From Pseudopedobacter saltans DSM 12145 (GTDB taxonomy: Bacteria > Bacteroidota > Bacteroidia > Sphingobacteriales > Sphingobacteriaceae): DNA of 64,000 nucleotides. The notes under the pieces were generated by a model. It was given only the letters and a program-made list of their open reading frames with translations, was not told the DNA's origin and did no database searches. Where the stretch lies: positions 3,968,001-4,032,000 of the forward strand of contig NC_015177.1 in the NCBI RefSeq assembly GCF_000190735.1. The letters are read 5' to 3'. Position numbers and translations under genes: made by a program. Positions 1-64,000 of the stretch are shown piece by piece. Position 1 is the first letter of the stretch. Each line of letters opens with the position of its first letter.

Positions 1-408
1 ATTAGAAAGCAAGCAGCCGTCGTGAACAGAACGGTGAACATACTCGTCAACTAAAATAGTATCGTTTCTTTGGGCAATACAAGAGAATAGCGCCAGATTA
101 GCTTTATAGCCAGATGGAAATAATAAAGCGCTTTTGTTACCGTGGTTTTCGGCTAAAAAGCTTTCCACCTGCATGGTAGTTTCCGTATTTCCACTAATTA
201 ATCTTGATCCGGTTGACCCCATTAGCGATTTGGGATTTTCCAGAGCTGTTTTCAGGATTTGCTGTTGAAAAGTTTGGTCGCGGGTCAATCCTAAATAATC
301 ATTAGAACAGAAATCGATAGATGCTTTGCCGATTTTTAATTTCCGCAAAATCCCTTCGCTTTCACGTTGTTCAAGTCGGTTAAGCAATTGTGCTTGTAGC
401 GTTAACAT
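1..408 (-). CDS. bioF: 8-amino-7-oxononanoate synthase (BioF), N-terminal part
   Basis: This is the N-terminal 136 residues of a PLP enzyme of the alpha-oxoamine synthase family; the rest lies beyond the left edge. BioF condenses pimeloyl-ACP or pimeloyl-CoA with L-alanine in biotin synthesis. The reverse-strand translation begins MLTLQAQLLNRLEQRESEG and contains the family hallmarks FCSNDYLGL, GSTGSRLISGN and LFPSGYKANL. The ATG at 408 lies inside the 3' end of the upstream diiron-protein gene (29-nt overlap), so the two are probably co-translated. The related 2-amino-3-ketobutyrate CoA ligase is the main alternative; the short N-terminus and the NDYLGL/GSTGSR pattern favour BioF. Confidence 0.85.
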   Translation of the reverse strand, partial: MLTLQAQLLNRLEQRESEGILRKLKIGKASIDFCSNDYLGLTRDQTFQQQILKTALENPKSLMGSTGSRLISGNTETTMQVESFLAENHGNKSALLFPSGYKANLALFSCIAQRNDTILVDEYVHRSVHDGCLLSN

Positions 409-1012
409 AAGCTAAAACCTCTTTTGAAATGGCCGAAAACCAATTGGAAAATAATTGTTGCTCGATTTTCTGCATGTGGGAAGCATGTTGTTTCCAGTTA
501 CAATCAAATCGTTCTAATTGTGTTATCATTTCTTCCAAATGCCCTTCTTCTTCTAAAATGATAGATTTTACCATCACTTTTGAATGCTGTCTGGTTAAAA
601 CTTCCTGATATTGTGGATACAGCTCATCCGCTCGAACTTCTATAGCATAAGTGACAAAAAGGTATGAAGCATATTTTAGTTCGTTCCCACTCAGTGCAAA
701 TTGCTTTTTTAAATAGCGGCTGCATAATACGTCCAAAGACTGCAGGTATTGTCTGGTATATACCTTGCCCAACAAATCGTCTAAGAAGTAATATCTAAAG
801 GAATTTGGTGTTATTTTTTCAATTTGTTTCTTTAAATAATAAGCATGTCTGTGCTCTTCGGCGGCATGTTTTAGCTGGATAATATCTGTGGTATAAGGAT
901 GTTCACAGGCCGAAATTTTTCTGGCACCTGCGTTCTCCATAAAAGATAAAGTGTTAAGCCATTTTGCATGCAATTCGGAATGTTCTACAATATGTTGAAG
1001 CGTGGAAAGCAT
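380..1012 (-). CDS. ferritin-like diiron-type protein upstream of bioF
   Basis: This is a 210-residue soluble, helix-rich protein with no signal peptide. Two ExxH motifs are visible (E53-H56 in AEEHRH and E155-H158 in LEEEGH), about 100 residues apart, with acidic residues between them (E125, E130). That spacing is the arrangement of a four-helix ferritin-like carboxylate diiron protein, so an oxidase, oxygenase or iron-handling role is possible. The exact family is not recognised. Its end overlaps the start of bioF by 29 nt, and the divergent neighbour is a MocR-type regulator, so a link to biotin precursor supply is possible but unproven. The start at 1012 is the first ATG and leaves a 64-bp divergent gap. 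Confidence 0.7.
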   Translation of the reverse strand: MLSTLQHIVEHSELHAKWLNTLSFMENAGARKISACEHPYTTDIIQLKHAAEEHRHAYYLKKQIEKITPNSFRYYFLDDLLGKVYTRQYLQSLDVLCSRYLKKQFALSGNELKYASYLFVTYAIEVRADELYPQYQEVLTRQHSKVMVKSIILEEEGHLEEMITQLERFDCNWKQHASHMQKIEQQLFSNWFSAISKEVLAYVNATSTIA

Positions 1013-1076
1013 ATTTCTACTTTTTTGATAAAAGTATTACCTTTCCGGATGGTTTGGTTGTGCCAGTTTTTAAATT

Positions 1077-2552
1077 ATGGATAGTCCGGTTGAGATACCT
1101 TTTAAAAGTTTTATACAGATTGACCGAAAATCGGAGGTAGCGGTGTTTATGCAAATTGCCAATCAGCTGATTTATGCCATTCAGAGAAATCTGGTTTTAC
1201 CAGGAACAAAATTACCAGGAACCAGAGTTTTAGGTGAATTGCTGGATGTGCATCGCAATACCATTACTGCTGTTTATGACGAACTTTATGCACAGGGTTG
1301 GGTAGAAATAAAACCGAATCAGGGAACTTTTATAAGTTCCGAACTACCTTTCACAGAAAAATTGCGATCGGGAATGCCCGAATATGTTTATCCACAACAG
1401 ACAGGATTTACTTTCAGAAAATCTAATTTACTGGATAACCCTTTTGAAAATACCACCTGTGATTACGTTTTTAATGATGGCGTACCTGATGTCCGTTTAA
1501 CCCAGTTGAATGACATTTCTCGATTTTACAGTGCGAATATCAAACGGCGAAGCAACCGAAAAAGAATGGGTTATTATAACCAGGAAGGAAGTGAATATTT
1601 TAAATATCAATTATCCTATTACCTTAATTTGTCGCGTGGCCTCCCTGTTTCGACTAATAATTTGCTGATTACCCGCAGTATTGAAATGAGTTTGTTTATC
1701 ATCTCGGAAATCCTGCTTTCTGCACAAGACACAGTTGTGGTGGGAAGATTGAGTTATTTTTCGGCAAATATGATCTTTCAAAAATCGGGAGCGCGAATAA
1801 AAACTATTCCGGTAGACGAAGAGGGAATTGACACCGATGCTTTACAAAAACTATGCGAACAGCAGCAGATTAGAATGGTGTATGTTACACCACATCATCA
1901 TTATCCAACGACTGTAAGTTTAAGCGTACCAAGAAGGATGGAGCTGTTGAGATTGGCGAATCACTATGGTTTTGTGATTGTAGAAGATGACTATGACTAT
2001 GATTTTCGTTATGATAAACAGCCGCTTTTACCATTGACCGGTGCAAATGCAACGGGTATGGTAATTTATGTTGGGTCTTTTGGGAAATCCCTGGCTCCGG
2101 GCTTTCGTACCGGATTTATTGTTGCGCCGGATAACCTGATGCGCGAAATGCGTAAATATCTGGGAATTATAGATCGTCAGGGCGATATTGTAATGGAGCA
2201 GGCGTTGGGGGAGATGATTGAGGATGGGGTGATTCACCGACACCTGAAGAAATCATTGAAAATCTATCAGGAACGCAGGGATTTTATGGCCGATTTATTA
2301 ACGAATGATTTTGAGGAATATCTGAGTTTTCAAAAACCAAATGGCGGTTTAGCGTTTTGGTTGCGCTGGGAAAAACCTGTTAATTTATTACAGATGAGCT
2401 ATCAATGTGCAAAATCCAATCTTTTTATACCTAAAACTTTACTTTATCAAACTAAAGACCTGTCCGGAATGAGATTGGGTTTTGGGAGCATGGATGAAGG
2501 AGAAATAAAAGAAAGCCTGGGGATTTTGAAAAGATGTTGCTCGGATTTGTAA
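1077..2552 (+). CDS. MocR/PdxR-type GntR regulator fused to aminotransferase domain
   Basis: This 491-residue protein has an N-terminal GntR winged helix (about residues 14-85, including GTKLPGTRVLGELLDVHRNTITAVYDEL in outline) followed by a fold-type I aminotransferase domain (about 125-490). The PLP-binding region is conserved: EDDYDYDFRY, and VGSFGKSLAPGFRTG with the likely Schiff-base lysine. MocR proteins sense PLP or amino compounds and act on nearby, often divergent, genes. Here the divergent partner is the diiron protein-bioF pair, an unusual target because BioF is itself a PLP enzyme. Function as regulator is known for the family; the target is inferred from position. A terminator and tRNA genes on the opposite strand follow. 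Confidence 0.88.
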   Translation: MDSPVEIPFKSFIQIDRKSEVAVFMQIANQLIYAIQRNLVLPGTKLPGTRVLGELLDVHRNTITAVYDELYAQGWVEIKPNQGTFISSELPFTEKLRSGMPEYVYPQQTGFTFRKSNLLDNPFENTTCDYVFNDGVPDVRLTQLNDISRFYSANIKRRSNRKRMGYYNQEGSEYFKYQLSYYLNLSRGLPVSTNNLLITRSIEMSLFIISEILLSAQDTVVVGRLSYFSANMIFQKSGARIKTIPVDEEGIDTDALQKLCEQQQIRMVYVTPHHHYPTTVSLSVPRRMELLRLANHYGFVIVEDDYDYDFRYDKQPLLPLTGANATGMVIYVGSFGKSLAPGFRTGFIVAPDNLMREMRKYLGIIDRQGDIVMEQALGEMIEDGVIHRHLKKSLKIYQERRDFMADLLTNDFEEYLSFQKPNGGLAFWLRWEKPVNLLQMSYQCAKSNLFIPKTLLYQTKDLSGMRLGFGSMDEGEIKESLGILKRCCSDL

Positions 2553-2624
2553 ACTGCCAGTTTTATAAAAGAATTGGTGTATAAAAAATAGATATTGGAT
2601 GGAATTAAATTCTATGGAGGAAAC

Positions 2625-2660
2625 AAAAAATCCCGCTCTACTTGCTGTAAAGCGGGATTG
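2625..2660 (-). terminator. terminator after tRNA-Glu
   Basis: Inverted repeat AATCCCGCT (2629-2637) / AGCGGGATT (2651-2659) is followed on the minus strand by a run of T. It would end the tRNA transcript and sits between the tRNAs and the convergent MocR gene. Confidence 0.8.
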
Positions 2661-2732
2661 TAGCCCGTAGGGGAATCGAACCCCTGTTTCAAGAATGAAA
2701 ATCTTGCGTCCTAACCCCTAGACGAACGGGCC
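2661..2732 (-). tRNA. tRNA-Glu (anticodon TTC)
   Basis: The reverse strand folds as a complete cloverleaf: acceptor GGCCCGT paired with ACGGGCT plus discriminator A, a T-arm with GGTTCGATTCC, and an anticodon loop TTTTCAT carrying TTC. The 3' CCA is not encoded. It is separated by about 30 nt from the initiator tRNA gene on the same strand, probably in one transcript. Confidence 0.95.
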
Positions 2733-2761
2733 AAAAAAGGATTGTCTTTCAAATCCTTAGG

Positions 2762-2834
<73 letters not shown>

Positions 2835-2978
2835 CTATATTTTATGTTCAAAACTTCAAATTTCTAAAGCAATCGCTGCTTTTTTATTCGTTAGAAGATT
2901 TATATCTTGTTCCGAATTGGACTGCAAAGATATAATTCGTTTCTTTGTGTTCCAAATAAATTTTAAAAAATATTTTAA

Positions 2979-3857
2979 ATGTCGCACAAAGCAGGTTTCG
3001 TAAGCATCGTAGGAAAGCCAAACGCAGGTAAATCAACATTGATGAACACACTGGTAGGAGAGAAAATGGCCATTATTACGTCAAAAGCTCAAACAACCAG
3101 ACATCGTATTATAGGAATTGTAAATGAAGAAGATTATCAGATCGTCTTTTCGGATACACCAGGTATTATAAAACCAGCCTATAAATTGCAGGAGTCTATG
3201 ATGGATGCAGTACAGGGTTCGTTGGTGGATGCGGACATATTGTTGTTTGTAACCGATATTAATGAAAAACACGACGAACAGGATGTGTTAGATAAAATCA
3301 AAGGGTCAACAGCAAAATTATTGGTGCTCATCAATAAAATCGATGAGTCTACCCAGGAAAAGGTGGAGGAAAAGATAAATTATTGGAGAGATAAATTAAA
3401 TCCTGATGGAATAGTAGGCATTTCTGCGCTGCATAATTATAATGTAGAACAGATTATGGGTTTTATAAAAGATAATTTGCCGGAGCATCCACCATATTAC
3501 GATAAAGACGAACTTACCACACGAAGTGAAAGGTTTTTTGTTTCGGAGATGATCAGAGAGAAAATCTTTAAATTTTATAAAAAAGAAATCCCTTATAGTA
3601 CAGAAGTTTTGGTCACTTCTTTTAAAGAGAGCAAAAACCTGATTAAAATAAGTGCAGAGGTAGTGGTGGAACGAGAGTCACAAAAAAATATTTTGATTGG
3701 TACGGGTGGTTCTATGTTAAAGAAGATTGGGACCTATGCCAGACAGGATATGGAAGATTTTTTGCAGAAAAAGGTATTTCTTGAAATTTTTGTGAAAGTG
3801 ATTCCTGATTGGAGAAACAGGGGTAATTACCTGAAAAGTTTTGGCTACGAAGAATAG
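2979..3857 (+). CDS. era: GTPase Era
   Basis: This is a 292-residue GTPase that binds the 3' end of 16S rRNA and acts in late 30S subunit maturation. The P-loop GKPNAGKST lies at residues 12-20, switch/G3 is DTPG, and the specificity motif is NKID. The C-terminal third is the type II KH RNA-binding domain, with VVERESQKNILIGTGGSML as its recognisable core. Length is normal for the family. der follows after 108 bp, a common Bacteroidota pairing. The upstream tRNA genes are on the opposite strand, so its promoter must lie within 2835-2978. Confidence 0.97.
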   Translation: MSHKAGFVSIVGKPNAGKSTLMNTLVGEKMAIITSKAQTTRHRIIGIVNEEDYQIVFSDTPGIIKPAYKLQESMMDAVQGSLVDADILLFVTDINEKHDEQDVLDKIKGSTAKLLVLINKIDESTQEKVEEKINYWRDKLNPDGIVGISALHNYNVEQIMGFIKDNLPEHPPYYDKDELTTRSERFFVSEMIREKIFKFYKKEIPYSTEVLVTSFKESKNLIKISAEVVVERESQKNILIGTGGSMLKKIGTYARQDMEDFLQKKVFLEIFVKVIPDWRNRGNYLKSFGYEE

Positions 3858-3907
3858 TTTCTAAGAAACAATTTAGCTGATGTCGCGAAACAGCGATTTT
3901 ATTTGAC

Positions 3908-3915
3908 TATTTTTG
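3908..3915 (+). promoter_or_regulatory. possible -7 promoter box before der
   Basis: TATTTTTG matches the Bacteroidota -7 consensus TAnnTTTG exactly, 51 bp before the der ATG. No convincing -33 TTTG is seen at the usual spacing, so this is tentative. Confidence 0.3.
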
Positions 3916-3965
3916 CGGATTAAATAATTATGCCGGCATGATAAGGCTGGGAAAAATATAAATAT

Positions 3966-5267
3966 ATGGGAAATATAGTAGCGATCGTCGGGAGACCGAA
4001 CGTAGGAAAGTCGACTTTGTACAATAGGCTTACGGAAACGCGTAAGGCCATTGTAGACGACATGAGCGGGGTAACCCGTGACAGACATTATGGATTGGCA
4101 GAATGGACAGATAAAACCTTTACGGTAATTGATACTGGAGGGTATGTTGCCAACTCAGAGGATATTTTTGAAATTGCGATCAGAGAACAGGTTTTAATAG
4201 CTATCGAAGAGGCCACCGCAATTATTTTTATGGTAGATGTTACTACTGGAATCACTGATTTAGATGATGACATTGCTGGCATTCTGAGAAGAAGTAAAAA
4301 GCCGGTTTTTGTGACCGCTAATAAAGTAGACAACAATATGTTGTTGGCAGAAGCAGCACAATTCTATAGTTTTGGATTGGGTGAAATCTATTCTCTTTCG
4401 TCTATGACAGGCTCAGGAACAGGTGAGTTGTTAGATGACGTGATTAAAACTTTTGATGAAACTGAGGAAATTCAAAATGAATTACCTGTTTATGCAATTG
4501 TTGGAAGACCGAATGTGGGTAAATCATCCATGATTAATGCGTTGTTGGGTAAAGATAGAAATATAGTTACCAATGTAGCAGGAACTACCAGAGACTCTAT
4601 TCATATCCACTACAAGCAATTTGGACATGATTTTATGCTGGTGGATACGGCAGGTTTACGTAAGAAGACCAAAGTAAGGGAAAATATAGAGTTTTATTCT
4701 GTAATGCGTACTATAGGCGCTTTGGAGGAAGCAGATGTTATAATCCTTATGTTAGATGCCACGGAAGGAATAGAGTCGCAAGACATCAATATATTCCATT
4801 TAGCGGAAAAGAATCGTAAGGGGCTGGTTTTGGTTGTTAATAAATGGGATTTGGTAGAGAAAGATCACAAAACGGCCAAAGCCTTTGAACAGAAGATCAA
4901 TGAGAAAATAGCTCCATTTACTGACGTTCCGATTATTTTTACGTCAGTTACAGAAAAACAGCGTATTTTTAAGGTTTTAGAGGCTGCACAAAAGGTTTAT
5001 GACAATAGGAAGAAAAAAATCAGTACTTCTAAACTGAACGATTTCCTATTACCGATTATTGAGAATACTCCTCCGCCAGCAACAAAAGGAAAGCATATCA
5101 AAATCAAATATATTACACAGATTAGTGCATCTACACCAATGTTTGCCTTTTTCTGTAATCTTCCGCAATATATAAAAGACCCGTATAAACGTTTTTTAGA
5201 AAATAAGCTGAGGGAACAATTTGATTTTACTGGAGTTCCTATTCAATTATTCTTTAGACAGAAATAA
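3966..5267 (+). CDS. der: ribosome biogenesis GTPase Der (EngA)
   Basis: This 433-residue protein carries two tandem GTPase domains. The first has [10 protein letters not shown] (residues 8-17), DTGG and NKVD; the second has GRPNVGKSS (about 180-188), DTAGLRKK and NKWD. A C-terminal KH-like domain follows (about 350-433). Der is essential for 50S subunit assembly. Length and motif order are standard. It is followed by a strong bidirectional terminator shared with the convergent sugar-symporter gene, so era and der form a short housekeeping unit. Confidence 0.97.
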
Positions 5268-5290
5268 TTTTTAACAAATTTATATTCATA

Positions 5291-5329
5291 AAAAAGCGGC
5301 ACTTGAAAATTTCAAGCGCCGCTTTTTTA
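5291..5329. terminator. bidirectional terminator between der and the symporter gene
   Basis: AAAAAGCGGC and GCCGCTTTTTT form a long stem flanking a short inner stem (CTTGAAA/TTTCAAG), with A-tracts on the left and T-tracts on the right. It can therefore serve both convergent genes. Confidence 0.9.
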
Positions 5330-5343
5330 TTGTAATGTGCCGT

Positions 5344-7017
5344 TTACCAATATACAGAGTATAGGGCAACTAATAATAATATAATGATTAATGAACCTAC
5401 AATAAACCCAGGGTGAGCATTGAACATCTTCGTGTCAACCTCTAAACCTTGTGGAGTAACTCCTCGTTTATTATCTATCAGAGAAATGATGATCATACCT
5501 ACGATACAGATCACGAATACAAAACCCATTCTATCCAAGAAAGGAATTTCATACAAGCCAGAGGAAGCACTCTTAACTGCAAATCCGAAATCGTATAGGA
5601 AAGAAAGATCCATCATAGTAGGTAATACTTTGAAGAATACAGATAATAGGAAACCCCCGATTGTTGCGAATAACGCTGCGTTTGAAGTTGCTTTCTTCCA
5701 GAAGAAACCTAGGATAAACATAGCGAAGATACCTGGTGATACGAAACCTGTATACTCCTGAATATATTGGAAACCACCTTTTTTATCTATTCCTAAGTAG
5801 GGAGCAATGATAACAGCTAAAATCATAGAAATGATTACCGTAATTTTACCAACCTTTACCAGGTTTGCTTCAGAAGCAGTTGGATTTAGTTTTTTCTGGT
5901 AAACGTCTAATGTGAAAATAGTTGCTATACTGTTTGCTTTACCGGCTAAAGAAGCTACAATTGCTGCAGTTAAAGCCGCAAAAGAAAGACCTTTTAAACC
6001 CGTAGGAAGTAAGTTCAATAATACTGGATATGCTTTATCAGGGTTGATTTCTCCAGCTTGCATCATTTCTGCGTGAAAAAATCCTTTTTGGTAAAGAACA
6101 AATGCCGCAATCCCTGGTAATACCACAATGATAGGCATTAACATTTTCAAGAAAGCTGCAAATAAAATACCGTTTCTTGCTGTTTTTAAATCAGCTCCCA
6201 AAGCTCTTTGAGTGATGTATTGGTTACAACCCCAATAGTTTAAGTTCACAATCCAAAGACCTCCGACTAGCATGGTTAAACCCGGTACATCTAGATAATG
6301 CGGACTCGTTTTATCAAAAATCATATGGAAATGGTCAGGTGCTTCTTTGGTTAAAATAGTAAAACCATTAAGTGTGCCCTGTACCCCATGTGCATCTGAA
6401 ACAAGATTTAAAGCAAGATAAGTAGTTATTAAGCCACCAAGAATTAAGAAGAAAACCTGGATAACATCTGTAAATCCGATAACTTTCATTCCTCCTAAAG
6501 TAATTACGATAGAGAAGATGGCTAAGGCATACATACATAGCGTTAAATCCAATCCTGAAATACTGGTAATGGCAAGCGCTCCCAGGTAAAGGATAGAAGT
6601 TAAATTAACAACAACGTAAAGCAATAACCAGAAAACAGCCATGATCATGGCTACTGTCCCATTGTAACGCTGATTAAGAAATTGTGGCATGGTAAATATC
6701 TTATTTTTAAGATATACCGGAATGAAAAATATAGCCACAATAATTAATGTTGCTGCCGCCATCCATTCGTAGGCCGCAATCGCTAACCCTAATGTAAAGC
6801 CAGATCCGCTCATTCCAATGAATTGCTCCGCAGAGATGTTAGATGCAATTAAAGAAGCACCGATAGCCCACCATGTAAGTGAACCCTCTGCTAAGAAATA
6901 ATCTTTAGAACTAGCACTTTCTGCTTTTTTTCGGTTGTAAATCCATAGACCGTAACCCGCTACGATCAGGAAGTAGATCAGAAATACAATGTAATCTGAC
7001 GTCTGAAGTGTATTCAT
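5344..7017 (-). CDS. sodium/solute symporter, probable xylose transporter
   Basis: This is a 557-residue integral membrane protein of the sodium:solute symporter (SSS, SGLT-like) family with about 14 hydrophobic segments. Hallmarks include SNISAEQFIGMSGSG near residue 60 and GGLWIVNLNYWGCNQYITQRAL in the middle, typical of sodium/sugar symporters. It is the third gene after xylB and xylA on the same strand (36 nt after xylA), so the natural substrate is inferred to be D-xylose, perhaps also other monosaccharides. It acts in the inner membrane. The reading frame is intact. Expression should follow the operon promoter and operator at 9907-9951. Confidence 0.88.
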   Translation of the reverse strand: MNTLQTSDYIVFLIYFLIVAGYGLWIYNRKKAESASSKDYFLAEGSLTWWAIGASLIASNISAEQFIGMSGSGFTLGLAIAAYEWMAAATLIIVAIFFIPVYLKNKIFTMPQFLNQRYNGTVAMIMAVFWLLLYVVVNLTSILYLGALAITSISGLDLTLCMYALAIFSIVITLGGMKVIGFTDVIQVFFLILGGLITTYLALNLVSDAHGVQGTLNGFTILTKEAPDHFHMIFDKTSPHYLDVPGLTMLVGGLWIVNLNYWGCNQYITQRALGADLKTARNGILFAAFLKMLMPIIVVLPGIAAFVLYQKGFFHAEMMQAGEINPDKAYPVLLNLLPTGLKGLSFAALTAAIVASLAGKANSIATIFTLDVYQKKLNPTASEANLVKVGKITVIISMILAVIIAPYLGIDKKGGFQYIQEYTGFVSPGIFAMFILGFFWKKATSNAALFATIGGFLLSVFFKVLPTMMDLSFLYDFGFAVKSASSGLYEIPFLDRMGFVFVICIVGMIIISLIDNKRGVTPQGLEVDTKMFNAHPGFIVGSLIIILLLVALYSVYW

Positions 7018-7053
7018 CTATTTAATTAGTTTGGTTTGGAAGCACCGAATTTA

Positions 7054-8385
7054 TCAAAAAATATAATTATTAATAACGTTTTCTAAAAATTCTTGCTTAC
7101 CGCTTCTCATTTTAGGTTCGCCATTACTAATTGCATATGCTTTTAAATCTTCTAAGCTCAATTTACCTTCTTCAAACTCTTTTCCTTTTCCAGAATCAAA
7201 CGAAGCGTATCTCTCAGTTCTTATTTTATTATAGTCAGAATTTGAAAGAATTTCATCAGCAACCAGCAGTGCTTTAGCGAAGATATCCATGCCGCCAACA
7301 TGTGCGTAGAATAAATCTTCCGGATCTGTAGAGTTTCTCCTGATTTTTGCGTCGAAGTTTACACCTCCGCCTTGTAAACCACCACCGCTAAGGATAATCA
7401 GCATAGATTCAACCAGTTCGTTGATGTTGTTAGGGAATTGATCGGTGTCCCATCCGTTTTGGTAGTCACCTCTGTTTGCATCAATAGACCCCAATAAACC
7501 AGCATCTACGGCAACTTGCAATTCATGTTGGAAAGTATGTCCGGCTAGTGTAGCATGGTTAACTTCCAGATTTAATTTGAAATCATTCAATAAATCGTAT
7601 TGTCTTAAAAATCCGATAACTGTTTCCGCATCGTAATCATATTGATGTTTAGATGGTTCGCAAGGTTTTGGTTCAATAAAGAAAGTCCCTTTGAAACCAT
7701 TTTTTCTAGCATAGTCTTTTACAGTATGTAAGAATTTTGCGAAATGTTCTTTCTCACGTTTCATGTCCGTATTTAATAAAGACATATAACCTTCTCTGCC
7801 GCCCCAGAAAACATAATTTTCTCCTCCTAAGGCTATGGTAGCATCGATTGCGGCTTTAACTTGTGCAGCGCCATGTGTTAATACATGAAAATCCGGGTTG
7901 GTAATAGCACCATTCATGTATCTTCTGTTAGAAAACAAATTGGCTGTACCCCAAAGTAATTTTACTCCGCTTTCTTTTTGTTTCTGCTGCGCATACTCTA
8001 CTAAAGCCTGTAGTCTTCTTTCGTTTTCAAGAATATCTGTTCCGTAATCAACCACGTCAACATCATGGAAACAATAGTAAGGAATATTCATTTTCGTGAT
8101 AAACTCAAAAGCAGCATCCATTTTATCCTTTGCTCTCTCAATAGGATCTTTTTTTGCATCCCAAGGAAATATATGAGTAGGTTCTCCAAAAGGATCTGCA
8201 CCATTCCCACAGAACGAATGCCAATAAGCACAAGCAAATTTCAAGTGCTCTTTCATCGTTTTACCGCCAACTATTCTGTTTTCGTCATAAAATCTAAAAG
8301 CCAATGGGTTTTTAGATTCTTTTCCTTCATATTGAATTTTTCCAATCCCTTTAAAAAATTCGGTTTCTCCTGTAATGATTGACAT
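7054..8385 (-). CDS. xylA: xylose isomerase
   Basis: This 443-residue TIM-barrel enzyme interconverts D-xylose and D-xylulose using two divalent metals. Family signatures include [23 protein letters not shown] (metal-binding glutamate), [13 protein letters not shown] (metal-binding histidine and glutamate) and GSIDANRGD. Its length fits the class II (long) xylose isomerases common in Bacteroidota. It starts 3 nt after xylB ends, so the two are translationally coupled. It lies between the kinase and transporter genes of one xylose operon. Confidence 0.97.
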
Positions 8386-8388
8386 TTT

Positions 8389-9879
8389 TTATATTGCTTT
8401 TAATTTTTTGTTTAGTAATTGTAATTCTTTCCATTCCTGATAGATTTCCTCATATTTCGCTGTTTCGTCGGGCTCTATCGTTTTTATTTTCCTGATATTT
8501 TTAAATGCTTCTGATGGTGTTTTGTAATATCCTAATCCAATTCCCGCACCCAAAGCAGCACCCACGCTACCATCGTTTTCATAGAGTTCTACAGGAACTC
8601 CGGTTGCGTTTACATAATCTCTCTGGAAGACTTCACTTAAAAAAAGATTAGAGTTTCCTGCTTTAATGATTTTTGGATCAAGTCCGTTCTCTTTCATAAT
8701 ATCCAGCCCGTACCTGAAAGAAAATGCAATTCCTTCCTGCATCGCTTTCAGAATGTGAGCGGTTCCATGTTGGTTTAAATCAATGTTTTCTATATGTGCG
8801 CCAACTAACTTATTGTTAAGCATACGTTCAGCTCCGTTTCCAAAAGGTAAAACCCGAAGGCCATTACTCCCTGTGGAAATTGATTGCGCCATTTTATTCA
8901 TTTCCGGATAGGAAAGCTCCTTTGTCAATAATTTCTTTGCCCAACTGTATAAAATGCCGGTTCCGTTAATACACAAAAGAACTCCGGTACGTATTTTATC
9001 CTGCAAATAATTTACGTGAGCAAAAGTGTTAATACGCGATTCGTTATCATATACCAATTGATCACTTACTCCATAAATAACACCAGAAGTTCCAGCGGTC
9101 GAAGCTACTTCTCCTGGTTCCAATACATTTAGAGAAAGTGCATTATTTGGTTGGTCTCCAGCTTTATATGTTACTTTTACATCCCCCGAAAGGCCCAGTT
9201 CTTTTGCGATTTCAGAATTGATTTTGCCATGTTCGGAGAAAACAGGTTTTACCTCTGGAAGTAAAGATTTCTCAAATTCAAAATACGTCAGTATTGATTC
9301 AGACAATCGATTGTTTTTGAAATCCCAAAAAACTCCTTCGGATAAAGAACTGATACTTGAGCTTATCTCTCCCGTTAGTTTTGTTGCGATGAAATCACCC
9401 GGAAGCATGATTTTGTATATCTTTTCATAAACCTCGGGTTCATGCTCTTTAACCCATGCCAGTTTTGAAGCGGTAAAATTTCCGGGAGAGTTTAAATGGT
9501 GTTTTAAGCTATAAGACTGTCCAATGCTTTTAAAAGCTTCGTTGCCTATTTCAACTGCCCGGCTATCACACCAGATTATTGAATTCCTAAGAGGTGTATG
9601 TTGTTTATCTACCACAACAAGCCCATGCATCTGATACGCAATGCCAATAGCAGCAATATCAGCGGGGTTATATTTTTTTGTTGCATGCGCTTTTTGTATC
9701 GCAAGCACGGTGTTTTGCCACCATTTTTCGGGACTTTGTTCCGCCCATCCAACCTGCGTAGAGATAATCTCTTCTTCAGTTTCTGGATAATGTACTGAGC
9801 ATAGCGTTTTTTGAGAATTAGCTTCTACAACAGAGACTTTTATAGAAGACGTACCCAAATCTATACCTAAAAAAAGCAT
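8389..9879 (-). CDS. xylB: xylulokinase
   Basis: This is a 496-residue sugar kinase of the FGGY family that phosphorylates D-xylulose to xylulose 5-phosphate, feeding the pentose phosphate pathway. The N-terminal phosphate-binding motif GIDLGTSSIKVSVV, the substrate-region motif GIAYQMHGLV and the second-domain ATP motif TAGTSGVIYG are visible. It is the first gene of the xylB-xylA-symporter operon. Its start at 9879 lies about 28 nt downstream of a palindromic operator and a good Bacteroidota promoter. Confidence 0.95.
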   Translation of the reverse strand: MLFLGIDLGTSSIKVSVVEANSQKTLCSVHYPETEEEIISTQVGWAEQSPEKWWQNTVLAIQKAHATKKYNPADIAAIGIAYQMHGLVVVDKQHTPLRNSIIWCDSRAVEIGNEAFKSIGQSYSLKHHLNSPGNFTASKLAWVKEHEPEVYEKIYKIMLPGDFIATKLTGEISSSISSLSEGVFWDFKNNRLSESILTYFEFEKSLLPEVKPVFSEHGKINSEIAKELGLSGDVKVTYKAGDQPNNALSLNVLEPGEVASTAGTSGVIYGVSDQLVYDNESRINTFAHVNYLQDKIRTGVLLCINGTGILYSWAKKLLTKELSYPEMNKMAQSISTGSNGLRVLPFGNGAERMLNNKLVGAHIENIDLNQHGTAHILKAMQEGIAFSFRYGLDIMKENGLDPKIIKAGNSNLFLSEVFQRDYVNATGVPVELYENDGSVGAALGAGIGLGYYKTPSEAFKNIRKIKTIEPDETAKYEEIYQEWKELQLLNKKLKAI

Positions 9880-9906
9880 ATATATTACTGTTTAGTTATG
9901 CCGATG

Positions 9907-9920
9907 TGCAACCGGTTGCA
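9907..9920. promoter_or_regulatory. LacI-family operator (perfect 14-bp palindrome)
   Basis: TGCAACCGGTTGCA is a perfect palindrome with a central CG, the form typical of LacI-family operators. It abuts the -7 box of the xylB promoter and would cover the transcription start, so binding of the adjacent LacI-type protein should block transcription. It lies 61 bp before that regulator's own start. Confidence 0.8.
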
Positions 9921-9951
9921 TAAAAGTATAATTAAATTTTCAATTGCCAAA
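9921..9951 (-). promoter_or_regulatory. xylB operon promoter
   Basis: On the minus strand TTTG (9948-9951) and TACTTTTA (9921-9928) are separated by 19 nt, matching the Bacteroidota -33/-7 consensus TTTG-N19-TAnnTTTG well. The palindromic operator follows immediately downstream. Confidence 0.7.
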
Positions 9952-9980
9952 GTTTCATGGAAATTTATTTACTTTAAGTA

Positions 9981-11003
9981 TTGAAAAAGAAAACGACTAT
10001 TTACGATATAGCCAAGGAGCTAAACGTAACTGTTTCCACAGTATCGAGGGCATTAAACGGGTTTTCGACCATAAGTGAGGCTACGAGAAAAGCTGTTTTG
10101 GAAACTGCAAAAAAACTGAATTACAGTCCGAACAAGTTGGCTTCTTCTTTAAAATCGGGAAGAACCCAAACGATTGGCGTCATTGTTCCGAGTACACAAG
10201 TACATTTTTTTGCTTCGGTAATTCATAGCATTGAGCAAACTTTAAAGAATGCAGGATACCGGGTCTTACTTTATCAATCCAATGAATCTTTGGAGAATGA
10301 GATTAACGGAGTGAAGACATTATTAGAAGCACAGGTAGACGGAATTATTGCATCTATGTCGTTAGAAACCGAGAACGTTTCACATTTTCAGGATGTAATT
10401 AAGCAACAGAAGCCTTTAATTCTTTTTGACAGAACACATAAAAATATTAATGCTCCTTCGGTTACGATAAATGATACTGATGCAGGGTATATTGCCACTA
10501 AGCATTTAATAGATCAGGGATATCGAAATATCGGGTTTGTTACTACGAATCATCAGATCAAGATATTCAATGAGCGTTTTGAAGGTTATAAAAAAGCTTT
10601 AAGCGACCACAATCTGCCCTATGTAGAAGATCATGTAGTTTTCGGAGGTTTATCTATTAAGGATGGCCGTTTTGGCGCTGGGAAATTATTAAGATCCGCT
10701 AAAGTACCTGATGCTATTATTGCTGGGGATGATTTTACAGCTTTAGGTGTTATAAAGAAACTGAAGGAACAGGATTTGACTCCTCCTAAAATTGGAGTTA
10801 TGGGATTTGCCAACGAAACTTTTTCCGCTTTTATTACACCAAATCTGTCTACTATTGATCAACAAGCTAATAAAATGGGAGCGGAGTGTGCAAAGATGTT
10901 TTTAAAGATGGTAAAAAAGAAAAATCCATACGAAAAAATAGAACATATTATTTTAGAACCTCTTTTGGTGGAAAGGCAATCTACAAATAAAAATAATGCA
11001 TAA
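9981..11003 (+). CDS. LacI-family regulator, probable xylose repressor
   Basis: This 340-residue protein has an N-terminal LacI helix-turn-helix (TIYDIAKELNVTVSTVSRAL, residues 5-24), the hinge-helix region KLASSLKSGRT, and a periplasmic-binding-protein-like sensor domain (about 62-335). It is divergent from xylB across a gap holding one perfect palindromic operator, so it very likely controls the xylose operon and itself. The start is TTG at 9981; an in-frame stop lies two codons upstream and the HTH begins immediately, so no ATG start is available. It may be named XylR by function, but no specific ortholog is claimed. Confidence 0.88.
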   Translation: MKKKTTIYDIAKELNVTVSTVSRALNGFSTISEATRKAVLETAKKLNYSPNKLASSLKSGRTQTIGVIVPSTQVHFFASVIHSIEQTLKNAGYRVLLYQSNESLENEINGVKTLLEAQVDGIIASMSLETENVSHFQDVIKQQKPLILFDRTHKNINAPSVTINDTDAGYIATKHLIDQGYRNIGFVTTNHQIKIFNERFEGYKKALSDHNLPYVEDHVVFGGLSIKDGRFGAGKLLRSAKVPDAIIAGDDFTALGVIKKLKEQDLTPPKIGVMGFANETFSAFITPNLSTIDQQANKMGAECAKMFLKMVKKKNPYEKIEHIILEPLLVERQSTNKNNA

Positions 11004-11048
11004 TTTTGCATAATATTTGTATATTATTAGGTAATTAAATATTGTCTT

Positions 11049-11510
11049 ATGGCGGATAAAATTAAAGTATTATATGTTGATGATGAGGATAATAATCTAA
11101 TCTCATTCAAAGCTAACTTTAGAATGGAGTATAAGGTTTTTACTGCCATAAGCGGAGAGGAAGCACTTAAGATTTTAGAAAAGGAAAATATTGATATTAT
11201 CATCACCGACCAGCGCATGCCTAATATGACAGGTGTTGAGTTCCTGGAAATGGTAATTGAGAAAAATCCAGACCCGATGCGCATTCTTTTAACCGGATAT
11301 GCTGATATGTCCGCAGTTATTGATGCAGTAAACCGGGGAAAAATCTATCATTATCTGGCGAAGCCGTGGGATGAAAAGGAAATGCATGAAACTATCCAAA
11401 ATGCCTACGAAGCTCTTAAAAAGAAACGTGATTTAAACGATCTTAATAAGAAGCTTGAGGCGTCAAACGATCAGCTAGAGTTTATGTTAAGACAAAATTT
11501 ATTGTCTTAA
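11049..11510 (+). CDS. response regulator with lone receiver domain
   Basis: This 153-residue protein is a receiver domain (about 1-125) with the acidic pair D11-D12, phospho-acceptor D54 in IITDQRMPN, T82 and K105 (AKPW), followed by a short C-terminal helix that may form a coiled coil (KKRDLNDLNKKLEAS). There is no output domain, so it probably signals through protein contacts. Its sequence closely resembles the receiver domain of the receiver-kinase at 11912-12997, suggesting duplication. Its last 4 nt overlap the end of the convergent receiver gene at 11507. It starts 45 bp after the LacI-type gene on the same strand. Confidence 0.88.
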   Translation: MADKIKVLYVDDEDNNLISFKANFRMEYKVFTAISGEEALKILEKENIDIIITDQRMPNMTGVEFLEMVIEKNPDPMRILLTGYADMSAVIDAVNRGKIYHYLAKPWDEKEMHETIQNAYEALKKKRDLNDLNKKLEASNDQLEFMLRQNLLS

Positions 11511-11899
11511 AAATCAGCAAGTTCTATAATTTCTTTTATTTCTTCTACAGAATATGGTTTCTGAAGGACTTTTAGTACAGAAGGGTAGGTGCCGATCCTT
11601 TGGATTTCGTTTTTATTCAGCGATGTAGTAATCGGAACAATCCTGTACCATTGCTTTTTCTCTTCATCTAGTTGCTCAAAAGCGTCTAAAAAATCAAATC
11701 CTGTCATAACAGGCATCATAATATCCAATAATATAATGGTGTTTGAATGGGATTCGATATTGTCTATATGCTTCAAACAGGAGTGTGCTTCATAAAAGCT
11801 TTTTACTGATAAACTATTGTCTATTTTATCGATTAACTTTTCGGCGATAAAACAGTCTAGTTCTCTATCGTCTACTACAATGAATGCTAAGGTATCCAT
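11507..11899 (-). CDS. CheY-like receiver, last gene of signalling operon
   Basis: This 130-residue single receiver domain has D10-D11, phospho-acceptor D59 (ILLDIMMPVMTG), T91/T92 and K114 (QKPY). It resembles the Rcp1/RssB-like small receivers that pair with cytoplasmic kinases. It lies 12 nt after the receiver-kinase gene and is the last of five tightly packed minus-strand genes beginning with an acyltransferase-like gene at 18239. It has no DNA-binding output, so the final response of this pathway is not encoded here. It converges on another receiver gene with a 4-nt overlap. Confidence 0.88.
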   Translation of the reverse strand: MDTLAFIVVDDRELDCFIAEKLIDKIDNSLSVKSFYEAHSCLKHIDNIESHSNTIILLDIMMPVMTGFDFLDAFEQLDEEKKQWYRIVPITTSLNKNEIQRIGTYPSVLKVLQKPYSVEEIKEIIELADF

Positions 11900-11911
11900 A
11901 TCGAAACAATT

Positions 11912-12997
11912 TTATTTATGAGGAATTCTAACTATAAACTTCGTGCCCACGTTAAGTTCAGACTCAACTTCTATTTTTCCGTTTAATTTAGTAAGTGCAC
12001 TTTTAAGATTAAATAAGCCAAATCCCGAGCCTGTAGCCTGATAATGTGCTCTGAAAAATAGATTGAAGATCTCTGATTGATATTTACTGTCGATACCGTG
12101 TCCGTTGTCTTCTACTATAATAGTTGCCTCCCCTTTTTTAACGTTAATTTTAAGATTTACGAATTTATTCTCCCGGTCTGGAACCTGATACTTAAATGCA
12201 TTTGACAGTAAGTTATTTATAATAAGTTTTACCGAAAGAATATCGTTCCAAAACGGTTCGTTTTGCTCTAGTTCTGTATTAAATGCGATATTCTCTGTTT
12301 TGGTGTATATACTGAATAAGTCCGACATTTCTTTTACTATATCTTCGAAATTTATATCAGATATGGTTAAAGTGCCTCGTTCCAGACTATAATAATCATG
12401 CATATTTAAGATGAAATTATCCAGTTTTTCAACAGATTTATTCATCATTCTTAAGATTTCCTTGATTTCCTTAATGTCCTGGATATTTAAAGCCAGATTT
12501 ATTCCACCTGCGATACCAACCAAAGGACCACGTAAGTCGTGACTTACGCTATAAGCAAATTTGTCCAATTCCTGATATGCCTTTTCGAGTTCCTTGTTTT
12601 TTATAGCAAGAAACGAGTTGGCAAGGTAGAATTTATTAGCCTCTTCAATAGCCGTTAAAATATCGGCATCTAGCCAGGGCTTTTTTACATATCTGAAGAC
12701 GTGTCCTTTGTTAATGGCGCTGATAACATCTTCTATATCAGAAAATCCGGTTATTAAAATTCTTATAGGAAGTGGATGACTGCTTCGAATTTCCTGAAAA
12801 AACTCTACCCCCGTCATATTGGGCATACGCTGATCGCAAAAGATAACCCGGATATCCGGATTGGAATTGAGGCAATCGAAGGCTTCTGCTGCGGTTTGTA
12901 CACAAAATACTTTGTAGTCAAACCGTAATAATGCCTTGAAACCAATCAGGTTATTAGCTTCATCATCCAAATACAGAACCTTAATTTTGTTTTCCAT
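11912..12997 (-). CDS. receiver-histidine kinase hybrid (REC-HisKA-HATPase)
   Basis: This 361-residue cytoplasmic protein has an N-terminal receiver domain (residues 5-120; phospho-acceptor D55, K106), a coiled linker, a dimerisation/phospho-acceptor domain with H153 in SVSHDLRGPL, and an ATPase domain with N-box NNLLSNAFKY, VEDNGHGID and GSGFGLFNLK. The receiver-first order suggests it is a relay component that receives phosphate and adjusts its own kinase activity. It lies 15 nt after the 7TM sensor kinase gene and 12 nt before a CheY-like gene, so a phosphorelay of sensor, hybrid and receiver is likely. Confidence 0.9.
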   Translation of the reverse strand: MENKIKVLYLDDEANNLIGFKALLRFDYKVFCVQTAAEAFDCLNSNPDIRVIFCDQRMPNMTGVEFFQEIRSSHPLPIRILITGFSDIEDVISAINKGHVFRYVKKPWLDADILTAIEEANKFYLANSFLAIKNKELEKAYQELDKFAYSVSHDLRGPLVGIAGGINLALNIQDIKEIKEILRMMNKSVEKLDNFILNMHDYYSLERGTLTISDINFEDIVKEMSDLFSIYTKTENIAFNTELEQNEPFWNDILSVKLIINNLLSNAFKYQVPDRENKFVNLKINVKKGEATIIVEDNGHGIDSKYQSEIFNLFFRAHYQATGSGFGLFNLKSALTKLNGKIEVESELNVGTKFIVRIPHK

Positions 12998-13012
12998 TCA
13001 GTAGTATTAGTG

Positions 13013-15172
13013 TTATGCTGGATCAGAGCGTTGTTTTAGGGGGAGTGTTATTTTAATTAAGGTTCCCTTACCTATTTCGCTAAAAAGCTCAATATCTCCA
13101 TTATGTTTTTTTACGGTATTGTATGCAATTGACATTCCTAGTCCAGTGCCTTCTCCTACATCCTTGGTTGTGAAAAACGGATCGAACACTTTCGTGATGT
13201 TGTTTTTGTCTATTCCACAACCGTTGTCTCCCATTTCTATGATCACATGGTCGTTCTCTGCTTTTACGGATATTCTTATTATTCCGTTACCATCATTTTT
13301 ATGCGTCTGATTAACAGCGTATATGGCGTTTGAGATGATATTTAAGAAGACCTGATTGAGCTTTCCGGGATAACATTCTATTTGAGGGATGTTATCCTGG
13401 TAATCTTTATCTACTTTAATGTTGCTGGCATTAATAAGGTTATTCATAATTACCAGAGTAGAGTCCATACCTTCTGTAATACTAGCAAGTTTCAAATCAT
13501 CTTCATCTACTCTCGAGAAGATTCGCAAGCCTTTTACTATTTCTGCAGTCCTGCTTGCACCTTCATTTATGCCCTTTAAAAGATGGTCAATTTCGATTTT
13601 AAGATAATCATAATCCAGATCTTCTTTATAATTTTCGATTGTTTTTTTCTTGTCTTCGATATTTTGGTCTGAATAAACCAATTCTTCGTAAGTGTCTATT
13701 GTATCTATAAGCATTCTTACGTCTCTTTGAAGGGGCGAAATATTTGAAGTTACGAAATTTATTGGATTATTAATTTCATGAGCTATGCCTGCCGTTAATT
13801 GACCTAAAGAAGCCATCTTTTCTGCAGCTACAAGTTGGGATTGTGTTTGTTTTAAATCTTCCAGAGTGATGGTAAGTTCCTCGTTAGCTTCTTTTAATTC
13901 TACAGTTCTTTCATTAACCCTGCGTTCCAGGATGGTGTTCTGTTCTTTAATAATTCTCTCATTTTCTTTAGCAATAGAAAGCGCCTGTGCCTGAGATTCT
14001 TCTTTTTCTTTCTTTAAAATATTAATCCTATCTGCCAAGGCTAAAGATAATAGTGCGACTTCCAGAGCAATACCAATCTGCATGGTATAGTTGGTAAATA
14101 AATTATCGGGTACTAATTCAAGATTACGAAGTGAGTACAGGATAAGCCCTAGTAAAAACATTGTCCAGGCAAATAGAAAATATCTTGCCGGGCGGAATCC
14201 CTGTCGGGCAATTTTTACAGCAGCTACGTAAATTAGGATAGCAATAGATATGGCTGCATAGTCTATCATTCGATAGCTAGCAATATCGTAACCAAAAATT
14301 CTTAATAAGATAGCAGTGCCATATAAAAAAAGGATTATGCCAAATAGCTTGTGTAATAAAGGCGTTCTTTGCTTGGTACTCAAAAAGCTGGAAACAAATA
14401 AGACAGCACAAATTCCTGCCAATCCCGGAAAAACAATCAGTGCTTTATTATATAGATGAGGGCTATTATTGAAAATAAATCGATAGGTATATCCTGATAG
14501 AGATGTTTGTGTTAGAGAAATAAATGCGGTGTATAAAACGTAATATAAATAACTCTTATCCTTAGTAGAGATAAAAAGGAATAGATTATAAAAAATCATC
14601 ACAAGGACGATTCCAATCCAAATTCCCCAAATTAAATCATGAACCAGTAATTTTTCGGCAATACCTTTAGGTGTTCCTAATACTAGAGGGAGTATCATCT
14701 GTTCACTGCTATTTACCTTTAAATAGTAGGTTGAAGTGCTGTCCTTTGGTAATTTAATATCAAAAACGAAACTTTGGTGTTGGTATTTTCTCTCTGAAAA
14801 CTTAAGCGTGTCACTTATTGACTGCTTATAATAGCCATTTTCTGTTCTTGTATAAAAATCACATTTATCTAAAGAAGGATAGTCGATAGCCAAAAGCAGA
14901 TTTTCAGATTCGCTGTTGTTTTTTATAGAGAATTTTATCCAAAAATCCGACTTGTTTAGTTTTAAATTAGGTGTTTGGGAAGTCGACTCTTCAAAAATCA
15001 TCGAAGGGGTGTCATTTATCGAAAGACTCTCTGTTTTATCTTCATAAATGTAAATATCCTTTCCAAGGATTATATTTTTACCTTCAAAATTTATAATTTC
15101 TTCAGCAAACGCACCAGAAAATTGAGTGCAAACAAATAAGGCTAAGTATATGAATTTATAGAAGTACTTCAT
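13013..15172 (-). CDS. 7TMR-DISM membrane sensor histidine kinase
   Basis: This 719-residue protein has a signal peptide (1-23), an extracytoplasmic jelly-roll-like sensor domain of the 7TMR-DISMED2 type (about 30-165), seven hydrophobic segments (about 178-380), a long coiled coil (385-450), a phospho-acceptor domain with H465 in GIAHEINNPINF, and an ATPase domain with NIISNAIYAV, GDNGCGID and GEGTGLGMS. DISM sensors are thought to bind small molecules or carbohydrates outside the membrane. Its start overlaps the 3' end of the ThiF-nitroreductase gene by 17 nt, which ties sensing to that enzyme's product or pathway. Confidence 0.92.
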   Translation of the reverse strand: MKYFYKFIYLALFVCTQFSGAFAEEIINFEGKNIILGKDIYIYEDKTESLSINDTPSMIFEESTSQTPNLKLNKSDFWIKFSIKNNSESENLLLAIDYPSLDKCDFYTRTENGYYKQSISDTLKFSERKYQHQSFVFDIKLPKDSTSTYYLKVNSSEQMILPLVLGTPKGIAEKLLVHDLIWGIWIGIVLVMIFYNLFLFISTKDKSYLYYVLYTAFISLTQTSLSGYTYRFIFNNSPHLYNKALIVFPGLAGICAVLFVSSFLSTKQRTPLLHKLFGIILFLYGTAILLRIFGYDIASYRMIDYAAISIAILIYVAAVKIARQGFRPARYFLFAWTMFLLGLILYSLRNLELVPDNLFTNYTMQIGIALEVALLSLALADRINILKKEKEESQAQALSIAKENERIIKEQNTILERRVNERTVELKEANEELTITLEDLKQTQSQLVAAEKMASLGQLTAGIAHEINNPINFVTSNISPLQRDVRMLIDTIDTYEELVYSDQNIEDKKKTIENYKEDLDYDYLKIEIDHLLKGINEGASRTAEIVKGLRIFSRVDEDDLKLASITEGMDSTLVIMNNLINASNIKVDKDYQDNIPQIECYPGKLNQVFLNIISNAIYAVNQTHKNDGNGIIRISVKAENDHVIIEMGDNGCGIDKNNITKVFDPFFTTKDVGEGTGLGMSIAYNTVKKHNGDIELFSEIGKGTLIKITLPLKQRSDPA

Positions 15173-17435
15173 TTAATAGCAATCTAAAGCTTTTTATATT
15201 TGGTTCTTCGGCTACAGATATTTTAACAAGGAAAACCTCTGCATCGTTATCATTAACGCCTGTTAAACTTTTAAAATCTTCTCTTAAAAGTTCCAATTCG
15301 GCGATGTTTTTTTGGTTCAATCCTTCTCCTTTTCCGTGTATCACCCTTGGGAATATATATAGCGGAGAAATTAATGGGTGAACAGCTAGCCCCAGAGTTG
15401 TAGCTTTCAGCCAAAATTGTTCTAAAGAACGGCCGCCCTCAAAAAAGTTTTCTGGAGTGTATTGCGGTAAAGTGATTAATGCAATAGCTGAAGCTGCTTT
15501 TACGCTCTTTTTGGCTATCATTTCTAAGCCTTTTCCACCATCTATATAATTGATTTCCTTTATTGTTTCAGTACTTTTAATAATACCAAGTGCCGCAAGC
15601 TGCGAATTACTCAAACCTAGAGTTTGAACGTCTATTCCATCTTTTCGGGATTCGGCTTCTTCCGGAGTCCATCTCATCTCGTGGTGGACAAAATCATAAT
15701 GCCCTTCTGCGTTAAGTAAGCGAATCCTGTCGCAGGCACCTATAATTCTTGCTAATTCATTGAGCTCTTCTTCTTTTTTAAACCATTTTATTGTTGCAGA
15801 TGGAATCGATTGTGCCGATTCGGTAAGTTGTCGATAGACAGATTCGGGTAATACAGGGGGAATAGAAAGATTTCTGTTTGTACATCTTCTTGAGATAGCG
15901 CTGTATAAGCCATCGATACCCAATTCCTCTTTATTTGATTTGCCGAATTTAATAGCAGCAATTAATCTTCTGTCATTGGCAATTGGTCTAAAATCGTAGC
16001 TGCAGGTCAAGCCATTTTTTAGGGCGCTTATCCGTAAATTTTCATACGCCGCCCCGAAAGTCAATAAAGAAGCGATGTTTTGATAATCTCCGAATGAGAA
16101 AGACCTGTATTCGTCATGAAATAGGAAAAGAACACTATTTTTATATAGCCATTTCCATGGTTGATCATTTCCCGTTGAGGGTGCGAGGCAGGCATCTTCA
16201 ACTAATTTGTTAATCAGTGAATCATCTACTATTAAGTTACTACTCTCAAATTTATAGTTCGAAAGGATATGCAGGGCTTCCGTTTTTGTTAATGGAGTAA
16301 AAGGGTTTTTTCTTACTAAAGGTGTTGCTTCCTTCTCTTTTTTGTTTTTAACCAGCGATTCCAGATCTATATAATATCTTCCTGAGTCTGTAAAGGAGCC
16401 CAATAACATTCTTCTCGAAATGTCTGTGGTAACAGCTCCCCCCAATACTACGGATGACGCGAGCTGAGGCCAGGTGTTAATAGTCTGTTCCACTTCTACC
16501 ATAGAAGCTTTTAGTCTGTTGGAAATAGTTTCTGCACCAACAATCCTCAAAATGAAAGGAACTTTATCTTCATTACTCAGGTTTTTTATGGTAGAAGGAT
16601 TTAACCCTTCGGCTAAACCATGTAAAATTGGTAAAGAGGGATTCAAATCAAAGCGTTCCACGTCCAGCATACCCCGATCATTGGTTTCCATGATAACAGG
16701 TATTCCTAATTCTCGGGCTTTAAATCTGCTCTCTATTTTGATATCCAATCCATCACATACTTCAACTAATAAATCCAGTTTCCCTCCATCCAGAAAGAAA
16801 TCATTAAAGTTTTCGTTTTTAAGACCATCGTTAAAAATTTCAACATTTAAAAAAGGATCAATTTCGGCTATTTCTCTGGCAGCAATAATTGTTTTATTCA
16901 GGCCAAGGTTATGAACCCCGGTTCTTATACGGTTTAGATTGGATAATTCTGCTGTGTCAAAATCCGCGAGTTTTAAACTTCCGCAAATACGTTCCATAGC
17001 AATGGTCAACGCAATAGATTGTCCAACAGAAAGCCCTATGATACCGATTTTCTTTTTTTCTAAGATATCCTGTTCTTCGGAAGTAATTTTATATTTATTC
17101 CGGTTTGTTCTAACAGTAACGAATTCTTCCTTGTCGAGAAGATGAACCAGATAATTGTTCCAGGGATAGAATACCCAAACTCCATATTTTTCTATAGGGT
17201 TTCCATTTAGATGCTTTGCTATTAGTTCAGAATAATCCTGCTCGGTTAGTTTTATAGAAGGGTTTTGAATTTTGATCAGTTCTTTCAACTGGCTATAAAT
17301 TTCGTCCCTTACAAATGACACAGGTTTATCTCGTAGCAAATTCTGCAGCTCTTTTTCATCCGAAGTATTATTTGGATAATAAAAACGGGGTTTGTATATA
17401 TTGTCCAAAGAGTTTTCTTTGTTTAAGCTTTTCAT
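15156..17435 (-). CDS. ThiF/E1-like adenylyltransferase fused to nitroreductase-like domain (Rv1355c type)
   Basis: This 759-residue two-domain protein has an E1/ThiF Rossmann domain in its first half (GIIGLSVGQSIA near residue 130; ADFDTAELSNLNR, the E1 ATP/Mg signature) and a flavin nitroreductase-like domain in its second half (APSTGNDQPWKW near residue 420). ThiF-type domains adenylate C-termini of small proteins or peptides; nitroreductase folds oxidise or reduce small molecules, and in azole-forming pathways they dehydrogenate heterocycles. The architecture recalls the Rv1355c family, whose role is unknown. The usual CxxC zinc pairs of E1 enzymes are not obvious. It is second in an operon after an acyltransferase-like gene (12-nt gap). 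Confidence 0.82.
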   Translation of the reverse strand: MKSLNKENSLDNIYKPRFYYPNNTSDEKELQNLLRDKPVSFVRDEIYSQLKELIKIQNPSIKLTEQDYSELIAKHLNGNPIEKYGVWVFYPWNNYLVHLLDKEEFVTVRTNRNKYKITSEEQDILEKKKIGIIGLSVGQSIALTIAMERICGSLKLADFDTAELSNLNRIRTGVHNLGLNKTIIAAREIAEIDPFLNVEIFNDGLKNENFNDFFLDGGKLDLLVEVCDGLDIKIESRFKARELGIPVIMETNDRGMLDVERFDLNPSLPILHGLAEGLNPSTIKNLSNEDKVPFILRIVGAETISNRLKASMVEVEQTINTWPQLASSVVLGGAVTTDISRRMLLGSFTDSGRYYIDLESLVKNKKEKEATPLVRKNPFTPLTKTEALHILSNYKFESSNLIVDDSLINKLVEDACLAPSTGNDQPWKWLYKNSVLFLFHDEYRSFSFGDYQNIASLLTFGAAYENLRISALKNGLTCSYDFRPIANDRRLIAAIKFGKSNKEELGIDGLYSAISRRCTNRNLSIPPVLPESVYRQLTESAQSIPSATIKWFKKEEELNELARIIGACDRIRLLNAEGHYDFVHHEMRWTPEEAESRKDGIDVQTLGLSNSQLAALGIIKSTETIKEINYIDGGKGLEMIAKKSVKAASAIALITLPQYTPENFFEGGRSLEQFWLKATTLGLAVHPLISPLYIFPRVIHGKGEGLNQKNIAELELLREDFKSLTGVNDNDAEVFLVKISVAEEPNIKSFRLLLNEVLL

Positions 17436-17447
17436 ATATGTTTTTTA

Positions 17448-18239
17448 TCAAAGTTTAGCTATGCTCTCCTGATAGTTTATTTTTGCATTTGATATCGTTT
17501 TCGCCAAATCCCAGTTCTCCAAATTGGGGATCCTGATCTTATAATCAATTTCGATTTCTTTATTTCTTAGAACTTCCATTCTTAGAATATCCAGATTCTC
17601 TCTGATTTTTAGTATAGCTTCCTTGTCTTCAGAATGAGCTTTGCTTAGTGTGGGTACATCTTTCAGTACCATTGTTGTTGCTATAAGGTCTAATTTTGGA
17701 TAATAAAAAGTTCCTTGATTACCCACATTTGGTTCAAGTTCCATACCTACCGCTTCTCCGGGCTTTATGGTATAAGGAGCACATAAAGCAAATAAAGATT
17801 GTATGCCTATTTGGTGAGAAATAGCGGCGGCAGTCCTTATTAAAAAGATACTACCTATACCGTGACCGGCTATTTCCCGAGAATTCCATAATCCACAGAG
17901 TTCACCAGTTCCATGTTGAGCATATTGCCAGATCAGGCCAAATATTTTAGGATCTAAAGCACAGGTCGCTTCTTCTATGGGTAAAGGCTGGTTACCGCCG
18001 GCAACGTGAACGCGGGCGCCACCGTAAACTCTTTCTCCATCCATTGATTCGACAACCATCACAAACGCGGCCGGATTATACATCCAGTCATGTTTAGAGG
18101 AAGTTACCTTTGTAATACCTATATTGCTGAGTACCTGAGTATGTCCTTCAATGAATTTCTCACATGTGTCAGGGTCGTCTATAGCTCTGAAAGCTCTAAG
18201 TCTTACAGCAGGTCTATCTTTATTTAAGCTAGATTCCAT
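17448..18239 (-). CDS. GNAT/autoinducer-synthase-like acyltransferase
   Basis: This protein of about 263 residues probably belongs to the GNAT-like N-acyltransferase superfamily that includes acyl-homoserine-lactone synthases and FeeM-type N-acyl amino acid synthases. Support: a central mixed region with VMVVESMDGERVYGGARVH (strand plus arginine, as in such synthases) and an acyl-CoA/ACP-binding-like loop EIAGHGIGSIFLIRTAAA. The family match is by pattern only. It is the first gene of the five-gene signalling operon. An upstream in-frame TTG at 18281 would add 14 residues; ATG at 18239 is preferred because Bacteroidota rarely use TTG and the conserved part begins after it. Confidence 0.6.
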   Translation of the reverse strand: MESSLNKDRPAVRLRAFRAIDDPDTCEKFIEGHTQVLSNIGITKVTSSKHDWMYNPAAFVMVVESMDGERVYGGARVHVAGGNQPLPIEEATCALDPKIFGLIWQYAQHGTGELCGLWNSREIAGHGIGSIFLIRTAAAISHQIGIQSLFALCAPYTIKPGEAVGMELEPNVGNQGTFYYPKLDLIATTMVLKDVPTLSKAHSEDKEAILKIRENLDILRMEVLRNKEIEIDYKIRIPNLENWDLAKTISNAKINYQESIAKL

Positions 18240-18337
18240 TGCGATTAGGTGTGTTGTCGTTTTAGAGGATGAATATAGCAAAATTGGCTAAGTTGATTAA
18301 TATGTTTTAAAAATAACTTTTTCCATCCTGTACTATC

Positions 18338-18361
18338 CCGGCATCGATGCCGGCAACGATT
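18338..18361. promoter_or_regulatory. repeated regulatory motif, copy 1, before block 1 SusC
   Basis: CCGGCATCGATGCCGG (18338-18353) is a perfect 16-bp palindrome. Read on the minus strand, 18342-18361 is ATCGTTGCCGGC-type sequence followed by ATCGATG, the same element found at 34006 and 38465. It lies 165 bp before SusC and about 100 bp before the divergent acyltransferase gene. A TATCTTTC box at 18381 could be the -7 element for SusC. Confidence 0.65.
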
Positions 18362-18525
18362 GCGTGTTTTTTTTTAGATATATCTTTCGTTTTTGTACAA
18401 AAACTAGCTACAATTGCTAAAACCAATTGATTTAATCTGTATTCATAATAATGGTAAGAGTTAGAGAAAAGATAGCGCTCTGAAAGTGTTACGATTAAAA
18501 TCAACAGCTAAATTAATAAACAGTT

Positions 18526-21500
18526 ATGATGAAAAAAGTTTTACTCTTATTGACTTTAACGGTGATGTCTATAAGTGTGCTATTTGCTCAGAACCGGCAA
18601 ATTACAGGGACAGTAAAAGACGATACCGGTGAACCTTTACCGGGAGTAGGGGTCTCTGTAAAAGGAACTACAACAGGTACTCAAACAAATGTTGATGGTA
18701 AGTTTTCTTTGAGTATTCCTGCTAATGCAAGTACCTTGGTTTTTAGATACATTGGATTTAAAGCAAAGGAAATTGAAGTAGGAACTCAAACAACTTTTAA
18801 TGTGGTATTGGAACAGGAGGCTACCATGTTGAATGAGGTGGTGGCTATTGGATATGGTACGGTTAAGAAGGGTGACTTAACGGGATCTGTAGGAATTGTT
18901 AAAGGAGAGGAGCTGACGCAGCGACCGGTTACCAATGTGGCAGAAGCATTGACAGGTAAGGTAGCTGGTTTGCAGATAGTTACAACTGAAGGTTCTCCTG
19001 ATGCAGATATTAAGGTTAGACTCCGTGGAGGAGGATCTATTTCTCAGGATAATTCACCCCTTTATATTGTAGATGGTTTCCCTGTTAACGATATTAGTAA
19101 TATTGCTTCTTCAGATATTGAATCGATAACTTTTTTAAAAGACGCTGCCTCGACAGCAATTTATGGTTCCAGGGCAGCAAATGGAGTTCTGGTAATTACG
19201 ACAAAGGAAGGAAAGGCAGGGAAGGTAAATGTGACGGCGAATGTTTATGCCGGCTTTAGAAATATTACTAAACAATTAGAGGTGTTAAATCCATATGAAT
19301 ATGTTCGTTATCAGTATGAAATCGACCAAGGTAATACTTTCAAAAACTACTATGGTAGCTTTGAAGATTTAGAAATATATAAATCTGTAAAAGGAAGCAA
19401 TTGGCAAGAAGAAATTTTCGGAGGAACAGCCAGTCAACAATACTATAATGTAGGAATTAACGGAGGATCGAAAGAATCTAGATATAATTTGGGGCTTACC
19501 CGGAATAAAGAGGAAAGTATAATGTTAGGCTCAGGGTTTGAAAGAAATAATCTAAACTTCAAACTAAATTCTGAGTTATCTAAAAAGGTAAACATTGATT
19601 TTAATACGAGACTTGCATATACAATTATCGATGGTGCGGGAGTTAATCAAGGTTCCGGATCGGTAACAAGACTTAGAAATTCAGTCAAATATGCACCGAC
19701 AAAAGGTCTTAGAGGCTTTGATCAATCAAGTTTAGATGATGATGATTTGGTTGATGCCGAAACTGCAAGTTTACTTTACAATCCAGTAGAATCAGTGTTA
19801 GACGATTACAAAAAACAATATCGTTTTTCAAATAATTTGAACCTCGGACTTAATTGGAAAATTACAAAAGAACTTAAATTTAGATCCGAGGGAGGTTATG
19901 AGTTTAAAAATGACAGAACAGACAATGTTTGGGGGACCGCTACCCCTGACGCTAAAAATTATGGAGGACAACCAATTAGTAGAGTAACTAATTTGAAAGG
20001 TTATTCTTATAGATTTTCAAATTACTTTACTTATGACAAGGTGTTTAATAAAATACATAGTTTGAATGTCGTTGTTGGTCAAGAAACGCTTTCATCTGGT
20101 TATAAGACAGTAACCAACGAATCTAGATTTTATCCCTTAGGTATGAAAACTGGTGAGATATTAGCAAATGCTAATTTTGGAACCCCAATACCAACCAGAA
20201 CATATATTTCTCAAGATGATAGATTGAGCTCGTATTTCGGAAGAGCGAATTACACTCTTAAAGATAAATACCTGTTCACTGTAACAATGAGAGCGGATGG
20301 TTCCAGTAAGTTTGCAGAGGGTAACCAGTGGGGATATTTTCCTTCTGCCGCTTTCGGTTGGAAGATTTCAGAAGAGGATTTTTTAAAGGATCAATCAGAT
20401 TGGTTAGAGCAATTGAAGTTAAGAGTTAGTTACGGTAGTACCGGAAATAATCGGATACCGAGTAATGCTTGGCAATTAAGTTACTCTACTGATAATGAAA
20501 ATAAGCCATATTATCCAGGAGAGGTTGAAGCACCTAATTTTATTCCGGGATCTTACTTGTACAATCCAAAATTAAAATGGGAAACAACAATAAATAGAAA
20601 TATTGGAGTTGATTATAGTTTATTTAAAGGTAGGATTAATGGAGCTGTAGACGTATATTGGAATACAACTAATGATTTATTAGTTCAGGCTCCTATTGCT
20701 CAAAGTTCGGGATACTCAACTCAGTATCAAAACTATGGCAGTACTTCCAATAAGGGGGTTGAGTTAACTATCGATGGATACATTGTTAATAATAAAGATT
20801 TTAAACTATCTGCTGCGTTTAATATTGGATTTAATAGGAACAATGTAGATCAATTTAGAAATGGCGATGTAAATTATAAAGCCTTTACCTCTGGTTGGAA
20901 TGGAACAGCTCAGCCTTTAGAAGACTTTTTGGTAAGAGAAGGAAATCCTGTGGGACAGATGTATGGATATGTAACAGAAGGAATGTATTCATTTGATGAT
21001 TTCACTTTCGATACTGCATCAAAAATCTGGAAGTTAAATACAGGTGTTCCGGATAACTCGTCTTTAACTTCTGCAGCTTATTTCGGTCCAGGCGCACTTA
21101 AGTTTAAAGATATTAGTGGGCCTAATGGAGTTCCTGACGGAAAAATAGACCAATATGACAAAGCGGTTATAGGAAATGCTAATCCTAAGCACGTAGGCGG
21201 ATTAACGCTAAATGCTGAGTACAAGGGATTTGATTTACAAGCGGCTTTTAACTGGACGTTTGGCAACAATATATATAACGCAAACAAAATAGACTTTACG
21301 AATTTTCTGTTATCAAGAAAATATCAGAATCTAATTGCAGATATGAGTCTTGAAAATCGCTTTACGATTATAGATCCAATTACAGGGTACAATGTTGCGA
21401 CGGGTAATAACGCAAACCCGCAACGTTTGGCAGAAATTAATCAGAATGCTTCTATATGGAGTCCTCTGATGACGGTAACTCCTCTTCACTCATGGGCGAT

Positions 21501-21753
21501 AGAAGATGGATCATTTTTAAGGCTAAATACATTGACTTTGGGATATACGCTACCAAAAAATGTAGTTAAAAAAATGGGAATCGGAAAGTTAAGGGCGTAT
21601 GTTACTGCTTATAATGTGTTTGTTATTACAAATTATTCAGGATATGACCCTGAGGTAGACACCAGAAGAAACCCTCCAGTAACCCCTGGCGTTGATTATT
21701 CAGCGTATCCGAAGAGCCGTTCGTTTGTTGGTGGATTAAATGTTTCATTCTAA
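18526..21753 (+). CDS. SusC-like TonB-dependent glycan receptor (pectin block 1)
   Basis: This 1075-residue outer-membrane protein has a signal peptide (1-21, ending LFAQ), an N-terminal carboxypeptidase-regulatory-like domain (about 24-100), a plug domain (about 110-230, with GYGTVKKGDLTGSV and the SusC motif ADIKVRLRGGGSI), and a C-terminal beta-barrel ending in an aromatic residue (GGLNVSF). With the adjacent SusD-like protein it forms a lidded importer for oligosaccharides, powered by TonB. The substrate is inferred to be pectin fragments because pectate lyases and a pectinesterase follow. Transcription likely starts in the region holding the motif at 18338. Confidence 0.95.
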   Translation: MMKKVLLLLTLTVMSISVLFAQNRQITGTVKDDTGEPLPGVGVSVKGTTTGTQTNVDGKFSLSIPANASTLVFRYIGFKAKEIEVGTQTTFNVVLEQEATMLNEVVAIGYGTVKKGDLTGSVGIVKGEELTQRPVTNVAEALTGKVAGLQIVTTEGSPDADIKVRLRGGGSISQDNSPLYIVDGFPVNDISNIASSDIESITFLKDAASTAIYGSRAANGVLVITTKEGKAGKVNVTANVYAGFRNITKQLEVLNPYEYVRYQYEIDQGNTFKNYYGSFEDLEIYKSVKGSNWQEEIFGGTASQQYYNVGINGGSKESRYNLGLTRNKEESIMLGSGFERNNLNFKLNSELSKKVNIDFNTRLAYTIIDGAGVNQGSGSVTRLRNSVKYAPTKGLRGFDQSSLDDDDLVDAETASLLYNPVESVLDDYKKQYRFSNNLNLGLNWKITKELKFRSEGGYEFKNDRTDNVWGTATPDAKNYGGQPISRVTNLKGYSYRFSNYFTYDKVFNKIHSLNVVVGQETLSSGYKTVTNESRFYPLGMKTGEILANANFGTPIPTRTYISQDDRLSSYFGRANYTLKDKYLFTVTMRADGSSKFAEGNQWGYFPSAAFGWKISEEDFLKDQSDWLEQLKLRVSYGSTGNNRIPSNAWQLSYSTDNENKPYYPGEVEAPNFIPGSYLYNPKLKWETTINRNIGVDYSLFKGRINGAVDVYWNTTNDLLVQAPIAQSSGYSTQYQNYGSTSNKGVELTIDGYIVNNKDFKLSAAFNIGFNRNNVDQFRNGDVNYKAFTSGWNGTAQPLEDFLVREGNPVGQMYGYVTEGMYSFDDFTFDTASKIWKLNTGVPDNSSLTSAAYFGPGALKFKDISGPNGVPDGKIDQYDKAVIGNANPKHVGGLTLNAEYKGFDLQAAFNWTFGNNIYNANKIDFTNFLLSRKYQNLIADMSLENRFTIIDPITGYNVATGNNANPQRLAEINQNASIWSPLMTVTPLHSWAIEDGSFLRLNTLTLGYTLPKNVVKKMGIGKLRAYVTAYNVFVITNYSGYDPEVDTRRNPPVTPGVDYSAYPKSRSFVGGLNVSF

Positions 21754-21763
21754 TTGAATTGTT

Positions 21764-23611
21764 ATGAAAAATAAGATATTAATTATAGCTGCTTTAGCAA
21801 GTATGGGATTGGCCTCATGTAAAGATTATCTTTTAACTAGCTCCCCATCCGAATTTACTTCTGATTTAGTTTTTACGTCGCCTACGTATACGGAATATGC
21901 GCTAATGGGGACTTATGCTTTATTGACACAAGATCAGCTTTATTCGGCGAGACTACCGTTAAACTATGCTACAAATACAGATATTGAAATAGCAGGAGCT
22001 GACGCTACTTCTTATAAAGATAATGGTGTGAGAGGTCTTTCTAATTATGTTGGAAATTCAAGTAATACAAATATTGCTAGGGAATGGTCCCAGATGTATA
22101 AGTTAATAGAGAGAGCCAACTTATGTATACAAGGAATAAAAACCAGCCCTGCAATGGTTACTTCTGATTCTACAATTATGAAAGGGTACCTAGGGGAGGC
22201 GTTAACCTTAAGAGCTTTAGTGTATAGTGAAATTGTCAAAAATTGGGGAGATGTTCCTTTTAAAACTGAACCTACTAAATATGATTTATCTAATGCTTAT
22301 GATGTACCAACAGATCGAGATACAATTTATTCTCGTTTAATCGAAGATTTACAGCTTGCTGAAACTTATGTCCCATGGATTCACTCGGGAGGTTATAATA
22401 CTGCTGAGCGGGTTACAAAAGGCTTTGTAAAAGGACTAATTGCTAGGTTGGCATTGTATAGAGGAGGATATTCTATAAGAAATAAGCCCGGATTTCCAAC
22501 GGAGAGAGGAAGTAATTGGGAATATTATTACGAATTGGCTAGGCAAAAGACCTCGGAGATAATGAGCTCAGGAATTCACAAATTAAACGCTAATTACATA
22601 GATATTTGGAAAAAACTTTGCCTGCTTCAGCCCGATGCAACGTTTAATGAGAATTTATTTGAAGTTGCAAATGGATTAGGAAGAAGTGGCGAGATGGGAT
22701 ATTCTATTGGTGTTAGATTTTATACTAATTCAAAGTATGGCTATGGAAACAATGCTAATGTAGTAAGTACCACACCAGTTTATTTTTACTCTTTCGACCG
22801 GAGTGATATAAGACGGGACATTACAGTAGCGTATTATACATATAGCAATAGTAGCGGTGAAATTAAAGAATTTTTCCAAAGCAATCCTTTTTCGTACTCT
22901 ATTGGAAAATGGGATCAGAGATATATGAGTACTGAATTTGTTTCTAGAAATAAAGCGGCAAATGGAAAAATCGGTTATGGTATTAATTGGGTAGTAATGA
23001 GATATGCAGATGTTTTGTTGATGTTTGCAGAGGCAGATAATGCCCTGAGGAGAGGACCTAGTCCCGATGCTAAAAATGCCTTGATACAGGTCAGAAGTAG
23101 AGCTTTTGATGTGGCTGATAGATCAGCAAAAGTGGATGCTTATGTGAACGCTTTAAATGATGAAACATCTTTTTTCAATGCTTTAGTTAATGAACGCGCA
23201 TGGGAATTCGGAGGAGAAGGGATAAGAAAGTATGATTTAATTAGATGGAATCTGTTGTCTTCGAAAATAGAAGAGCAAAGGGTCAATTTCAAGAAGATGT
23301 TGGATAAGGCAGCTCCATATGACAATTTACCGGCTTATATATTTTATAAATATGATGCAACTGGAGAAATCATCGATAAAAAAGATATAAATTTTTATAC
23401 CGATAAAGGATCCGCTAATATAACAGGCTATACTAGAGTTAACTGGTTGTCAGGTTTATCAGATGCAAATAAAACAGACTACAAAAATCGAATAGATCTT
23501 TTTAGTAGTGGATTAAATGCCACTACGCCTAACAGACATCTATATCCAATTGCGGGGTCCGTGATAAGCGAATCTAGGGGCTCTTTAACAAACTCTTATG
23601 GCTTCCAATAA
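21764..23611 (+). CDS. SusD-like surface glycan-binding lipoprotein (block 1)
   Basis: This 615-residue SusD/RagB-family lipoprotein has its lipid-attachment cysteine at residue 19 (GLASCKD), exported to the cell surface. The typical SusD N-terminal TPR-rich region (including LRALVYSEIVKNWGDVPF) and the C-terminal ending (VNERAWEFGGEGIRKYDLIRW; LYPI near the end) are present. It acts as the lid of the SusC transporter encoded 10 nt upstream. Specificity for pectin-derived sugars is inferred from the operon. Confidence 0.95.
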   Translation: MKNKILIIAALASMGLASCKDYLLTSSPSEFTSDLVFTSPTYTEYALMGTYALLTQDQLYSARLPLNYATNTDIEIAGADATSYKDNGVRGLSNYVGNSSNTNIAREWSQMYKLIERANLCIQGIKTSPAMVTSDSTIMKGYLGEALTLRALVYSEIVKNWGDVPFKTEPTKYDLSNAYDVPTDRDTIYSRLIEDLQLAETYVPWIHSGGYNTAERVTKGFVKGLIARLALYRGGYSIRNKPGFPTERGSNWEYYYELARQKTSEIMSSGIHKLNANYIDIWKKLCLLQPDATFNENLFEVANGLGRSGEMGYSIGVRFYTNSKYGYGNNANVVSTTPVYFYSFDRSDIRRDITVAYYTYSNSSGEIKEFFQSNPFSYSIGKWDQRYMSTEFVSRNKAANGKIGYGINWVVMRYADVLLMFAEADNALRRGPSPDAKNALIQVRSRAFDVADRSAKVDAYVNALNDETSFFNALVNERAWEFGGEGIRKYDLIRWNLLSSKIEEQRVNFKKMLDKAAPYDNLPAYIFYKYDATGEIIDKKDINFYTDKGSANITGYTRVNWLSGLSDANKTDYKNRIDLFSSGLNATTPNRHLYPIAGSVISESRGSLTNSYGFQ

Positions 23612-23632
23612 TCAACTTTATTTTTAAATAAT

Positions 23633-25243
23633 ATGAAAATAAATAAAAGAATTTTCGGTATCATTTTAATAATGGGTACTGTTATATCACTTCTTCCTTC
23701 GTGTGAAAAATTTAACGATTGGGAAGTAGACGATAGTTATAATAGGTTGTTTAGACCATCTACATTGACTGCTGATGTAGTCGGAGTAACTACAACTTTA
23801 AAGTGGAAAGGTATGCCTAAAACGAATTCATATGTTATAGAGCTAAGCAAAGATAGTTTAAAGTTTAACAGTATCATTTCTACATATGAAACAAAAGGGA
23901 CTAAAACGGGTAACGATCTTTCTTTTGAGATACCAGGACTATTAGATCCCAATACGCAGTATTCTGCCAGAATAAAAGGAGTGGATAAAACAGGAACAAC
24001 CTCTGATTCAGAATGGATATCTGTTGCTTTTAAAACAAAAACCGAGCAAATATTAAATGTTGTAATGGCATCAGACCTTACAACAACCACTGCTGTGCTA
24101 AAATGGGAAGTTTCTCCTTATGTAACACATTTCATGATCGGTAGTAATAAATACAATATTTCAGAACAAGAGAAGTCAGAAGGTAAAAAAATTATCTCGG
24201 GATTAACACCTGAAACAAAATATACAGCAACAATTTATAATGATTTGATTGCTAGAGGTTCGAGAGAATTTACTACTCTTGCAGTTTTACCAGAAGGGCC
24301 AAATGTTATCCAGGTACAGTCTGGAGATGATTTTGCTACAATGTTGGCCAACGCGATTGACGGTACTACATTTGTATTATTTAGAAATACAGTATATAAA
24401 GCTTCTGATGCTATTAACATTCCAGATAATATAAGTATTACTATATGGGGACAAGGAGGAGGAAATAAGCCGGTATTAGCTTTCAATGGGATTAACTTAG
24501 TTAGAGCGAAAACAATTAAATTCGAAAATATTGATATTACAGGTTATCAGGATAATGACAATACCAAACCAAAACGCAATTATATATTCAATTTAGGAAA
24601 TGGGAACGGAGGAACAGTAAATGAACTGAATTTTGAAAATTGCATTATCAGGAACTTTGTGAATACTGCACTTAGAATACAAAATAGCACTACTGTATCT
24701 ATCGATAGATTAATTGTTAACAATTGTATTGTAACTGATGTTGGAAATAATGGTAGTAACGGTACGTATGCATTTATACATGTAAATGCAAATGCAAACG
24801 CACAAAGTAAGATTAGCAATATTACAATCGCTAATAGTACATTTAGCGGCATAGGATATGGGCTTATTTTACACAATACAAGTGCCTCTTCAAGTTTAAC
24901 CGTAGAGAATAATACATTTTATAATACGACAGGGGACGGAAGATACTTTATTGATTATAATACGTTTTCAGCCGGAACAATCTCTATTAAGAATAACATT
25001 TTAGCTAAATCTTTATCTCTAGCTGAAACGGCGAGAGGTATTAGGATTTCGGGTGGTTTTACCGCTGTTAACACTTATAAGACAAATGATCTGAAATTTG
25101 TTTCAAATGCAACAGGATTTTTAGATTATGACGGAAGTGCTAGTCAACTGTTTGTAGACCCTTCTACTGGAAACTTCAGAATAAAAGATAATGGCTTTGC
25201 AGGGAAATCTACTTCAGGCGACCCTAGATGGAGAATTAATTAA
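23633..25243 (+). CDS. surface lipoprotein with Fn3 domains and beta-helix (DUF4957/DUF5123 type)
   Basis: This 536-residue lipoprotein has its cysteine at residue 24 (LLPSCEK). Residues about 40-225 look like two fibronectin type III-like domains (TTTLKWKGMPKTNSYVIELS; TTTAVLKWEVSP), and about 225-530 is a parallel beta-helix of the DUF4957/DUF5123 type found third in many pectin utilisation loci. It has no clear lyase catalytic residues, so a pectin-binding surface protein is more likely than an enzyme. It lies 22 nt after SusD and ends the first transcript segment at a strong terminator. Confidence 0.78.
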   Translation: MKINKRIFGIILIMGTVISLLPSCEKFNDWEVDDSYNRLFRPSTLTADVVGVTTTLKWKGMPKTNSYVIELSKDSLKFNSIISTYETKGTKTGNDLSFEIPGLLDPNTQYSARIKGVDKTGTTSDSEWISVAFKTKTEQILNVVMASDLTTTTAVLKWEVSPYVTHFMIGSNKYNISEQEKSEGKKIISGLTPETKYTATIYNDLIARGSREFTTLAVLPEGPNVIQVQSGDDFATMLANAIDGTTFVLFRNTVYKASDAINIPDNISITIWGQGGGNKPVLAFNGINLVRAKTIKFENIDITGYQDNDNTKPKRNYIFNLGNGNGGTVNELNFENCIIRNFVNTALRIQNSTTVSIDRLIVNNCIVTDVGNNGSNGTYAFIHVNANANAQSKISNITIANSTFSGIGYGLILHNTSASSSLTVENNTFYNTTGDGRYFIDYNTFSAGTISIKNNILAKSLSLAETARGIRISGGFTAVNTYKTNDLKFVSNATGFLDYDGSASQLFVDPSTGNFRIKDNGFAGKSTSGDPRWRIN

Positions 25244-25251
25244 GTTATTAG

Positions 25252-25290
25252 AAAACGAAGCATAATAAGTTATGCTTCGTTTTACTTCAT
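25252..25290 (+). terminator. terminator after the SusCD-lipoprotein trio
   Basis: A perfect 14-bp stem (AAAACGAAGCATAA 25252-25265 / TTATGCTTCGTTTT 25270-25283) with a 4-nt loop ends in T-rich sequence. Partial read-through could set the ratio of uptake proteins to the lyases downstream. Confidence 0.85.
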
Positions 25291-25308
25291 ATCAATACAG
25301 TTTGAAAG

Positions 25309-26823
25309 ATGAGTATAAAGATAAAAGAGATTTTTGCCATTTTAACGATAACTTTTATTTCTTTGAGTTTCGGATGCAAAAAGACAACGGAGAAGTACGA
25401 AGCGGGAGAATATAAAGGACCAGATAACTCAAATCCCCCAAAACCAATTGAAGAAACAGCTTATGCCTTCCCGGGTGCCGAAGGTTGGGGGAAGAATACA
25501 ACCGGTGGGCGTGGCGGAAAAGTTATTAAAGTAACCAACCTTAATGATTCCGGAGCCGGGAGTTTAAGAGTAGCTATTGATGCAACAGGAAAAAGGATAA
25601 TTGTATTTGAGATTTCTGGAAACATTAAGTTAAAGAGCAGATTGAATATAAAGAATGGTGACTTAACCATAGCGGGGCAAACAGCGCCTGGAGATGGAAT
25701 TTGTATTCAGGACTATGATGTTAGTATTGCTGCAAATAATGTCATTATCCGATATATGCGTTTCAGATTGGGAGATACCAATGTTGCAACCATAGAAAGT
25801 GATGCAATAGGAGGTAGAGATTTGGAGAATATAATGATAGACCATTGCTCTATGAGCTGGTCTATAGATGAGGCTGCTTCTTTTTACCATAATAAGAACT
25901 TCACTATGCAGTGGTGTATTATCTCGGAAAGTATGACTAATTCGGGACACTCAAAAGGGGCGCATGGTTATGGAGGAATCTGGGGAGGGAGTCCCGCAAC
26001 TTTTCATCACAATCTGTTGGCTCACCATACCAGTAGAAATCCAAGGTTTGACGGAGGAAAAAGATATAGCAAAGGAAGTGGGACAGGCATAGGTAAATTT
26101 GGAATTGATAAGGTCGATTACAGAAACAATGTAATCTATAACTGGAGTGGAAACAGTGCGTATGGCGGTGAAAACGGGGAATATAATATTGTAAACAATT
26201 ATTATAAAGCTGGCCCAGCGACACCGTCAAAAATAAATAGACGTATTATGCAGGTTTCTAAGGATGATCCAACTGGAGCAGCAAATCCTGGTGATTTTGC
26301 TCCGGGTTATGGAACATTTTACGTTGCAGGTAATTATGTTGATGGAAACACAACCATAAGTAATGACAATTGGAATGGAGGAATGGATTTCGATTCGGGG
26401 ATAACAAAGGAAATGGCACAAAAAGTTACTCCTTTCCCTTCGGAGCAACTTTCTAATCACACGGCAGTGCAGGCATATAATGCGGTGTTGCTTTATAGTG
26501 GCGCAAGTTATAAGAGAGATGCCGTAGATACCAGGATTTGTAAAGAAGTAAAAGATAAAACAGCAACTTACACTGGAAGTGTGTCAAAATTACCTGGTAT
26601 TATAGATACACAAAAAGATGTAGAAGGTTGGCCGGTACTAAACTCATTACCAGCACCAAAAGATACAGATGGCGATGGAATGCCAGATGATTGGGAGATA
26701 GCAAATAAACTCGACCCCAACAAGGCAAATGCCAATGGCCGCGACTTAAGTACGGCATACGACAATATCGAAGTCTATATGAATAGTCTGGTCAGAGAAA
26801 TCACAGAAAAACAAATCCAATAA
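25309..26823 (+). CDS. pectate lyase, PL1 family, lipoprotein
   Basis: This 504-residue protein has a lipobox cysteine at residue 23 (LSFGCKK), so it is membrane-anchored and probably surface-exposed. A right-handed beta-helix domain of the PL1 family begins at AFPGAEGWGKNTTGGRGG. Calcium-site and active-site elements are visible: DHCSMSWSIDEA and SRNPRFDGG with the catalytic-type arginine. Near the C-terminus is a calcium-binding type 3-like motif, DTDGDGMPDDWE. It cleaves de-esterified homogalacturonan by beta-elimination. It follows a terminator, so it may be expressed by read-through or its own promoter. Confidence 0.93.
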   Translation: MSIKIKEIFAILTITFISLSFGCKKTTEKYEAGEYKGPDNSNPPKPIEETAYAFPGAEGWGKNTTGGRGGKVIKVTNLNDSGAGSLRVAIDATGKRIIVFEISGNIKLKSRLNIKNGDLTIAGQTAPGDGICIQDYDVSIAANNVIIRYMRFRLGDTNVATIESDAIGGRDLENIMIDHCSMSWSIDEAASFYHNKNFTMQWCIISESMTNSGHSKGAHGYGGIWGGSPATFHHNLLAHHTSRNPRFDGGKRYSKGSGTGIGKFGIDKVDYRNNVIYNWSGNSAYGGENGEYNIVNNYYKAGPATPSKINRRIMQVSKDDPTGAANPGDFAPGYGTFYVAGNYVDGNTTISNDNWNGGMDFDSGITKEMAQKVTPFPSEQLSNHTAVQAYNAVLLYSGASYKRDAVDTRICKEVKDKTATYTGSVSKLPGIIDTQKDVEGWPVLNSLPAPKDTDGDGMPDDWEIANKLDPNKANANGRDLSTAYDNIEVYMNSLVREITEKQIQ

Positions 26824-26838
26824 TAAACCAACCTTATG

Positions 26839-26868
26839 CATAAGCCTATTTTAGGCTTATGTTGTTTA
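26839..26868 (+). terminator. hairpin terminator between the two PL1 genes
   Basis: A perfect 10-bp stem (CATAAGCCTA 26839-26848 / TAGGCTTATG 26852-26861) with a 3-nt loop is followed by TTGTTTAT. The moderate T-tract suggests leaky termination. Confidence 0.7.
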
Positions 26869-26881
26869 TATTGATATATCT

Positions 26882-28294
26882 ATGAAATTAGTTAGAGGAG
26901 TACTTTTCATTACCATATCTTTAGTTGCTCAACTTTCAAATGCGCAAACTATTGCTTTTCCGGGAGCAGAGGGTTTTGGTAAATTTACCTCAGGGGGCCG
27001 GGGCGGTAAAGTTTACGTGGTAAACAATTTAAACGATGCTGGTCCGGGAAGTCTCAGAGAAGCTGTAGAAGCTAAACATCCAAGAACGGTGGTGTTTAAT
27101 GTGTCGGGGACAATACATTTGAACTCTAAATTGGAGATTTCTAAAAATGTAACGATAGCGGGGCAATCTGCGCCGGGAGATGGCATTTGTATAGCAGATT
27201 ATCCGGTTAGCTTGGCGGGAGATAATATCATTCTGCGTTATATCAGAATAAGAATGGGCGATCGGTATCAAAATAAGGGAATGGTAGACGGGGCAGGATC
27301 AGATGATGCTCTTGGAGGTTCTAAAAGAAAAAATATTATTATAGATCATTGTAGTGTAAGTTGGAGTACGGATGAAGTAATGTCGATATATAAAGGAGAT
27401 AGTACTACGCTTCAGTGGAATTTGATTGCAGAGCCTTTAAATTATTCTTACCATTTTGAAACCGGAGATAAAGACTTTGAAAGACACGGTTACGGTGGCA
27501 TATGGGGAGGTAGTGCATTTTCGGCGCATCACAACCTTTTTGTCCATTGCATGAGCAGGACACCAAGATTTAATGGCGCCAGATTGGGCGCTTCTGATGA
27601 GTTTGCTGATTTCAGGAATAATGTGATCTATAACTGGGGACATAATAATGTTTATGGGGGAGAAGGTGGCTTTTATAATATAGTTGATAATTATTATAAG
27701 CCCGGGCCAAGTACATTGAAAAATGTGAGATCGAGGATTTTGAATCCTACAAAACCGGGAAATAATAAACCTTATGGTAAATTCTACGTTGCTGGAAATT
27801 TTGTAGAGGGCGACGCCGAAGTTACCAAGAACAATTTATTGGGTGTACATCTTGATAAAAGTGCCAGCGCCAACGATAAAGATACTGTTTTGGTTAACTC
27901 TCCGTTTAAAACAATAGACCTGCCAAAAATCCCGGCAAAAGAAGCTTATGAAAATGTAATAAAATATGTTGGAGCTAGTTTTTCAAGAGATACACTGGAC
28001 CAAAGATTAATAGAAGATGTAGTAAAAGGAAGAGGAAAAGCTATTGATGTGCAGGGCGGATATCCACATGGAACAGCTTATGAAATATCCAAAAATGCCT
28101 GGCCTTCATTCAGAAAATACACCCTCCATATCGATTCTGATAACGACGGTATCCCGGATAGTTGGGAGAAAGCAAATGGTTTAAATCCAAATGATCCGTC
28201 TGATGCCATTAAGTTTGACAAAAAAGGATCTGGATATACTAATATAGAGATATACTTAAATAGTTTAGTTGATGAAAAGAATAAGCGCAAATAG
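26882..28294 (+). CDS. pectate lyase, PL1 family, secreted
   Basis: This 470-residue protein has a cleavable signal peptide (1-21, ending SNAQT) and no lipobox. The PL1 beta-helix domain starts at AFPGAEGFGKFTSGGRGG. DHCSVSWSTDEVMS and SRTPRFNGARLG carry the calcium-binding and catalytic-type residues. A C-terminal DSDNDGIPDSWE calcium motif matches that of the upstream lyase. The two lyases are clearly paralogous, but this one is predicted periplasmic or secreted while the other is anchored. That suggests successive outside and inside cleavage. Confidence 0.93.
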   Translation: MKLVRGVLFITISLVAQLSNAQTIAFPGAEGFGKFTSGGRGGKVYVVNNLNDAGPGSLREAVEAKHPRTVVFNVSGTIHLNSKLEISKNVTIAGQSAPGDGICIADYPVSLAGDNIILRYIRIRMGDRYQNKGMVDGAGSDDALGGSKRKNIIIDHCSVSWSTDEVMSIYKGDSTTLQWNLIAEPLNYSYHFETGDKDFERHGYGGIWGGSAFSAHHNLFVHCMSRTPRFNGARLGASDEFADFRNNVIYNWGHNNVYGGEGGFYNIVDNYYKPGPSTLKNVRSRILNPTKPGNNKPYGKFYVAGNFVEGDAEVTKNNLLGVHLDKSASANDKDTVLVNSPFKTIDLPKIPAKEAYENVIKYVGASFSRDTLDQRLIEDVVKGRGKAIDVQGGYPHGTAYEISKNAWPSFRKYTLHIDSDNDGIPDSWEKANGLNPNDPSDAIKFDKKGSGYTNIEIYLNSLVDEKNKRK

Positions 28295-29021
28295 ATCGGT
28301 TTTATTGCTGTTGGCATTGGTTTTAATGTCATTTAATACAGCACAGAAAAAGATAAAGATATATTTGGTGGGTGATTCCACCATGGCCCAGAAAGCAAAA
28401 AATAAATACCCGGAAACCGGTTGGGGAGTCCCTTTTACCTGGTTTTTTAATCAAAATGCAGAAGTGGACAATAGGGCGCAAAACGGAAGAAGTACGCAGT
28501 CTTTTATAAATGAAGGCAGATGGAAGGCCATCTTAGATTCATTGAAAGCTGATGATTATGTTTTGGTTCAATTTGGGCATAATGACGAAGTACCTACAAA
28601 AAAATCAGCAACTACCCCTTCTCAGTTTCAGGAAAACTTAAAGAGATATGTAAACGAAACAAGAGCGAAGAAAGCAAATCCTGTCTTAATAACACCGGTA
28701 GCCCGTAGAAAATTTGATGGCGGTAAAGTAGTTGACACGCATAAAGAATATGCGGAGTTGGTAAGAAATGTAGCCAGGGAACTGAATGTACCATTGATAG
28801 ACCTGAATGAGAGAAGCCTATCGCTTCTTCAGAATTTTGGAGAGGATAAATCTAAATTGCTTTTTCTGCAATTAGCCGAAAGACAAAATCCAAACTATCC
28901 GAAAGGAGTAGAAGATAATACTCATTTTAGTGAATTAGGGGCCCGTTATATGGCAGAATTGGTTGTACAGGAATTAAAGGGAATTAAATCGCCGCTTACG
29001 AGTTATATTGTAGGGAATTAG
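28272..29021 (+). CDS. SGNH esterase, rhamnogalacturonan acetylesterase-like (CE12 type)
   Basis: This protein of about 249 residues belongs to the SGNH/GDSL hydrolases: the nucleophile block is LVGDSTMAQ, the third block QFGHNDE, and the catalytic DNTHFSE lies near the end. The order matches rhamnogalacturonan acetylesterases, which remove O-acetyl groups from rhamnogalacturonan I. A signal sequence (about 1-22) is present. ATG at 28272 is chosen over TTG at 28269. Its first 23 nt overlap the end of the upstream pectate lyase, indicating translational coupling. A second paralog lies at 43947. Confidence 0.88.
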   Translation: MKRISANRSVLLLLALVLMSFNTAQKKIKIYLVGDSTMAQKAKNKYPETGWGVPFTWFFNQNAEVDNRAQNGRSTQSFINEGRWKAILDSLKADDYVLVQFGHNDEVPTKKSATTPSQFQENLKRYVNETRAKKANPVLITPVARRKFDGGKVVDTHKEYAELVRNVARELNVPLIDLNERSLSLLQNFGEDKSKLLFLQLAERQNPNYPKGVEDNTHFSELGARYMAELVVQELKGIKSPLTSYIVGN

Positions 29022-29119
29022 TTCATTCGTCTTTAGATTTAGTATCAGGTATTTAGTAACCTGAGATTCGATTAATATTTCATTGTTTTTGAGTGATTTG
29101 GACATTGTTTCATGTTTAG

Positions 29120-29159
29120 TTCCGAAGTACCCGCCTGCAGGACGGGCAGGAATTCGGAA
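29120..29159. repeat. short palindromic intergenic element
   Basis: Nested inverted repeats: TTCCGAA (29120-29126) pairs with TTCGGAA (29153-29159), and CCCG (29130-29133) with CGGG (29143-29146) around CCTGCAGGA. It resembles the short palindromic elements scattered in Sphingobacteria and Flavobacteria genomes. Confidence 0.6.
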
Positions 29160-29174
29160 GACGCCCCTATTTTT

Positions 29175-29286
29175 GTCATTGGTAGGGACGAAGCAATCTC
29201 TTTATCGGTATTTTAATGCATGTTTGCACCAGTGATTCCGATAGAAGAGCTTTTGATAGAGATCCCTCCACGATGGTCGGGATGAC
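29175..29286. repeat. MITE-like element with imperfect inverted ends
   Basis: A 112-bp segment begins GTCATTGGTAGGGACGAAGC and ends with the imperfect reverse complement, with GAGATCCCTCC inside the right end and GGGATGAC at its edge (GTCAT/ATGAC outermost, ATCTC/GAGAT innermost). No coding capacity. It looks like a non-autonomous mobile repeat. Confidence 0.6.
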
Positions 29287-29308
29287 AGGGAAAAGGAAGG
29301 AGCAGGAG

Positions 29309-29347
29309 GTCATCTTGAGCGAGCTTGCGAGTCGAAAGATCTGTTTC
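29309..29347. repeat. GTCATCTTGAGCGA-type dispersed repeat
   Basis: GTCATCTTGAGCGAGC followed by GAGTCGAAAGATCTG resembles a widespread intergenic repeat of Bacteroidota (GTCAT..TGAGCGAAG..GAAAGATC). A single half-element is present here. Confidence 0.5.
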
Positions 29348-29361
29348 AAAAGCCTTACTGT

Positions 29362-29462
29362 CAGAATCACTGATTTAAAAGATTGAAAGATTACACTGAT
29401 ACAAGTGCACTATACTTATCAAATCCGTGAAATCCAATAATCCTGTATAATCCGTGATTCAG
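29362..29462. repeat. second MITE-like inverted-repeat element
   Basis: CAGAATCACTGATT (29362-29375) is an imperfect reverse complement of AATCCGTGATTCAG (29449-29462), 12 of 14 positions matching. Inside are repeated AATCCGTGAAATCC-like words. About 100 bp, no coding potential. Confidence 0.5.
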
Positions 29463-29628
29463 ATAAATAGAAGGTAGTTCATCATTTAACCAGTTAAAGT
29501 TGGAAATCCCATCACGGTGGTAAGGATGATAGAGGAAAGGAAACCAGAGCAATGAATAATAAGGAGAAATGATTGGGATAATGCAATTATATACTGCATT
29601 CTTGTAAAGAAGATACTATATAAATAAG

Positions 29629-30594
29629 ATGTATAAAATTAAGACACTTGGACTGTTACTTGTATTAATTTGTAATGTAAGCCAACTATTTGCAAACAAC
29701 TACGATTTTATAGTTGATGGGCAAGGGGAGGGAGACTTTAAGACCGTACAGGAAGCCATTAATGCAGTACCCGATTTTCGGAAAAACCCAACCCTTATCT
29801 TTATTAAGAACGGCATATACAAAGAAAAGCTAATATTGCCCGGTTCTAAAAAGAATGTGAAGCTTGTAGGCGAAAGTGCAGAGCATACAGTCCTCACCTA
29901 TGACGATTACGCATCTAAGAAGAATAGGTTTGGAGAAGAAATGGGAACATCCGGTTCTTCTTCCTTTTACATTTACGGCGATGGTTTTGTCGCAGAAAAT
30001 ATTACTTTCCAAAATTCTTCAGGCCCTGTAGGGCAGGCAGTGGCCGTACAAATTATAGGAGACCAGATTTATTTTAAAAATTGTAGGTTTCTGGGCTTTC
30101 AGGATACGTTATACACCTTTGGTAGGGGAAGCAGACAATTATTTGATAAATGTTATATAGAAGGAACAACCGATTTTATTTTCGGATCTTCTACTGTATT
30201 TTTTAGGGAATGTGAAATATTTTGTAAAAAAGGAGGTTCGTTTATCACTGCCGCATCCACTCCCGATACCGTAAAATACGGTTATGTATTTAAAGATTGC
30301 AAAATTACAGGGGAAGAAGGGGCATCCTACTATTTGGGAAGACCCTGGAGACCTTACGCAAAAACGGTTTTTATCAATTGCGAATTAGGAAAACATATAA
30401 AGCCTGCTGGTTGGGATTTCTGGGGAAAAGAGTCTAACAAACAAACTGCTTTTTACGCAGAATATAAAAATAAGGGCGAGGGATTCAAACCTAAAGAAAG
30501 AGTAAATTGGTCGCATCAGTTAAGTAACCAAGAAGCAAAGCATTATAATATATCTGAAGTTTTGGGAGATTGGGTTGCTTTTGCTGGGAAATAG
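29629..30594 (+). CDS. pectin methylesterase (CE8)
   Basis: This 321-residue protein has a signal peptide (1-22, ending LFAN) and a right-handed beta-helix of carbohydrate esterase family 8. Catalytic signatures are visible: GPVGQAVAVQ, GFQDTLYTFG (first aspartate), GTTDFIFGSS (nucleophilic aspartate) and LGRPWRPYAKTVF (arginine). It removes methyl esters from homogalacturonan, making it a substrate for the PL1 and PL9 lyases nearby. It stands alone after a repeat-rich 600-bp gap and has a paralog at 41277. Confidence 0.93.
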   Translation: MYKIKTLGLLLVLICNVSQLFANNYDFIVDGQGEGDFKTVQEAINAVPDFRKNPTLIFIKNGIYKEKLILPGSKKNVKLVGESAEHTVLTYDDYASKKNRFGEEMGTSGSSSFYIYGDGFVAENITFQNSSGPVGQAVAVQIIGDQIYFKNCRFLGFQDTLYTFGRGSRQLFDKCYIEGTTDFIFGSSTVFFRECEIFCKKGGSFITAASTPDTVKYGYVFKDCKITGEEGASYYLGRPWRPYAKTVFINCELGKHIKPAGWDFWGKESNKQTAFYAEYKNKGEGFKPKERVNWSHQLSNQEAKHYNISEVLGDWVAFAGK

Positions 30595-30767
30595 TTCATT
30601 AATCAATAGTTTTCCAAAGGGATGTTCTGTGGATGCCTTTGGTACTTTCGTTATATTGGTTCATTAGTTTGTTAGTCGTCAGTCTTTTATCTTTGTTCTT
30701 TAATCCTTAATCAGTTCATTCGTCTTTGTTCTTTAATCGTTCGCAGTAAGAAAATTTAGGAGAACAG

Positions 30768-30836
30768 TCACTACCGAGCGGTAGCGGTGATCACTACCGA
30801 GCGGTAGCGGTGATCAATACCGAACGGTAGTGGTAG
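30768..30836. repeat. three tandem 23-bp palindromic units
   Basis: Three adjoining 23-bp units start at 30768, 30791 and 30814. Units 1 and 2 are identical; unit 3 differs at a few bases. Each contains CTACCG-AG-CGGTAG (or TACCG-AA-CGGTA), a short palindrome. The array lies between the convergent ends of the pectinesterase and DUF4469 genes, 18 bp from the latter's stop. Confidence 0.85.
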
Positions 30837-30854
30837 GCTTGTCTATTTTAAGAT

Positions 30855-31589
30855 TTATGCTATCACGGTTAGTTCCTTATCAAAAACAGCTGTACGTGGC
30901 TCTTTCAATAAACTACCTGAAGTGTACTGCGTTGTAATCTCCAGTCGATAAGTTCCAACATCCATATCGGGGATAATTACCAGCACTTCTGAAGGATTAT
31001 TTACTACAATATCATCCGAAGGTACGGGAGTGCTTACCGCAGTATCTATATTTACGAAAACTATACCATTTGTCGGGTTATCACCAGCAATCTTTATTTT
31101 CTGGCCGATGATCTTGAGATTACGGCCCGGTGTCAGCAAATCGTTAATGGTTCCACTCTTCTTATCTTCTACCTGTAAGATGATAGCGGCTGTATCCGCT
31201 ACGCCTAGTATGTTTACCTCAATGTTCTTAATTTCGGCTCTTAGCCTGTCACCCTGGGCAAAGCGGAATATGAGGTTTTGTTTACGTGGATTGAAGTTTT
31301 CGGTAGGGCTATCAAATACACCTTTAATAGTTACCGATGCCGTGAAATAACCTGTGTTCACCGAAAAGCCATCGCATAGCTGATAAGCCATTTCCTTTAG
31401 GAACAGTTCGGTAGCATGCTCCATTGCAGCGGCTGATACATCTGCACCACCCCGGCCTGCAGCCTCTTCACAGATTTGTTTTACGTTCAACGATCGCTCG
31501 CTTGCTGTACGAGCAATAAAATCGCTGGGCTTGTCTTTGGTTAAAAGGTTATCATACAGATAAGCTTTAATTTTGTGTAGTACTGCCAT
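30855..31589 (-). CDS. HU-like DNA-binding/DUF4469 domain protein
   Basis: This 244-residue protein has no signal peptide. The N-terminal half (about 1-125) fits the Bacteroidota HU/IHF-like DNA-binding domain (MAVLHKIKAYLYDNLLTKDKP... ELFLKEMAYQLCDGFSVNTGYFTASVTIKG), and the C-terminal half (about 130-244) is a beta-sandwich of the DUF4469 type (NPSEVLVIIPDMDVGTYRLEITTQY). It is probably a nucleoid-associated or DNA-binding structural protein. The role is not established. It is not obviously related to the pectin genes on either side and has its own transcription unit. Confidence 0.78.
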   Translation of the reverse strand: MAVLHKIKAYLYDNLLTKDKPSDFIARTASERSLNVKQICEEAAGRGGADVSAAAMEHATELFLKEMAYQLCDGFSVNTGYFTASVTIKGVFDSPTENFNPRKQNLIFRFAQGDRLRAEIKNIEVNILGVADTAAIILQVEDKKSGTINDLLTPGRNLKIIGQKIKIAGDNPTNGIVFVNIDTAVSTPVPSDDIVVNNPSEVLVIIPDMDVGTYRLEITTQYTSGSLLKEPRTAVFDKELTVIA

Positions 31590-32123
31590 AATGTGTATAA
31601 TTTAAGGTTAAAAATTAAAAAGGCTTAAGGTACTAATGTGAAAGCGTATATCTTATATATTTATTTTTTATCCATGAATGTTTTAATGAATATATGTATA
31701 AACTTTGGTAATAAAAAATTATATATTAGGAAATAATAAGTTTATGTTTCGATTTATTGTCTTTTAGCTATCTATTTCATCTAGGCGTCCATAGTTTTTT
31801 AGGTAAGAGTATTAACCAGCGCAAAGCGATAAAAACTCAAATTGTAAAGATTAATGAAAGCCAGTAGAAACAGTACTTCGTACGGTACAAACTGAAGGAA
31901 GTCTGCAATATTTGTTTATAGACAGACACCGCCCTATTCAAAGCCAGTTTTTTCGACATCAATAAATATTTTCTAATTGGGGAAAAGGTATCTATATCTT
32001 TAAAATCAGAACCGGAGACTCAAAAAAATCCCTTAAGTTTATGAAACAATAAATGCTTTAAAGAAGGACTGTTTTTAGTTCCTCTTTTTTTGTAAATTAA
32101 AACTGTTTTATAAATCCTGTTAT
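31590..32123. other. 534-bp intergenic region without recognised genes
   Basis: Both neighbours point away from it, so it must hold two promoters. It is A/T-rich and contains no ORF of note, no repeat array and no tRNA. No confident -7/-33 pair was found on either strand. Confidence 0.5.
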
Positions 32124-32951
32124 ATGAAAGCGCTTTATATTTATTTGGCGGTTTTTGTTCTGTTCTCTTGTTCCCGCAATGAGGATATTTTTAATGCAGC
32201 AAAAGAGGATAACATTCGCCCTATCCAAAATGCCATTGACAAAGGGGCAGATGTGACTATTTTAAATGAAGATGGGAAAAACATTCTGATGCTTGCCGCA
32301 GAGAATGGAAATGTAAAAACAGTTAAATTCCTCATTCAAAAAAAAATATTGGACATCAACGCCAAAGATAAAGCGGGCGAAACCGCATTGTCTTTGGCAA
32401 TAATGAATAATAAATTAGATGTTGTAAGGGTTTTAATTAAAGGGGGGACGGCTAATGTAAATACTGCCAATAAATATGGTATGACTCCTTTGATACTTGC
32501 ATCTAGCAGAGGGAATTTGGGGATAGTAGCGGCACTGGTAAACGCTGGTGCTGATGTTAATGCTATCAGTGAAGAAAAACTGGCACCTTTATCTTATGCT
32601 ATTGTAGCCAAGAATGTAAGAGTTGTAGAGCTTCTGCTTGATAGAGGAGCTAATGTGAATTTTAAAATGCAGGATGGCGATACTTATCTGACGGCGGTTG
32701 CTGTAAACGAACCTTTGGAAATGGCTAAGAGTTTAATTGAGCATGGTATCGATATTAATGCGAAAAATAATTATGGAAATACGGCATTAATGGATGCTGT
32801 AAGAAATAGAAACTTTGCGCTAGTTGAACTATTAATATCGAAGGGAGCAGATGTTAATGCTGTTGACCAGAATGGGGATTCGGTTATGGATCATGCCAAT
32901 AGAACTAAAGATAAACGAATTATCAAACTGATTCAGAAGTCTATTCACTAA
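32124..32951 (+). CDS. ankyrin-repeat lipoprotein
   Basis: This 275-residue protein has a lipobox cysteine at residue 16 (LFSCSRN) followed by about seven ankyrin repeats (for example DGKNILMLAAENGNVKTVKFLI, YGMTPLILASSRGNLGIVAALVNAGADVN, YGNTALMDAVRNRNFALVELLISKGADVN in outline). Ankyrin arrays mediate protein-protein contact; here it would work in the periplasm or at the outer membrane. There is no enzymatic domain. It is monocistronic and ends in a strong terminator. A link with the surrounding pectin genes is not evident. Confidence 0.88.
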   Translation: MKALYIYLAVFVLFSCSRNEDIFNAAKEDNIRPIQNAIDKGADVTILNEDGKNILMLAAENGNVKTVKFLIQKKILDINAKDKAGETALSLAIMNNKLDVVRVLIKGGTANVNTANKYGMTPLILASSRGNLGIVAALVNAGADVNAISEEKLAPLSYAIVAKNVRVVELLLDRGANVNFKMQDGDTYLTAVAVNEPLEMAKSLIEHGIDINAKNNYGNTALMDAVRNRNFALVELLISKGADVNAVDQNGDSVMDHANRTKDKRIIKLIQKSIH

Positions 32952-32952
32952 A

Positions 32953-32984
32953 AAAAGCTGTAGTTAAATTTAACTACAGCTTTT
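32953..32984. terminator. bidirectional terminator between ankyrin and PL9 genes
   Basis: A perfect inverted repeat AAAAGCTGTAGTTAAA / TTTAACTACAGCTTTT with A- and T-tracts can end both convergent transcripts. Confidence 0.9.
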
Positions 32985-33020
32985 CAGCCCAATAATTAAA
33001 TTAATTGATTTTTTCGTTTG

Positions 33021-33908
33021 TTAATAAATACGAGTCATAAGACCTTTACCATTTCCACTACCGCCACTTCCTGTGATAGTTATATGTCCGGTATTTCCGT
33101 TTCCGTCATATCCATATGCTTTATTATTATTTGCAGTACAGTTTGTTACTGTATGGGCTACAGTTTGTCCGGCACTTCCTAATTTAAAGCCGTTTCCATC
33201 CCCATTTGTACCATATCCATTATTGGTTGCAGTACATGTAAGAATTTTTACGGTATAAGGTTGTCCGTATAAATCCCAACCATCATCTGAGTTATGATTT
33301 GCAGTACAGCTTTCAAATTTATTATTCACACCACCTGAAAGTTTACAAGCAAAACCATCGGCATTTTCACCTCCATTGGCTACATCGTAGTTATCGTACG
33401 ATTGGCAGGAAAGTACATAGTTATTATTTGATCCGTTATAGATTTGGATTCCTGAATCTTTATTAGCATGTGTTTTCAGGTTATAAAGATAGTTGTACCC
33501 GCCATGCTGTAAGACGATTCCACAATCCGGAGCATTTCTAATAGTCAGATTCGTTATATTCCAATAGCTTCCATTTACTTTTACTCCCCAGCCCGATGAA
33601 ATATTAGAGCAATCTAAAATGCCTCCGTTGGATGTTGTGAAATTGATTTTGTTGCTGGAAGTTCCACTGTTTAAAAGTTGTAATGTACTTGTAAGGTAGA
33701 TAGTTCCCGAAACTTTGATTTGATCTCCGGGAGCAGCAGCAGAAATAGCCGATTTTAAAGCTGCTTCCGTAGTTACCGTGTAGCTTGCGAATGTAGTAGT
33801 TTGTTTTTTGGATGAAGCATTAAGCTCGTTGCTTTCTGTCAATGTTTCGTTTTTTTTACATGAGATAAAGGCAACACAAGCCAATAATGCCATTAGATAG
33901 TTTTTCAT
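33021..33908 (-). CDS. pectate lyase PL9-like lipoprotein, short form
   Basis: This 295-residue protein has its lipid-attachment cysteine at residue 17 (AFISCKK). The beta-helix carries the PL9 signature: NGGENADGFACKL (calcium aspartates), NHNSDDGWDLYGQP, and NGFKLG with the catalytic-type lysine. PL9 enzymes cut pectate by beta-elimination. The chain is shorter than most PL9 lyases, which usually run past 370 residues; it stops soon after GYDGNGNTGHITI. No frameshift is visible and a terminator follows, so the short C-terminus seems genuine. Motif copy 2 (34006) lies about 100 bp upstream. Confidence 0.83.
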   Translation of the reverse strand: MKNYLMALLACVAFISCKKNETLTESNELNASSKKQTTTFASYTVTTEAALKSAISAAAPGDQIKVSGTIYLTSTLQLLNSGTSSNKINFTTSNGGILDCSNISSGWGVKVNGSYWNITNLTIRNAPDCGIVLQHGGYNYLYNLKTHANKDSGIQIYNGSNNNYVLSCQSYDNYDVANGGENADGFACKLSGGVNNKFESCTANHNSDDGWDLYGQPYTVKILTCTATNNGYGTNGDGNGFKLGSAGQTVAHTVTNCTANNNKAYGYDGNGNTGHITITGSGGSGNGKGLMTRIY

Positions 33909-34005
33909 TTGTTGATTTTTTTGGTTTATAAAGTTTATTGAACTGATAAGGTCTTATACAGCTATGAAATGTCAGAGTTACACTTTTAGGAAACTTTTTT
34001 TGCGC

Positions 34006-34025
34006 AATCGTTACCGGTATCGTTG
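34006..34025. promoter_or_regulatory. repeated regulatory motif, copy 2, before PL9
   Basis: The sequence reads as two direct 12-bp units, ATCGTTACCGGT (34007-34018) and ATCGTTGCCGGG (34019-34030), preceded by GCA. It matches the elements at 18342 (minus strand) and 38465 (plus strand). It is about 100 bp upstream of the PL9 gene start (33908). Confidence 0.65.
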
Positions 34026-34250
34026 CCGGGTTTTAGGGGCGTAACGTGTTGTTGGTTAGTTTTTTAACTATTCTGTACGAGTGGGGCTTAAGGCAATAGG
34101 AACATCATCACTCTTTAGCAATATAAATGGGACAGGCTTACCCTTTAGTTCCATTATTTTTGCCAGCTTTTAAAGCTTACAAATAATAGTTATCGGTAAA
34201 AAGGGACTTGAAAAGAATCCAATTTAAAATAGTTCATTTCTAAATTATTT

Positions 34251-34258
34251 TAACTTTG
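34251..34258 (+). promoter_or_regulatory. -7 promoter box of the hybrid kinase gene
   Basis: TAACTTTG matches the Bacteroidota -7 consensus TAnnTTTG exactly, 19 bp before the ATG at 34277. The -33 region (TTTC near 34237) is a weaker match. Confidence 0.45.
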
Positions 34259-34276
34259 GAATGAAAACTGATAATT

Positions 34277-36082
34277 ATGAGATTATTAGCAAACTCGGTG
34301 CACACTTTTGTAAAAACGATGACGGAGCGGGAGACTGACCCGATTAATCAGGCCCGGGTTCGTATGTTATTTTACATTCTTGTAGCTTATGCTATATTCG
34401 GGTTAACATTAATCTTTGCGTATTCTTATAACTTTCAGTTGCTAAAGCTAATCAGAGCAAGTACTATATTTTTCTTTGCTTCTTTGTTTATAGCTTTCAT
34501 ATACTATGCTAATGTTTGGCGTGGAGTAGCCCATGCGGTGCTTATTTTAATGACCTTATTGGGGGGCTGGGGGAATTTATTGATTTTTGTGCATGGCATA
34601 AATGCTGCAACCTTGCAGTATATTTGGATGGCATCGGCTTTGGGATTTTATATGAAAGGGCCAAAGTGGGGGTGGTTTTATTCTACTATAAATATCTTGC
34701 CTGTTTTTATAGACGTTGCTTTTACTGATAGAACATATTTTCGGTTAGACGTTGATCCCGAGGTTGTAGTTAGACCGGTTTATATTTATGTTCTGACCTT
34801 TGACTTTTTTATAATTACTTTTCTGCATTATTTTTTCTTTAAAACATACAGTAAGAACTTTTTAACGCTTACCCAAACTAAAAACGATCTTAATCAGACC
34901 AACAGAAAGCTTAATGAGATTATTTATGATGTTAAAAAATTGTCTAATGCAAGGATGGATTTTTTATCTACCATGTCGCATGAACTAAGGACTCCCTTAA
35001 ATGGGGTAATTGGTTTAACTGAAGTATTGCTGAAGCAAAACCCCAGGAAGGATCAGGAGGAAACTTTGTCGATCTTAAGATTTTCGGCTGAGAATCTGCT
35101 TGCTTTGGTTAATGATATTCTTGATTTTAATAAACTGGAATCATCGAAAGTAGAGCTGGAAAATACACTTTTTAATTTAGATAACTTAATTCGGAATATA
35201 CATGCCAGCATGTTGATCAAGTCTGAGGTTAAAGGACTGGAACTAAACCTCTTTATAGATGAGGATATTGAAAAAAGATCTATGTATGGCGATCCGACAC
35301 GTTTAACTCAGGTTCTGGTTAATCTGATAGATAACGCCATCAAGTTTACTGAAAAGGGATTTGTAAATATTTCATGTGCTATTGCCGAGCGGGATAACCA
35401 GCGTATTAGAATTGATTTTGTTATTGAGGATAGTGGAATTGGTATTGAGGAAAATAATCAAGAGAAGGTGTTTGATAGTTTTATTCAGGCCTCACCTAGT
35501 ATAAATAGAAATTACGGAGGGACAGGGCTTGGTCTTTCTATTGTTAAAAGAGTACTGGCACTTCATCAATCAGGAATTAGTCTGAAGAGTCTACCAGGTA
35601 AAGGAACGCGGATATCATTTGATATTTGGTTTGAGCTTGCCAGACAAAACTTTGAAGGTAATTTGATCGGAAGGGAAGAAAAACCAATATCAGATATTGA
35701 TTTTTCGGACTTAAAAGTGTTGGTTGCTGAAGATAATCTGGTTAATGTATATGTTTTACAACAGACTCTTCTTCAGAAGGATATTCGTCCGGATGTGGCT
35801 GAAAATGGTAAGAAAGTAGTAGAACTACTTCTTGAAAAAGACTATGATGTTATTCTAATGGATTTGCATATGCCGGAAATGGATGGAGAAGAGGCTACGA
35901 AAATAATCAGATCACTTAATGACGGTAGAAAGGCTAATATACCTATTATAGCGCTGACGGCAGTGGTGAACGATTTGATTATTGAGAATGTGATAAGGAA
36001 CGGAATGACTGATTATGTCGCTAAACCTTTCAGACCAGATGATTTATTCGGAAAGTTACAAAAAGTAGTTACTAATCGCTAG
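34277..36082 (+). CDS. membrane hybrid histidine kinase (HK-REC)
   Basis: This 601-residue protein has an N-terminal membrane region of about six helices (30-190) without a large extracytoplasmic domain, a coiled linker, a phospho-acceptor domain with H235 in STMSHELRTPLNG, an ATPase domain (NLIDNAIKFT, EDSGIGIE, GTGLGLSIVK) and a C-terminal receiver (about 485-600, phospho-acceptor D529 in LMDLHMPEMDG). It lacks a DNA-binding domain, so it is not a classic PUL hybrid two-component regulator. The signal is unknown. It sits alone between two pectin-related lyases. Confidence 0.9.
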   Translation: MRLLANSVHTFVKTMTERETDPINQARVRMLFYILVAYAIFGLTLIFAYSYNFQLLKLIRASTIFFFASLFIAFIYYANVWRGVAHAVLILMTLLGGWGNLLIFVHGINAATLQYIWMASALGFYMKGPKWGWFYSTINILPVFIDVAFTDRTYFRLDVDPEVVVRPVYIYVLTFDFFIITFLHYFFFKTYSKNFLTLTQTKNDLNQTNRKLNEIIYDVKKLSNARMDFLSTMSHELRTPLNGVIGLTEVLLKQNPRKDQEETLSILRFSAENLLALVNDILDFNKLESSKVELENTLFNLDNLIRNIHASMLIKSEVKGLELNLFIDEDIEKRSMYGDPTRLTQVLVNLIDNAIKFTEKGFVNISCAIAERDNQRIRIDFVIEDSGIGIEENNQEKVFDSFIQASPSINRNYGGTGLGLSIVKRVLALHQSGISLKSLPGKGTRISFDIWFELARQNFEGNLIGREEKPISDIDFSDLKVLVAEDNLVNVYVLQQTLLQKDIRPDVAENGKKVVELLLEKDYDVILMDLHMPEMDGEEATKIIRSLNDGRKANIPIIALTAVVNDLIIENVIRNGMTDYVAKPFRPDDLFGKLQKVVTNR

Positions 36083-36109
36083 CTCTATTTAACTAAGATT
36101 AGTTTAGAT

Positions 36110-36150
36110 AACAGCCAAAGCTTCTGATTTTTGAAAATCTGGGCTGTTTT
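36110..36150. terminator. bidirectional terminator
   Basis: AACAGCC (36110-36116) pairs with GGCTGTT (36142-36148), enclosing a second stem GATTTT/AAAATC; T-rich on the right. It lies between the convergent kinase and heparinase-like genes. Confidence 0.7.
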
Positions 36151-36163
36151 AGATTAAATCTTA

Positions 36164-38110
36164 CTACTTAAAAATCTGGTATTGGAACGTCCCTTTCGAA
36201 TTGCTCTTTTTGCTGGTAAGTAATATTCTGTAAATATCTTTTCCTCCCCAGGCTGATTTAAACTTTTGGTCTTCTTCGTCTACCAATTTGACTTTTTCTT
36301 TACTTATCGACCATAAAGAAGGATCATAAGTCATAAAGACGTAAGATCCATCAGGTAAGCTGAATTTTATTTTACCTAAAGTGTCTGTATTAGTATCACA
36401 AACGGTCATAAATGATTGAATAAGCGAATCAAAAGGTTTTTCAGATCGGTACTGGTCTATAATAGAAATAGTCCCGCTTTTATTAAGACTAACATTTCTT
36501 TTCCATGAAGTAATTCCACTTTCTTTTGGATACGATGGGGCGATATCCATACTTAAAGAAGAACTGGTATTATTCGAACTGTATTTTACTTTGCTGGCAG
36601 AAAAGGAGCTGCCAGCTCCCTGCTGATATCCGTTAATAGTGGGCAAGTTGTGAAATGCCGAAGTATTGAACCACAGCTTATAACGATAAGGTGAAAATGT
36701 TCGGGCGGTATAATTTCCCGAACCTACATCAATGATTACCGGATAACCATTAATATATACCATAAAGTCACCAACATCATTATGATTGTGGCTTTCCCCA
36801 TTATGGCCGGCATGTGATGCCAGGAAGGATTCTTTAGAACGTGTTGCCATTAATTGTACATCTGAAAACCATGTGTCTGAATCATTTTTATATTTAATAT
36901 TGTAATTTTTACACTCTTCAATATTATTAAGATCAAACAAAGTTCGCGAACGATGGTATTGAGATATCGAATATGAATTGCCTGCAAATTTGCGAAAAGC
37001 CCAGCTACCGAAGGCCATCATTTTGGGATCATTAATTGCTTTTCCAAAACGATATAATGCCACTCCATTAGGCCGCATTTTGGGAGAGGCATCGGCAACA
37101 TTGATGAAATATTCTCCGTCAATGTGGGTTTTATATATGTACGAAGCCATTTTTTGGATAAAGGGCTCGTGGTAAATGTTTGTTTTTCCGGCAGTAGCAT
37201 TGTCAAGTAAACTTAAAGCGTCAAAAACGGTACCGGCAGCACCAAACCAATAACCTGGTCCCTCGTCGCATCCGCCGTCTTCACCAAGGCCGTTAATATA
37301 TTGGTCAATATATCGCATGGCGAATTTCAGCCCGGCAGCACGTTTTGTTTCATCGGCTTCAAGTAATAAAACCGTAGCAATATAATTCGACATGATCCAG
37401 GGTGTCCAATTATTCAGTATGGCGTCGGGATTTCCTCTTCCCAAATAAAAATAGTTAGCCGTTTGCATCGGGATAAATATGCGTCTTTCTACTTCATAAG
37501 CAATACGACGTCTTAAAAGTGGAGAGGTTTTTTCTAATATAGGAGCCGTGAAATAGTCAACCCAAGCTAGTGTCGAAGCGGTTTCGGCAGCAAACAAATC
37601 TACAATAGGATCTTCTACGTCAGGTAAACCTTTGCCCGCTTTCTGATTACCAAGATGCGCGGTAGCTCCCCAAAAAGTTTCTTCGCAGATAGACCATATT
37701 CCATCCAATAAATGGTCTGCAAACCTGCCTTTCCCTTCTATAGATTCTGCCAGAGCAAGATCCCAAAGTAATACTCGTTTTTCATTTGCAAACGCTTGAT
37801 AGTTGCTCCTATTCCCTGTCCTTATAAATTGTAAAGCTACTGTTGCAGGTATACTTTTAAATTCTTTTTCCAAAGCCTGCTCTCCAGCCAGAATGAATTT
37901 TTTTAGCAAGCTGTCGGGGAATTTGGCCTTCCATTCTTCTGGAGTTTTTGGAAAAGGTTTCCATAGTTTTTGTGGAATTAGGGAAGCTGAAAGATCTTGT
38001 TCCGGAAGTTTTTGAAGAAAGTTCCTTTTAGTAGTCTGCGCCTGTATGGACAGGAAGCTAAAAAAGAAAATAAAAAAGAATAGTTGGATCTCTTTTTTTG
38101 TAAAATTCAT
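36164..38110 (-). CDS. heparinase II/III-family polysaccharide lyase
   Basis: This 648-residue secreted protein has a signal peptide (1-24, ending IQAQT), an alpha/alpha toroid domain (about 50-390) and a C-terminal beta-sandwich heparinase II/III domain. The conserved catalytic-region motifs are ASHAGHNGESHNHNDVGDFMVYINGYPVIIDVGSG in outline, with the family His and Asn/Asp residues, and FHNLPTINGYQQ. Family members cleave uronic-acid polysaccharides (heparan, alginate, glycosaminoglycans, ulvan-like). Its setting among pectin genes suggests a galacturonan-related substrate, but specificity cannot be read from sequence alone. It is monocistronic, divergent from the GH43 gene. Confidence 0.85.
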   Translation of the reverse strand: MNFTKKEIQLFFFIFFFSFLSIQAQTTKRNFLQKLPEQDLSASLIPQKLWKPFPKTPEEWKAKFPDSLLKKFILAGEQALEKEFKSIPATVALQFIRTGNRSNYQAFANEKRVLLWDLALAESIEGKGRFADHLLDGIWSICEETFWGATAHLGNQKAGKGLPDVEDPIVDLFAAETASTLAWVDYFTAPILEKTSPLLRRRIAYEVERRIFIPMQTANYFYLGRGNPDAILNNWTPWIMSNYIATVLLLEADETKRAAGLKFAMRYIDQYINGLGEDGGCDEGPGYWFGAAGTVFDALSLLDNATAGKTNIYHEPFIQKMASYIYKTHIDGEYFINVADASPKMRPNGVALYRFGKAINDPKMMAFGSWAFRKFAGNSYSISQYHRSRTLFDLNNIEECKNYNIKYKNDSDTWFSDVQLMATRSKESFLASHAGHNGESHNHNDVGDFMVYINGYPVIIDVGSGNYTARTFSPYRYKLWFNTSAFHNLPTINGYQQGAGSSFSASKVKYSSNNTSSSLSMDIAPSYPKESGITSWKRNVSLNKSGTISIIDQYRSEKPFDSLIQSFMTVCDTNTDTLGKIKFSLPDGSYVFMTYDPSLWSISKEKVKLVDEEDQKFKSAWGGKDIYRILLTSKKSNSKGTFQYQIFK

Positions 38111-38575
38111 AAGGATGGTATAATTAGTTATGCATTATAAATAAAAAAACACTCTGACAGGTTAACTATGCTAACATAACTTAGTGAATTGCTAATGGTG
38201 CATAATTTTGAGAAAAAACATCAAAGAAAAAGCTAGAAAAACAAAAATAATGTGATTTGTTAACTTGTTTTTCATTTAATTAATATGAGAAAGGTTTAGA
38301 CGTTAACTGCCGAATTTTATTGAACAAGAAGCCATTGTTTTTTCATTATACAGTTAACTAAGTCCAATTTCGGAACTACAGTTTAGGTTTTAAGGGAGGA
38401 ATCTATGTACTCCATCCAATTTTATTGGGCGGTTTAATTTATGCAACCGATACATTTTAATTTAAATCGTTGCCGGTATCGATTGCATAGATTTAGTCGC
38501 TTGTTTTTTTAGTCTTTAGCGTAGAAATCTGTAGACTTGTAATTACTATATCCTAATTATACACAGAAGAATTAA
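38111..38575. other. divergent control region before the block 2 operon
   Basis: No gene is seen in these 465 bp. The right half holds motif copy 3 and a large inverted repeat (38441-38488). AGTCTTTAGCG at 38510-38520 is a weak -7 candidate for the GH43 gene. Confidence 0.5.
38441..38488. promoter_or_regulatory. repeated regulatory motif, copy 3, inside a 13-bp inverted repeat
   Basis: ATCGTTGCCGGT ATCGATT (38466-38484) matches the elements at 18342 and 34006. In addition ATGCAACCGATAC (38441-38453) is the reverse complement, with one mismatch, of GTATCGATTGCAT (38476-38488), 22 bp apart. It precedes the GH43 gene start by about 90 bp, placing it to control the whole block 2 operon. Confidence 0.68.
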
Positions 38576-40222
38576 ATGGAAATCTTAAAGAAAGGACTTG
38601 TTTTATTAGCGTTAACTGCAAATCAGGCATTTGCGCAGGGAGTAGATAAACCGGTGAACTATATTTCGAAGGTATGGTCTCCGGATTTGGGTAATGGAAA
38701 ATATAAAAACCCCATTATCAATGCGGATTATTCTGATCCTGACGCTATTCGGGTGGGCGATGATTTTTACATGACCGCTTCTAGTTTTAATCACGCGCCG
38801 GGTTTGCCAATATTACATTCGAAGGATCTTGTGAATTGGACAATAATTAACCATGCGCTTCCGCAACAACATCCTGTAGACGTTTTTAGTAAGGTTCAGC
38901 ATGGGAACGGTGTGTGGGCTCCTTCGATCAGATATCATAATGGTGAGTTTTATATTTATTATGGCGATCCCGATTTTGGGATTTATATGCTGAAAACAAA
39001 GGATCCGAAAGGCGACTGGAGCGAGCCGGTTATGGTGTTTGAAGGAAAAGGTTTAATTGATCCATGCCCTTTTTGGGATGAAGATGGAAAAGCATATTTG
39101 TCTTTTGCTTACGCAGGTAGCAGGGCTGGTTTAAAAAGTGTGGTTTTGGTAGCAAGACTAAATTATGCAGGGGATAAAGTCCTTGATAAAGGTGTTGTTG
39201 TTTATGATGGGCATGAATTGGACCCGACTATTGAAGGGACTAAATTGCACAAGCGTAATGGATATTATTATTTATTTGCTCCTGCTGGTGGCGTGGCTAC
39301 GGGATGGCAATTGGTGTTAAGATCAAAAAGTATTTTCGGTCCTTTTGAAAGGAAAGTAGTTATGGATCAGGGGAAATCTCCGATTAACGGACCTCATCAG
39401 GGCGCATGGATTGATACACAAACAGGTGAAGATTGGTTTGTACATTTCCAGGATAAAGATGCTTATGGTAGGGTAGTACATTTGCAACCTATGAAATGGG
39501 TGAGTGACTGGCCAGTAATTGGAGTTGAAAAAGGTAAAAAGGGTACTGGTGAGCCGGTTTTGGAATATAAAAAACCTAATGTGGGCAAAACTTATCCAAT
39601 TGTTAATCCTGTGGAATCTGACGAATTTGAAGCTCCTCTGTTGGGTAAACAATGGCAGTGGCAGGCAAATCCGGATGGAACATGGTTGATGCCGAGTAAT
39701 AACGGAGCTTTAAGATTGTATACCAAGAAAACACCTGAAGGGGCAAAAAATCTATTGGATGTACCAAACATCTTAACACAGAAGTTCCCGGCTGATAATT
39801 TTATGGCTACTGCCAAAATTAAATTGCAGGGTAATGAGAAAATTGATAATGAAAGGGCTGGTTTTGCTGTTGTTGGTGAAGATTACAGCCAGATTTTTAT
39901 CAGAAATACTAAACAGGGACAGAATTTGGTTTTTGGTGTTTGTAAGAAAGGGTTGACTTCTGGTAAAGAGGTTGAGCAACAGATTACTTCTATTAAGCCA
40001 AACCAATATGTTTACCTAAGGGTGAAGGTTACTGATGGTGGTAAATGCAACTGGTTTTACAGTTTAGATGATAAAAAATATACAGCTGTAGGAGATACTT
40101 TTGTAGCGAAACCCGGTAAGTGGATTGGCGCTACATTAGGATTGTACGCTGTAAGAGACACACAAATTAATGATTCTGGTTATGCAGATGTAGATTGGTT
40201 TAGAGTTGAGCCTGTAAATTAG
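38576..40222 (+). CDS. GH43 glycosidase with C-terminal beta-sandwich
   Basis: This 548-residue protein has a signal peptide (1-20, ending AFAQ), a five-bladed propeller of glycoside hydrolase family 43 (about 40-330) and a C-terminal DUF1349/concanavalin-like domain (about 350-545). Catalytic-type residues are in NADYSDPDAIRVGDDFY (base aspartate), GLIDPCPFWDEDGKAY (pKa-modulating aspartate) and HELDPTIEGTKLHKRNGYYYLF (acid glutamate). GH43 members of this type are beta-xylosidases or alpha-L-arabinofuranosidases; arabinan or xylogalacturonan side chains of pectin are plausible targets. It is the first gene of the block 2 operon. Confidence 0.9.
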   Translation: MEILKKGLVLLALTANQAFAQGVDKPVNYISKVWSPDLGNGKYKNPIINADYSDPDAIRVGDDFYMTASSFNHAPGLPILHSKDLVNWTIINHALPQQHPVDVFSKVQHGNGVWAPSIRYHNGEFYIYYGDPDFGIYMLKTKDPKGDWSEPVMVFEGKGLIDPCPFWDEDGKAYLSFAYAGSRAGLKSVVLVARLNYAGDKVLDKGVVVYDGHELDPTIEGTKLHKRNGYYYLFAPAGGVATGWQLVLRSKSIFGPFERKVVMDQGKSPINGPHQGAWIDTQTGEDWFVHFQDKDAYGRVVHLQPMKWVSDWPVIGVEKGKKGTGEPVLEYKKPNVGKTYPIVNPVESDEFEAPLLGKQWQWQANPDGTWLMPSNNGALRLYTKKTPEGAKNLLDVPNILTQKFPADNFMATAKIKLQGNEKIDNERAGFAVVGEDYSQIFIRNTKQGQNLVFGVCKKGLTSGKEVEQQITSIKPNQYVYLRVKVTDGGKCNWFYSLDDKKYTAVGDTFVAKPGKWIGATLGLYAVRDTQINDSGYADVDWFRVEPVN

Positions 40223-40264
40223 GCCTAGCTATATGCAATCATAGTAAACTTGAACAGAAATTGG

Positions 40265-41185
40265 ATGAGGATTGTAATATTAGTAGTGTTATTGAGTATT
40301 GTCGCGAAGATATCTAATGCTCAAGAATTTATCCCACTTTGGGCGAAGGGGAAAATGCCCAACTCGAAAGGGATAAAAGTTAAAGATAGTGTTAATAATG
40401 AGCGTATTTATCAGGTAGGTACACCTGGTATTTACGCTTTTTTTTCTTCTAAACAAGAGAATAAAAGAGCTGCGGTTTTAATTATACCTGGTGGCGGTTA
40501 TAGTCGCCTGGCTTATAACATAAGCGGACATCAACTGGCGAAATGGTATAACACCATGGGAATAAATGCCTTTGTTCTTATCCATCGTTTACCTCATTCT
40601 CCGGATTTGAAAGAAAGGGAAAAAGCTCCTTTGCAGGACGCACAAAGGGCGATGCGCATTATTCGCAGTCATGCTGCGGAATGGGATATAGATTTGAATA
40701 AGGTTGGTGTGATGGGCTCTTCTGCCGGGGGACATTTGGCAGCTGCGTTGGGGACTATAAACGATGATTTCTCGTCGGTAGGCGATGGTTTGGATCAGCA
40801 AAGTTATCGCCCGGACTTTATGGTTCTCGTTTCTCCGGTTATTGATATGGGAGCGAATTCGCATAAAGGAAGCCGCGAGAATTTACTGGGGGCAACTCCA
40901 TCTGCCGATTTGATTAAAAAATACTCCTTACAGGAACAGGTAAGTAACTACACACCGCCAACTTTTATAGTTCATGCTTTTGATGATAAGACGGTATCTC
41001 CCCGAAATAGCCTGATGTTCTATGAATCTTTATTGGCTAATGGCATTCCTTCAAGTCTGCATATATTTAATCAAGGCGGCCACGCGATTGCGTTAAGAAA
41101 TAATCCGGGCAGTACGAATTTATGGACGGGTATCTGTGAAGCCTGGTTGCAGGAAGTTAAGATTCTAGAGGCGAATGTGAAATAA
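40265..41185 (+). CDS. secreted alpha/beta-hydrolase esterase
   Basis: This protein of about 306 residues has a signal peptide (1-20, ending SNAQE) and an alpha/beta-hydrolase fold. Nucleophile elbow GSSAGG, an oxyanion-region motif IPGGGYS, the acid in HAFDDKTV and the histidine in NQGGHAIAL are visible. It resembles acetyl xylan esterase/BD-FAE-type carboxylesterases, so it probably removes acetyl groups from pectin or hemicellulose oligomers. ATG at 40265 is chosen; a TTG at 40250 would add five residues ahead of the signal peptide. It lies in the block 2 operon. Confidence 0.85.
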   Translation: MRIVILVVLLSIVAKISNAQEFIPLWAKGKMPNSKGIKVKDSVNNERIYQVGTPGIYAFFSSKQENKRAAVLIIPGGGYSRLAYNISGHQLAKWYNTMGINAFVLIHRLPHSPDLKEREKAPLQDAQRAMRIIRSHAAEWDIDLNKVGVMGSSAGGHLAAALGTINDDFSSVGDGLDQQSYRPDFMVLVSPVIDMGANSHKGSRENLLGATPSADLIKKYSLQEQVSNYTPPTFIVHAFDDKTVSPRNSLMFYESLLANGIPSSLHIFNQGGHAIALRNNPGSTNLWTGICEAWLQEVKILEANVK

Positions 41186-41276
41186 AGAGATTTGATCTTT
41201 TATGAAATAAGATGCCGCAAAAGTTATAAGTGTATAAAATGAATATTAAAATATTAAATGAACTCAATTTTATAAT

Positions 41277-42278
41277 ATGAAAATAAAGTCAGCTATTTTA
41301 TTTCTTTTTTTGATCTGTGGTCTGATTGAGGGGGTAAAAGCTCAAACTTCTGATAATAGATTTGAATTGGTTGTGGCACAAGACGGTTCGGGCGATTTTA
41401 AGACCATTCAGGAAGCGGTAAATAAAGTACGGGATCATGCGGAGAAAAGGGTTACTATTTTAATTAAGCCCGGTATTTATAAAGAAAAGGTTGTTATTCC
41501 TTCTTTTAAAAGAAATGTGACTTTGAAGGGTGAAGATAAGGATCGGACTATCATTACCTATGATGATTTTTCGGGTAAGCCATTTAGGGGAATAGATGTT
41601 ACAGGAGATTCTAAATTTAGTACCTATACTTCGTATACGGTGTTAATTGCTGCGAATGATTGCAGTTTGGAGAATTTGACTATCGAAAATTCTTCGGGCA
41701 GAGTTGGCCAGGCAGTAGCCTTGCATACGGAGGGAGATAGACTAGCGATTAAAAACTGCAAAATTTTAGGCAATCAGGACACTTTATATCTGGCGAAAGC
41801 AGGTACGAGGGTTTACTTTGAAAATTGCTTCATTAATGGAACAACGGACTTCATCTTTGGTGCTGCGACGGCTTATTTTTCCAATTGTACTATTGAGAGT
41901 TTAACGAATTCTTACATTACAGCTGCTTCTACGGTTAAAGAAGATCGATATGGTTTTGTGTTTGTAGACTGTAAATTGATAGCTAAAGACGCATCGGTTA
42001 CTAAGGTGTTTTTAGGCCGCCCGTGGAGACCATATGCGCAAACAGTATTTATCAATACAGAGATGGGTAAACATATTGTTAAAGAGGGATGGCACCCTTG
42101 GCCAGGAGATAAACAATTTCCTGATAAGGAAAAGACTGCTTATTACGCCGAATACGGTAGTTATGGCGAGGGGGCAAAAGATCTTTCGCAAAGGGTAGCC
42201 TGGTCTCATCAGCTTAAGAAATCAGCAATTAAAAAATACAGTATAGAGAAAGTTTTAAACGGGTGGAACCCAAGATAG
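41277..42278 (+). CDS. pectin methylesterase (CE8), second copy
   Basis: This 333-residue protein has a signal peptide (1-22, ending VKAQT) and a CE8 beta-helix. Catalytic signatures: GRVGQAVALH, GNQDTLYLAK, GTTDFIFGAATAYF and LGRPWRPYAQTVF. It is a clear paralog of the pectinesterase at 29629 but has diverged considerably, which suggests different esterification patterns or locations. It lies 91 bp after the esterase gene and 5 bp before the GH28 gene. Confidence 0.93.
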   Translation: MKIKSAILFLFLICGLIEGVKAQTSDNRFELVVAQDGSGDFKTIQEAVNKVRDHAEKRVTILIKPGIYKEKVVIPSFKRNVTLKGEDKDRTIITYDDFSGKPFRGIDVTGDSKFSTYTSYTVLIAANDCSLENLTIENSSGRVGQAVALHTEGDRLAIKNCKILGNQDTLYLAKAGTRVYFENCFINGTTDFIFGAATAYFSNCTIESLTNSYITAASTVKEDRYGFVFVDCKLIAKDASVTKVFLGRPWRPYAQTVFINTEMGKHIVKEGWHPWPGDKQFPDKEKTAYYAEYGSYGEGAKDLSQRVAWSHQLKKSAIKKYSIEKVLNGWNPR

Positions 42279-42283
42279 AAATC

Positions 42284-43942
42284 ATGAAAAAAAATATTCA
42301 GGGTAAAATATTCATTGTTTTATGTTCTTTTTTTGCTGTCCAGGTTCATGCACAGCAAAGCAATTACTCATGGGATAATTTACCGGTTGTAGCCGAACCT
42401 ACATTTAAGAAAGATACTTTTAATATTACTAATTATGGCGCTAAGCCTGATGGCATATCTTTAAATACCGATGCGATTAATAAAGCCATTTCGGATTGTA
42501 GCAAAAAAGGAGGTGGAGTTGTTCTGGTACCTAACGGTTATTGGTTAACGGGGCCGATTAAATTGCAGAACAATGTAAACCTGCATTTAAAAAAGAATGC
42601 GCTACTGCAATTCTCTAAAAACTTTGATGATTATAAACTCGTTGAAGGCGTTTATGAAGGTAAGCCTTCGGCAAGAAATGAATCGCCTATAATGGGAGTA
42701 AATGTTAGCAATGTAGCTATAACAGGACAAGGAATTATTGACGGAAATGGCGATGCCTGGCGTATGGTTAGAACAAGCGATTTGACGGAGTATGAATGGA
42801 AGGCAAAAATAGCAAAAGGTGAAGGTATTTTAAGTGAGGATAAAAAAAGATGGTATCCGTCTGAAAAGAATAAGAGAGGACATGACCAGAATATTTCTTT
42901 TTGGTTGGGGCCGGGTGTTAAGCTGTCAGATTTCGAGCCGGTTAAGGATTTTTTAAGGCCAAATCTTATTGTACTGAATAATTGTAAAAATGTGTTATTG
43001 GAAGGGGTGACTTTTCAGAATTCGCCTGCCTGGAATGTACATCCTATTATGTGCGAGAACCTGACTTTAAGGGGACTTTTTATCAAAAATCCTGATTATG
43101 CTCATAATGGAGACGGTGCGGATATAGAGTCATGCAAAAATGTATTGGTAGAACATTGCATTTTTGATGTTGGAGATGATGCGATTTGTATTAAATCTGG
43201 TAAGGATGAAGAGGGACGGAAACGCGGAATTGCTACGGAAAATGTGATCATTAGAAATAATACGGTTTATAAAGGGCATGGTGGTTTTGTGGTTGGCAGT
43301 GAAATGTCTGGCGGGGCTAAGAACATTTTCGTGTATGATTGCACTTTTATGGGAACGGATAAAGGTATCCGCTTTAAAACGTCGAGAGGACGGGGCGGTG
43401 TGGTTGAAAATATCTTTATCAAGGATATCAATATGTTTGATATAGATCAGGAAGCCATATTTTTTGATATGTATTATTGGGTTAAATCTCCTAAAGCAAA
43501 CGAGGCTGTTGAAATTCCGCCCGTTACAGAAGAAACGCCAATTTTTAGAAATGTTTATATAGAGAATATTACTTGTAATGGCGCTAAAAAAGGAATTTTC
43601 GTAAGAGGAATCCCTGAAATGCCTGTAAATAATATTCATATGAAGAATCTTGTTTTAAATACAGATATCGGTGCGGAGTTTAAGGATGCAAAAGGCATTT
43701 ATGTTACCAATGCAAATCTGATGACGAGGGATAAAGAGAAAGCGCTTATTTATGTCGAGACCAGCCAGGATATTGTTTTTGATAATCTGAAGACGAATCA
43801 GACGAACGGAACTTTGTTCAATGTTAATGGTGCTAATTCCAGCGGGATTGCTGTGAAGAACAGTAATGTGTCTAAAGGTATTACAAAGGCTGTGTTTAAT
43901 AACGGAGCGAATGCTAAAGCTTTGGTTGCTGATAAAAAATAG
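42284..43942 (+). CDS. polygalacturonase, GH28
   Basis: This protein of about 552 residues has a signal peptide (1-24, ending VHAQQ) and a GH28 beta-helix. Active-site motifs: NGDGADIES, FDVGDDAICIKSG (the catalytic aspartate pair), YKGHGGFVVGSE (GHG) and GIRFKT (the RxK-like substrate-binding motif). It hydrolyses alpha-1,4-galacturonan or, in some subfamilies, exo-acting rhamnogalacturonan links. ATG at 42284 is chosen over GTG at 42263 because the latter overlaps the upstream gene and extends before the signal peptide. It follows the CE8 gene by 5 bp. Confidence 0.92.
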   Translation: MKKNIQGKIFIVLCSFFAVQVHAQQSNYSWDNLPVVAEPTFKKDTFNITNYGAKPDGISLNTDAINKAISDCSKKGGGVVLVPNGYWLTGPIKLQNNVNLHLKKNALLQFSKNFDDYKLVEGVYEGKPSARNESPIMGVNVSNVAITGQGIIDGNGDAWRMVRTSDLTEYEWKAKIAKGEGILSEDKKRWYPSEKNKRGHDQNISFWLGPGVKLSDFEPVKDFLRPNLIVLNNCKNVLLEGVTFQNSPAWNVHPIMCENLTLRGLFIKNPDYAHNGDGADIESCKNVLVEHCIFDVGDDAICIKSGKDEEGRKRGIATENVIIRNNTVYKGHGGFVVGSEMSGGAKNIFVYDCTFMGTDKGIRFKTSRGRGGVVENIFIKDINMFDIDQEAIFFDMYYWVKSPKANEAVEIPPVTEETPIFRNVYIENITCNGAKKGIFVRGIPEMPVNNIHMKNLVLNTDIGAEFKDAKGIYVTNANLMTRDKEKALIYVETSQDIVFDNLKTNQTNGTLFNVNGANSSGIAVKNSNVSKGITKAVFNNGANAKALVADKK

Positions 43943-43946
43943 ATTT

Positions 43947-44735
43947 ATGAACTCAAAAAATAAGAAGACAACCGTATTGGCAATAATTGCATTGATCGTT
44001 TTAAGTGCTTTCAGTTTAAAGAATAAGGTGACAACAATCTATTTAATTGGGGATTCTACTGTTGCGGATTATTCTTTAGAAAAAGATTATGATGCTAAGC
44101 GTTATCCACTGGTTGGCTGGGGACAGGTTTTTCAACCGTTTTTTGCTAAGGATAGTTTGAAGCTGGTTAAAAACATTTTGGGTAATGCCAAAGAAGTAAA
44201 GATAGATGATAGAGCCAAAGGTGGAAGAAGTACAAGAACTTTCTTTCAGGAAGGGCGTTGGAGAGAGGTACATCAGGCTTTGAAGAAAGGCGATGTGGTA
44301 ATGATGCAGTTTGGGCATAATGATGGTTCGGTGGAGAAAACGGAGCGTTATGTGGATATTGAAGGCTATAAGGAATTTCTGAGATTATTTGTTACTCAAA
44401 CCAGAGAAAAGGGAGCAACACCTATTTTATTAACACCAGTGGCAAGAAATTACCCATGGAAGAACGGCCAGTTAAGCAATGTACATGGAGACTACCCACA
44501 AGCGGTGAAAGATGTGGCCGGGGAGCTTGATGTGAAGCTGATAGATCTGAATGAACTGTCTATAGATTTTTTTAGTAAGGTTGGACAGGAATATGTGACA
44601 AATAAATACTTCATGAATTTTCCTGAGGGAAAATATCCGGCTTATCCAAACGGGCAAAAGGATAATACACATTTTCAGATAGAAGGCGGAAAGGAAGTCG
44701 CCAGATTAGTCTTTAATGCGATGAAGGGCTTGTAA
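43947..44735 (+). CDS. SGNH rhamnogalacturonan acetylesterase-like protein, second copy
   Basis: This protein of about 262 residues has an N-terminal hydrophobic signal (about 7-24) and SGNH blocks LIGDSTVADYS, QFGHNDGS and DNTHFQIEGG. The arrangement matches CE12-type rhamnogalacturonan acetylesterases. It is paralogous to the protein at 28272 and somewhat longer, with insertions such as NILGNAKEVKIDD. The ATG at 43947 lies 4 bp after the GH28 stop and is preferred to an upstream in-frame start inside GH28. It is followed after 1 bp by the next esterase gene. Confidence 0.88.
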   Translation: MNSKNKKTTVLAIIALIVLSAFSLKNKVTTIYLIGDSTVADYSLEKDYDAKRYPLVGWGQVFQPFFAKDSLKLVKNILGNAKEVKIDDRAKGGRSTRTFFQEGRWREVHQALKKGDVVMMQFGHNDGSVEKTERYVDIEGYKEFLRLFVTQTREKGATPILLTPVARNYPWKNGQLSNVHGDYPQAVKDVAGELDVKLIDLNELSIDFFSKVGQEYVTNKYFMNFPEGKYPAYPNGQKDNTHFQIEGGKEVARLVFNAMKGL

Positions 44736-44736
44736 T

Positions 44737-45684
44737 ATGAAAAAGTTCATTCTATATATTTTATTGGGTGCCTCATTCGGTGTTCAGGCTCAGGTGAATA
44801 TTCCGAGGGATACATCTTTTACTTTGAATGGAACTTATCTGAAGGAGAAAAAGTACAGACCATACATCACCATTGCCGAAGTGAAAAATGAGGATGTTAT
44901 CCAATCCAGTTTAAATCTGGTTTATGATACAGTAGGTAATAGGGATTTGTTTTTAGATGTTTTCTATCCGAAAGGAGAAGCTTCTCAAAAATATCCGGGC
45001 GTAATTTTGATTCATGGTGGCGGTTGGCAATCAGGAGATAAATCGCAAATGCATACTATTGGGAAAGCTTTGGCAGCTAAAGGTTATGTGGCTTTTGCTG
45101 TTGAATATCGCTTATCACCTGAAGCCAAATATCCCCAAGCTGTTTATGATTTAAAATCAAGCATCAGGTGGATGAGGGCGAATGCAAAGCAATTTCAATT
45201 GGATACCAGACACATAGCAAGCTTAGGTACTTCTGCGGGCGGACAATTGGCTGCTTTACTGGGTGTGACAAATGGGAATGCTTATTTTGAAGGAAATAAG
45301 CGTGGAAATGCCCGTTTCAAGTCGGCTATACAAGCTGTCATAAATATCGATGGAACGCTGGCTTTTCGACATCCTGAGTCGGTAGAGGGAAAAGCTGCAT
45401 CCAATTGGTTGGACGGTACTTATGAGGAAAATCCGAAAAACTGGGAATCGGCAGCACCTTTAAATCATGTCTCGAAAAAATCAGTACCGATTTTATTCTT
45501 AAATAGCTCTATCCCCAGATTTCATGCGGGCAGGGATGATATGATTAACAAATTAAATAAGTATAGGATTTATTCAGAAATACATGAGTTTCCAGATACG
45601 CCGCATCCATTTTGGTTCTTCAACCCCTGGTTTCTACCAATGATGGATTATACAATTACCTTTTTAGATAAAACCTTTAAATAA
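44737..45684 (+). CDS. alpha/beta-hydrolase, carboxylesterase/acetylesterase type
   Basis: This 315-residue secreted protein has a signal peptide (1-18, ending GVQAQ), the oxyanion motif LIHGGGWQSGDK, nucleophile elbow LGTSAGGQLAAL, and a terminal DTPHPFW with the probable catalytic histidine. It belongs to the hormone-sensitive-lipase/BD-FAE-like esterases often found in plant polysaccharide loci. A role in de-acetylating or de-feruloylating pectin side chains is inferred from position. Its stop overlaps the start of the GH105 gene (TAATG), indicating translational coupling. Confidence 0.85.
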   Translation: MKKFILYILLGASFGVQAQVNIPRDTSFTLNGTYLKEKKYRPYITIAEVKNEDVIQSSLNLVYDTVGNRDLFLDVFYPKGEASQKYPGVILIHGGGWQSGDKSQMHTIGKALAAKGYVAFAVEYRLSPEAKYPQAVYDLKSSIRWMRANAKQFQLDTRHIASLGTSAGGQLAALLGVTNGNAYFEGNKRGNARFKSAIQAVINIDGTLAFRHPESVEGKAASNWLDGTYEENPKNWESAAPLNHVSKKSVPILFLNSSIPRFHAGRDDMINKLNKYRIYSEIHEFPDTPHPFWFFNPWFLPMMDYTITFLDKTFK

Positions 45685-46874
45685 TGCAAGTGAAAAATAT
45701 TATTCTGGGATTTAGTGTCATGTTGTTTGCCATGGTATGTTCTGCCCAGAAAAAGCTAAGGTCGCAAACGGATTATGCACAAGAAATCAGTAAAACCATT
45801 ATGCATAAGTGGCCAGATTCGCTAACCAGGTTGGATGGAAAGTCTGCAGGCTGGTCTTATGATATCGGTTTATATCTGGAAGCGATTTCTAATGTTTATG
45901 CCAGAACAGGAAACAAAGTTTACTTTGATTATATCCAAAAACAAATGGATAGATTTTTATTGCCGGATGGACAAATTAAGTTCTATAAACAGAATTCTTA
46001 TAATATAGATTATGTGCGCAATGGAAAGGCTATGATGTATCTGTTTGAGAGAACGGGTGAGCAAAAGTATGCTAATGCGGCTAAATATATCAGGCAGCAA
46101 TTGTACACGCATCCGAGAACCAGTGAAGGTGGTTTTTGGCACAAGAAAGTATATCCAAACCAAATGTGGTTGGATGGATTGTACATGGGGCAACCTTTTT
46201 ATGCTCATTTTTCAAAGGTTTTTAATCAACCAGAGAATTTTGATGATATCGCCAAACAGTTTATTTTGATGGAAAAGCATTCACGGGATAGTGAAACTGG
46301 ATTACTACACCATGCCTGGGACGAAAGCAGGCAGCAACGTTGGGCAGATAAGCAGACAGGGAAATCTCCGAATATCTGGGGCAGAGCAATGGGCTGGTAT
46401 GGCGTGGCACTGGTTGATGTATTGGATGATTTTCCAAAGGACCACCCTCAGAGGAAGACTTTATTGGAGATATTAAATAGATATGTAGAGGCTGTTGCTA
46501 AAGTACAAAACCCAACCAACGATTTGTGGTATCAGGTACTAGATAAAGCTTCTAAAAAAGGGAATTATCCTGAAGCTTCAGCTTCGTCTATGTTTGTGTA
46601 TACGATGTTAAAGGGAAGCAGATTAGGATATATTCCTTCTAAATATCGTGATGTGGCAAAAAAGGGATATCAGGGGATTATTAAACAATTTATAGAGAAG
46701 GGAGATGATGGTTTTTATCATTTGAACGGAACAGTTATGGTTTCTGGTTTAGGAGGTAATCCTTACAGGGACGGCAGTTTTGAATACTATATCAGTGAAC
46801 CAGTTATACAGGATGATCCAAAGGGAATGGGCGCTTTTATACTGGCGGCTAATGAAGTTACGCTGATAAAATAA
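45684..46874 (+). CDS. unsaturated rhamnogalacturonyl hydrolase, GH105
   Basis: This 396-residue protein has a signal peptide (1-20, ending VCSAQ) and an (alpha/alpha)6 barrel of family GH105 (YteR/YesR type). Signatures: WSYDIGLYLEAI, WLDGLYMGQPFYAHFS with the catalytic aspartate, GRAMGWYGVALVDVLDDFP and EASASSMFVYTMLKG. It removes the 4,5-unsaturated uronic acid left at the non-reducing end by pectate and rhamnogalacturonan lyases, so it directly continues the PL1/PL9 reactions. It ends the enzyme part of block 2; a hairpin separates it from SusC. Confidence 0.92.
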   Translation: MQVKNIILGFSVMLFAMVCSAQKKLRSQTDYAQEISKTIMHKWPDSLTRLDGKSAGWSYDIGLYLEAISNVYARTGNKVYFDYIQKQMDRFLLPDGQIKFYKQNSYNIDYVRNGKAMMYLFERTGEQKYANAAKYIRQQLYTHPRTSEGGFWHKKVYPNQMWLDGLYMGQPFYAHFSKVFNQPENFDDIAKQFILMEKHSRDSETGLLHHAWDESRQQRWADKQTGKSPNIWGRAMGWYGVALVDVLDDFPKDHPQRKTLLEILNRYVEAVAKVQNPTNDLWYQVLDKASKKGNYPEASASSMFVYTMLKGSRLGYIPSKYRDVAKKGYQGIIKQFIEKGDDGFYHLNGTVMVSGLGGNPYRDGSFEYYISEPVIQDDPKGMGAFILAANEVTLIK

Positions 46875-46883
46875 AGATAAAAG

Positions 46884-46911
46884 GCTGGTTATTGCTACCT
46901 CAATAGCCAGC
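46884..46911 (+). terminator. intercistronic hairpin before block 2 SusC
   Basis: An 11-bp stem (GCTGGTTATTG 46884-46894 / CAATAGCCAGC 46901-46911) with a 6-nt loop. No T-tract follows, so it may be an RNA-stability or partial-termination element rather than a full terminator. Confidence 0.5.
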
Positions 46912-46966
46912 TTACCGATGAAAAACAGATAACCAGGAAAAACACTATTATTAAAATTTATCTAAT

Positions 46967-49939
46967 ATGAAAAAGAGGACAACTATGCTCCTGTTTTTTG
47001 CAATGGCGTTTTTTACGTTTACGTTGCAAGCACAGGTGAGAAGTTTATCTGGTAAAGTTACCAGTAAAACTGACGGGGAACCGCTGATTGGGGTAAGCAT
47101 TAGCGTAAAAAGCTCTACGGCGAGTACGATTACAGATGCTTCGGGTAATTTTAAAATCAATTTGCCCGACCAGGCCGAAAGTACTTTATTGGTAAAGTAC
47201 ATCGGGTTTAAGGATCTCGAAGTTCCCGTTCGAAATCAAGCACAAATAAATATTCAGCTCGAAGAAGATACCAAGACACTGGATGAAATTGTAGTGATAG
47301 GTTACGGAACTGTCAAGAAAAGGGATTTGACAGGTTCTGTTGTCTCGGTAAAAGGGAATGAAATAGCAGAAGTTCCTTCGGCCAGTATAATCGAATCTGT
47401 ACAGGGTAAAATCCCGGGAGTGGATATCGTTAGAAGTAATGGGTCAGCTACATCCGGAGTAAGTATGACAGTGCGGGGAAACCGCTCCATTACAGCGAAT
47501 AACGGGCCATTGTTTATTGTAGATGGAGTTCAGTATAGCAATATGCAGGATCTTAATCCTAACGATATTGAATCTATGGAAGTTTTAAAAGATGCTTCTT
47601 CTACTGCAATTTACGGATCTCGGGGGGCGAATGGGGTTATCATTGTGACGACCAAGAAAGGAGTGACGGGAAAAGCCACTGTTTCTTTTAACGGCTATAC
47701 CGGGATTTCTACTGTTGCAAGATATCCTTCTTTAATGAATTTAGAGCAGTTTGTTAACCTCAGAAGAGAAGCTTTTAGGGCGACCGGTAAGTGGTCTGGC
47801 CTGGCCGATGATTCTAAAGCATTTAATAACGCTGAATTAGAAGCGATTAGTAAAAATCAATATATAGATTACCATGATTTATTAATCCATAATGGATTAT
47901 TACAGGACTATCAGTTGGGGGTTAACGCAGGAACTGAAAAGACCAAAGTTTATTTTTCTTTAGGCTATTTAGACGAAAAAGGTATTCTGAAGCAAGACTG
48001 GTCAAACAGATATACGGGAAGATTGAATATCGATCAAACTATTGGGAAAGCATTTAAAGCAGGAATGCAATCGCAATTAACCAGATATGAGCAAAGCATT
48101 AGAAGAGATCCTTTGAATCAGGCCAATAAAGTTAACCCTTTAGGAACGGTTTATGATGAAAAAGGAGAATTTATTGTATATCCATTGGGAGGAGCATTTG
48201 TGAGCCCCCTTGCCGATGAACAACCTAATATTTATACTAACCGGGCGATTCGTACAAGAATATTGACCAACGCTTATATTGAAGTAAAGCCAATTACTGA
48301 ATTAACGTTTAGATCAACTTTAGGCGCTACTATAGATAATGGAAGAAACGGCACTTATGCCGCACCGCAATCTATCGACAGAAATGGTGCTTTTCCGAGA
48401 GCTACTTATGCTGCAGATAATGGGTTTTTAATTAATTGGGAAAATGTACTTACTTATCAGAAGCAGATCTCGGATCATTCGATAACCCTAACCGGAGTAA
48501 ACAGTTTTATCTGGAACCGTTCTGATTTTATAAGCGCTGCAGGAGAGAATCAATTATTGAAATCGCAATTATTCTATGCGTTAGGAAATGCAAATGCCAA
48601 TATAGCCGTAAATACAGGGTATGAAATGTCCAATCTGGTTTCGTTTGCCGGAAGAGCAAATTATAGTTATAAAGGTAAATATCTGTTAACCTTAACAGGT
48701 AGAACCGATGGTTCATCTATTCTTGCAGAAGGACATAAATGGGCGTTCTTTCCATCTGTAGCAGTAGGTTGGAGAATTAGTGACGAAGACTTTTTCAAAA
48801 AAGGAAATACGGTTAGCGAATTGAAACTTAGAGCAAGTTACGGAAAGGCAGGTAACTATGCGGTAGATCCTTATTCTACACAAAGTAGTTTAAGCAGGGT
48901 TGCATTTGCTTATGGTGATGTAGCTGCTCCCGGTTATGCATTTTCTCCACAAGTAGGAAACCCAAATCTAGGGTGGGAATTAACTACGACTTTAAATCTT
49001 GGATTGGATATTGGCCTGGTAAATAACAGGGTAAACACAACAATTGATTTCTATGATTCCAAAACTTCGGATTTGTTATTGGCAAGAGGTTTACCTCCAA
49101 CAACTGGGGTGACTTCTGTGGTTCAGAATATTGGTAAAACAAAGAATACAGGGGTAGAAATTGGTATTAATTCAGAAAATTTAAAAGGAAAAGCTGTTGG
49201 CTGGACAAGCAGTTTGTCTTTTACCAGTAATAGGGAAAGAATAGTTGAACTTGTTTCCGGTACAGATGATATCGGAAATGGATGGTTTATCGGTCATCCA
49301 ACTCAGGTGTTTTATGACTACGAAAAACTTGGTATTTGGCAAACTGATGAAGCTGCGGAGGCTGCTAAGTATGGACAAACTCCGGGCACTATCAAAGTTA
49401 GAGATTTAAATGATGATAATAAGATTGATGCGACGAATGACAGAAAAGTAATTGGTACTTCACGGCCAAAATGGTTTGGAGGTTTTGACAACACTTTTAC
49501 TTACAAGGGGTTCGAACTCAATTTCTATGTTTTTGCCCGCTTTGGTCAAACCATAAATCCGGACTTTTTAAGAAGATATGATCCGCAGGGAATTGGGCAA
49601 AGTACCGCCGCAATTAATTACTGGACTCCCGAAAACCCTTCTAATGATTATCCGAGACCAAACTCAGGGCTGTCCCTGGCCAGTATGCTATATACCAGTA
49701 CTATAGGATATGTGGATGGATCTTATATAAGGGTTAGAAATATTTCGCTGGGATATACATTACCTAAGAGTATAAGCCAAAAAGTATTTATGAACAATAT
49801 AAAGGTGTATGCAACTGCCAAAAACCCTTTCACCTGGACAAGATCCAGTCGTTTGGAAGAATATGATCCAGAACGAGGCGGTTCAGAGAATTTTCCAATG
49901 ACCAAAGTATTTGTTTTTGGATTGAATTTAGGTTTCTAA
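46967..49939 (+). CDS. SusC-like TonB-dependent glycan receptor (pectin block 2)
   Basis: This 990-residue outer-membrane receptor has a signal peptide (1-22, ending TLQAQ), a carboxypeptidase-regulatory-like domain (about 26-100), a plug (about 108-225, GYGTVKKRDLTGSV; SVQGKIPGVDIV) and a C-terminal barrel ending LNLGF. Its different length and sequence from the block 1 SusC suggest a distinct ligand, perhaps shorter or branched rhamnogalacturonan products. It lies 92 bp after GH105, with a hairpin in the gap, and 16 bp before its SusD partner. Confidence 0.95.
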   Translation: MKKRTTMLLFFAMAFFTFTLQAQVRSLSGKVTSKTDGEPLIGVSISVKSSTASTITDASGNFKINLPDQAESTLLVKYIGFKDLEVPVRNQAQINIQLEEDTKTLDEIVVIGYGTVKKRDLTGSVVSVKGNEIAEVPSASIIESVQGKIPGVDIVRSNGSATSGVSMTVRGNRSITANNGPLFIVDGVQYSNMQDLNPNDIESMEVLKDASSTAIYGSRGANGVIIVTTKKGVTGKATVSFNGYTGISTVARYPSLMNLEQFVNLRREAFRATGKWSGLADDSKAFNNAELEAISKNQYIDYHDLLIHNGLLQDYQLGVNAGTEKTKVYFSLGYLDEKGILKQDWSNRYTGRLNIDQTIGKAFKAGMQSQLTRYEQSIRRDPLNQANKVNPLGTVYDEKGEFIVYPLGGAFVSPLADEQPNIYTNRAIRTRILTNAYIEVKPITELTFRSTLGATIDNGRNGTYAAPQSIDRNGAFPRATYAADNGFLINWENVLTYQKQISDHSITLTGVNSFIWNRSDFISAAGENQLLKSQLFYALGNANANIAVNTGYEMSNLVSFAGRANYSYKGKYLLTLTGRTDGSSILAEGHKWAFFPSVAVGWRISDEDFFKKGNTVSELKLRASYGKAGNYAVDPYSTQSSLSRVAFAYGDVAAPGYAFSPQVGNPNLGWELTTTLNLGLDIGLVNNRVNTTIDFYDSKTSDLLLARGLPPTTGVTSVVQNIGKTKNTGVEIGINSENLKGKAVGWTSSLSFTSNRERIVELVSGTDDIGNGWFIGHPTQVFYDYEKLGIWQTDEAAEAAKYGQTPGTIKVRDLNDDNKIDATNDRKVIGTSRPKWFGGFDNTFTYKGFELNFYVFARFGQTINPDFLRRYDPQGIGQSTAAINYWTPENPSNDYPRPNSGLSLASMLYTSTIGYVDGSYIRVRNISLGYTLPKSISQKVFMNNIKVYATAKNPFTWTRSSRLEEYDPERGGSENFPMTKVFVFGLNLGF

Positions 49940-49955
49940 TTTAAAGCTGTTAGTC

Positions 49956-51596
49956 ATGAAAAATAGAATAAAAATATTGGCTTTTTTCACGTTAAGTACA
50001 TTATTGATATCATGTGAAAAGACCCTAAAAGAATATAATCCAAGCGGAATTACTGCTGAAAGCGTTTTCACTACTCCAGAGGGCTTCGAGTCCTTGGTGA
50101 ATGCAGCTTACTCTTACCAGCGTTGGTGGTATGGAAAAGAAGAAGGATACAGTTTGTCTGAAATGGGAACAGATTTATGGATGAGTGGAGCGGGAGATGT
50201 GTACCCCGACTTAACTAAATATGTTAATTTGCAAGGAACAAATGGAGCTGTCTCGGCAGAATGGACTGCTTTATATGCCGCAATAAATCTTTGTAATGCA
50301 GGTATTAATCGTATTGGAGACTCTGGCTTGAGCGCTACACTTAAAACGCAAAGAGAAGCCGAATTACGTTTTTTGAGGGCATTTTATTATTGGCATATTG
50401 TAGAAACTTGGGGAGGAGTACATTTTACGCTGGAAGAAACCAAAGGGATTATTACAACTGCTAATAAAACACCTAAAGAGACTTTTTACCAGCAGATTAT
50501 AGATGATTTAAATTTTGCAGTAAATGCTTTGTCTCCAATACAGGCTGACTATGGTCGGGTAACGAAACCGGCTGCTATGGCATTCTTGTCGAGAGTTTAC
50601 CTTTTTAATAACAATGCAATAGAAGCAAACAAAATGGCTACTGCTGTTCTAAACGGAAATTATGGTTTCCAGCTGCAGGCTAATTATGCAGATCTCTGGC
50701 GTATGGATAACCAAAAAAATAAAGAAGTTGTTTATGCTATAAGCTACTCAACAAACCTTTCTTTAAACGATTTGAAGGACAACATTTTGAATCCGCTTGG
50801 ACATTCCAGAGGTAGTAATAGCGGGCATATGTTATTTTTGATGAAGTATGATACAGAAACTGGTATGACAAGGGATCTGACTTACGGCAGACCATTTAAC
50901 AGGTATATGCCAACAAGATATCTATTGGATTTGTATCAGGCTGATGATGCCAGATACGAAGGATCTTTTATGGAAGTTTGGTTGGCCAATAATCCTGACC
51001 CAACTAAAAGAAGACCGGGGCAAAATCTGGGCGATACGGCTGTGGTTGCTACCCGAAAAAGCTTAAATGCTACTGGCAAAAATTACAGCCTTTACGATCG
51101 GAATGCAATCTATAATGCGGCGGATGGCAAGGTAAAAGATCAATTAAGGTACCCAACGTTAACGAAATTTATGGACCCAACAAGACCGTCCTTTAATGAG
51201 GCACAAAGTTCCAGAGATGTATTTGTGATTAGGTATGCTGAACTATATTTGAATGCAGCCGAAGCGCAATTGAAAATGGGTAACGCAGATTCTGCTGCTT
51301 ATTGGATTAATCAGGTACGCGGAAGAGCAGCTAAACCGGGTAAAAGTTTAAGTATTACGCCAGGACAGGTAACTTTAGATTTTATTCTGGACGAGAGAGC
51401 ACGAGAGTTTGCAGGCGAACAAATTAGATGGTTTGACTTGAAACGTACGGATAAATTAATCGAGCGTGTAAAAGCTCACAATCCAGATGTTGCACCTAAT
51501 ATTCAAAGCTATCACATTGTCAGGCCAATACCTAGAAATCAGTTGGATGCCGTGACCAACAAAGATGAGTTTAGACAAAATACGGGTTATCAATAG
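49956..51596 (+). CDS. SusD-like lipoprotein (block 2)
   Basis: This 546-residue SusD/RagB-family protein has its lipid cysteine at residue 20 (LLISCEK). The TPR-rich core includes LRFLRAFYYWHIVETWGGVHF, and the C-terminal family motif FILDERAREFAGEQIRWFDLKRT is present. It forms the glycan-capturing lid of the SusC importer immediately upstream. It is the last gene of block 2; a good terminator follows. Confidence 0.95.
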   Translation: MKNRIKILAFFTLSTLLISCEKTLKEYNPSGITAESVFTTPEGFESLVNAAYSYQRWWYGKEEGYSLSEMGTDLWMSGAGDVYPDLTKYVNLQGTNGAVSAEWTALYAAINLCNAGINRIGDSGLSATLKTQREAELRFLRAFYYWHIVETWGGVHFTLEETKGIITTANKTPKETFYQQIIDDLNFAVNALSPIQADYGRVTKPAAMAFLSRVYLFNNNAIEANKMATAVLNGNYGFQLQANYADLWRMDNQKNKEVVYAISYSTNLSLNDLKDNILNPLGHSRGSNSGHMLFLMKYDTETGMTRDLTYGRPFNRYMPTRYLLDLYQADDARYEGSFMEVWLANNPDPTKRRPGQNLGDTAVVATRKSLNATGKNYSLYDRNAIYNAADGKVKDQLRYPTLTKFMDPTRPSFNEAQSSRDVFVIRYAELYLNAAEAQLKMGNADSAAYWINQVRGRAAKPGKSLSITPGQVTLDFILDERAREFAGEQIRWFDLKRTDKLIERVKAHNPDVAPNIQSYHIVRPIPRNQLDAVTNKDEFRQNTGYQ

Positions 51597-51632
51597 AATT
51601 ATTCCCTTCGCATACTAGAAATGACTTTAATT

Positions 51633-51660
51633 AACCCGATGAAAGATCATCGGGTTTTTG
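51633..51660 (+). terminator. terminator of the block 2 operon
   Basis: A 10-bp stem (AACCCGATGA 51633-51642 / TCATCGGGTT 51647-51656) with a 4-nt loop ends in TTTTT. It closes a stretch of nine genes that starts at 38576. Confidence 0.9.
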
Positions 51661-51747
51661 TTTCTCCAGAATGTAAATCTGTTTTAATAAAAGGCCAGCC
51701 TAGTTTAATATAGGTTTTGTATCTTTATGGAAATCTATAAACACGAA

Positions 51748-52578
51748 ATGGAATTCAAGAAAATTTTATTGTCTACAGCAATTGGTATAGTAGCAACTCT
51801 TTCTGCAAATGCTCAGCATTCGCTAGAGAAAATTTGGGAAACTAAAGAAAGTATTCCTGTTCCCGAATCGGTTTTATATCAGGAGAAATCAAAGTTATTA
51901 TATGTTTCCCTTATTGATGGGGCTGGAAATGCTAAAGATGGCATAGGAGGGGTAGCTATATTGAACTTAGATGGCTCTGTAAAAAATATGAACTGGATTA
52001 CAGGTTTAAATGCTCCAAAAGGTTTAGGTCTTTTTAAAGACCGCCTGTATGTTGCGGATTTAGATGAAGTTGTGGTTGTTGATGTGAAAAAGGGGCAGGT
52101 TATAAAAAAAATAGCTATTCCGGATGCAATCTTCCTGAATGACATAACAACAGATGATAAAGGAACGGTTTACGTGTCTGATACGAGGAAGGGATTTATC
52201 TATAAAATAGAGAACGATCAGGCTTCTTTGTACCTGGAAAATGTAAAAGGAGCCAATGGGCTAAAAGTAATCGGTAAAGATTTATTTGTTTTGGCTGGAC
52301 CGGAGCTGTGGAAAATTGCTCCGGATAAAAAGATTACCAAGGTTGCTGTTGGGTTTGAAAAGGGTGGTGATGGCGTGGAACCCGTAGGAAATGGAGATTT
52401 TCTGGTAACCTGCTGGCCAGGCATAATCTATTATGTAAAGGCTAACGGTAGTTTTGAAAAGCTTTTGGACGTACAAGGTCAAATGAATACAGCGGATTTA
52501 GCTTACGATGCGAAAAGTAAAACGCTATTTGTACCCACATTTAATAGTAAATCGGTTATTGCATATAAGTTGAAATAA
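51748..52578 (+). CDS. secreted SMP-30/NHL-like beta-propeller protein
   Basis: This protein of about 276 residues has a signal peptide (1-22, ending SANAQ) and a repeated beta-propeller pattern (for example SKLLYVSLID, DRLYVADLDEVVVVDVKKG, GTVYVSDTRKGFIYKIE, YDAKSKTLFVPTFNSKSVIAY), resembling SMP-30/gluconolactonase-like or NHL proteins. The metal-binding residues of true gluconolactonases are not clearly complete. It is probably a periplasmic lactonase-like or binding protein. ATG at 51748 is chosen over 51727, since a -7-like TATCTTTA overlaps the earlier ATG. It is a separate transcription unit with its own terminator. Confidence 0.75.
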   Translation: MEFKKILLSTAIGIVATLSANAQHSLEKIWETKESIPVPESVLYQEKSKLLYVSLIDGAGNAKDGIGGVAILNLDGSVKNMNWITGLNAPKGLGLFKDRLYVADLDEVVVVDVKKGQVIKKIAIPDAIFLNDITTDDKGTVYVSDTRKGFIYKIENDQASLYLENVKGANGLKVIGKDLFVLAGPELWKIAPDKKITKVAVGFEKGGDGVEPVGNGDFLVTCWPGIIYYVKANGSFEKLLDVQGQMNTADLAYDAKSKTLFVPTFNSKSVIAYKLK

Positions 52579-52603
52579 TACTGTAAGAAAATTGTACAGT
52601 ACT

Positions 52604-52648
52604 AAAAAAAGTTACTGTTCCCTGATACGGAGCAGTAACTTTTTTTTG
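52604..52648. terminator. bidirectional terminator
   Basis: AAAAAAAGTTACTG / CAGTAACTTTTTTTT form a long perfect stem around a loop with a short inner stem (CTCC-type). Strong T-tract on the plus strand. Confidence 0.9.
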
Positions 52649-52750
52649 TTTTAACTCTCTGATATAAAGTTTATTTATGTAATTATCTGCCAATAGAAGC
52701 CAAAGAAGGCATAAACTTTGCATGTAAGCAGATTTAACAAAAAATACTTT

Positions 52751-53143
52751 ATGAGAAAATTACTTTTATTGGTTGCTTTTTTTGCAACAACAGCGATTCT
52801 TTTTAGTTCTTGCAGTAAGGATAAGGATGAAAATGGTTCAATTGGAGGAAAGGTTCAATATAAACTTATTGGTTCTTCGAATGTAGCAATACATACCATT
52901 CAAATTACAGATGGCAACGGACAAGTAAGCTCTGTAGCCGCTTCGGAAGGTAATACCTGGACCAGTGACGAAATTACATTAAATAAAAAAGGGATTACTT
53001 TGCAATTAGGTGCAGGAGGGATAGTTTCCAGTGGAACCGGAGAACTCAAAGCCCAAATATTAATCGATGGAAAGGTTGTACAGGAGTCAAATAATTCCGC
53101 CAATGCAGGGGCTATAGCAGCTGTAGTTTATTATCAATTTTAA
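52751..53143 (+). CDS. small secreted lipoprotein, unknown function
   Basis: This protein of 130 residues has its lipid cysteine at residue 21 (LFSSCSKD). The mature part looks like a small all-beta domain (GGKVQYKLIGSSNVAIHTIQITDGNGQVSSVAA in outline; a C-terminal AAVVYYQF). It recalls small Bacteroidota proteins with an Ig-like or MmpS-like fold. No catalytic residues are recognised. ATG at 52751 places the signal peptide at the N-terminus; the upstream extension lacks conservation logic. It is monocistronic and flanked by strong terminators on both sides. Confidence 0.8.
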   Translation: MRKLLLLVAFFATTAILFSSCSKDKDENGSIGGKVQYKLIGSSNVAIHTIQITDGNGQVSSVAASEGNTWTSDEITLNKKGITLQLGAGGIVSSGTGELKAQILIDGKVVQESNNSANAGAIAAVVYYQF

Positions 53144-53145
53144 AT

Positions 53146-53182
53146 AACAAAACAGGAGCTTCAACAGAGCTCCTGTTTTGTT
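53146..53182. terminator. perfect 15-bp terminator hairpin
   Basis: AACAAAACAGGAGCT (53146-53160) and AGCTCCTGTTTTGTT (53168-53182) form a perfect stem with a 7-nt loop, directly after the lipoprotein stop codon. Confidence 0.9.
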
Positions 53183-53288
53183 GCTTACTTTCATTTAAAA
53201 AGAATAGGTTGAACATTTCAGGTAAGATGTAAGATCTTCCTCTTCCATTTTTCTGTGTAGAAGCTATAAGTATTAAGGGTGTTCCTGA

Positions 53289-53600
53289 TTAATATAAAAA
53301 CTGATAAACCTCCTGCATATATTCGGCTTCTTCAAGTGCTGTTAAGAAATAGGCCCATTCATCATCGGAAAAGATAAGATTAACCTGAGAATGTTGTGTC
53401 GCAATCAAGATTCTTTCTTCTCCATCAGGAAAAGCCAAAAAAGTATGATTATCGTTTTTCGTGTAATCGTTAAAAGATTTGAATTGTTTACTTTCAAAAG
53501 TTAACATCAGGCTTTTATGCCAGATATAAGTCCTTTTGCACTCCGGACAATAACTGATAACCGTTTGATCTTTTTGACTGAGCAAGATTGTTGGACACAT
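53289..53600 (-). CDS. small conserved cytoplasmic protein (DUF6686-like)
   Basis: This protein of about 103 residues has no signal peptide. Two cysteines in SYCPECKRTYIWH suggest a small metal site or a zinc-ribbon remnant; the rest is mixed alpha/beta (LIFSDDEWAYFLTALEEAEYMQEV). It resembles Bacteroidota-specific proteins of unknown function that often lie near iron uptake genes. ATG at 53600 is chosen because the longer ORF start (53642) would read through a hairpin at 53617-53647. It lies downstream of the iron-uptake operon on the same strand. Confidence 0.65.
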   Translation of the reverse strand: MCPTILLSQKDQTVISYCPECKRTYIWHKSLMLTFESKQFKSFNDYTKNDNHTFLAFPDGEERILIATQHSQVNLIFSDDEWAYFLTALEEAEYMQEVYQFLY

Positions 53601-53616
53601 GGCGTATGAATATAAG

Positions 53617-53647
53617 AACCTATGCCGGCAACCTACCGACATAGGTT
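53617..53647 (-). terminator. hairpin between DUF4374 gene and small protein gene
   Basis: AACCTATG (53617-53624) pairs with CATAGGTT (53640-53647) around a G/C-rich loop. Only a weak T-run follows on the minus strand, so it may be an attenuator or operator rather than a full terminator. Confidence 0.4.
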
Positions 53648-53660
53648 TGATAAACAGAGA

Positions 53661-54905
53661 TTAGTTGTTTTTTAAATATTGTACAGCTGTAATTGTACCT
53701 CCTTCGATCTGCAATCCCGGAATTGCTGTCTTGTTATTTGCATCTATTTTATAGATATAACCAATACCGCTTGTTAAATTAACACCGATATAAGCCGTAT
53801 TCCCATCTTTAGGTGTATAATTAGTAGACGTTAAGCTTTTAATTTCTCCTAAGGCAGGTAATCCGCTTATTTTGTTTACAGTTTTAGCGGAAACATCTAA
53901 AACGGCCAATTCTTTGCCAGTATTGTAAGGTCCTTTTTCGGCTTTAGCCTGAATATTGGCGATGAATTTATTATTACCAATGTATAACCAGTTCGTAATA
54001 ACATAACCATTAGATGCCTGTTCAAAATCAAGATAATAGTCGTCAAACATATCTGTGCCATTTTTTATACGAGTAATGGCAGATGGTTTGGTATCTGTGA
54101 ATCTTTTTACGCTTTTTTCATCCACTTTGTCAGAAGTAGTAGCAACAGAAGTAGAGAAAGCATAAACATCTCCGTTTTCTACAACGCCCAAACCATTGGT
54201 GAAATATCTGCCTATGAAACTGGTACGATCATCATGAATGGTTTTTTCCAATTGCATTTCCGGATAGGTATATACCGCAATCCACGCCTGATCGTGGAAA
54301 TCAGAATCAAAGCTGCTGTTCTTTATAGGGAAAAAAGGAGCATAAACTTTATTGCCTACCTGCTGTAACCAGCTGAAATGCGCAATTTCTCCGTTTTTTG
54401 CCGGAGCTAAAGCATCTAAGGTACCTTCCTTTGTAATTTGTAAACTATTGGTGCTTACCTGATAATACGTGTATAAAGTACTTCCCGAAGTGTTTATCGT
54501 TCTGGGTACTTTTGTTAATAAAATATCATCATTAACTGCAGCAAAAGCCTGAACGGTTTCTGTTTGAAAGTTTGTCAATTTGTTTAATCGACCGTCCACA
54601 TTTTTATAAGCGGTTACAGCTCCCGGGTTTCCCTGACCATATAACATACTGAAGAATTTTCCCTTATGTGTTAAATAGTAGCGGTAGGTACCGTCTTGCT
54701 CCAATCCATTTCCAAAAGTTGATGCAGAACCGTTGTCTAAACTGGGTACGTTAATAAGATAATCGGCCACGCCGGTTGATGCAACAGGGGTTACTGTTAC
54801 AATGTATTCGCCACGAGTGACATTAGAACTATTTTCCTTTTTGCAAGCAGTAAAAGCTGTGGCTGTAGCCATCACCACAAGTGCTTTTGTAATTTTAGTT
54901 TTCAT
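53661..54905 (-). CDS. DUF4374 lipoprotein of iron/siderophore uptake operon
   Basis: This 414-residue protein has its lipid cysteine at residue 21 (AFTACKK) and a DUF4374 beta-propeller-like domain (about 35-410). Proteins of this family are encoded beside TonB-dependent siderophore receptors and PepSY membrane proteins in Bacteroidota and are thought to bind the siderophore-iron complex. It lies 13 nt after the TonB receptor gene, as expected. It is the last clear member of the operon. Confidence 0.85.
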   Translation of the reverse strand: MKTKITKALVVMATATAFTACKKENSSNVTRGEYIVTVTPVASTGVADYLINVPSLDNGSASTFGNGLEQDGTYRYYLTHKGKFFSMLYGQGNPGAVTAYKNVDGRLNKLTNFQTETVQAFAAVNDDILLTKVPRTINTSGSTLYTYYQVSTNSLQITKEGTLDALAPAKNGEIAHFSWLQQVGNKVYAPFFPIKNSSFDSDFHDQAWIAVYTYPEMQLEKTIHDDRTSFIGRYFTNGLGVVENGDVYAFSTSVATTSDKVDEKSVKRFTDTKPSAITRIKNGTDMFDDYYLDFEQASNGYVITNWLYIGNNKFIANIQAKAEKGPYNTGKELAVLDVSAKTVNKISGLPALGEIKSLTSTNYTPKDGNTAYIGVNLTSGIGYIYKIDANNKTAIPGLQIEGGTITAVQYLKNN

Positions 54906-54918
54906 TGTTATTATTGAT

Positions 54919-57276
54919 TTATTGTTGTTTATTAATAAAATATCTGAAGTTTAGATAGAAGCCCCGGCTTGGCTTCTGTAAGCTGAAATTGTCATAAAGT
55001 AAGGCATCGGTAATATTCCTCGCCTCAAGTCCGATATTATAGCGCCCGTTAAGCATACTATAAACCAGATTTACATCATTCGAAAGCTGCTTAGGGATTT
55101 GTTTCTTCTCTGCTGTAGCGCTCGTTTCCCCCATGCTAGGCCAATACAGCCAGAAAGCATGTACATACAAAAGATTATAGCCAATATTTAAGTGGTTGCC
55201 TTGTTTTCCAATGTTGTGCAGTGAAAAAGAAACGTCCGCATTACCAAATAGGTAAGGAATATTTGGCATCTGATCTTTGTATAAAGGGCTTACGATCGTA
55301 TAACCAGGTTCGCGCTTTTGCATGTTTTGTATAAACTGGTAGGTAGCGCTTAAACCGGTGGAAAGCCATTCCTTGTAGGAGTATCTTACTTCCGCATCTC
55401 CGCCGAAAGTGCGTACTCCATCACGATTATCGGCAACAAGCTTCGATTGATTATTGTTCAGCCGTCTATAGATATAGTCTGTGGCATTTCGGTAAATACC
55501 ATTTGCCGTTACCGAAAATCTGTTAGTCTTGTTGATGTCAAATCCGTAAATGAAACCTACATTTATATTATTGCTCGATTCGGGTTTTAAACCGGGATTA
55601 CCTTCTACACTTTCCATATCTCCGAAAATTTCAAAGGCTTCAGGCATTTTATTAGTTAACTCATAGGAAGCTTTTAATTGCAATTCGGGATTTATGAAAT
55701 ATGTTATTGCTGTTCCATATCCGAATCGTTCGGTATTTCCTTTATTATTACTATTTCCATTGATAACAATCTGAGAAAGATATTTACCAAATACATTGAT
55801 ACTATATTGATTATCTAAGGCATAGCTATAACCCAGCCCCAGAATGTTTTTATGTGTTTTTTTGATAGGTTCATTTAAATCATTAGCAGGATTTAATAAA
55901 TCATTACCTTTTCTGTTAAACGTATTGAATGAGTTGCTTAAGGCCAGAGACTGTTTGTCGTTGATCTTATAGTTTGCCATTGCTGTAGCCAACCCATTAT
56001 TGTTTTTATATTTATACAAACTTCTGGAGCTTTCTCCGCTGGATCCATGAGCTTTCATGTTTCCGTACCAGTCGAACCTGACATTCATGGTGTCTATATT
56101 CTTTTCATAGCCAAGGTTGTAGTTTGCATTTAAAGTAATATCCAAACCTTTTATCAGGTTTTCTTTTTTATATTTTAAACTGGGCATTAGGATATTACCT
56201 CTTCTATGCCAACCACCGAAAACGGTTTGCATACGAGCTCCTGTTTGTATTTCCTTATAGTTTTCGCCCAGTGTTAAACCAAAAAGTAATTTATCTGCAT
56301 ACTTTTTATTAACAACGCCAATGTTTGTAATGAGCGTTTCGTTATGGTATGTGTCATGAAATCTTTTTAAAGTAGCCAGTTGTTCAAAGGCACCCGTATA
56401 GATGTTTGATGGCTGAAGAGTCACTTTATAGTTATTGTCCGAATAGTTCTGAAAAGCATTTATCTGGAAAGTGAATCCTTTTTTGGAGATTATACCTGCA
56501 TTTATAACACTTCTGTGTGTATTGAACGAACCGTAGGAATAAGAAACATCAATAAAATTCCGATAATGGTCTGCTGTAATAATGTTTATCGCTCCGCCTA
56601 AAGCATCAGATCCAAGCCATACGGGTACAACGCCTTTATAAACTTCAACTCTGTCGGCCAGATTTATTGGAATATTGTTGATCTGAAAAGACGAACCGAA
56701 GTTGTCCATCGGGATTCCATCAATAAAATATTTTATATGATCTCCTGAGAATCCATTTAAAGAAAGGTTGAAGTTTGAACCAACACCTCCCGATTCTCTT
56801 ACCCTTACGCCTGCAACTCTGTCTAAAGCCCCGGAAATATCCAATGTAGAATTGTATAGTTTCTTCGCATCAATTGCTGTTACATTATAAGCCTGTCTGT
56901 TTGTTTCCTGTACATGGGAGCGACCGATTACCGATACGGTTTCCATTTGCTGGACATTTGGCGTAAGGTTAAAATTGACATTAAGATTTTGTGTCCCTTT
57001 AATAGCAAGTTCTTTAGTTTGAGATTTCATGCCAACCGAAGAAACCTGGATTGCCTGTTTGCCAGAAGGCGGAACATTTTTTAGGATATAAAGACCATTT
57101 CCATCAGAAGTCGAACTGATGTTGGTTCCCAAAATCTTAATCAAAGCACCCGGTAGTATTTCGCCACTATCATCTGTGATCTTTCCTGTGATGGAGATGA
57201 ATGCCGTTTGGGCAAAGGATTTGAATAAACTGAAGAGCAATACCGCCCCAATAAGCAAAAATTTTCTAATTTGCAT
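54919..57276 (-). CDS. TonB-dependent receptor, iron/siderophore type
   Basis: This 785-residue outer-membrane receptor has a signal peptide (1-22, ending SFAQT), a carboxypeptidase-regulatory-like domain (about 27-105), a plug (about 112-230; ALDRVAGVRVRESGGVGS, FIDGIPMD, VEVYKGVVPVWLGSDALGGAINI) and a C-terminal barrel ending FRYFINKQQ. It is shorter than SusC proteins and has no SusD partner, so it is of the siderophore/metal class. The operon (PepSY protein, DUF4198, DUF4374) supports iron-siderophore uptake. A structured element of about 140 nt precedes it. Confidence 0.93.
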   Translation of the reverse strand: MQIRKFLLIGAVLLFSLFKSFAQTAFISITGKITDDSGEILPGALIKILGTNISSTSDGNGLYILKNVPPSGKQAIQVSSVGMKSQTKELAIKGTQNLNVNFNLTPNVQQMETVSVIGRSHVQETNRQAYNVTAIDAKKLYNSTLDISGALDRVAGVRVRESGGVGSNFNLSLNGFSGDHIKYFIDGIPMDNFGSSFQINNIPINLADRVEVYKGVVPVWLGSDALGGAINIITADHYRNFIDVSYSYGSFNTHRSVINAGIISKKGFTFQINAFQNYSDNNYKVTLQPSNIYTGAFEQLATLKRFHDTYHNETLITNIGVVNKKYADKLLFGLTLGENYKEIQTGARMQTVFGGWHRRGNILMPSLKYKKENLIKGLDITLNANYNLGYEKNIDTMNVRFDWYGNMKAHGSSGESSRSLYKYKNNNGLATAMANYKINDKQSLALSNSFNTFNRKGNDLLNPANDLNEPIKKTHKNILGLGYSYALDNQYSINVFGKYLSQIVINGNSNNKGNTERFGYGTAITYFINPELQLKASYELTNKMPEAFEIFGDMESVEGNPGLKPESSNNINVGFIYGFDINKTNRFSVTANGIYRNATDYIYRRLNNNQSKLVADNRDGVRTFGGDAEVRYSYKEWLSTGLSATYQFIQNMQKREPGYTIVSPLYKDQMPNIPYLFGNADVSFSLHNIGKQGNHLNIGYNLLYVHAFWLYWPSMGETSATAEKKQIPKQLSNDVNLVYSMLNGRYNIGLEARNITDALLYDNFSLQKPSRGFYLNFRYFINKQQ

Positions 57277-57303
57277 TTACTTTTAATTGAACGTTAGAAG
57301 TTA

Positions 57304-57439
57304 CCCTCTCACCGAGGGGATTGACCGTACAGTTGCCGCTGTACGGTCTTTGTTATTGACGAGAATTGCCGTTCCCATCAGCTAAGCAATTAGTGCCTGC
57401 GTTACCCTTAACTCAAACCGACCGAGTTGGGTAAGCAGG
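57304..57439 (-). ncRNA. structured leader candidate upstream of the TonB receptor
   Basis: The 173-bp gap holds four stems that can form in the transcript: CCTGC/GCAGG, TTACCC/GGGTAA and AACTC/GAGTT stacked (57396-57439), AATTGC/GCAATT (57364-57391), a perfect 10-bp hairpin GACCGTACAG/CTGTACGGTC (57323-57348) and CCCTC/GAGGG (57304-57318). It is more GC-rich than its surroundings. It could be a riboswitch or other cis-acting RNA, or a mobile repeat. No known riboswitch class was matched by eye. Confidence 0.45.
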
Positions 57440-57449
57440 ACTTAATATT

Positions 57450-58166
57450 TTATTTTACTTCGAATGTTGAAGTTGCACCCTGCCATGCCGCAGTAAAATC
57501 TTTGCCATGATGCAAGCCCGATACTTTCTCGCGATTACTTACTTCTATTACATATCTTCCAGACCAAATAGGTTTTATCGTAATATTCCCATCCTCGTCT
57601 GTTACATATTCTTTTGCCCATCCGGAAGGAGAGAAAACCGAAATGACTTTATTTTTCAGCACCTCACCATTTAATGAGGCGTTCACTTTTATATCTTCAT
57701 TTACCTTAAAATGCTTTACATTGGCTGTTGAGATTTTTAAACTGTTAGCAATTGTACCGGTATCAATCATGTTGGGTTTTCCTACGGATACGTTTGCTAA
57801 AGAAGAGAACTCATATTTAGTAGTTCCTCCTAAATCTTTGGCAGTATGTACAATTGTTAAATGATATATTCCGTCTTGCTCGGGAATGAAACTGGCTTTG
57901 TAGAAGTCTTTACCAGCTATAGTTTCCAGTTTTATACTCTCTTTTCCTGGAGATGTTAGATAGAGATTGAAGTTTTTTACATCAGAATACCATTTGTCTG
58001 TTGTTTCCCTTTCATTATTCACATATTCGCCATAATAAACTTTTACTTCATGACTTTGGCCTACTTTACCGATAGTATTCGTTTCTATCCATAATGCATG
58101 GGCAAAAGTGTAATCAGATACCATTAACAGGCAGATACTTAATAGAAATAGTTTTATAGATTTCAT
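57450..58166 (-). CDS. DUF4198 periplasmic protein
   Basis: This 238-residue protein has a signal peptide (1-22, ending TFAHA) and the DUF4198 fold, a tandem Ig-like/beta-sandwich protein with the family-typical N-terminal HALWIE motif. DUF4198 proteins are linked to uptake of metals such as nickel, cobalt or iron. Its start overlaps the end of the PepSY gene by 4 nt (ATGA type), and the receptor gene follows 173 bp later. It probably acts in the periplasm as an accessory metal-binding protein. Confidence 0.85.
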   Translation of the reverse strand: MKSIKLFLLSICLLMVSDYTFAHALWIETNTIGKVGQSHEVKVYYGEYVNNERETTDKWYSDVKNFNLYLTSPGKESIKLETIAGKDFYKASFIPEQDGIYHLTIVHTAKDLGGTTKYEFSSLANVSVGKPNMIDTGTIANSLKISTANVKHFKVNEDIKVNASLNGEVLKNKVISVFSPSGWAKEYVTDEDGNITIKPIWSGRYVIEVSNREKVSGLHHGKDFTAAWQGATSTFEVK

Positions 58167-59425
58167 ATAGTTTGGTTGTTTTTATTGTCAATCTGAAGAA
58201 CCGATATTGCTTGGTCGAGTTCTTTGTCTATTTGTGCTTGAAAAGTTTCATGTTTATTGGTAACCTTCTTTTTTTTATTTTGCCCTTTCTTTTTCTTTCC
58301 GAACTTACGTCCCCACCAGATTAAAAATCCGGTAATGGGCAAAGAAGCTCCAATAAGTGTAACAAGAAAAGCTAAAACCTTTCCGGGAAAGCCTAATATG
58401 CTCCCTACATGCAAATCATAATTCATTCTTCTCAGTTTGGCACCAAATTCAGCGTCTTCAAAATCAACGCCATACACTTCATCGCCTTCGAGAGGTTTTA
58501 AAGTGTGCTGATCGAAATTGTACCGCTTCGAGTTATAGAACTGCCCTTTATTGGGATATATATAAATCCCAATAGTGGATTTTGCTCTGGAAGTATCGGG
58601 GAAAGAATAGTAAAACCCGTTAGCTTTTGGATTCTCCGAAATCACTTTTTGAAAAGCGAGATCAATAGCTTGATCTGGTGTGTAATGTTTGTTCAATTGC
58701 GTAGAGTCAGAAACCAAACGATCTCTTCCTGGTAATTGCTTGCCTCCTGAAGTTGCCCAGTAAAGACCTTCGCTGTACCATTTTATTCCCCACACCATTC
58801 CGGTAAGGGCTATAACAAGCAGGAACAATAAGGAATAGAATCCCAATACATTATGAAGATCCAGATTAACTCTTTTAAAAGAAGCGCCCCATTTAATTTT
58901 AAAGCTTTTGTCTCTGGCGCTTTTGTTCCATTTTTTTGGATACCACCAGATTAATCCGGTAATCAAAAGGACAACAAATACTAAGGTCGCGTAGTTAACT
59001 ATAGGGCGTCCGATTTCGTAGGGCAGCCATAAGAAGCGATGTCCATTCAGAATGAATCGGAAAAAATCAGTCTCTCCATCTTGTTTTAGCTTTTTGGAAA
59101 TGATTTCTCCGTTATAAGGATTTATTTTTAGAGTAGCGCCACCTTTTCTTCGTTCGCCAAGGCCAACACTTGCAGCGACTCCCTGTTGATAGGTTACATA
59201 ACTGACTTTCAGATCCGGAAATTCCTGATTTGCAATTTTCTTAATCTCGGATGGCGACAATACAGGCTTATCCTGCTTTTCTATTCGGGTTTCCGGTTCA
59301 AGAAGAAGAGTTATCTCCTCGTTAAATACCCAGATACAACCTGTAATGCAAACAATAAATACAATTATGCCGGAGATAAGTCCTAACCAAAGATGTAACC
59401 AGTTATTTATTTTGTTAAAACCCAT
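58163..59425 (-). CDS. PepSY-domain iron-regulated membrane protein (PiuB type)
   Basis: This protein of about 420 residues has four membrane helices (about 10-35, 130-155, 185-215, 355-385) with a large extracytoplasmic PepSY region. Conserved histidines sit in helices (LHLWLGLISG, DLHNVLGFYSL, DLHVGSILGFPGK), as in PiuB/FpvG-like ferric-siderophore reductases. It probably reduces or frees iron from the imported complex. ATG at 59425 is preferred over TTG at 59452. It is the first gene of the operon leading to the TonB receptor. Confidence 0.88.
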   Translation of the reverse strand: MGFNKINNWLHLWLGLISGIIVFIVCITGCIWVFNEEITLLLEPETRIEKQDKPVLSPSEIKKIANQEFPDLKVSYVTYQQGVAASVGLGERRKGGATLKINPYNGEIISKKLKQDGETDFFRFILNGHRFLWLPYEIGRPIVNYATLVFVVLLITGLIWWYPKKWNKSARDKSFKIKWGASFKRVNLDLHNVLGFYSLLFLLVIALTGMVWGIKWYSEGLYWATSGGKQLPGRDRLVSDSTQLNKHYTPDQAIDLAFQKVISENPKANGFYYSFPDTSRAKSTIGIYIYPNKGQFYNSKRYNFDQHTLKPLEGDEVYGVDFEDAEFGAKLRRMNYDLHVGSILGFPGKVLAFLVTLIGASLPITGFLIWWGRKFGKKKKGQNKKKKVTNKHETFQAQIDKELDQAISVLQIDNKNNQTI

Positions 59426-59548
59426 ATTATTATTTAGACTAATTATAAACAATGCAAAAGTAATGTATCTTTTTTGTTGTGCAAATTTTATTTATAATAA
59501 TTCTAAATAATAGCGATTGTTCTTGTAATTGTCTGGTATTTAGTTGTT

Positions 59549-61003
59549 TTATTGGTTGTTTTGGTTTTGATTAATAAAAGAAAATAGTCTTTTTACATTC
59601 ATTAACCGGCTAAAATAACTTGTAGAAAACCCAATAATCATAAAAATAGTCATGCTAAATCCCCAATGAATATTTGTTTTTTCTAGTAGATTATTGGCGA
59701 TAAAAAGGGTAGTGACAAGTAAAATAACTTTAACGTTAGACTTTAAATTGAACTTTACTTTGAAGTGTCTATAGTAAAAAATAGAGTATAAGAAAGTAAC
59801 GAGCGCTAAAGTTATAACCGAGCTGATAGTTGCTCCAAATGCTCTGTATTGTGGAATCAGGAATAAATTTAAAAGGATGTTTATACCAACGCAAAGTGCC
59901 GAAATGATATTAAGTTGCTTAAGATTATTATTGGCAATCAGAACCGAACTATATATATGATAAAGTGCCAAAAGAGGAGAATTTAGCATTAACACGGCAA
60001 AAATACCGCTAACGTATTTATTACTTTCAGAACCATACAATAAAACCATTAAATCTCGTCTGTAAAACCAGCTGCTAAGCGCAATAACAATAGTAAAACT
60101 GATAAGAATACCAAAGCTGCTGCTAACGATTTTATCTATTTTTTTGTTATTAGAAATTAACTTACTGATCGTGGGAAAGAACAAAGATGTAAACAATACG
60201 CAAATCATGTTCGATGCATCGAGCAGCCTGTTCGCCGCGGCATAAACTCCGGCTTCCTCCTTTCCCATTTCTTTTCCTAAAATCTGTTCCAGCATAACAA
60301 CATCTATTTTGTTGTAAATCAGTACCAGAAAAGCAAATAAAGTAAATGGCCAAACCTCTTTTAGCAAAGAAAAGTTTAATCTAATTTTTCCGATTCTGAA
60401 AACTGATACCCTCTTTATTCTAAGAAAAATAGAGCACCCGATAATCGAAATGACTACTGCAATAAGCTGACTGTAAGCAAAGAAAAAAATGCTTCTTGAC
60501 AGATCCAGGTCATAAATAAGAAGCGGTATAAACAGTAAAAACAATAAGACCTTGTCTAAAACAGAAAAAAATATTTCTGCATTAAATAGGTGCAAACCTT
60601 TTAAAAATCCTCTTAAATAGGTTAAGAATTGCCAGGCTACCTGATATAGTGCAAGTACTAATAGCAATTGAAAATAATCATGCTTATAGCCTAAAGCGAT
60701 ACCCAAGCCGCAAGTGCTACCCAGATAAATGAGCGATAGGACAATTTTTAAGAATAATAACTCTGAATTTGTATTGCTGGAAATTCCATTTTGGGAAAGG
60801 TGCCGTATCAGGTAATTACTTAATCCGGGGTCTGATATGATGCTCAATATCAGCGAAAAGCTCAATAATGTATAATATGCACCGTAATCATTGAAGCCTA
60901 CACTAAGTTGAATGTTTCTTTCAATGCCCAATACCCAAACGAGTTTGACAAACAAGTTAATCAGAACAAGAAGAGAAACTTGACCTGCAAATTTTTTGGA
61001 CAT
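59549..61003 (-). CDS. Wzx-like oligosaccharide flippase
   Basis: This 484-residue integral membrane protein has about 14 hydrophobic segments and the pattern of the polysaccharide-specific MOP flippase family (FNDYGAYYTLLSFSLILSIISDPGLSNYLIR in outline; GVYAAANRLLDASNMICVLF). It would move lipid-linked sugars across the inner membrane for surface polysaccharide assembly. It is monocistronic. A GT4 gene lies 900 bp away on the other strand. Confidence 0.9.
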   Translation of the reverse strand: MSKKFAGQVSLLVLINLFVKLVWVLGIERNIQLSVGFNDYGAYYTLLSFSLILSIISDPGLSNYLIRHLSQNGISSNTNSELLFLKIVLSLIYLGSTCGLGIALGYKHDYFQLLLVLALYQVAWQFLTYLRGFLKGLHLFNAEIFFSVLDKVLLFLLFIPLLIYDLDLSRSIFFFAYSQLIAVVISIIGCSIFLRIKRVSVFRIGKIRLNFSLLKEVWPFTLFAFLVLIYNKIDVVMLEQILGKEMGKEEAGVYAAANRLLDASNMICVLFTSLFFPTISKLISNNKKIDKIVSSSFGILISFTIVIALSSWFYRRDLMVLLYGSESNKYVSGIFAVLMLNSPLLALYHIYSSVLIANNNLKQLNIISALCVGINILLNLFLIPQYRAFGATISSVITLALVTFLYSIFYYRHFKVKFNLKSNVKVILLVTTLFIANNLLEKTNIHWGFSMTIFMIIGFSTSYFSRLMNVKRLFSFINQNQNNQ

Positions 61004-61287
61004 ATTATTCTTGTTGAGCGATAAAGGTAAAAAGCAAAGGCTAATATTTCAAAGAAATAACGCTTTTGTTGAAAAAGTATTTGCTTTAACGTGATAATTA
61101 CTATCCTAAATTGATTTTTTTAAAAGCAAAAGCAATAAATAAGCGAATTTTACCTTAATTATGCGGAATGTATGGAATTTGATATCCATTGCATAAATTA
61201 GTGACGAGATATATTGTAAAAAGAATTTGTGAAATAATTTCCTAAACTATCACTTTCTTAAAAATATCTCTATTCAACAACGTAGAT

Positions 61288-61884
61288 ATGCTATTACCAT
61301 TTTATCAAGAGGAGTTTATAGAAGCCGGATGCGATGAAGCAGGAAGAGGATGTTTGGCAGGCCCCGTGTTTGCCGCAGCCGTAATTTTACCGAAGGATTT
61401 TTTCCATCCGTTATTGACTGACTCTAAGCAATTAACTGATAAAGATCGTAAAGCCTTAAGAATAGAAATAGAAGAAAAAGCACTAGCTTTTGCCGTAGCG
61501 CCGGTAGACCACGAGGAAATTGATAGGATTAATATTTTGAATGCCTCGTTTCTTGCCATGCATAAGGCACTCGACAAACTGACAATCAGACCAGAATTTA
61601 TTATCATCGATGGAAATCGTTTCAAAAGTTACAACAATATTGGCCATCAGTGTGTTATAAAAGGAGACGGGAAATATTATTCTATTGCTGCGGCATCTAT
61701 TCTTGCCAAGACATATAGAGATGACTATATGGATGCCTTGCATGAAGAATTCCCACTTTATGATTGGAACAAGAATAAAGGCTATCCCACAACTAAACAT
61801 CGATTGGCAATTTTAGAACATGGTATATGCACTTATCACCGTAAAACATTTAGAGTAACAGACCCGCAGTTGACTATCTTTTAG
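61288..61884 (+). CDS. rnhB: ribonuclease HII
   Basis: This 198-residue enzyme removes ribonucleotides from RNA-DNA hybrids. The signature GCDEAGRGCLAGPV (acidic pair D-E) lies near the N-terminus; IDGNRF and SILAKTYRDDYM carry further active-site residues. Length and motif order are standard. The next gene starts 9 nt later on the same strand. Confidence 0.96.
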   Translation: MLLPFYQEEFIEAGCDEAGRGCLAGPVFAAAVILPKDFFHPLLTDSKQLTDKDRKALRIEIEEKALAFAVAPVDHEEIDRINILNASFLAMHKALDKLTIRPEFIIIDGNRFKSYNNIGHQCVIKGDGKYYSIAAASILAKTYRDDYMDALHEEFPLYDWNKNKGYPTTKHRLAILEHGICTYHRKTFRVTDPQLTIF

Positions 61885-61893
61885 TAATAGAAT

Positions 61894-63096
61894 ATGAGAG
61901 TTTTGCTTCTCAGTAACAGGATTCCATTCCCTCCTCATGGGGGATACGCTATTGTGGTATATAATACCATACAGGAATTGTTGAGTCTGGGATGCGAGGT
62001 CACATTATTTAGTTTAAATACTGCGAAGCACTATGTTTTTTCCAGTTCGATACAGGATGAACTGATAAAAAAGATAAAATTCTATAAATATGGTGTCGAT
62101 GATAAAGTAAAAGTCAAAGACGCCTTTTTCAACTTATTTACCTCAAAATCTTACAATATAATTCGTTTCTACAGTGAAGGATGTGCAGGTATGCTGGCAA
62201 AGATATTAAGAGAAAACGATTTTGATATTGTTCAGTTTGAAGGTTTGCAGGTAACTCCTTATCTGGAAACCGTAAGGAACAACAGTAACGCAAAGGTTGT
62301 TTACCGCTCCCATAATATTGAGTTTAAAATATGGAAAAGATTAGCCTTAAAAGAAGGAATGACTCCTAAAAAACTGTACCTGAATTTGTTGAGCAAGAGA
62401 TTGAGGGAGTATGAGACCAATATAATCAACAAATTCGACGCACTGTTTGCAATTAGCCATCTGGACGAACATTTTTTTAAGAGTATCGGTTGTACCTCCG
62501 TATTAACGAGTTTTCCCGTAGCATTAAATTTAAGCCAATATGCAGGGATACATAAGCTTACACCACACAAAAGTATTGGTTATATCGGGTCTATGGACTG
62601 GCGGCCTAATGTGGAAGGTTTAAGTTGGTTTCTAGAACAGGTTTGGCCGCAAATTCAGAAGCTCACTAGCGGCATTAAATTTCATTTAGCAGGTAAAAAT
62701 ATGCCAGCTCGATTCACACATCGGGATTTTCAGAATTATGTTATGGAGGGAGAGGTGGATGACGCGCTGGAGTTTATATCAAAACAACATGTTTTTGTTG
62801 TTCCGTTATTCTCGGGAAGCGGGATGCGAGTTAAGATTATAGAAGCTATGGCATTAGGAAAATGTGTGATAGCTACTTCGATAGCAGCGGAGGGAATAAA
62901 GTATCAACACGATAAAAATATACTGATAGCAGACCGGGCCGACGATTTTTATAAACAAATATTACGTTGCTTTACCGATAAGACATTGATATCCAGAATT
63001 GGTAAACAAGCCCGACTTTTAGTGCAGCAGCATCACGATATTGAAAAGGAGAGTAAAAGGATGCTTCTGACCTATCAAAAACTTTGTGCTAAATAG
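61894..63096 (+). CDS. glycosyltransferase family 4
   Basis: This 400-residue cytoplasmic GT-B enzyme has an N-terminal acceptor domain (RIPFPPHGGYAIVVYN) and a C-terminal donor-binding domain (PLFSGSGMRVKIIEAMALGKCVIATSIAAEGI, containing the E-x7-E like motif of GT4). It transfers a nucleotide-activated sugar, probably in surface polysaccharide synthesis. It follows rnhB by 9 nt but the pairing is probably accidental. Donor and acceptor cannot be read from sequence. Confidence 0.9.
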   Translation: MRVLLLSNRIPFPPHGGYAIVVYNTIQELLSLGCEVTLFSLNTAKHYVFSSSIQDELIKKIKFYKYGVDDKVKVKDAFFNLFTSKSYNIIRFYSEGCAGMLAKILRENDFDIVQFEGLQVTPYLETVRNNSNAKVVYRSHNIEFKIWKRLALKEGMTPKKLYLNLLSKRLREYETNIINKFDALFAISHLDEHFFKSIGCTSVLTSFPVALNLSQYAGIHKLTPHKSIGYIGSMDWRPNVEGLSWFLEQVWPQIQKLTSGIKFHLAGKNMPARFTHRDFQNYVMEGEVDDALEFISKQHVFVVPLFSGSGMRVKIIEAMALGKCVIATSIAAEGIKYQHDKNILIADRADDFYKQILRCFTDKTLISRIGKQARLLVQQHHDIEKESKRMLLTYQKLCAK

Positions 63097-63152
63097 GGCC
63101 GATTTTTTCTTAATTTCGCGGCAGATTTAATTTTCATAATCTTATAGCAGAA

Positions 63153-64000
63153 ATGAAGAATACCGCGTTAACCGATAAGCATATTGCTTTAGGTGCTAAA
63201 ATGGTTCCTTTTGCCGGTTTTAATATGCCTGTACAATATGCCGGAATCAATGCCGAACATGAAGTAGTTAGAAGTAGTGTAGGAGTTTTTGATGTGAGCC
63301 ATATGGGAGAATTTATTCTTAAGGGAGAAAAAGCTCTTGATTTGATTCAAAAAATCAGTGCTAACGATGCTTCCAAACTATTCGATGGCAAAATTCAGTA
63401 TTCTTATTTTCCAAATGAAAATGGAGGAGTAATAGACGATCTGTTGGTTTATCGTATTGACGAGAAAACATACATGCTGGTTGTTAACGCTTCTAATATT
63501 GAAAAAGATTGGGACTGGATACAAAAACATAATACAGAAGGTGTAGAACTCATTGATATTTCTGACAGGACTTCTTTGTTGGCTGTGCAAGGACCAAATG
63601 CAGCAAAGGCATTGGCATCGTTGACAGATATCGAATTAGAGAATATGGAATATTACACCTTTAAAAAAGGAGTTTTTGCGGGTATTCCTAATGTGTTAAT
63701 ATCTGCAACAGGTTATACAGGAGCGGGTGGTTTCGAAATTTATTTCGATGCTGTGCATTCAGAAACAATTTGGGATACCATCTTTGAGGCAGGAAAGCCA
63801 TACGGAATTCAACCTATCGGATTAGGGGCAAGAGATACGCTAAGATTGGAAATGGGTTTTTGTCTGTACGGAAATGATATTGATGAAACGACTTGTCCGA
63901 TAGAAGCAGGTTTAGGCTGGGTAACCAAGTTCACTAAGGATTTTGTAAATTCAGAATCTTTAAAGGTAAGGAAAGAGCAGGGAGTCGAAAGAAAATTGGT
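63153..64000 (+). CDS. gcvT: aminomethyltransferase (glycine cleavage T protein), 5' part
   Basis: The first 282 residues are present; the rest lies past the right edge. GcvT transfers the methylene unit of glycine from the H protein to tetrahydrofolate. Hallmarks include [50 protein letters not shown] and [21 protein letters not shown]. The start at 63153 has 56 nt of leader after the GT4 stop; TAATTTCG at 63113 is a possible -7 box. Confidence 0.95.

Follow-up and report, generated by a model that had tools for sequence, protein, structure and literature searches.

A Bacteroidota locus with a predicted N-acyl amino acid synthase, an exchangeable tailoring enzyme and a co-varying 7TM-DISM sensor kinase: a probable chemical-communication module

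Introduction

Can a single run of bacterial genes hold both the enzymes that build a small molecule and the proteins that sense it? The question is raised by a locus in the soil-type Bacteroidota genome of Pseudopedobacter saltans DSM 12145, within the 64,000-nucleotide stretch of DNA analysed here (the window; contig NC_015177.1, positions 3,968,001 to 4,032,000). An initial annotation, made from the sequence alone, described five minus-strand genes separated by 12, -17, 15 and 12 nt, in exact agreement with the ORF coordinates, and proposed that a kinase in this operon detects what the first two genes make. To our knowledge, 7TM-DISM kinases are mostly orphans. We find that the locus is probably a self-contained chemical-communication module, in which a small fatty-acid/amino-acid molecule, the predicted product of two enzymes, would be sensed by the proteins of the adjoining genes.

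Results

Layout of the locus and its predicted enzymes

The features are collected in Table 1. They include a sixth gene, overlooked in the initial annotation. Other genomes have this gene together with the set as well, but there it lies at the other end and is divergent instead of convergent. The mechanically called reading frame of the NAT gene starts further out, at a TTG at 18281.

Table 1. Features of the locus, with positions in the window.
Feature	Position	Strand	Remarks
Predicted N-acyl amino acid synthase (NAT), GNAT fold, FeeM/LuxI-like	17448-18239	-	263 aa from ATG at 18239
ThiF cyclase-flavin-dependent oxidase fusion, TrzS/Rv1355c family (predicted acyl-oxazolone synthase)	15156-17435	-	759 aa
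7TMR-DISM sensor histidine kinase, HisKA His465	13013-15172	-	719 aa
Kinase sensor half: DISMED2 + 7TM, residues ~30-382	14027-15085	-	varies with tailoring-enzyme type
PhcR-like receiver + HisKA + HATPase protein	11912-12997	-	361 aa; Pfam domains
Receiver-only protein, CheY-like	11507-11899	-	130 aa; Pfam domains
Receiver-only protein, sixth component	11049-11510	+	153 aa; convergent with the operon here

The second protein had been read as a ThiF-nitroreductase fusion, and this reading is strengthened by a whole-length match to NF005901 ('Rv1355c family') at 818.3 bits, above the curated cut-off of 476. Pfam detects the ThiF domain at 4.6e-13, while the nitroreductase match is weak (5e-4; 20.7 bits, under the cut-off of 23.5). 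We aligned the protein with two actinobacterial Rv1355c-family proteins (32-33% identity) and two from Bacteroidota. Asp228 is invariant in all five and corresponds to the adenylation aspartate, Asp217 of TrzS, as mapped via a Mycolicibacterium relative and not M. smegmatis TrzS itself. Placed by offset, the TrzS oxidase residue Arg540 maps to a D[R/K]IR motif; R572, the second Arg of this motif, is invariant, unlike the first. Near the position of TrzS Gln651, likewise placed by offset, both this protein and the Rhodococcus one have a His. Family membership predicts an N-acyl oxazolone, a known class, as the product. One full-length ThiF-nitroreductase relative (L071) occurs without partner genes.

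The first protein has no Pfam match up to E 1 and no NCBIfam match up to E 0.1, and the family matches of 25 aligned relatives are scattered and chance-like, one of them being Acetyltransf_1 at E 0.1. Credible relatives in the PDB came from the fold search and not from sequence searches, whether with the single sequence or with a 26-member profile. Set against LuxI, FeeM and GNAT folds, the predicted structure (AlphaFold2; mean pLDDT 91.8) proved to have an acyltransferase fold, with FeeM (2g0b, E 2.5e-8) and BjaI (5w8e, E 5.8e-8) as the best PDB matches in Foldseek. The model, with its GNAT-like N-acyl synthase fold, supports the 'acyltransferase-like' label of the initial annotation. The fold alone does not single out LuxI or FeeM, since plain GNATs tie on Z: in VIA, whose list of 50 entries re-examines Foldseek matches only, Z is 16.1 for BjaI, 15.7 for FeeM and 15.4 for the plain GNAT 1xeb. 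Five residues (E113, C115, G116, N119 and S120) are invariant in the 26-member alignment, and a search for NAT-related proteins on plasmids found no match. With one product in the TrzS family and the other of GNAT fold, with FeeM and LuxI among its top matches, the first two genes do look like a biosynthetic pair.

The kinase has 7TMR-DISM_7TM (8e-54), DISMED2 (7e-33) and HATPase (1e-23) domains in Pfam, and its HisKA His465 is kept in 79 of 79 aligned kinases. For the sensor half (predicted structure; mean pLDDT 88.4), the best PDB match in Foldseek is the RetS periplasmic domain, and carbohydrate-binding modules match weakly. A weak match to human WLS (Foldseek; E 3.7e-4, TM 0.29, rmsd 17.8) was set aside. 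A Pfam search of the six proteins of the locus found no DNA-binding domain, in line with the earlier remark that the locus has no DNA-binding output.

The gene set is conserved far outside this strain

Among the genomes of 60 relatives, NAT is present in 25, and a kinase orthologue (at least 480 bits, one copy split) occurs in exactly these 25. With at most 18 candidates scored per genome, the best kinase score in the NAT-less genomes is 278 bits, from the kinase part only. Across the phylum, 13 of 395 genomes have NAT. Carriers include two cultivable soil bacteria, Pedobacter glucosidilyticus DSM 23534 and Dyadobacter fermentans. We then considered 35 distinct NAT-positive genomes, selected by NAT alone. 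All 35 have a DISM kinase gene no more than 8 kb from NAT, relatives of the PhcR-like receiver-kinase and of the 11049-11510 receiver are each found in 30, and a relative of the 11507-11899 receiver-only protein is found in 18 at the threshold used. The locus occurs in two gene orders, and its flanks change between genera while the block stays together.

To survey these flanks, we grouped ORFs of at least 90 aa around 76 of 78 loci into families present in at least 4 loci and considered the best 15. The seven largest of these are confined to Dyadobacter loci (16-24 loci each), and three smaller families occur in more than one genus (8, 6 and 6 loci). No single widely accompanying further gene family and no linked output regulator was found among these 15 families, and because the flanking families are either Dyadobacter-confined or small, neither an exporter nor an output regulator could be proposed.

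These data bear on the possibility that the kinase senses an unrelated cue, for instance a sugar, and that the enzymes either are what it controls or simply happen to lie next to it. The likeness of the DISMED2 half to RetS and, weakly, to carbohydrate-binding modules means that a sugar ligand would suit too; an FGGY sugar kinase and a LacI regulator lie beside the locus in the window and in Pedobacter puniceum, and Dyadobacter loci lie near arabinose genes. However, flanks that differ between genera around an intact block, a kinase near NAT in 35 of 35 NAT-positive genomes and a sensor type that goes with enzyme type across genera leave this explanation only a slim chance.

The tailoring enzyme is exchanged

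The middle enzyme of the locus is interchangeable: each of the 35 NAT-positive genomes has one of four kinds of tailoring gene, namely ThiF-nitroreductase, ThiF alone, a soluble methyltransferase or an ICMT-family methyltransferase. ThiF genes account for 27 genomes, 13 of them with the nitroreductase part, soluble methyltransferases for 6 and the ICMT family for 2. One of the 27 ThiF genes (genome G162) is cut by a contig end.

The sensor half follows the tailoring enzyme where their genes adjoin

We counted changes of tailoring type on trees of the separate segments. Systems with incomplete contigs, split kinases or misassigned ORFs (L039, L041, L055, L060, L071, L077, L121, L133), duplicates whose kinases are identical over most of their length or over the last 200 residues (L047, L048, L119, L120, L134) and unrelated ThiF proteins (L079, L080) were left out. 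The type changes 6 times on the 7TM tree, 6 on DISMED2, 14 on the kinase half and 16 on NAT (bootstraps 5-10, 5-11, 13-17 and 13-18), compared to about 20 for shuffled labels. Adding the two ICMT-type systems, to give 79, yields 6, 8, 15 and 17; the sensors of these two do not pair clearly as nearest relatives in every segment. The nearest neighbour is of the same type for 72 of 77 systems with 7TM, 65 with DISMED2, 61 with NAT and 58 with the kinase half, so that DISMED2 alone is a poorer guide to tailoring type than 7TM.

In 31 systems whose tailoring gene adjoins the kinase, sliding windows (35-residue steps) give an excess of same-type over different-type identity of 0.12-0.18 across kinase residues 30-379, 0.10 at 345-414, 0.03 at 380-449 and about 0 beyond, and -0.02 to -0.03 all along NAT. 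In this order, the sensor half follows the tailoring type to approximately the end of TM7, and the kinase half and NAT do not. This supports the earlier proposal, in which the 7TM kinase is the candidate sensor of the enzyme product.

The sensor and the tailoring gene might also co-vary only through block exchange of adjacent DNA, with no functional match between them. In line with this, the effect is seen only where the gene order makes the two adjacent. In the other order (ThiF-NAT-kinase; 20 dereplicated systems of two types only), the changes number 4, 4, 5 and 4, the sensor follows type no better than the kinase half or NAT, and it co-varies most with NAT, its neighbour there (partial r 0.54), and then with ThiF (0.37). 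Conditional on NAT, ThiF correlates with the kinase half too, in both orders (0.68 and 0.57). The absence of the effect in the other order and these partial correlations indicate that linkage and shared descent contribute. The sensor contrast is nil at kinase identities of 0.55-0.60 (0.326 same-type versus 0.325 different-type), and below 0.45 there is no same-type excess (0.304 versus 0.309). On the other hand, linkage alone predicts a two-sided decay with distance, whereas the signal is level over approximately 350 sensor residues, falls away over one or two 35-residue steps at the TM7 end and is silent at the NAT end that adjoins the tailoring gene. Moreover, in the ThiF-NAT-kinase order the ThiF-sensor correlation of 0.37 persists given the kinase (0 of 499 permutations, with rows that are not independent). 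We therefore rejected gradual linkage as the sole account, while the gene-order test and partial correlations still give it a part, and consider block exchange without functional match very improbable. Co-variation of this kind is what a signal-specificity cassette would show, but linkage contributes to it.

Discussion

We favour, at a probability of roughly 60%, the reading of the locus as a self-sensing signal module of Bacteroidota, in which the product of NAT and the tailoring enzyme is sensed by the module's own kinase and phosphorelay. Judging from fold and context, NAT would join an acyl group to an amino acid. The ThiF-oxidase fusion, like TrzS in its family, would then activate the carboxylate with ATP, close the oxazolone ring and desaturate it, and the masking of the carboxylate would leave a neutral amphipathic molecule. 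In relatives, methyl-esterification by the ICMT-family enzyme or, as a guess, by the soluble methyltransferase may have a similar outcome. The co-variation suggests that the DISM-7TM half recognises the head group, either outside the cell or inside the membrane. Phosphate may then pass to the PhcR-like receiver and the receiver-only proteins, which, by their anatomy and by analogy with Phc, could act on unlinked targets through protein contact.

A more specific version, to which we give slightly less than even odds, is that the locus represents a new class of Bacteroidota quorum sensing: a constant synthase makes a charged precursor, an exchangeable enzyme masks its carboxylate and sets the 'dialect', and the sensor half is exchanged with that enzyme as a pherotype cassette. 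The masked forms would be oxazolone, dehydro-oxazolone or methyl ester, and the cassette would have a conserved synthase on one side and a conserved kinase and phosphorelay on the other.

Many sensor kinases watch the envelope, and the acyl-oxazolone could instead be an antibiotic, envelope lipid or stress metabolite whose production the kinase controls by sensing envelope or product effects, i.e., feedback and not communication. In one study, secreted N-acyl tyrosine derivatives are antimicrobial, and actinobacterial tryptazolones are more abundant in cells than in supernatant, which counts against free diffusion (PMC12856293). Feedback control does not readily explain why the sensor half varies with the tailoring enzyme and why this ends abruptly near TM7, why the flank survey found no single further gene family that widely accompanies the locus, or why no kinase orthologue without NAT was found among 60 genomes, and we regard it as unlikely.

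If the self-sensing module is real, a bacterial lipid class that was discovered recently would acquire a function, Bacteroidota would gain an acyl-amino-acid signalling system, 7TM-DISM kinases would gain candidate ligands, and a naturally exchanged sensor/enzyme cassette could be used for mapping specificity. The physiological role of acyl-oxazolones is called a major unresolved question in the same study (PMC12856293); as cultivable soil bacteria carry a dedicated candidate sensor next to the synthase, it becomes directly testable.

Comparison with known systems

Like LuxI-type AHL synthases and FeeM, NAT has a predicted fold for acyl transfer to an amino compound, and a neutral end product, as with LuxI, is predicted. 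Unlike them, however, it has no Pfam or NCBIfam match to these families, and the presumed receptor is a membrane kinase instead of a LuxR-type regulator.

The enzymology of acyl-oxazolones has been published for OxzAB, TyzACB and TrzAS (TrzA/TrzS; PMC12856293). Oxazolones are altered by both acid and methanol (PMC12856293). As in these systems (TrzAS being Rv1356c-Rv1355c), an acyltransferase-fold gene lies beside an Rv1355c-family ThiF cyclase-flavin oxidase fusion with a conserved adenylation Asp. In contrast to them, the pair is part of a two-component operon with a DISM kinase, a PhcR-like protein and receivers, and in many relatives the oxidase part is absent or a methyltransferase replaces the fusion. 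Published accounts name c-di-GMP genes next to trzAS and no kinase. On a Rhodococcus plasmid, the neighbour of TrzS is a hypothetical protein that can be equated with TrzA only through its position; it has no family match, and hhalign reveals no relation to NAT in sequence (probability 0.7%). We found no description of the acyltransferase/tailoring-enzyme/DISM-kinase linkage in the open-licence PMC literature, which holds no preprints and few subscription journals; a 2009 survey of E1-like proteins (Burroughs, Iyer, Aravind) reportedly may mention related operons.

The claim that the locus matches no described quorum system was wrong in form, as its architecture resembles Ralstonia phcBSRQ, while the synthase and predicted signal differ. 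The phcBSRQ genes encode an enzyme that makes the signal, a sensor kinase, a protein that combines receiver and kinase parts but has no DNA-binding domain, and a protein that is a receiver only (PMC8578825, PMC6989110). Predicted counterparts of all four share one locus here, none with a DNA-binding domain, and 8 of 35 relatives have in common with Phc the use of a methyltransferase, in their case as the tailoring enzyme. However, the window has a ThiF-oxidase in place of the methyltransferase synthase PhcB, and in those 8 relatives the methyltransferase stands beside an acyltransferase. PhcB makes a hydroxy-fatty-acid methyl ester from a four-gene operon without acyltransferase, whereas the predicted N-acyl amino acid synthase is constant here. 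PhcS is phosphorylated at His230 (PMC11960443), a position that implies a shorter input half than in the kinase here (His465). Finally, the locus shares with the agr and comQXP pherotype loci a signal-making gene that co-varies with the sensor half and a kinase half that is conserved. The signals there are peptides, whereas the signal predicted here is an acylated amino acid derivative.

A conserved module of a predicted synthase and a sensor kinase

ORF calling bore out the five minus-strand genes of the initial annotation, with their coordinates and their gaps of 12, -17, 15 and 12 nt: a predicted N-acyl amino acid synthase (NAT), a ThiF-oxidase fusion, a 7TMR-DISM sensor histidine kinase, a receiver-histidine kinase (P0004) and a receiver-only protein (P0005). 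A sixth gene of the set encodes another receiver-only protein (P0006; see table). NAT is found in 25 of 60 relatives, own genome counted, as a single copy in each, and orthologues of the kinase (480 to 1,587 bits; split in G013) are present in the same 25 genomes. With at most 18 candidates scored per genome, no kinase orthologue was found in the other 35, where the next best match (278 bits) covered the kinase part only. Relatives of ThiF (E 1e-30 or better) occur in 19 of the 25 NAT-positive genomes and in 0 of the 35 others. A NAT profile run on 395 genomes sampled from the phylum was positive in 13 and, pooling both searches, all 35 distinct NAT-positive genomes have a DISM kinase gene within 8 kb of NAT. 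The P. saltans genome, a single contig of 4.64 Mb, has 7 DISM genes above the cut-off, so that by our estimate a random 12-kb neighbourhood would contain one approximately 2% of the time. A very tight partnership between NAT and this kinase family is well supported.

The other signalling genes are also frequent neighbours of NAT: P0004-type and P0006-type proteins are each encoded nearby in 30 of the 35 genomes, and P0005-type receivers in 18 at the threshold used. In 2 of the 5 genomes without a P0004-type protein (L132 and L142), a receiver-PAS-HisKA_3 kinase replaces it. Among 75 NAT loci flanked by 6.5 kb or more on either side, a mostly ThiF-selected and incompletely dereplicated set from which 14 more loci were excluded as too near a contig end, the kinase is present in 75, the receiver-kinase in 70, and P0006-type and P0005-type receivers in 71 and 58. 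Carriers by name include Pedobacter, Mucilaginibacter, Daejeonella, Dyadobacter and Arachidicoccus, and span three orders of Bacteroidota (order looked up for three genera). Two gene orders are seen, NAT-ThiF-kinase and ThiF-NAT-kinase; the P0006-type gene lies at one end of the module or the other, varying between genomes, and flanking genes are common mostly within a genus only.

At two loci, the kinase is split into two ORFs with the rest of the module present. Four genomes of one family (L137, L138, L140 and L141) have a gene with a receiver match close to the module; in L137, the one scanned for domains, this is a receiver-PglZ ORF, and the other three genomes have similar ORFs. The same domain pair occurs in PorX, which regulates type IX secretion. 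Sugar genes adjoin the module at several loci: both the window and Pedobacter puniceum have an FGGY kinase and a LacI regulator there, and Dyadobacter has an L-arabinose isomerase and a class II aldolase nearby. A perfect 16-bp palindrome, CCGGCATCGATGCCGG, has three matches in the window including itself, against a chance mean of 0.04, and is perhaps a LacI-type operator.

Positions of module genes and of other features in the window and at related loci
Sequence	Position	Strand	Feature	Remark
Window	8389-11003		Sugar genes	Adjoin module
Window	11049-11510	+	P0006	Tail to tail with last minus-strand gene
Window	11507-11899	-	P0005	Receiver only
Window	11912-12997	-	P0004	Receiver, HisKA, HATPase
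Window	13013-15172	-	Kinase	7TMR-DISM
Window	15156-17435	-	ThiF-oxidase	759 aa
Window	17448-18239	-	NAT	263 aa
Window	18338-18353		Palindrome	Upstream of operon and of divergent SusC-like gene
Window	34014		Palindrome match	2 mismatches
Window	63241		Palindrome match	3 mismatches
L120	14631-17235		Sugar genes	Adjoin module
L042	17511-19712		Sugar genes	Adjoin module
L121	6002-8160		Split kinase	Two ORFs
L041	12422-14547		Split kinase	Two ORFs
L137	3535-5097		Receiver-PglZ ORF	Near module
L143	3883-8031		GGDEF, hypothetical, TrzS-family genes	Rhodococcus plasmid
L145	5191-8105		ThiF and neighbour	Streptomyces plasmid
L071	9965-12229		ThiF-nitroreductase relative	SI072_bin15
L126	8515-9642		ThiF	Without oxidase

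Predicted chemistry of the two biosynthetic enzymes

NAT has no match in Pfam or NCBIfam, 25 aligned relatives gave only chance-like matches to these databases (one being Acetyltransf_1 at E 0.1), and PDB sequence searches returned no credible relative. The predicted structure is confident (mean pLDDT 91.8) and gave a best Z of 16.1, to BjaI (VIA), with plain GNATs tying with FeeM/LuxI on Z (1xeb, 15.4). The fusion protein matches NCBIfam NF005901 (Rv1355c family) over its full length, scoring 818 bits where the cut-off is 476. As described in PMC12856293, TrzS is Rv1355c and produces N-acyl tryptazolones together with TrzA, which acylates tryptophan before TrzS carries out ATP-dependent cyclisation and desaturation with O2; tyrazolones and phenazolones are the products of OxzAB and TyzACB (PMC12856293, PMC10404671). 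Asp228 of the window ThiF is the counterpart of TrzS Asp217 and is invariant in 5/5 aligned proteins. By offset, TrzS Arg540 maps to a D[R/K]IR motif; the second Arg of this motif (R572) does not vary, and it is uncertain which of the Arg residues is the counterpart. The presence of an Rv1355c-family pathway at the locus is well supported. A Rhodococcus plasmid encodes, next to TrzS, a hypothetical protein that corresponds to TrzA in position only; NAT shows no sequence relation to it.

On that plasmid, a GGDEF gene, the opposite-strand hypothetical protein and the TrzS-family gene lie side by side, which fits a remark in PMC12856293 that trzAS adjoins c-di-GMP genes; the GGDEF protein may provide this chemistry with a second signalling partner. 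A Streptomyces plasmid encodes a ThiF 45% identical to the window ThiF domain, followed by an annotated beta-ketoacyl-ACP synthase 3, possibly a different acylating partner. Around a ThiF-nitroreductase relative from an unclassified bacterium, the fetched flanks contained no acyltransferase, kinase or receiver matches.

The second enzyme is exchangeable. ThiF is present in 27 of the 35 NAT-positive genomes (the oxidase is present in 13 and absent from 14; a contig end cuts one), a soluble SAM methyltransferase takes its place between NAT and kinase in 6, and an ICMT-family membrane protein in 2 (PF04140, E 3.5e-18 and 1.5e-19); among PDB chains, the ICMT-family protein of L162 is closest to isoprenylcysteine carboxyl methyltransferases. 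Members of the ICMT family methylate amino acids that bear a lipid, at the carboxylate, and ThiF enzymes activate carboxylates. The simplest common denominator would be that the carboxylate of an N-acyl amino acid is masked, which leaves a neutral amphipathic molecule; that the soluble methyltransferase accepts this carboxylate is our guess.

The sensor half varies with the tailoring enzyme

We classed 77 dereplicated systems as ThiF-oxidase (56, one as two ORFs), ThiF (15) or methyltransferase (6). The nearest neighbour is of the same type for 72/77 systems by 7TM and 65/77 by DISMED2, the two sensor domains, compared to 61/77 by NAT and 58/77 by the kinase part. Maximum-likelihood trees of these systems require at least 6 type changes for 7TM, 6 for DISMED2, 14 for the kinase and 16 for NAT; 60 equal-length bootstraps gave 5-10, 5-11, 13-17 and 13-18, respectively, with approximately 20 for shuffled labels. 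Adding two ICMT systems and removing near-duplicates left 51 systems, for which the counts are 8, 7, 15 and 16. When these are split by gene order, the effect is strong in the 31 systems whose tailoring gene lies next to the kinase (5, 5, 12 and 12 changes, shuffled approximately 13.5) and absent in the other gene order (20 systems of only two types; 4, 4, 5 and 4, shuffled 6.3-6.7).

Partial correlations were calculated for 22 systems per order, with related rows, so that permutation counts are a guide only. Given the kinase, sensor-ThiF and sensor-NAT correlations are 0.75 and -0.10 when the tailoring gene adjoins the kinase, and 0.37 and 0.54 in the other order. Together with the tree counts, this indicates that the sensor follows the adjoining biosynthetic gene and that linkage matters. 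Gradual hitch-hiking would not, however, be expected to end abruptly. In 70-residue windows of systems with the tailoring gene adjoining the kinase (kinase identity 0.55-0.75; 128 same-type and 182 different-type pairs), the same-minus-different identity is 0.12-0.18 over residues 30-379, 0.10 at 345-414, 0.03 at 380-449 and approximately 0 beyond; along NAT it is -0.02 to -0.03, including the end adjoining the tailoring gene. Such a drop near TM7 is expected of a functional cassette. The sensor model (mean pLDDT 88.4) has a RetS-type beta-sandwich (3jyb, E 2e-6) followed by a helix bundle, the last helix of which begins near residue 363 and extends past the membrane. In L126, ThiF lacks the oxidase but the sensor is of the kind that goes with ThiF-oxidase, as if the oxidase had been lost recently.

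We predict that the kinase senses the product of NAT and the tailoring enzyme, with a probability of roughly 0.6. Our confidence is slightly lowered by the tie of plain GNATs with FeeM/LuxI and by a further correlation, that between the kinase half and ThiF (given NAT, 0.68 and 0.57 in the two orders). In the open-licence literature searched, no publication was found to connect oxazolone synthases with a sensor kinase; the trzAS remark comes closest.

Comparison with known systems

The HisKA histidine (His465) is kept in 79/79 kinases, and a motif look-up of P0004, P0005 and P0006 found in each the receiver, HisKA or ATP-binding motifs to be expected of it; Pfam revealed no DNA-binding domain in the six module proteins. 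The initial annotation held that no described system matches, which is wrong in form: PMC8578825, PMC6989110 and PMC11960443 describe the same signalling set-up in Ralstonia, with PhcB, PhcS, PhcR (receiver and histidine kinase, without a DNA-binding domain) and PhcQ (receiver only) targeting the LysR-type regulator PhcA. The module differs from Phc in its synthase and predicted signal, and probably in sensor class. The predicted carboxylate masking has parallels, since the lactone of acyl-homoserine lactones and the methyl ester of the PhcB product likewise yield neutral amphipathic molecules.
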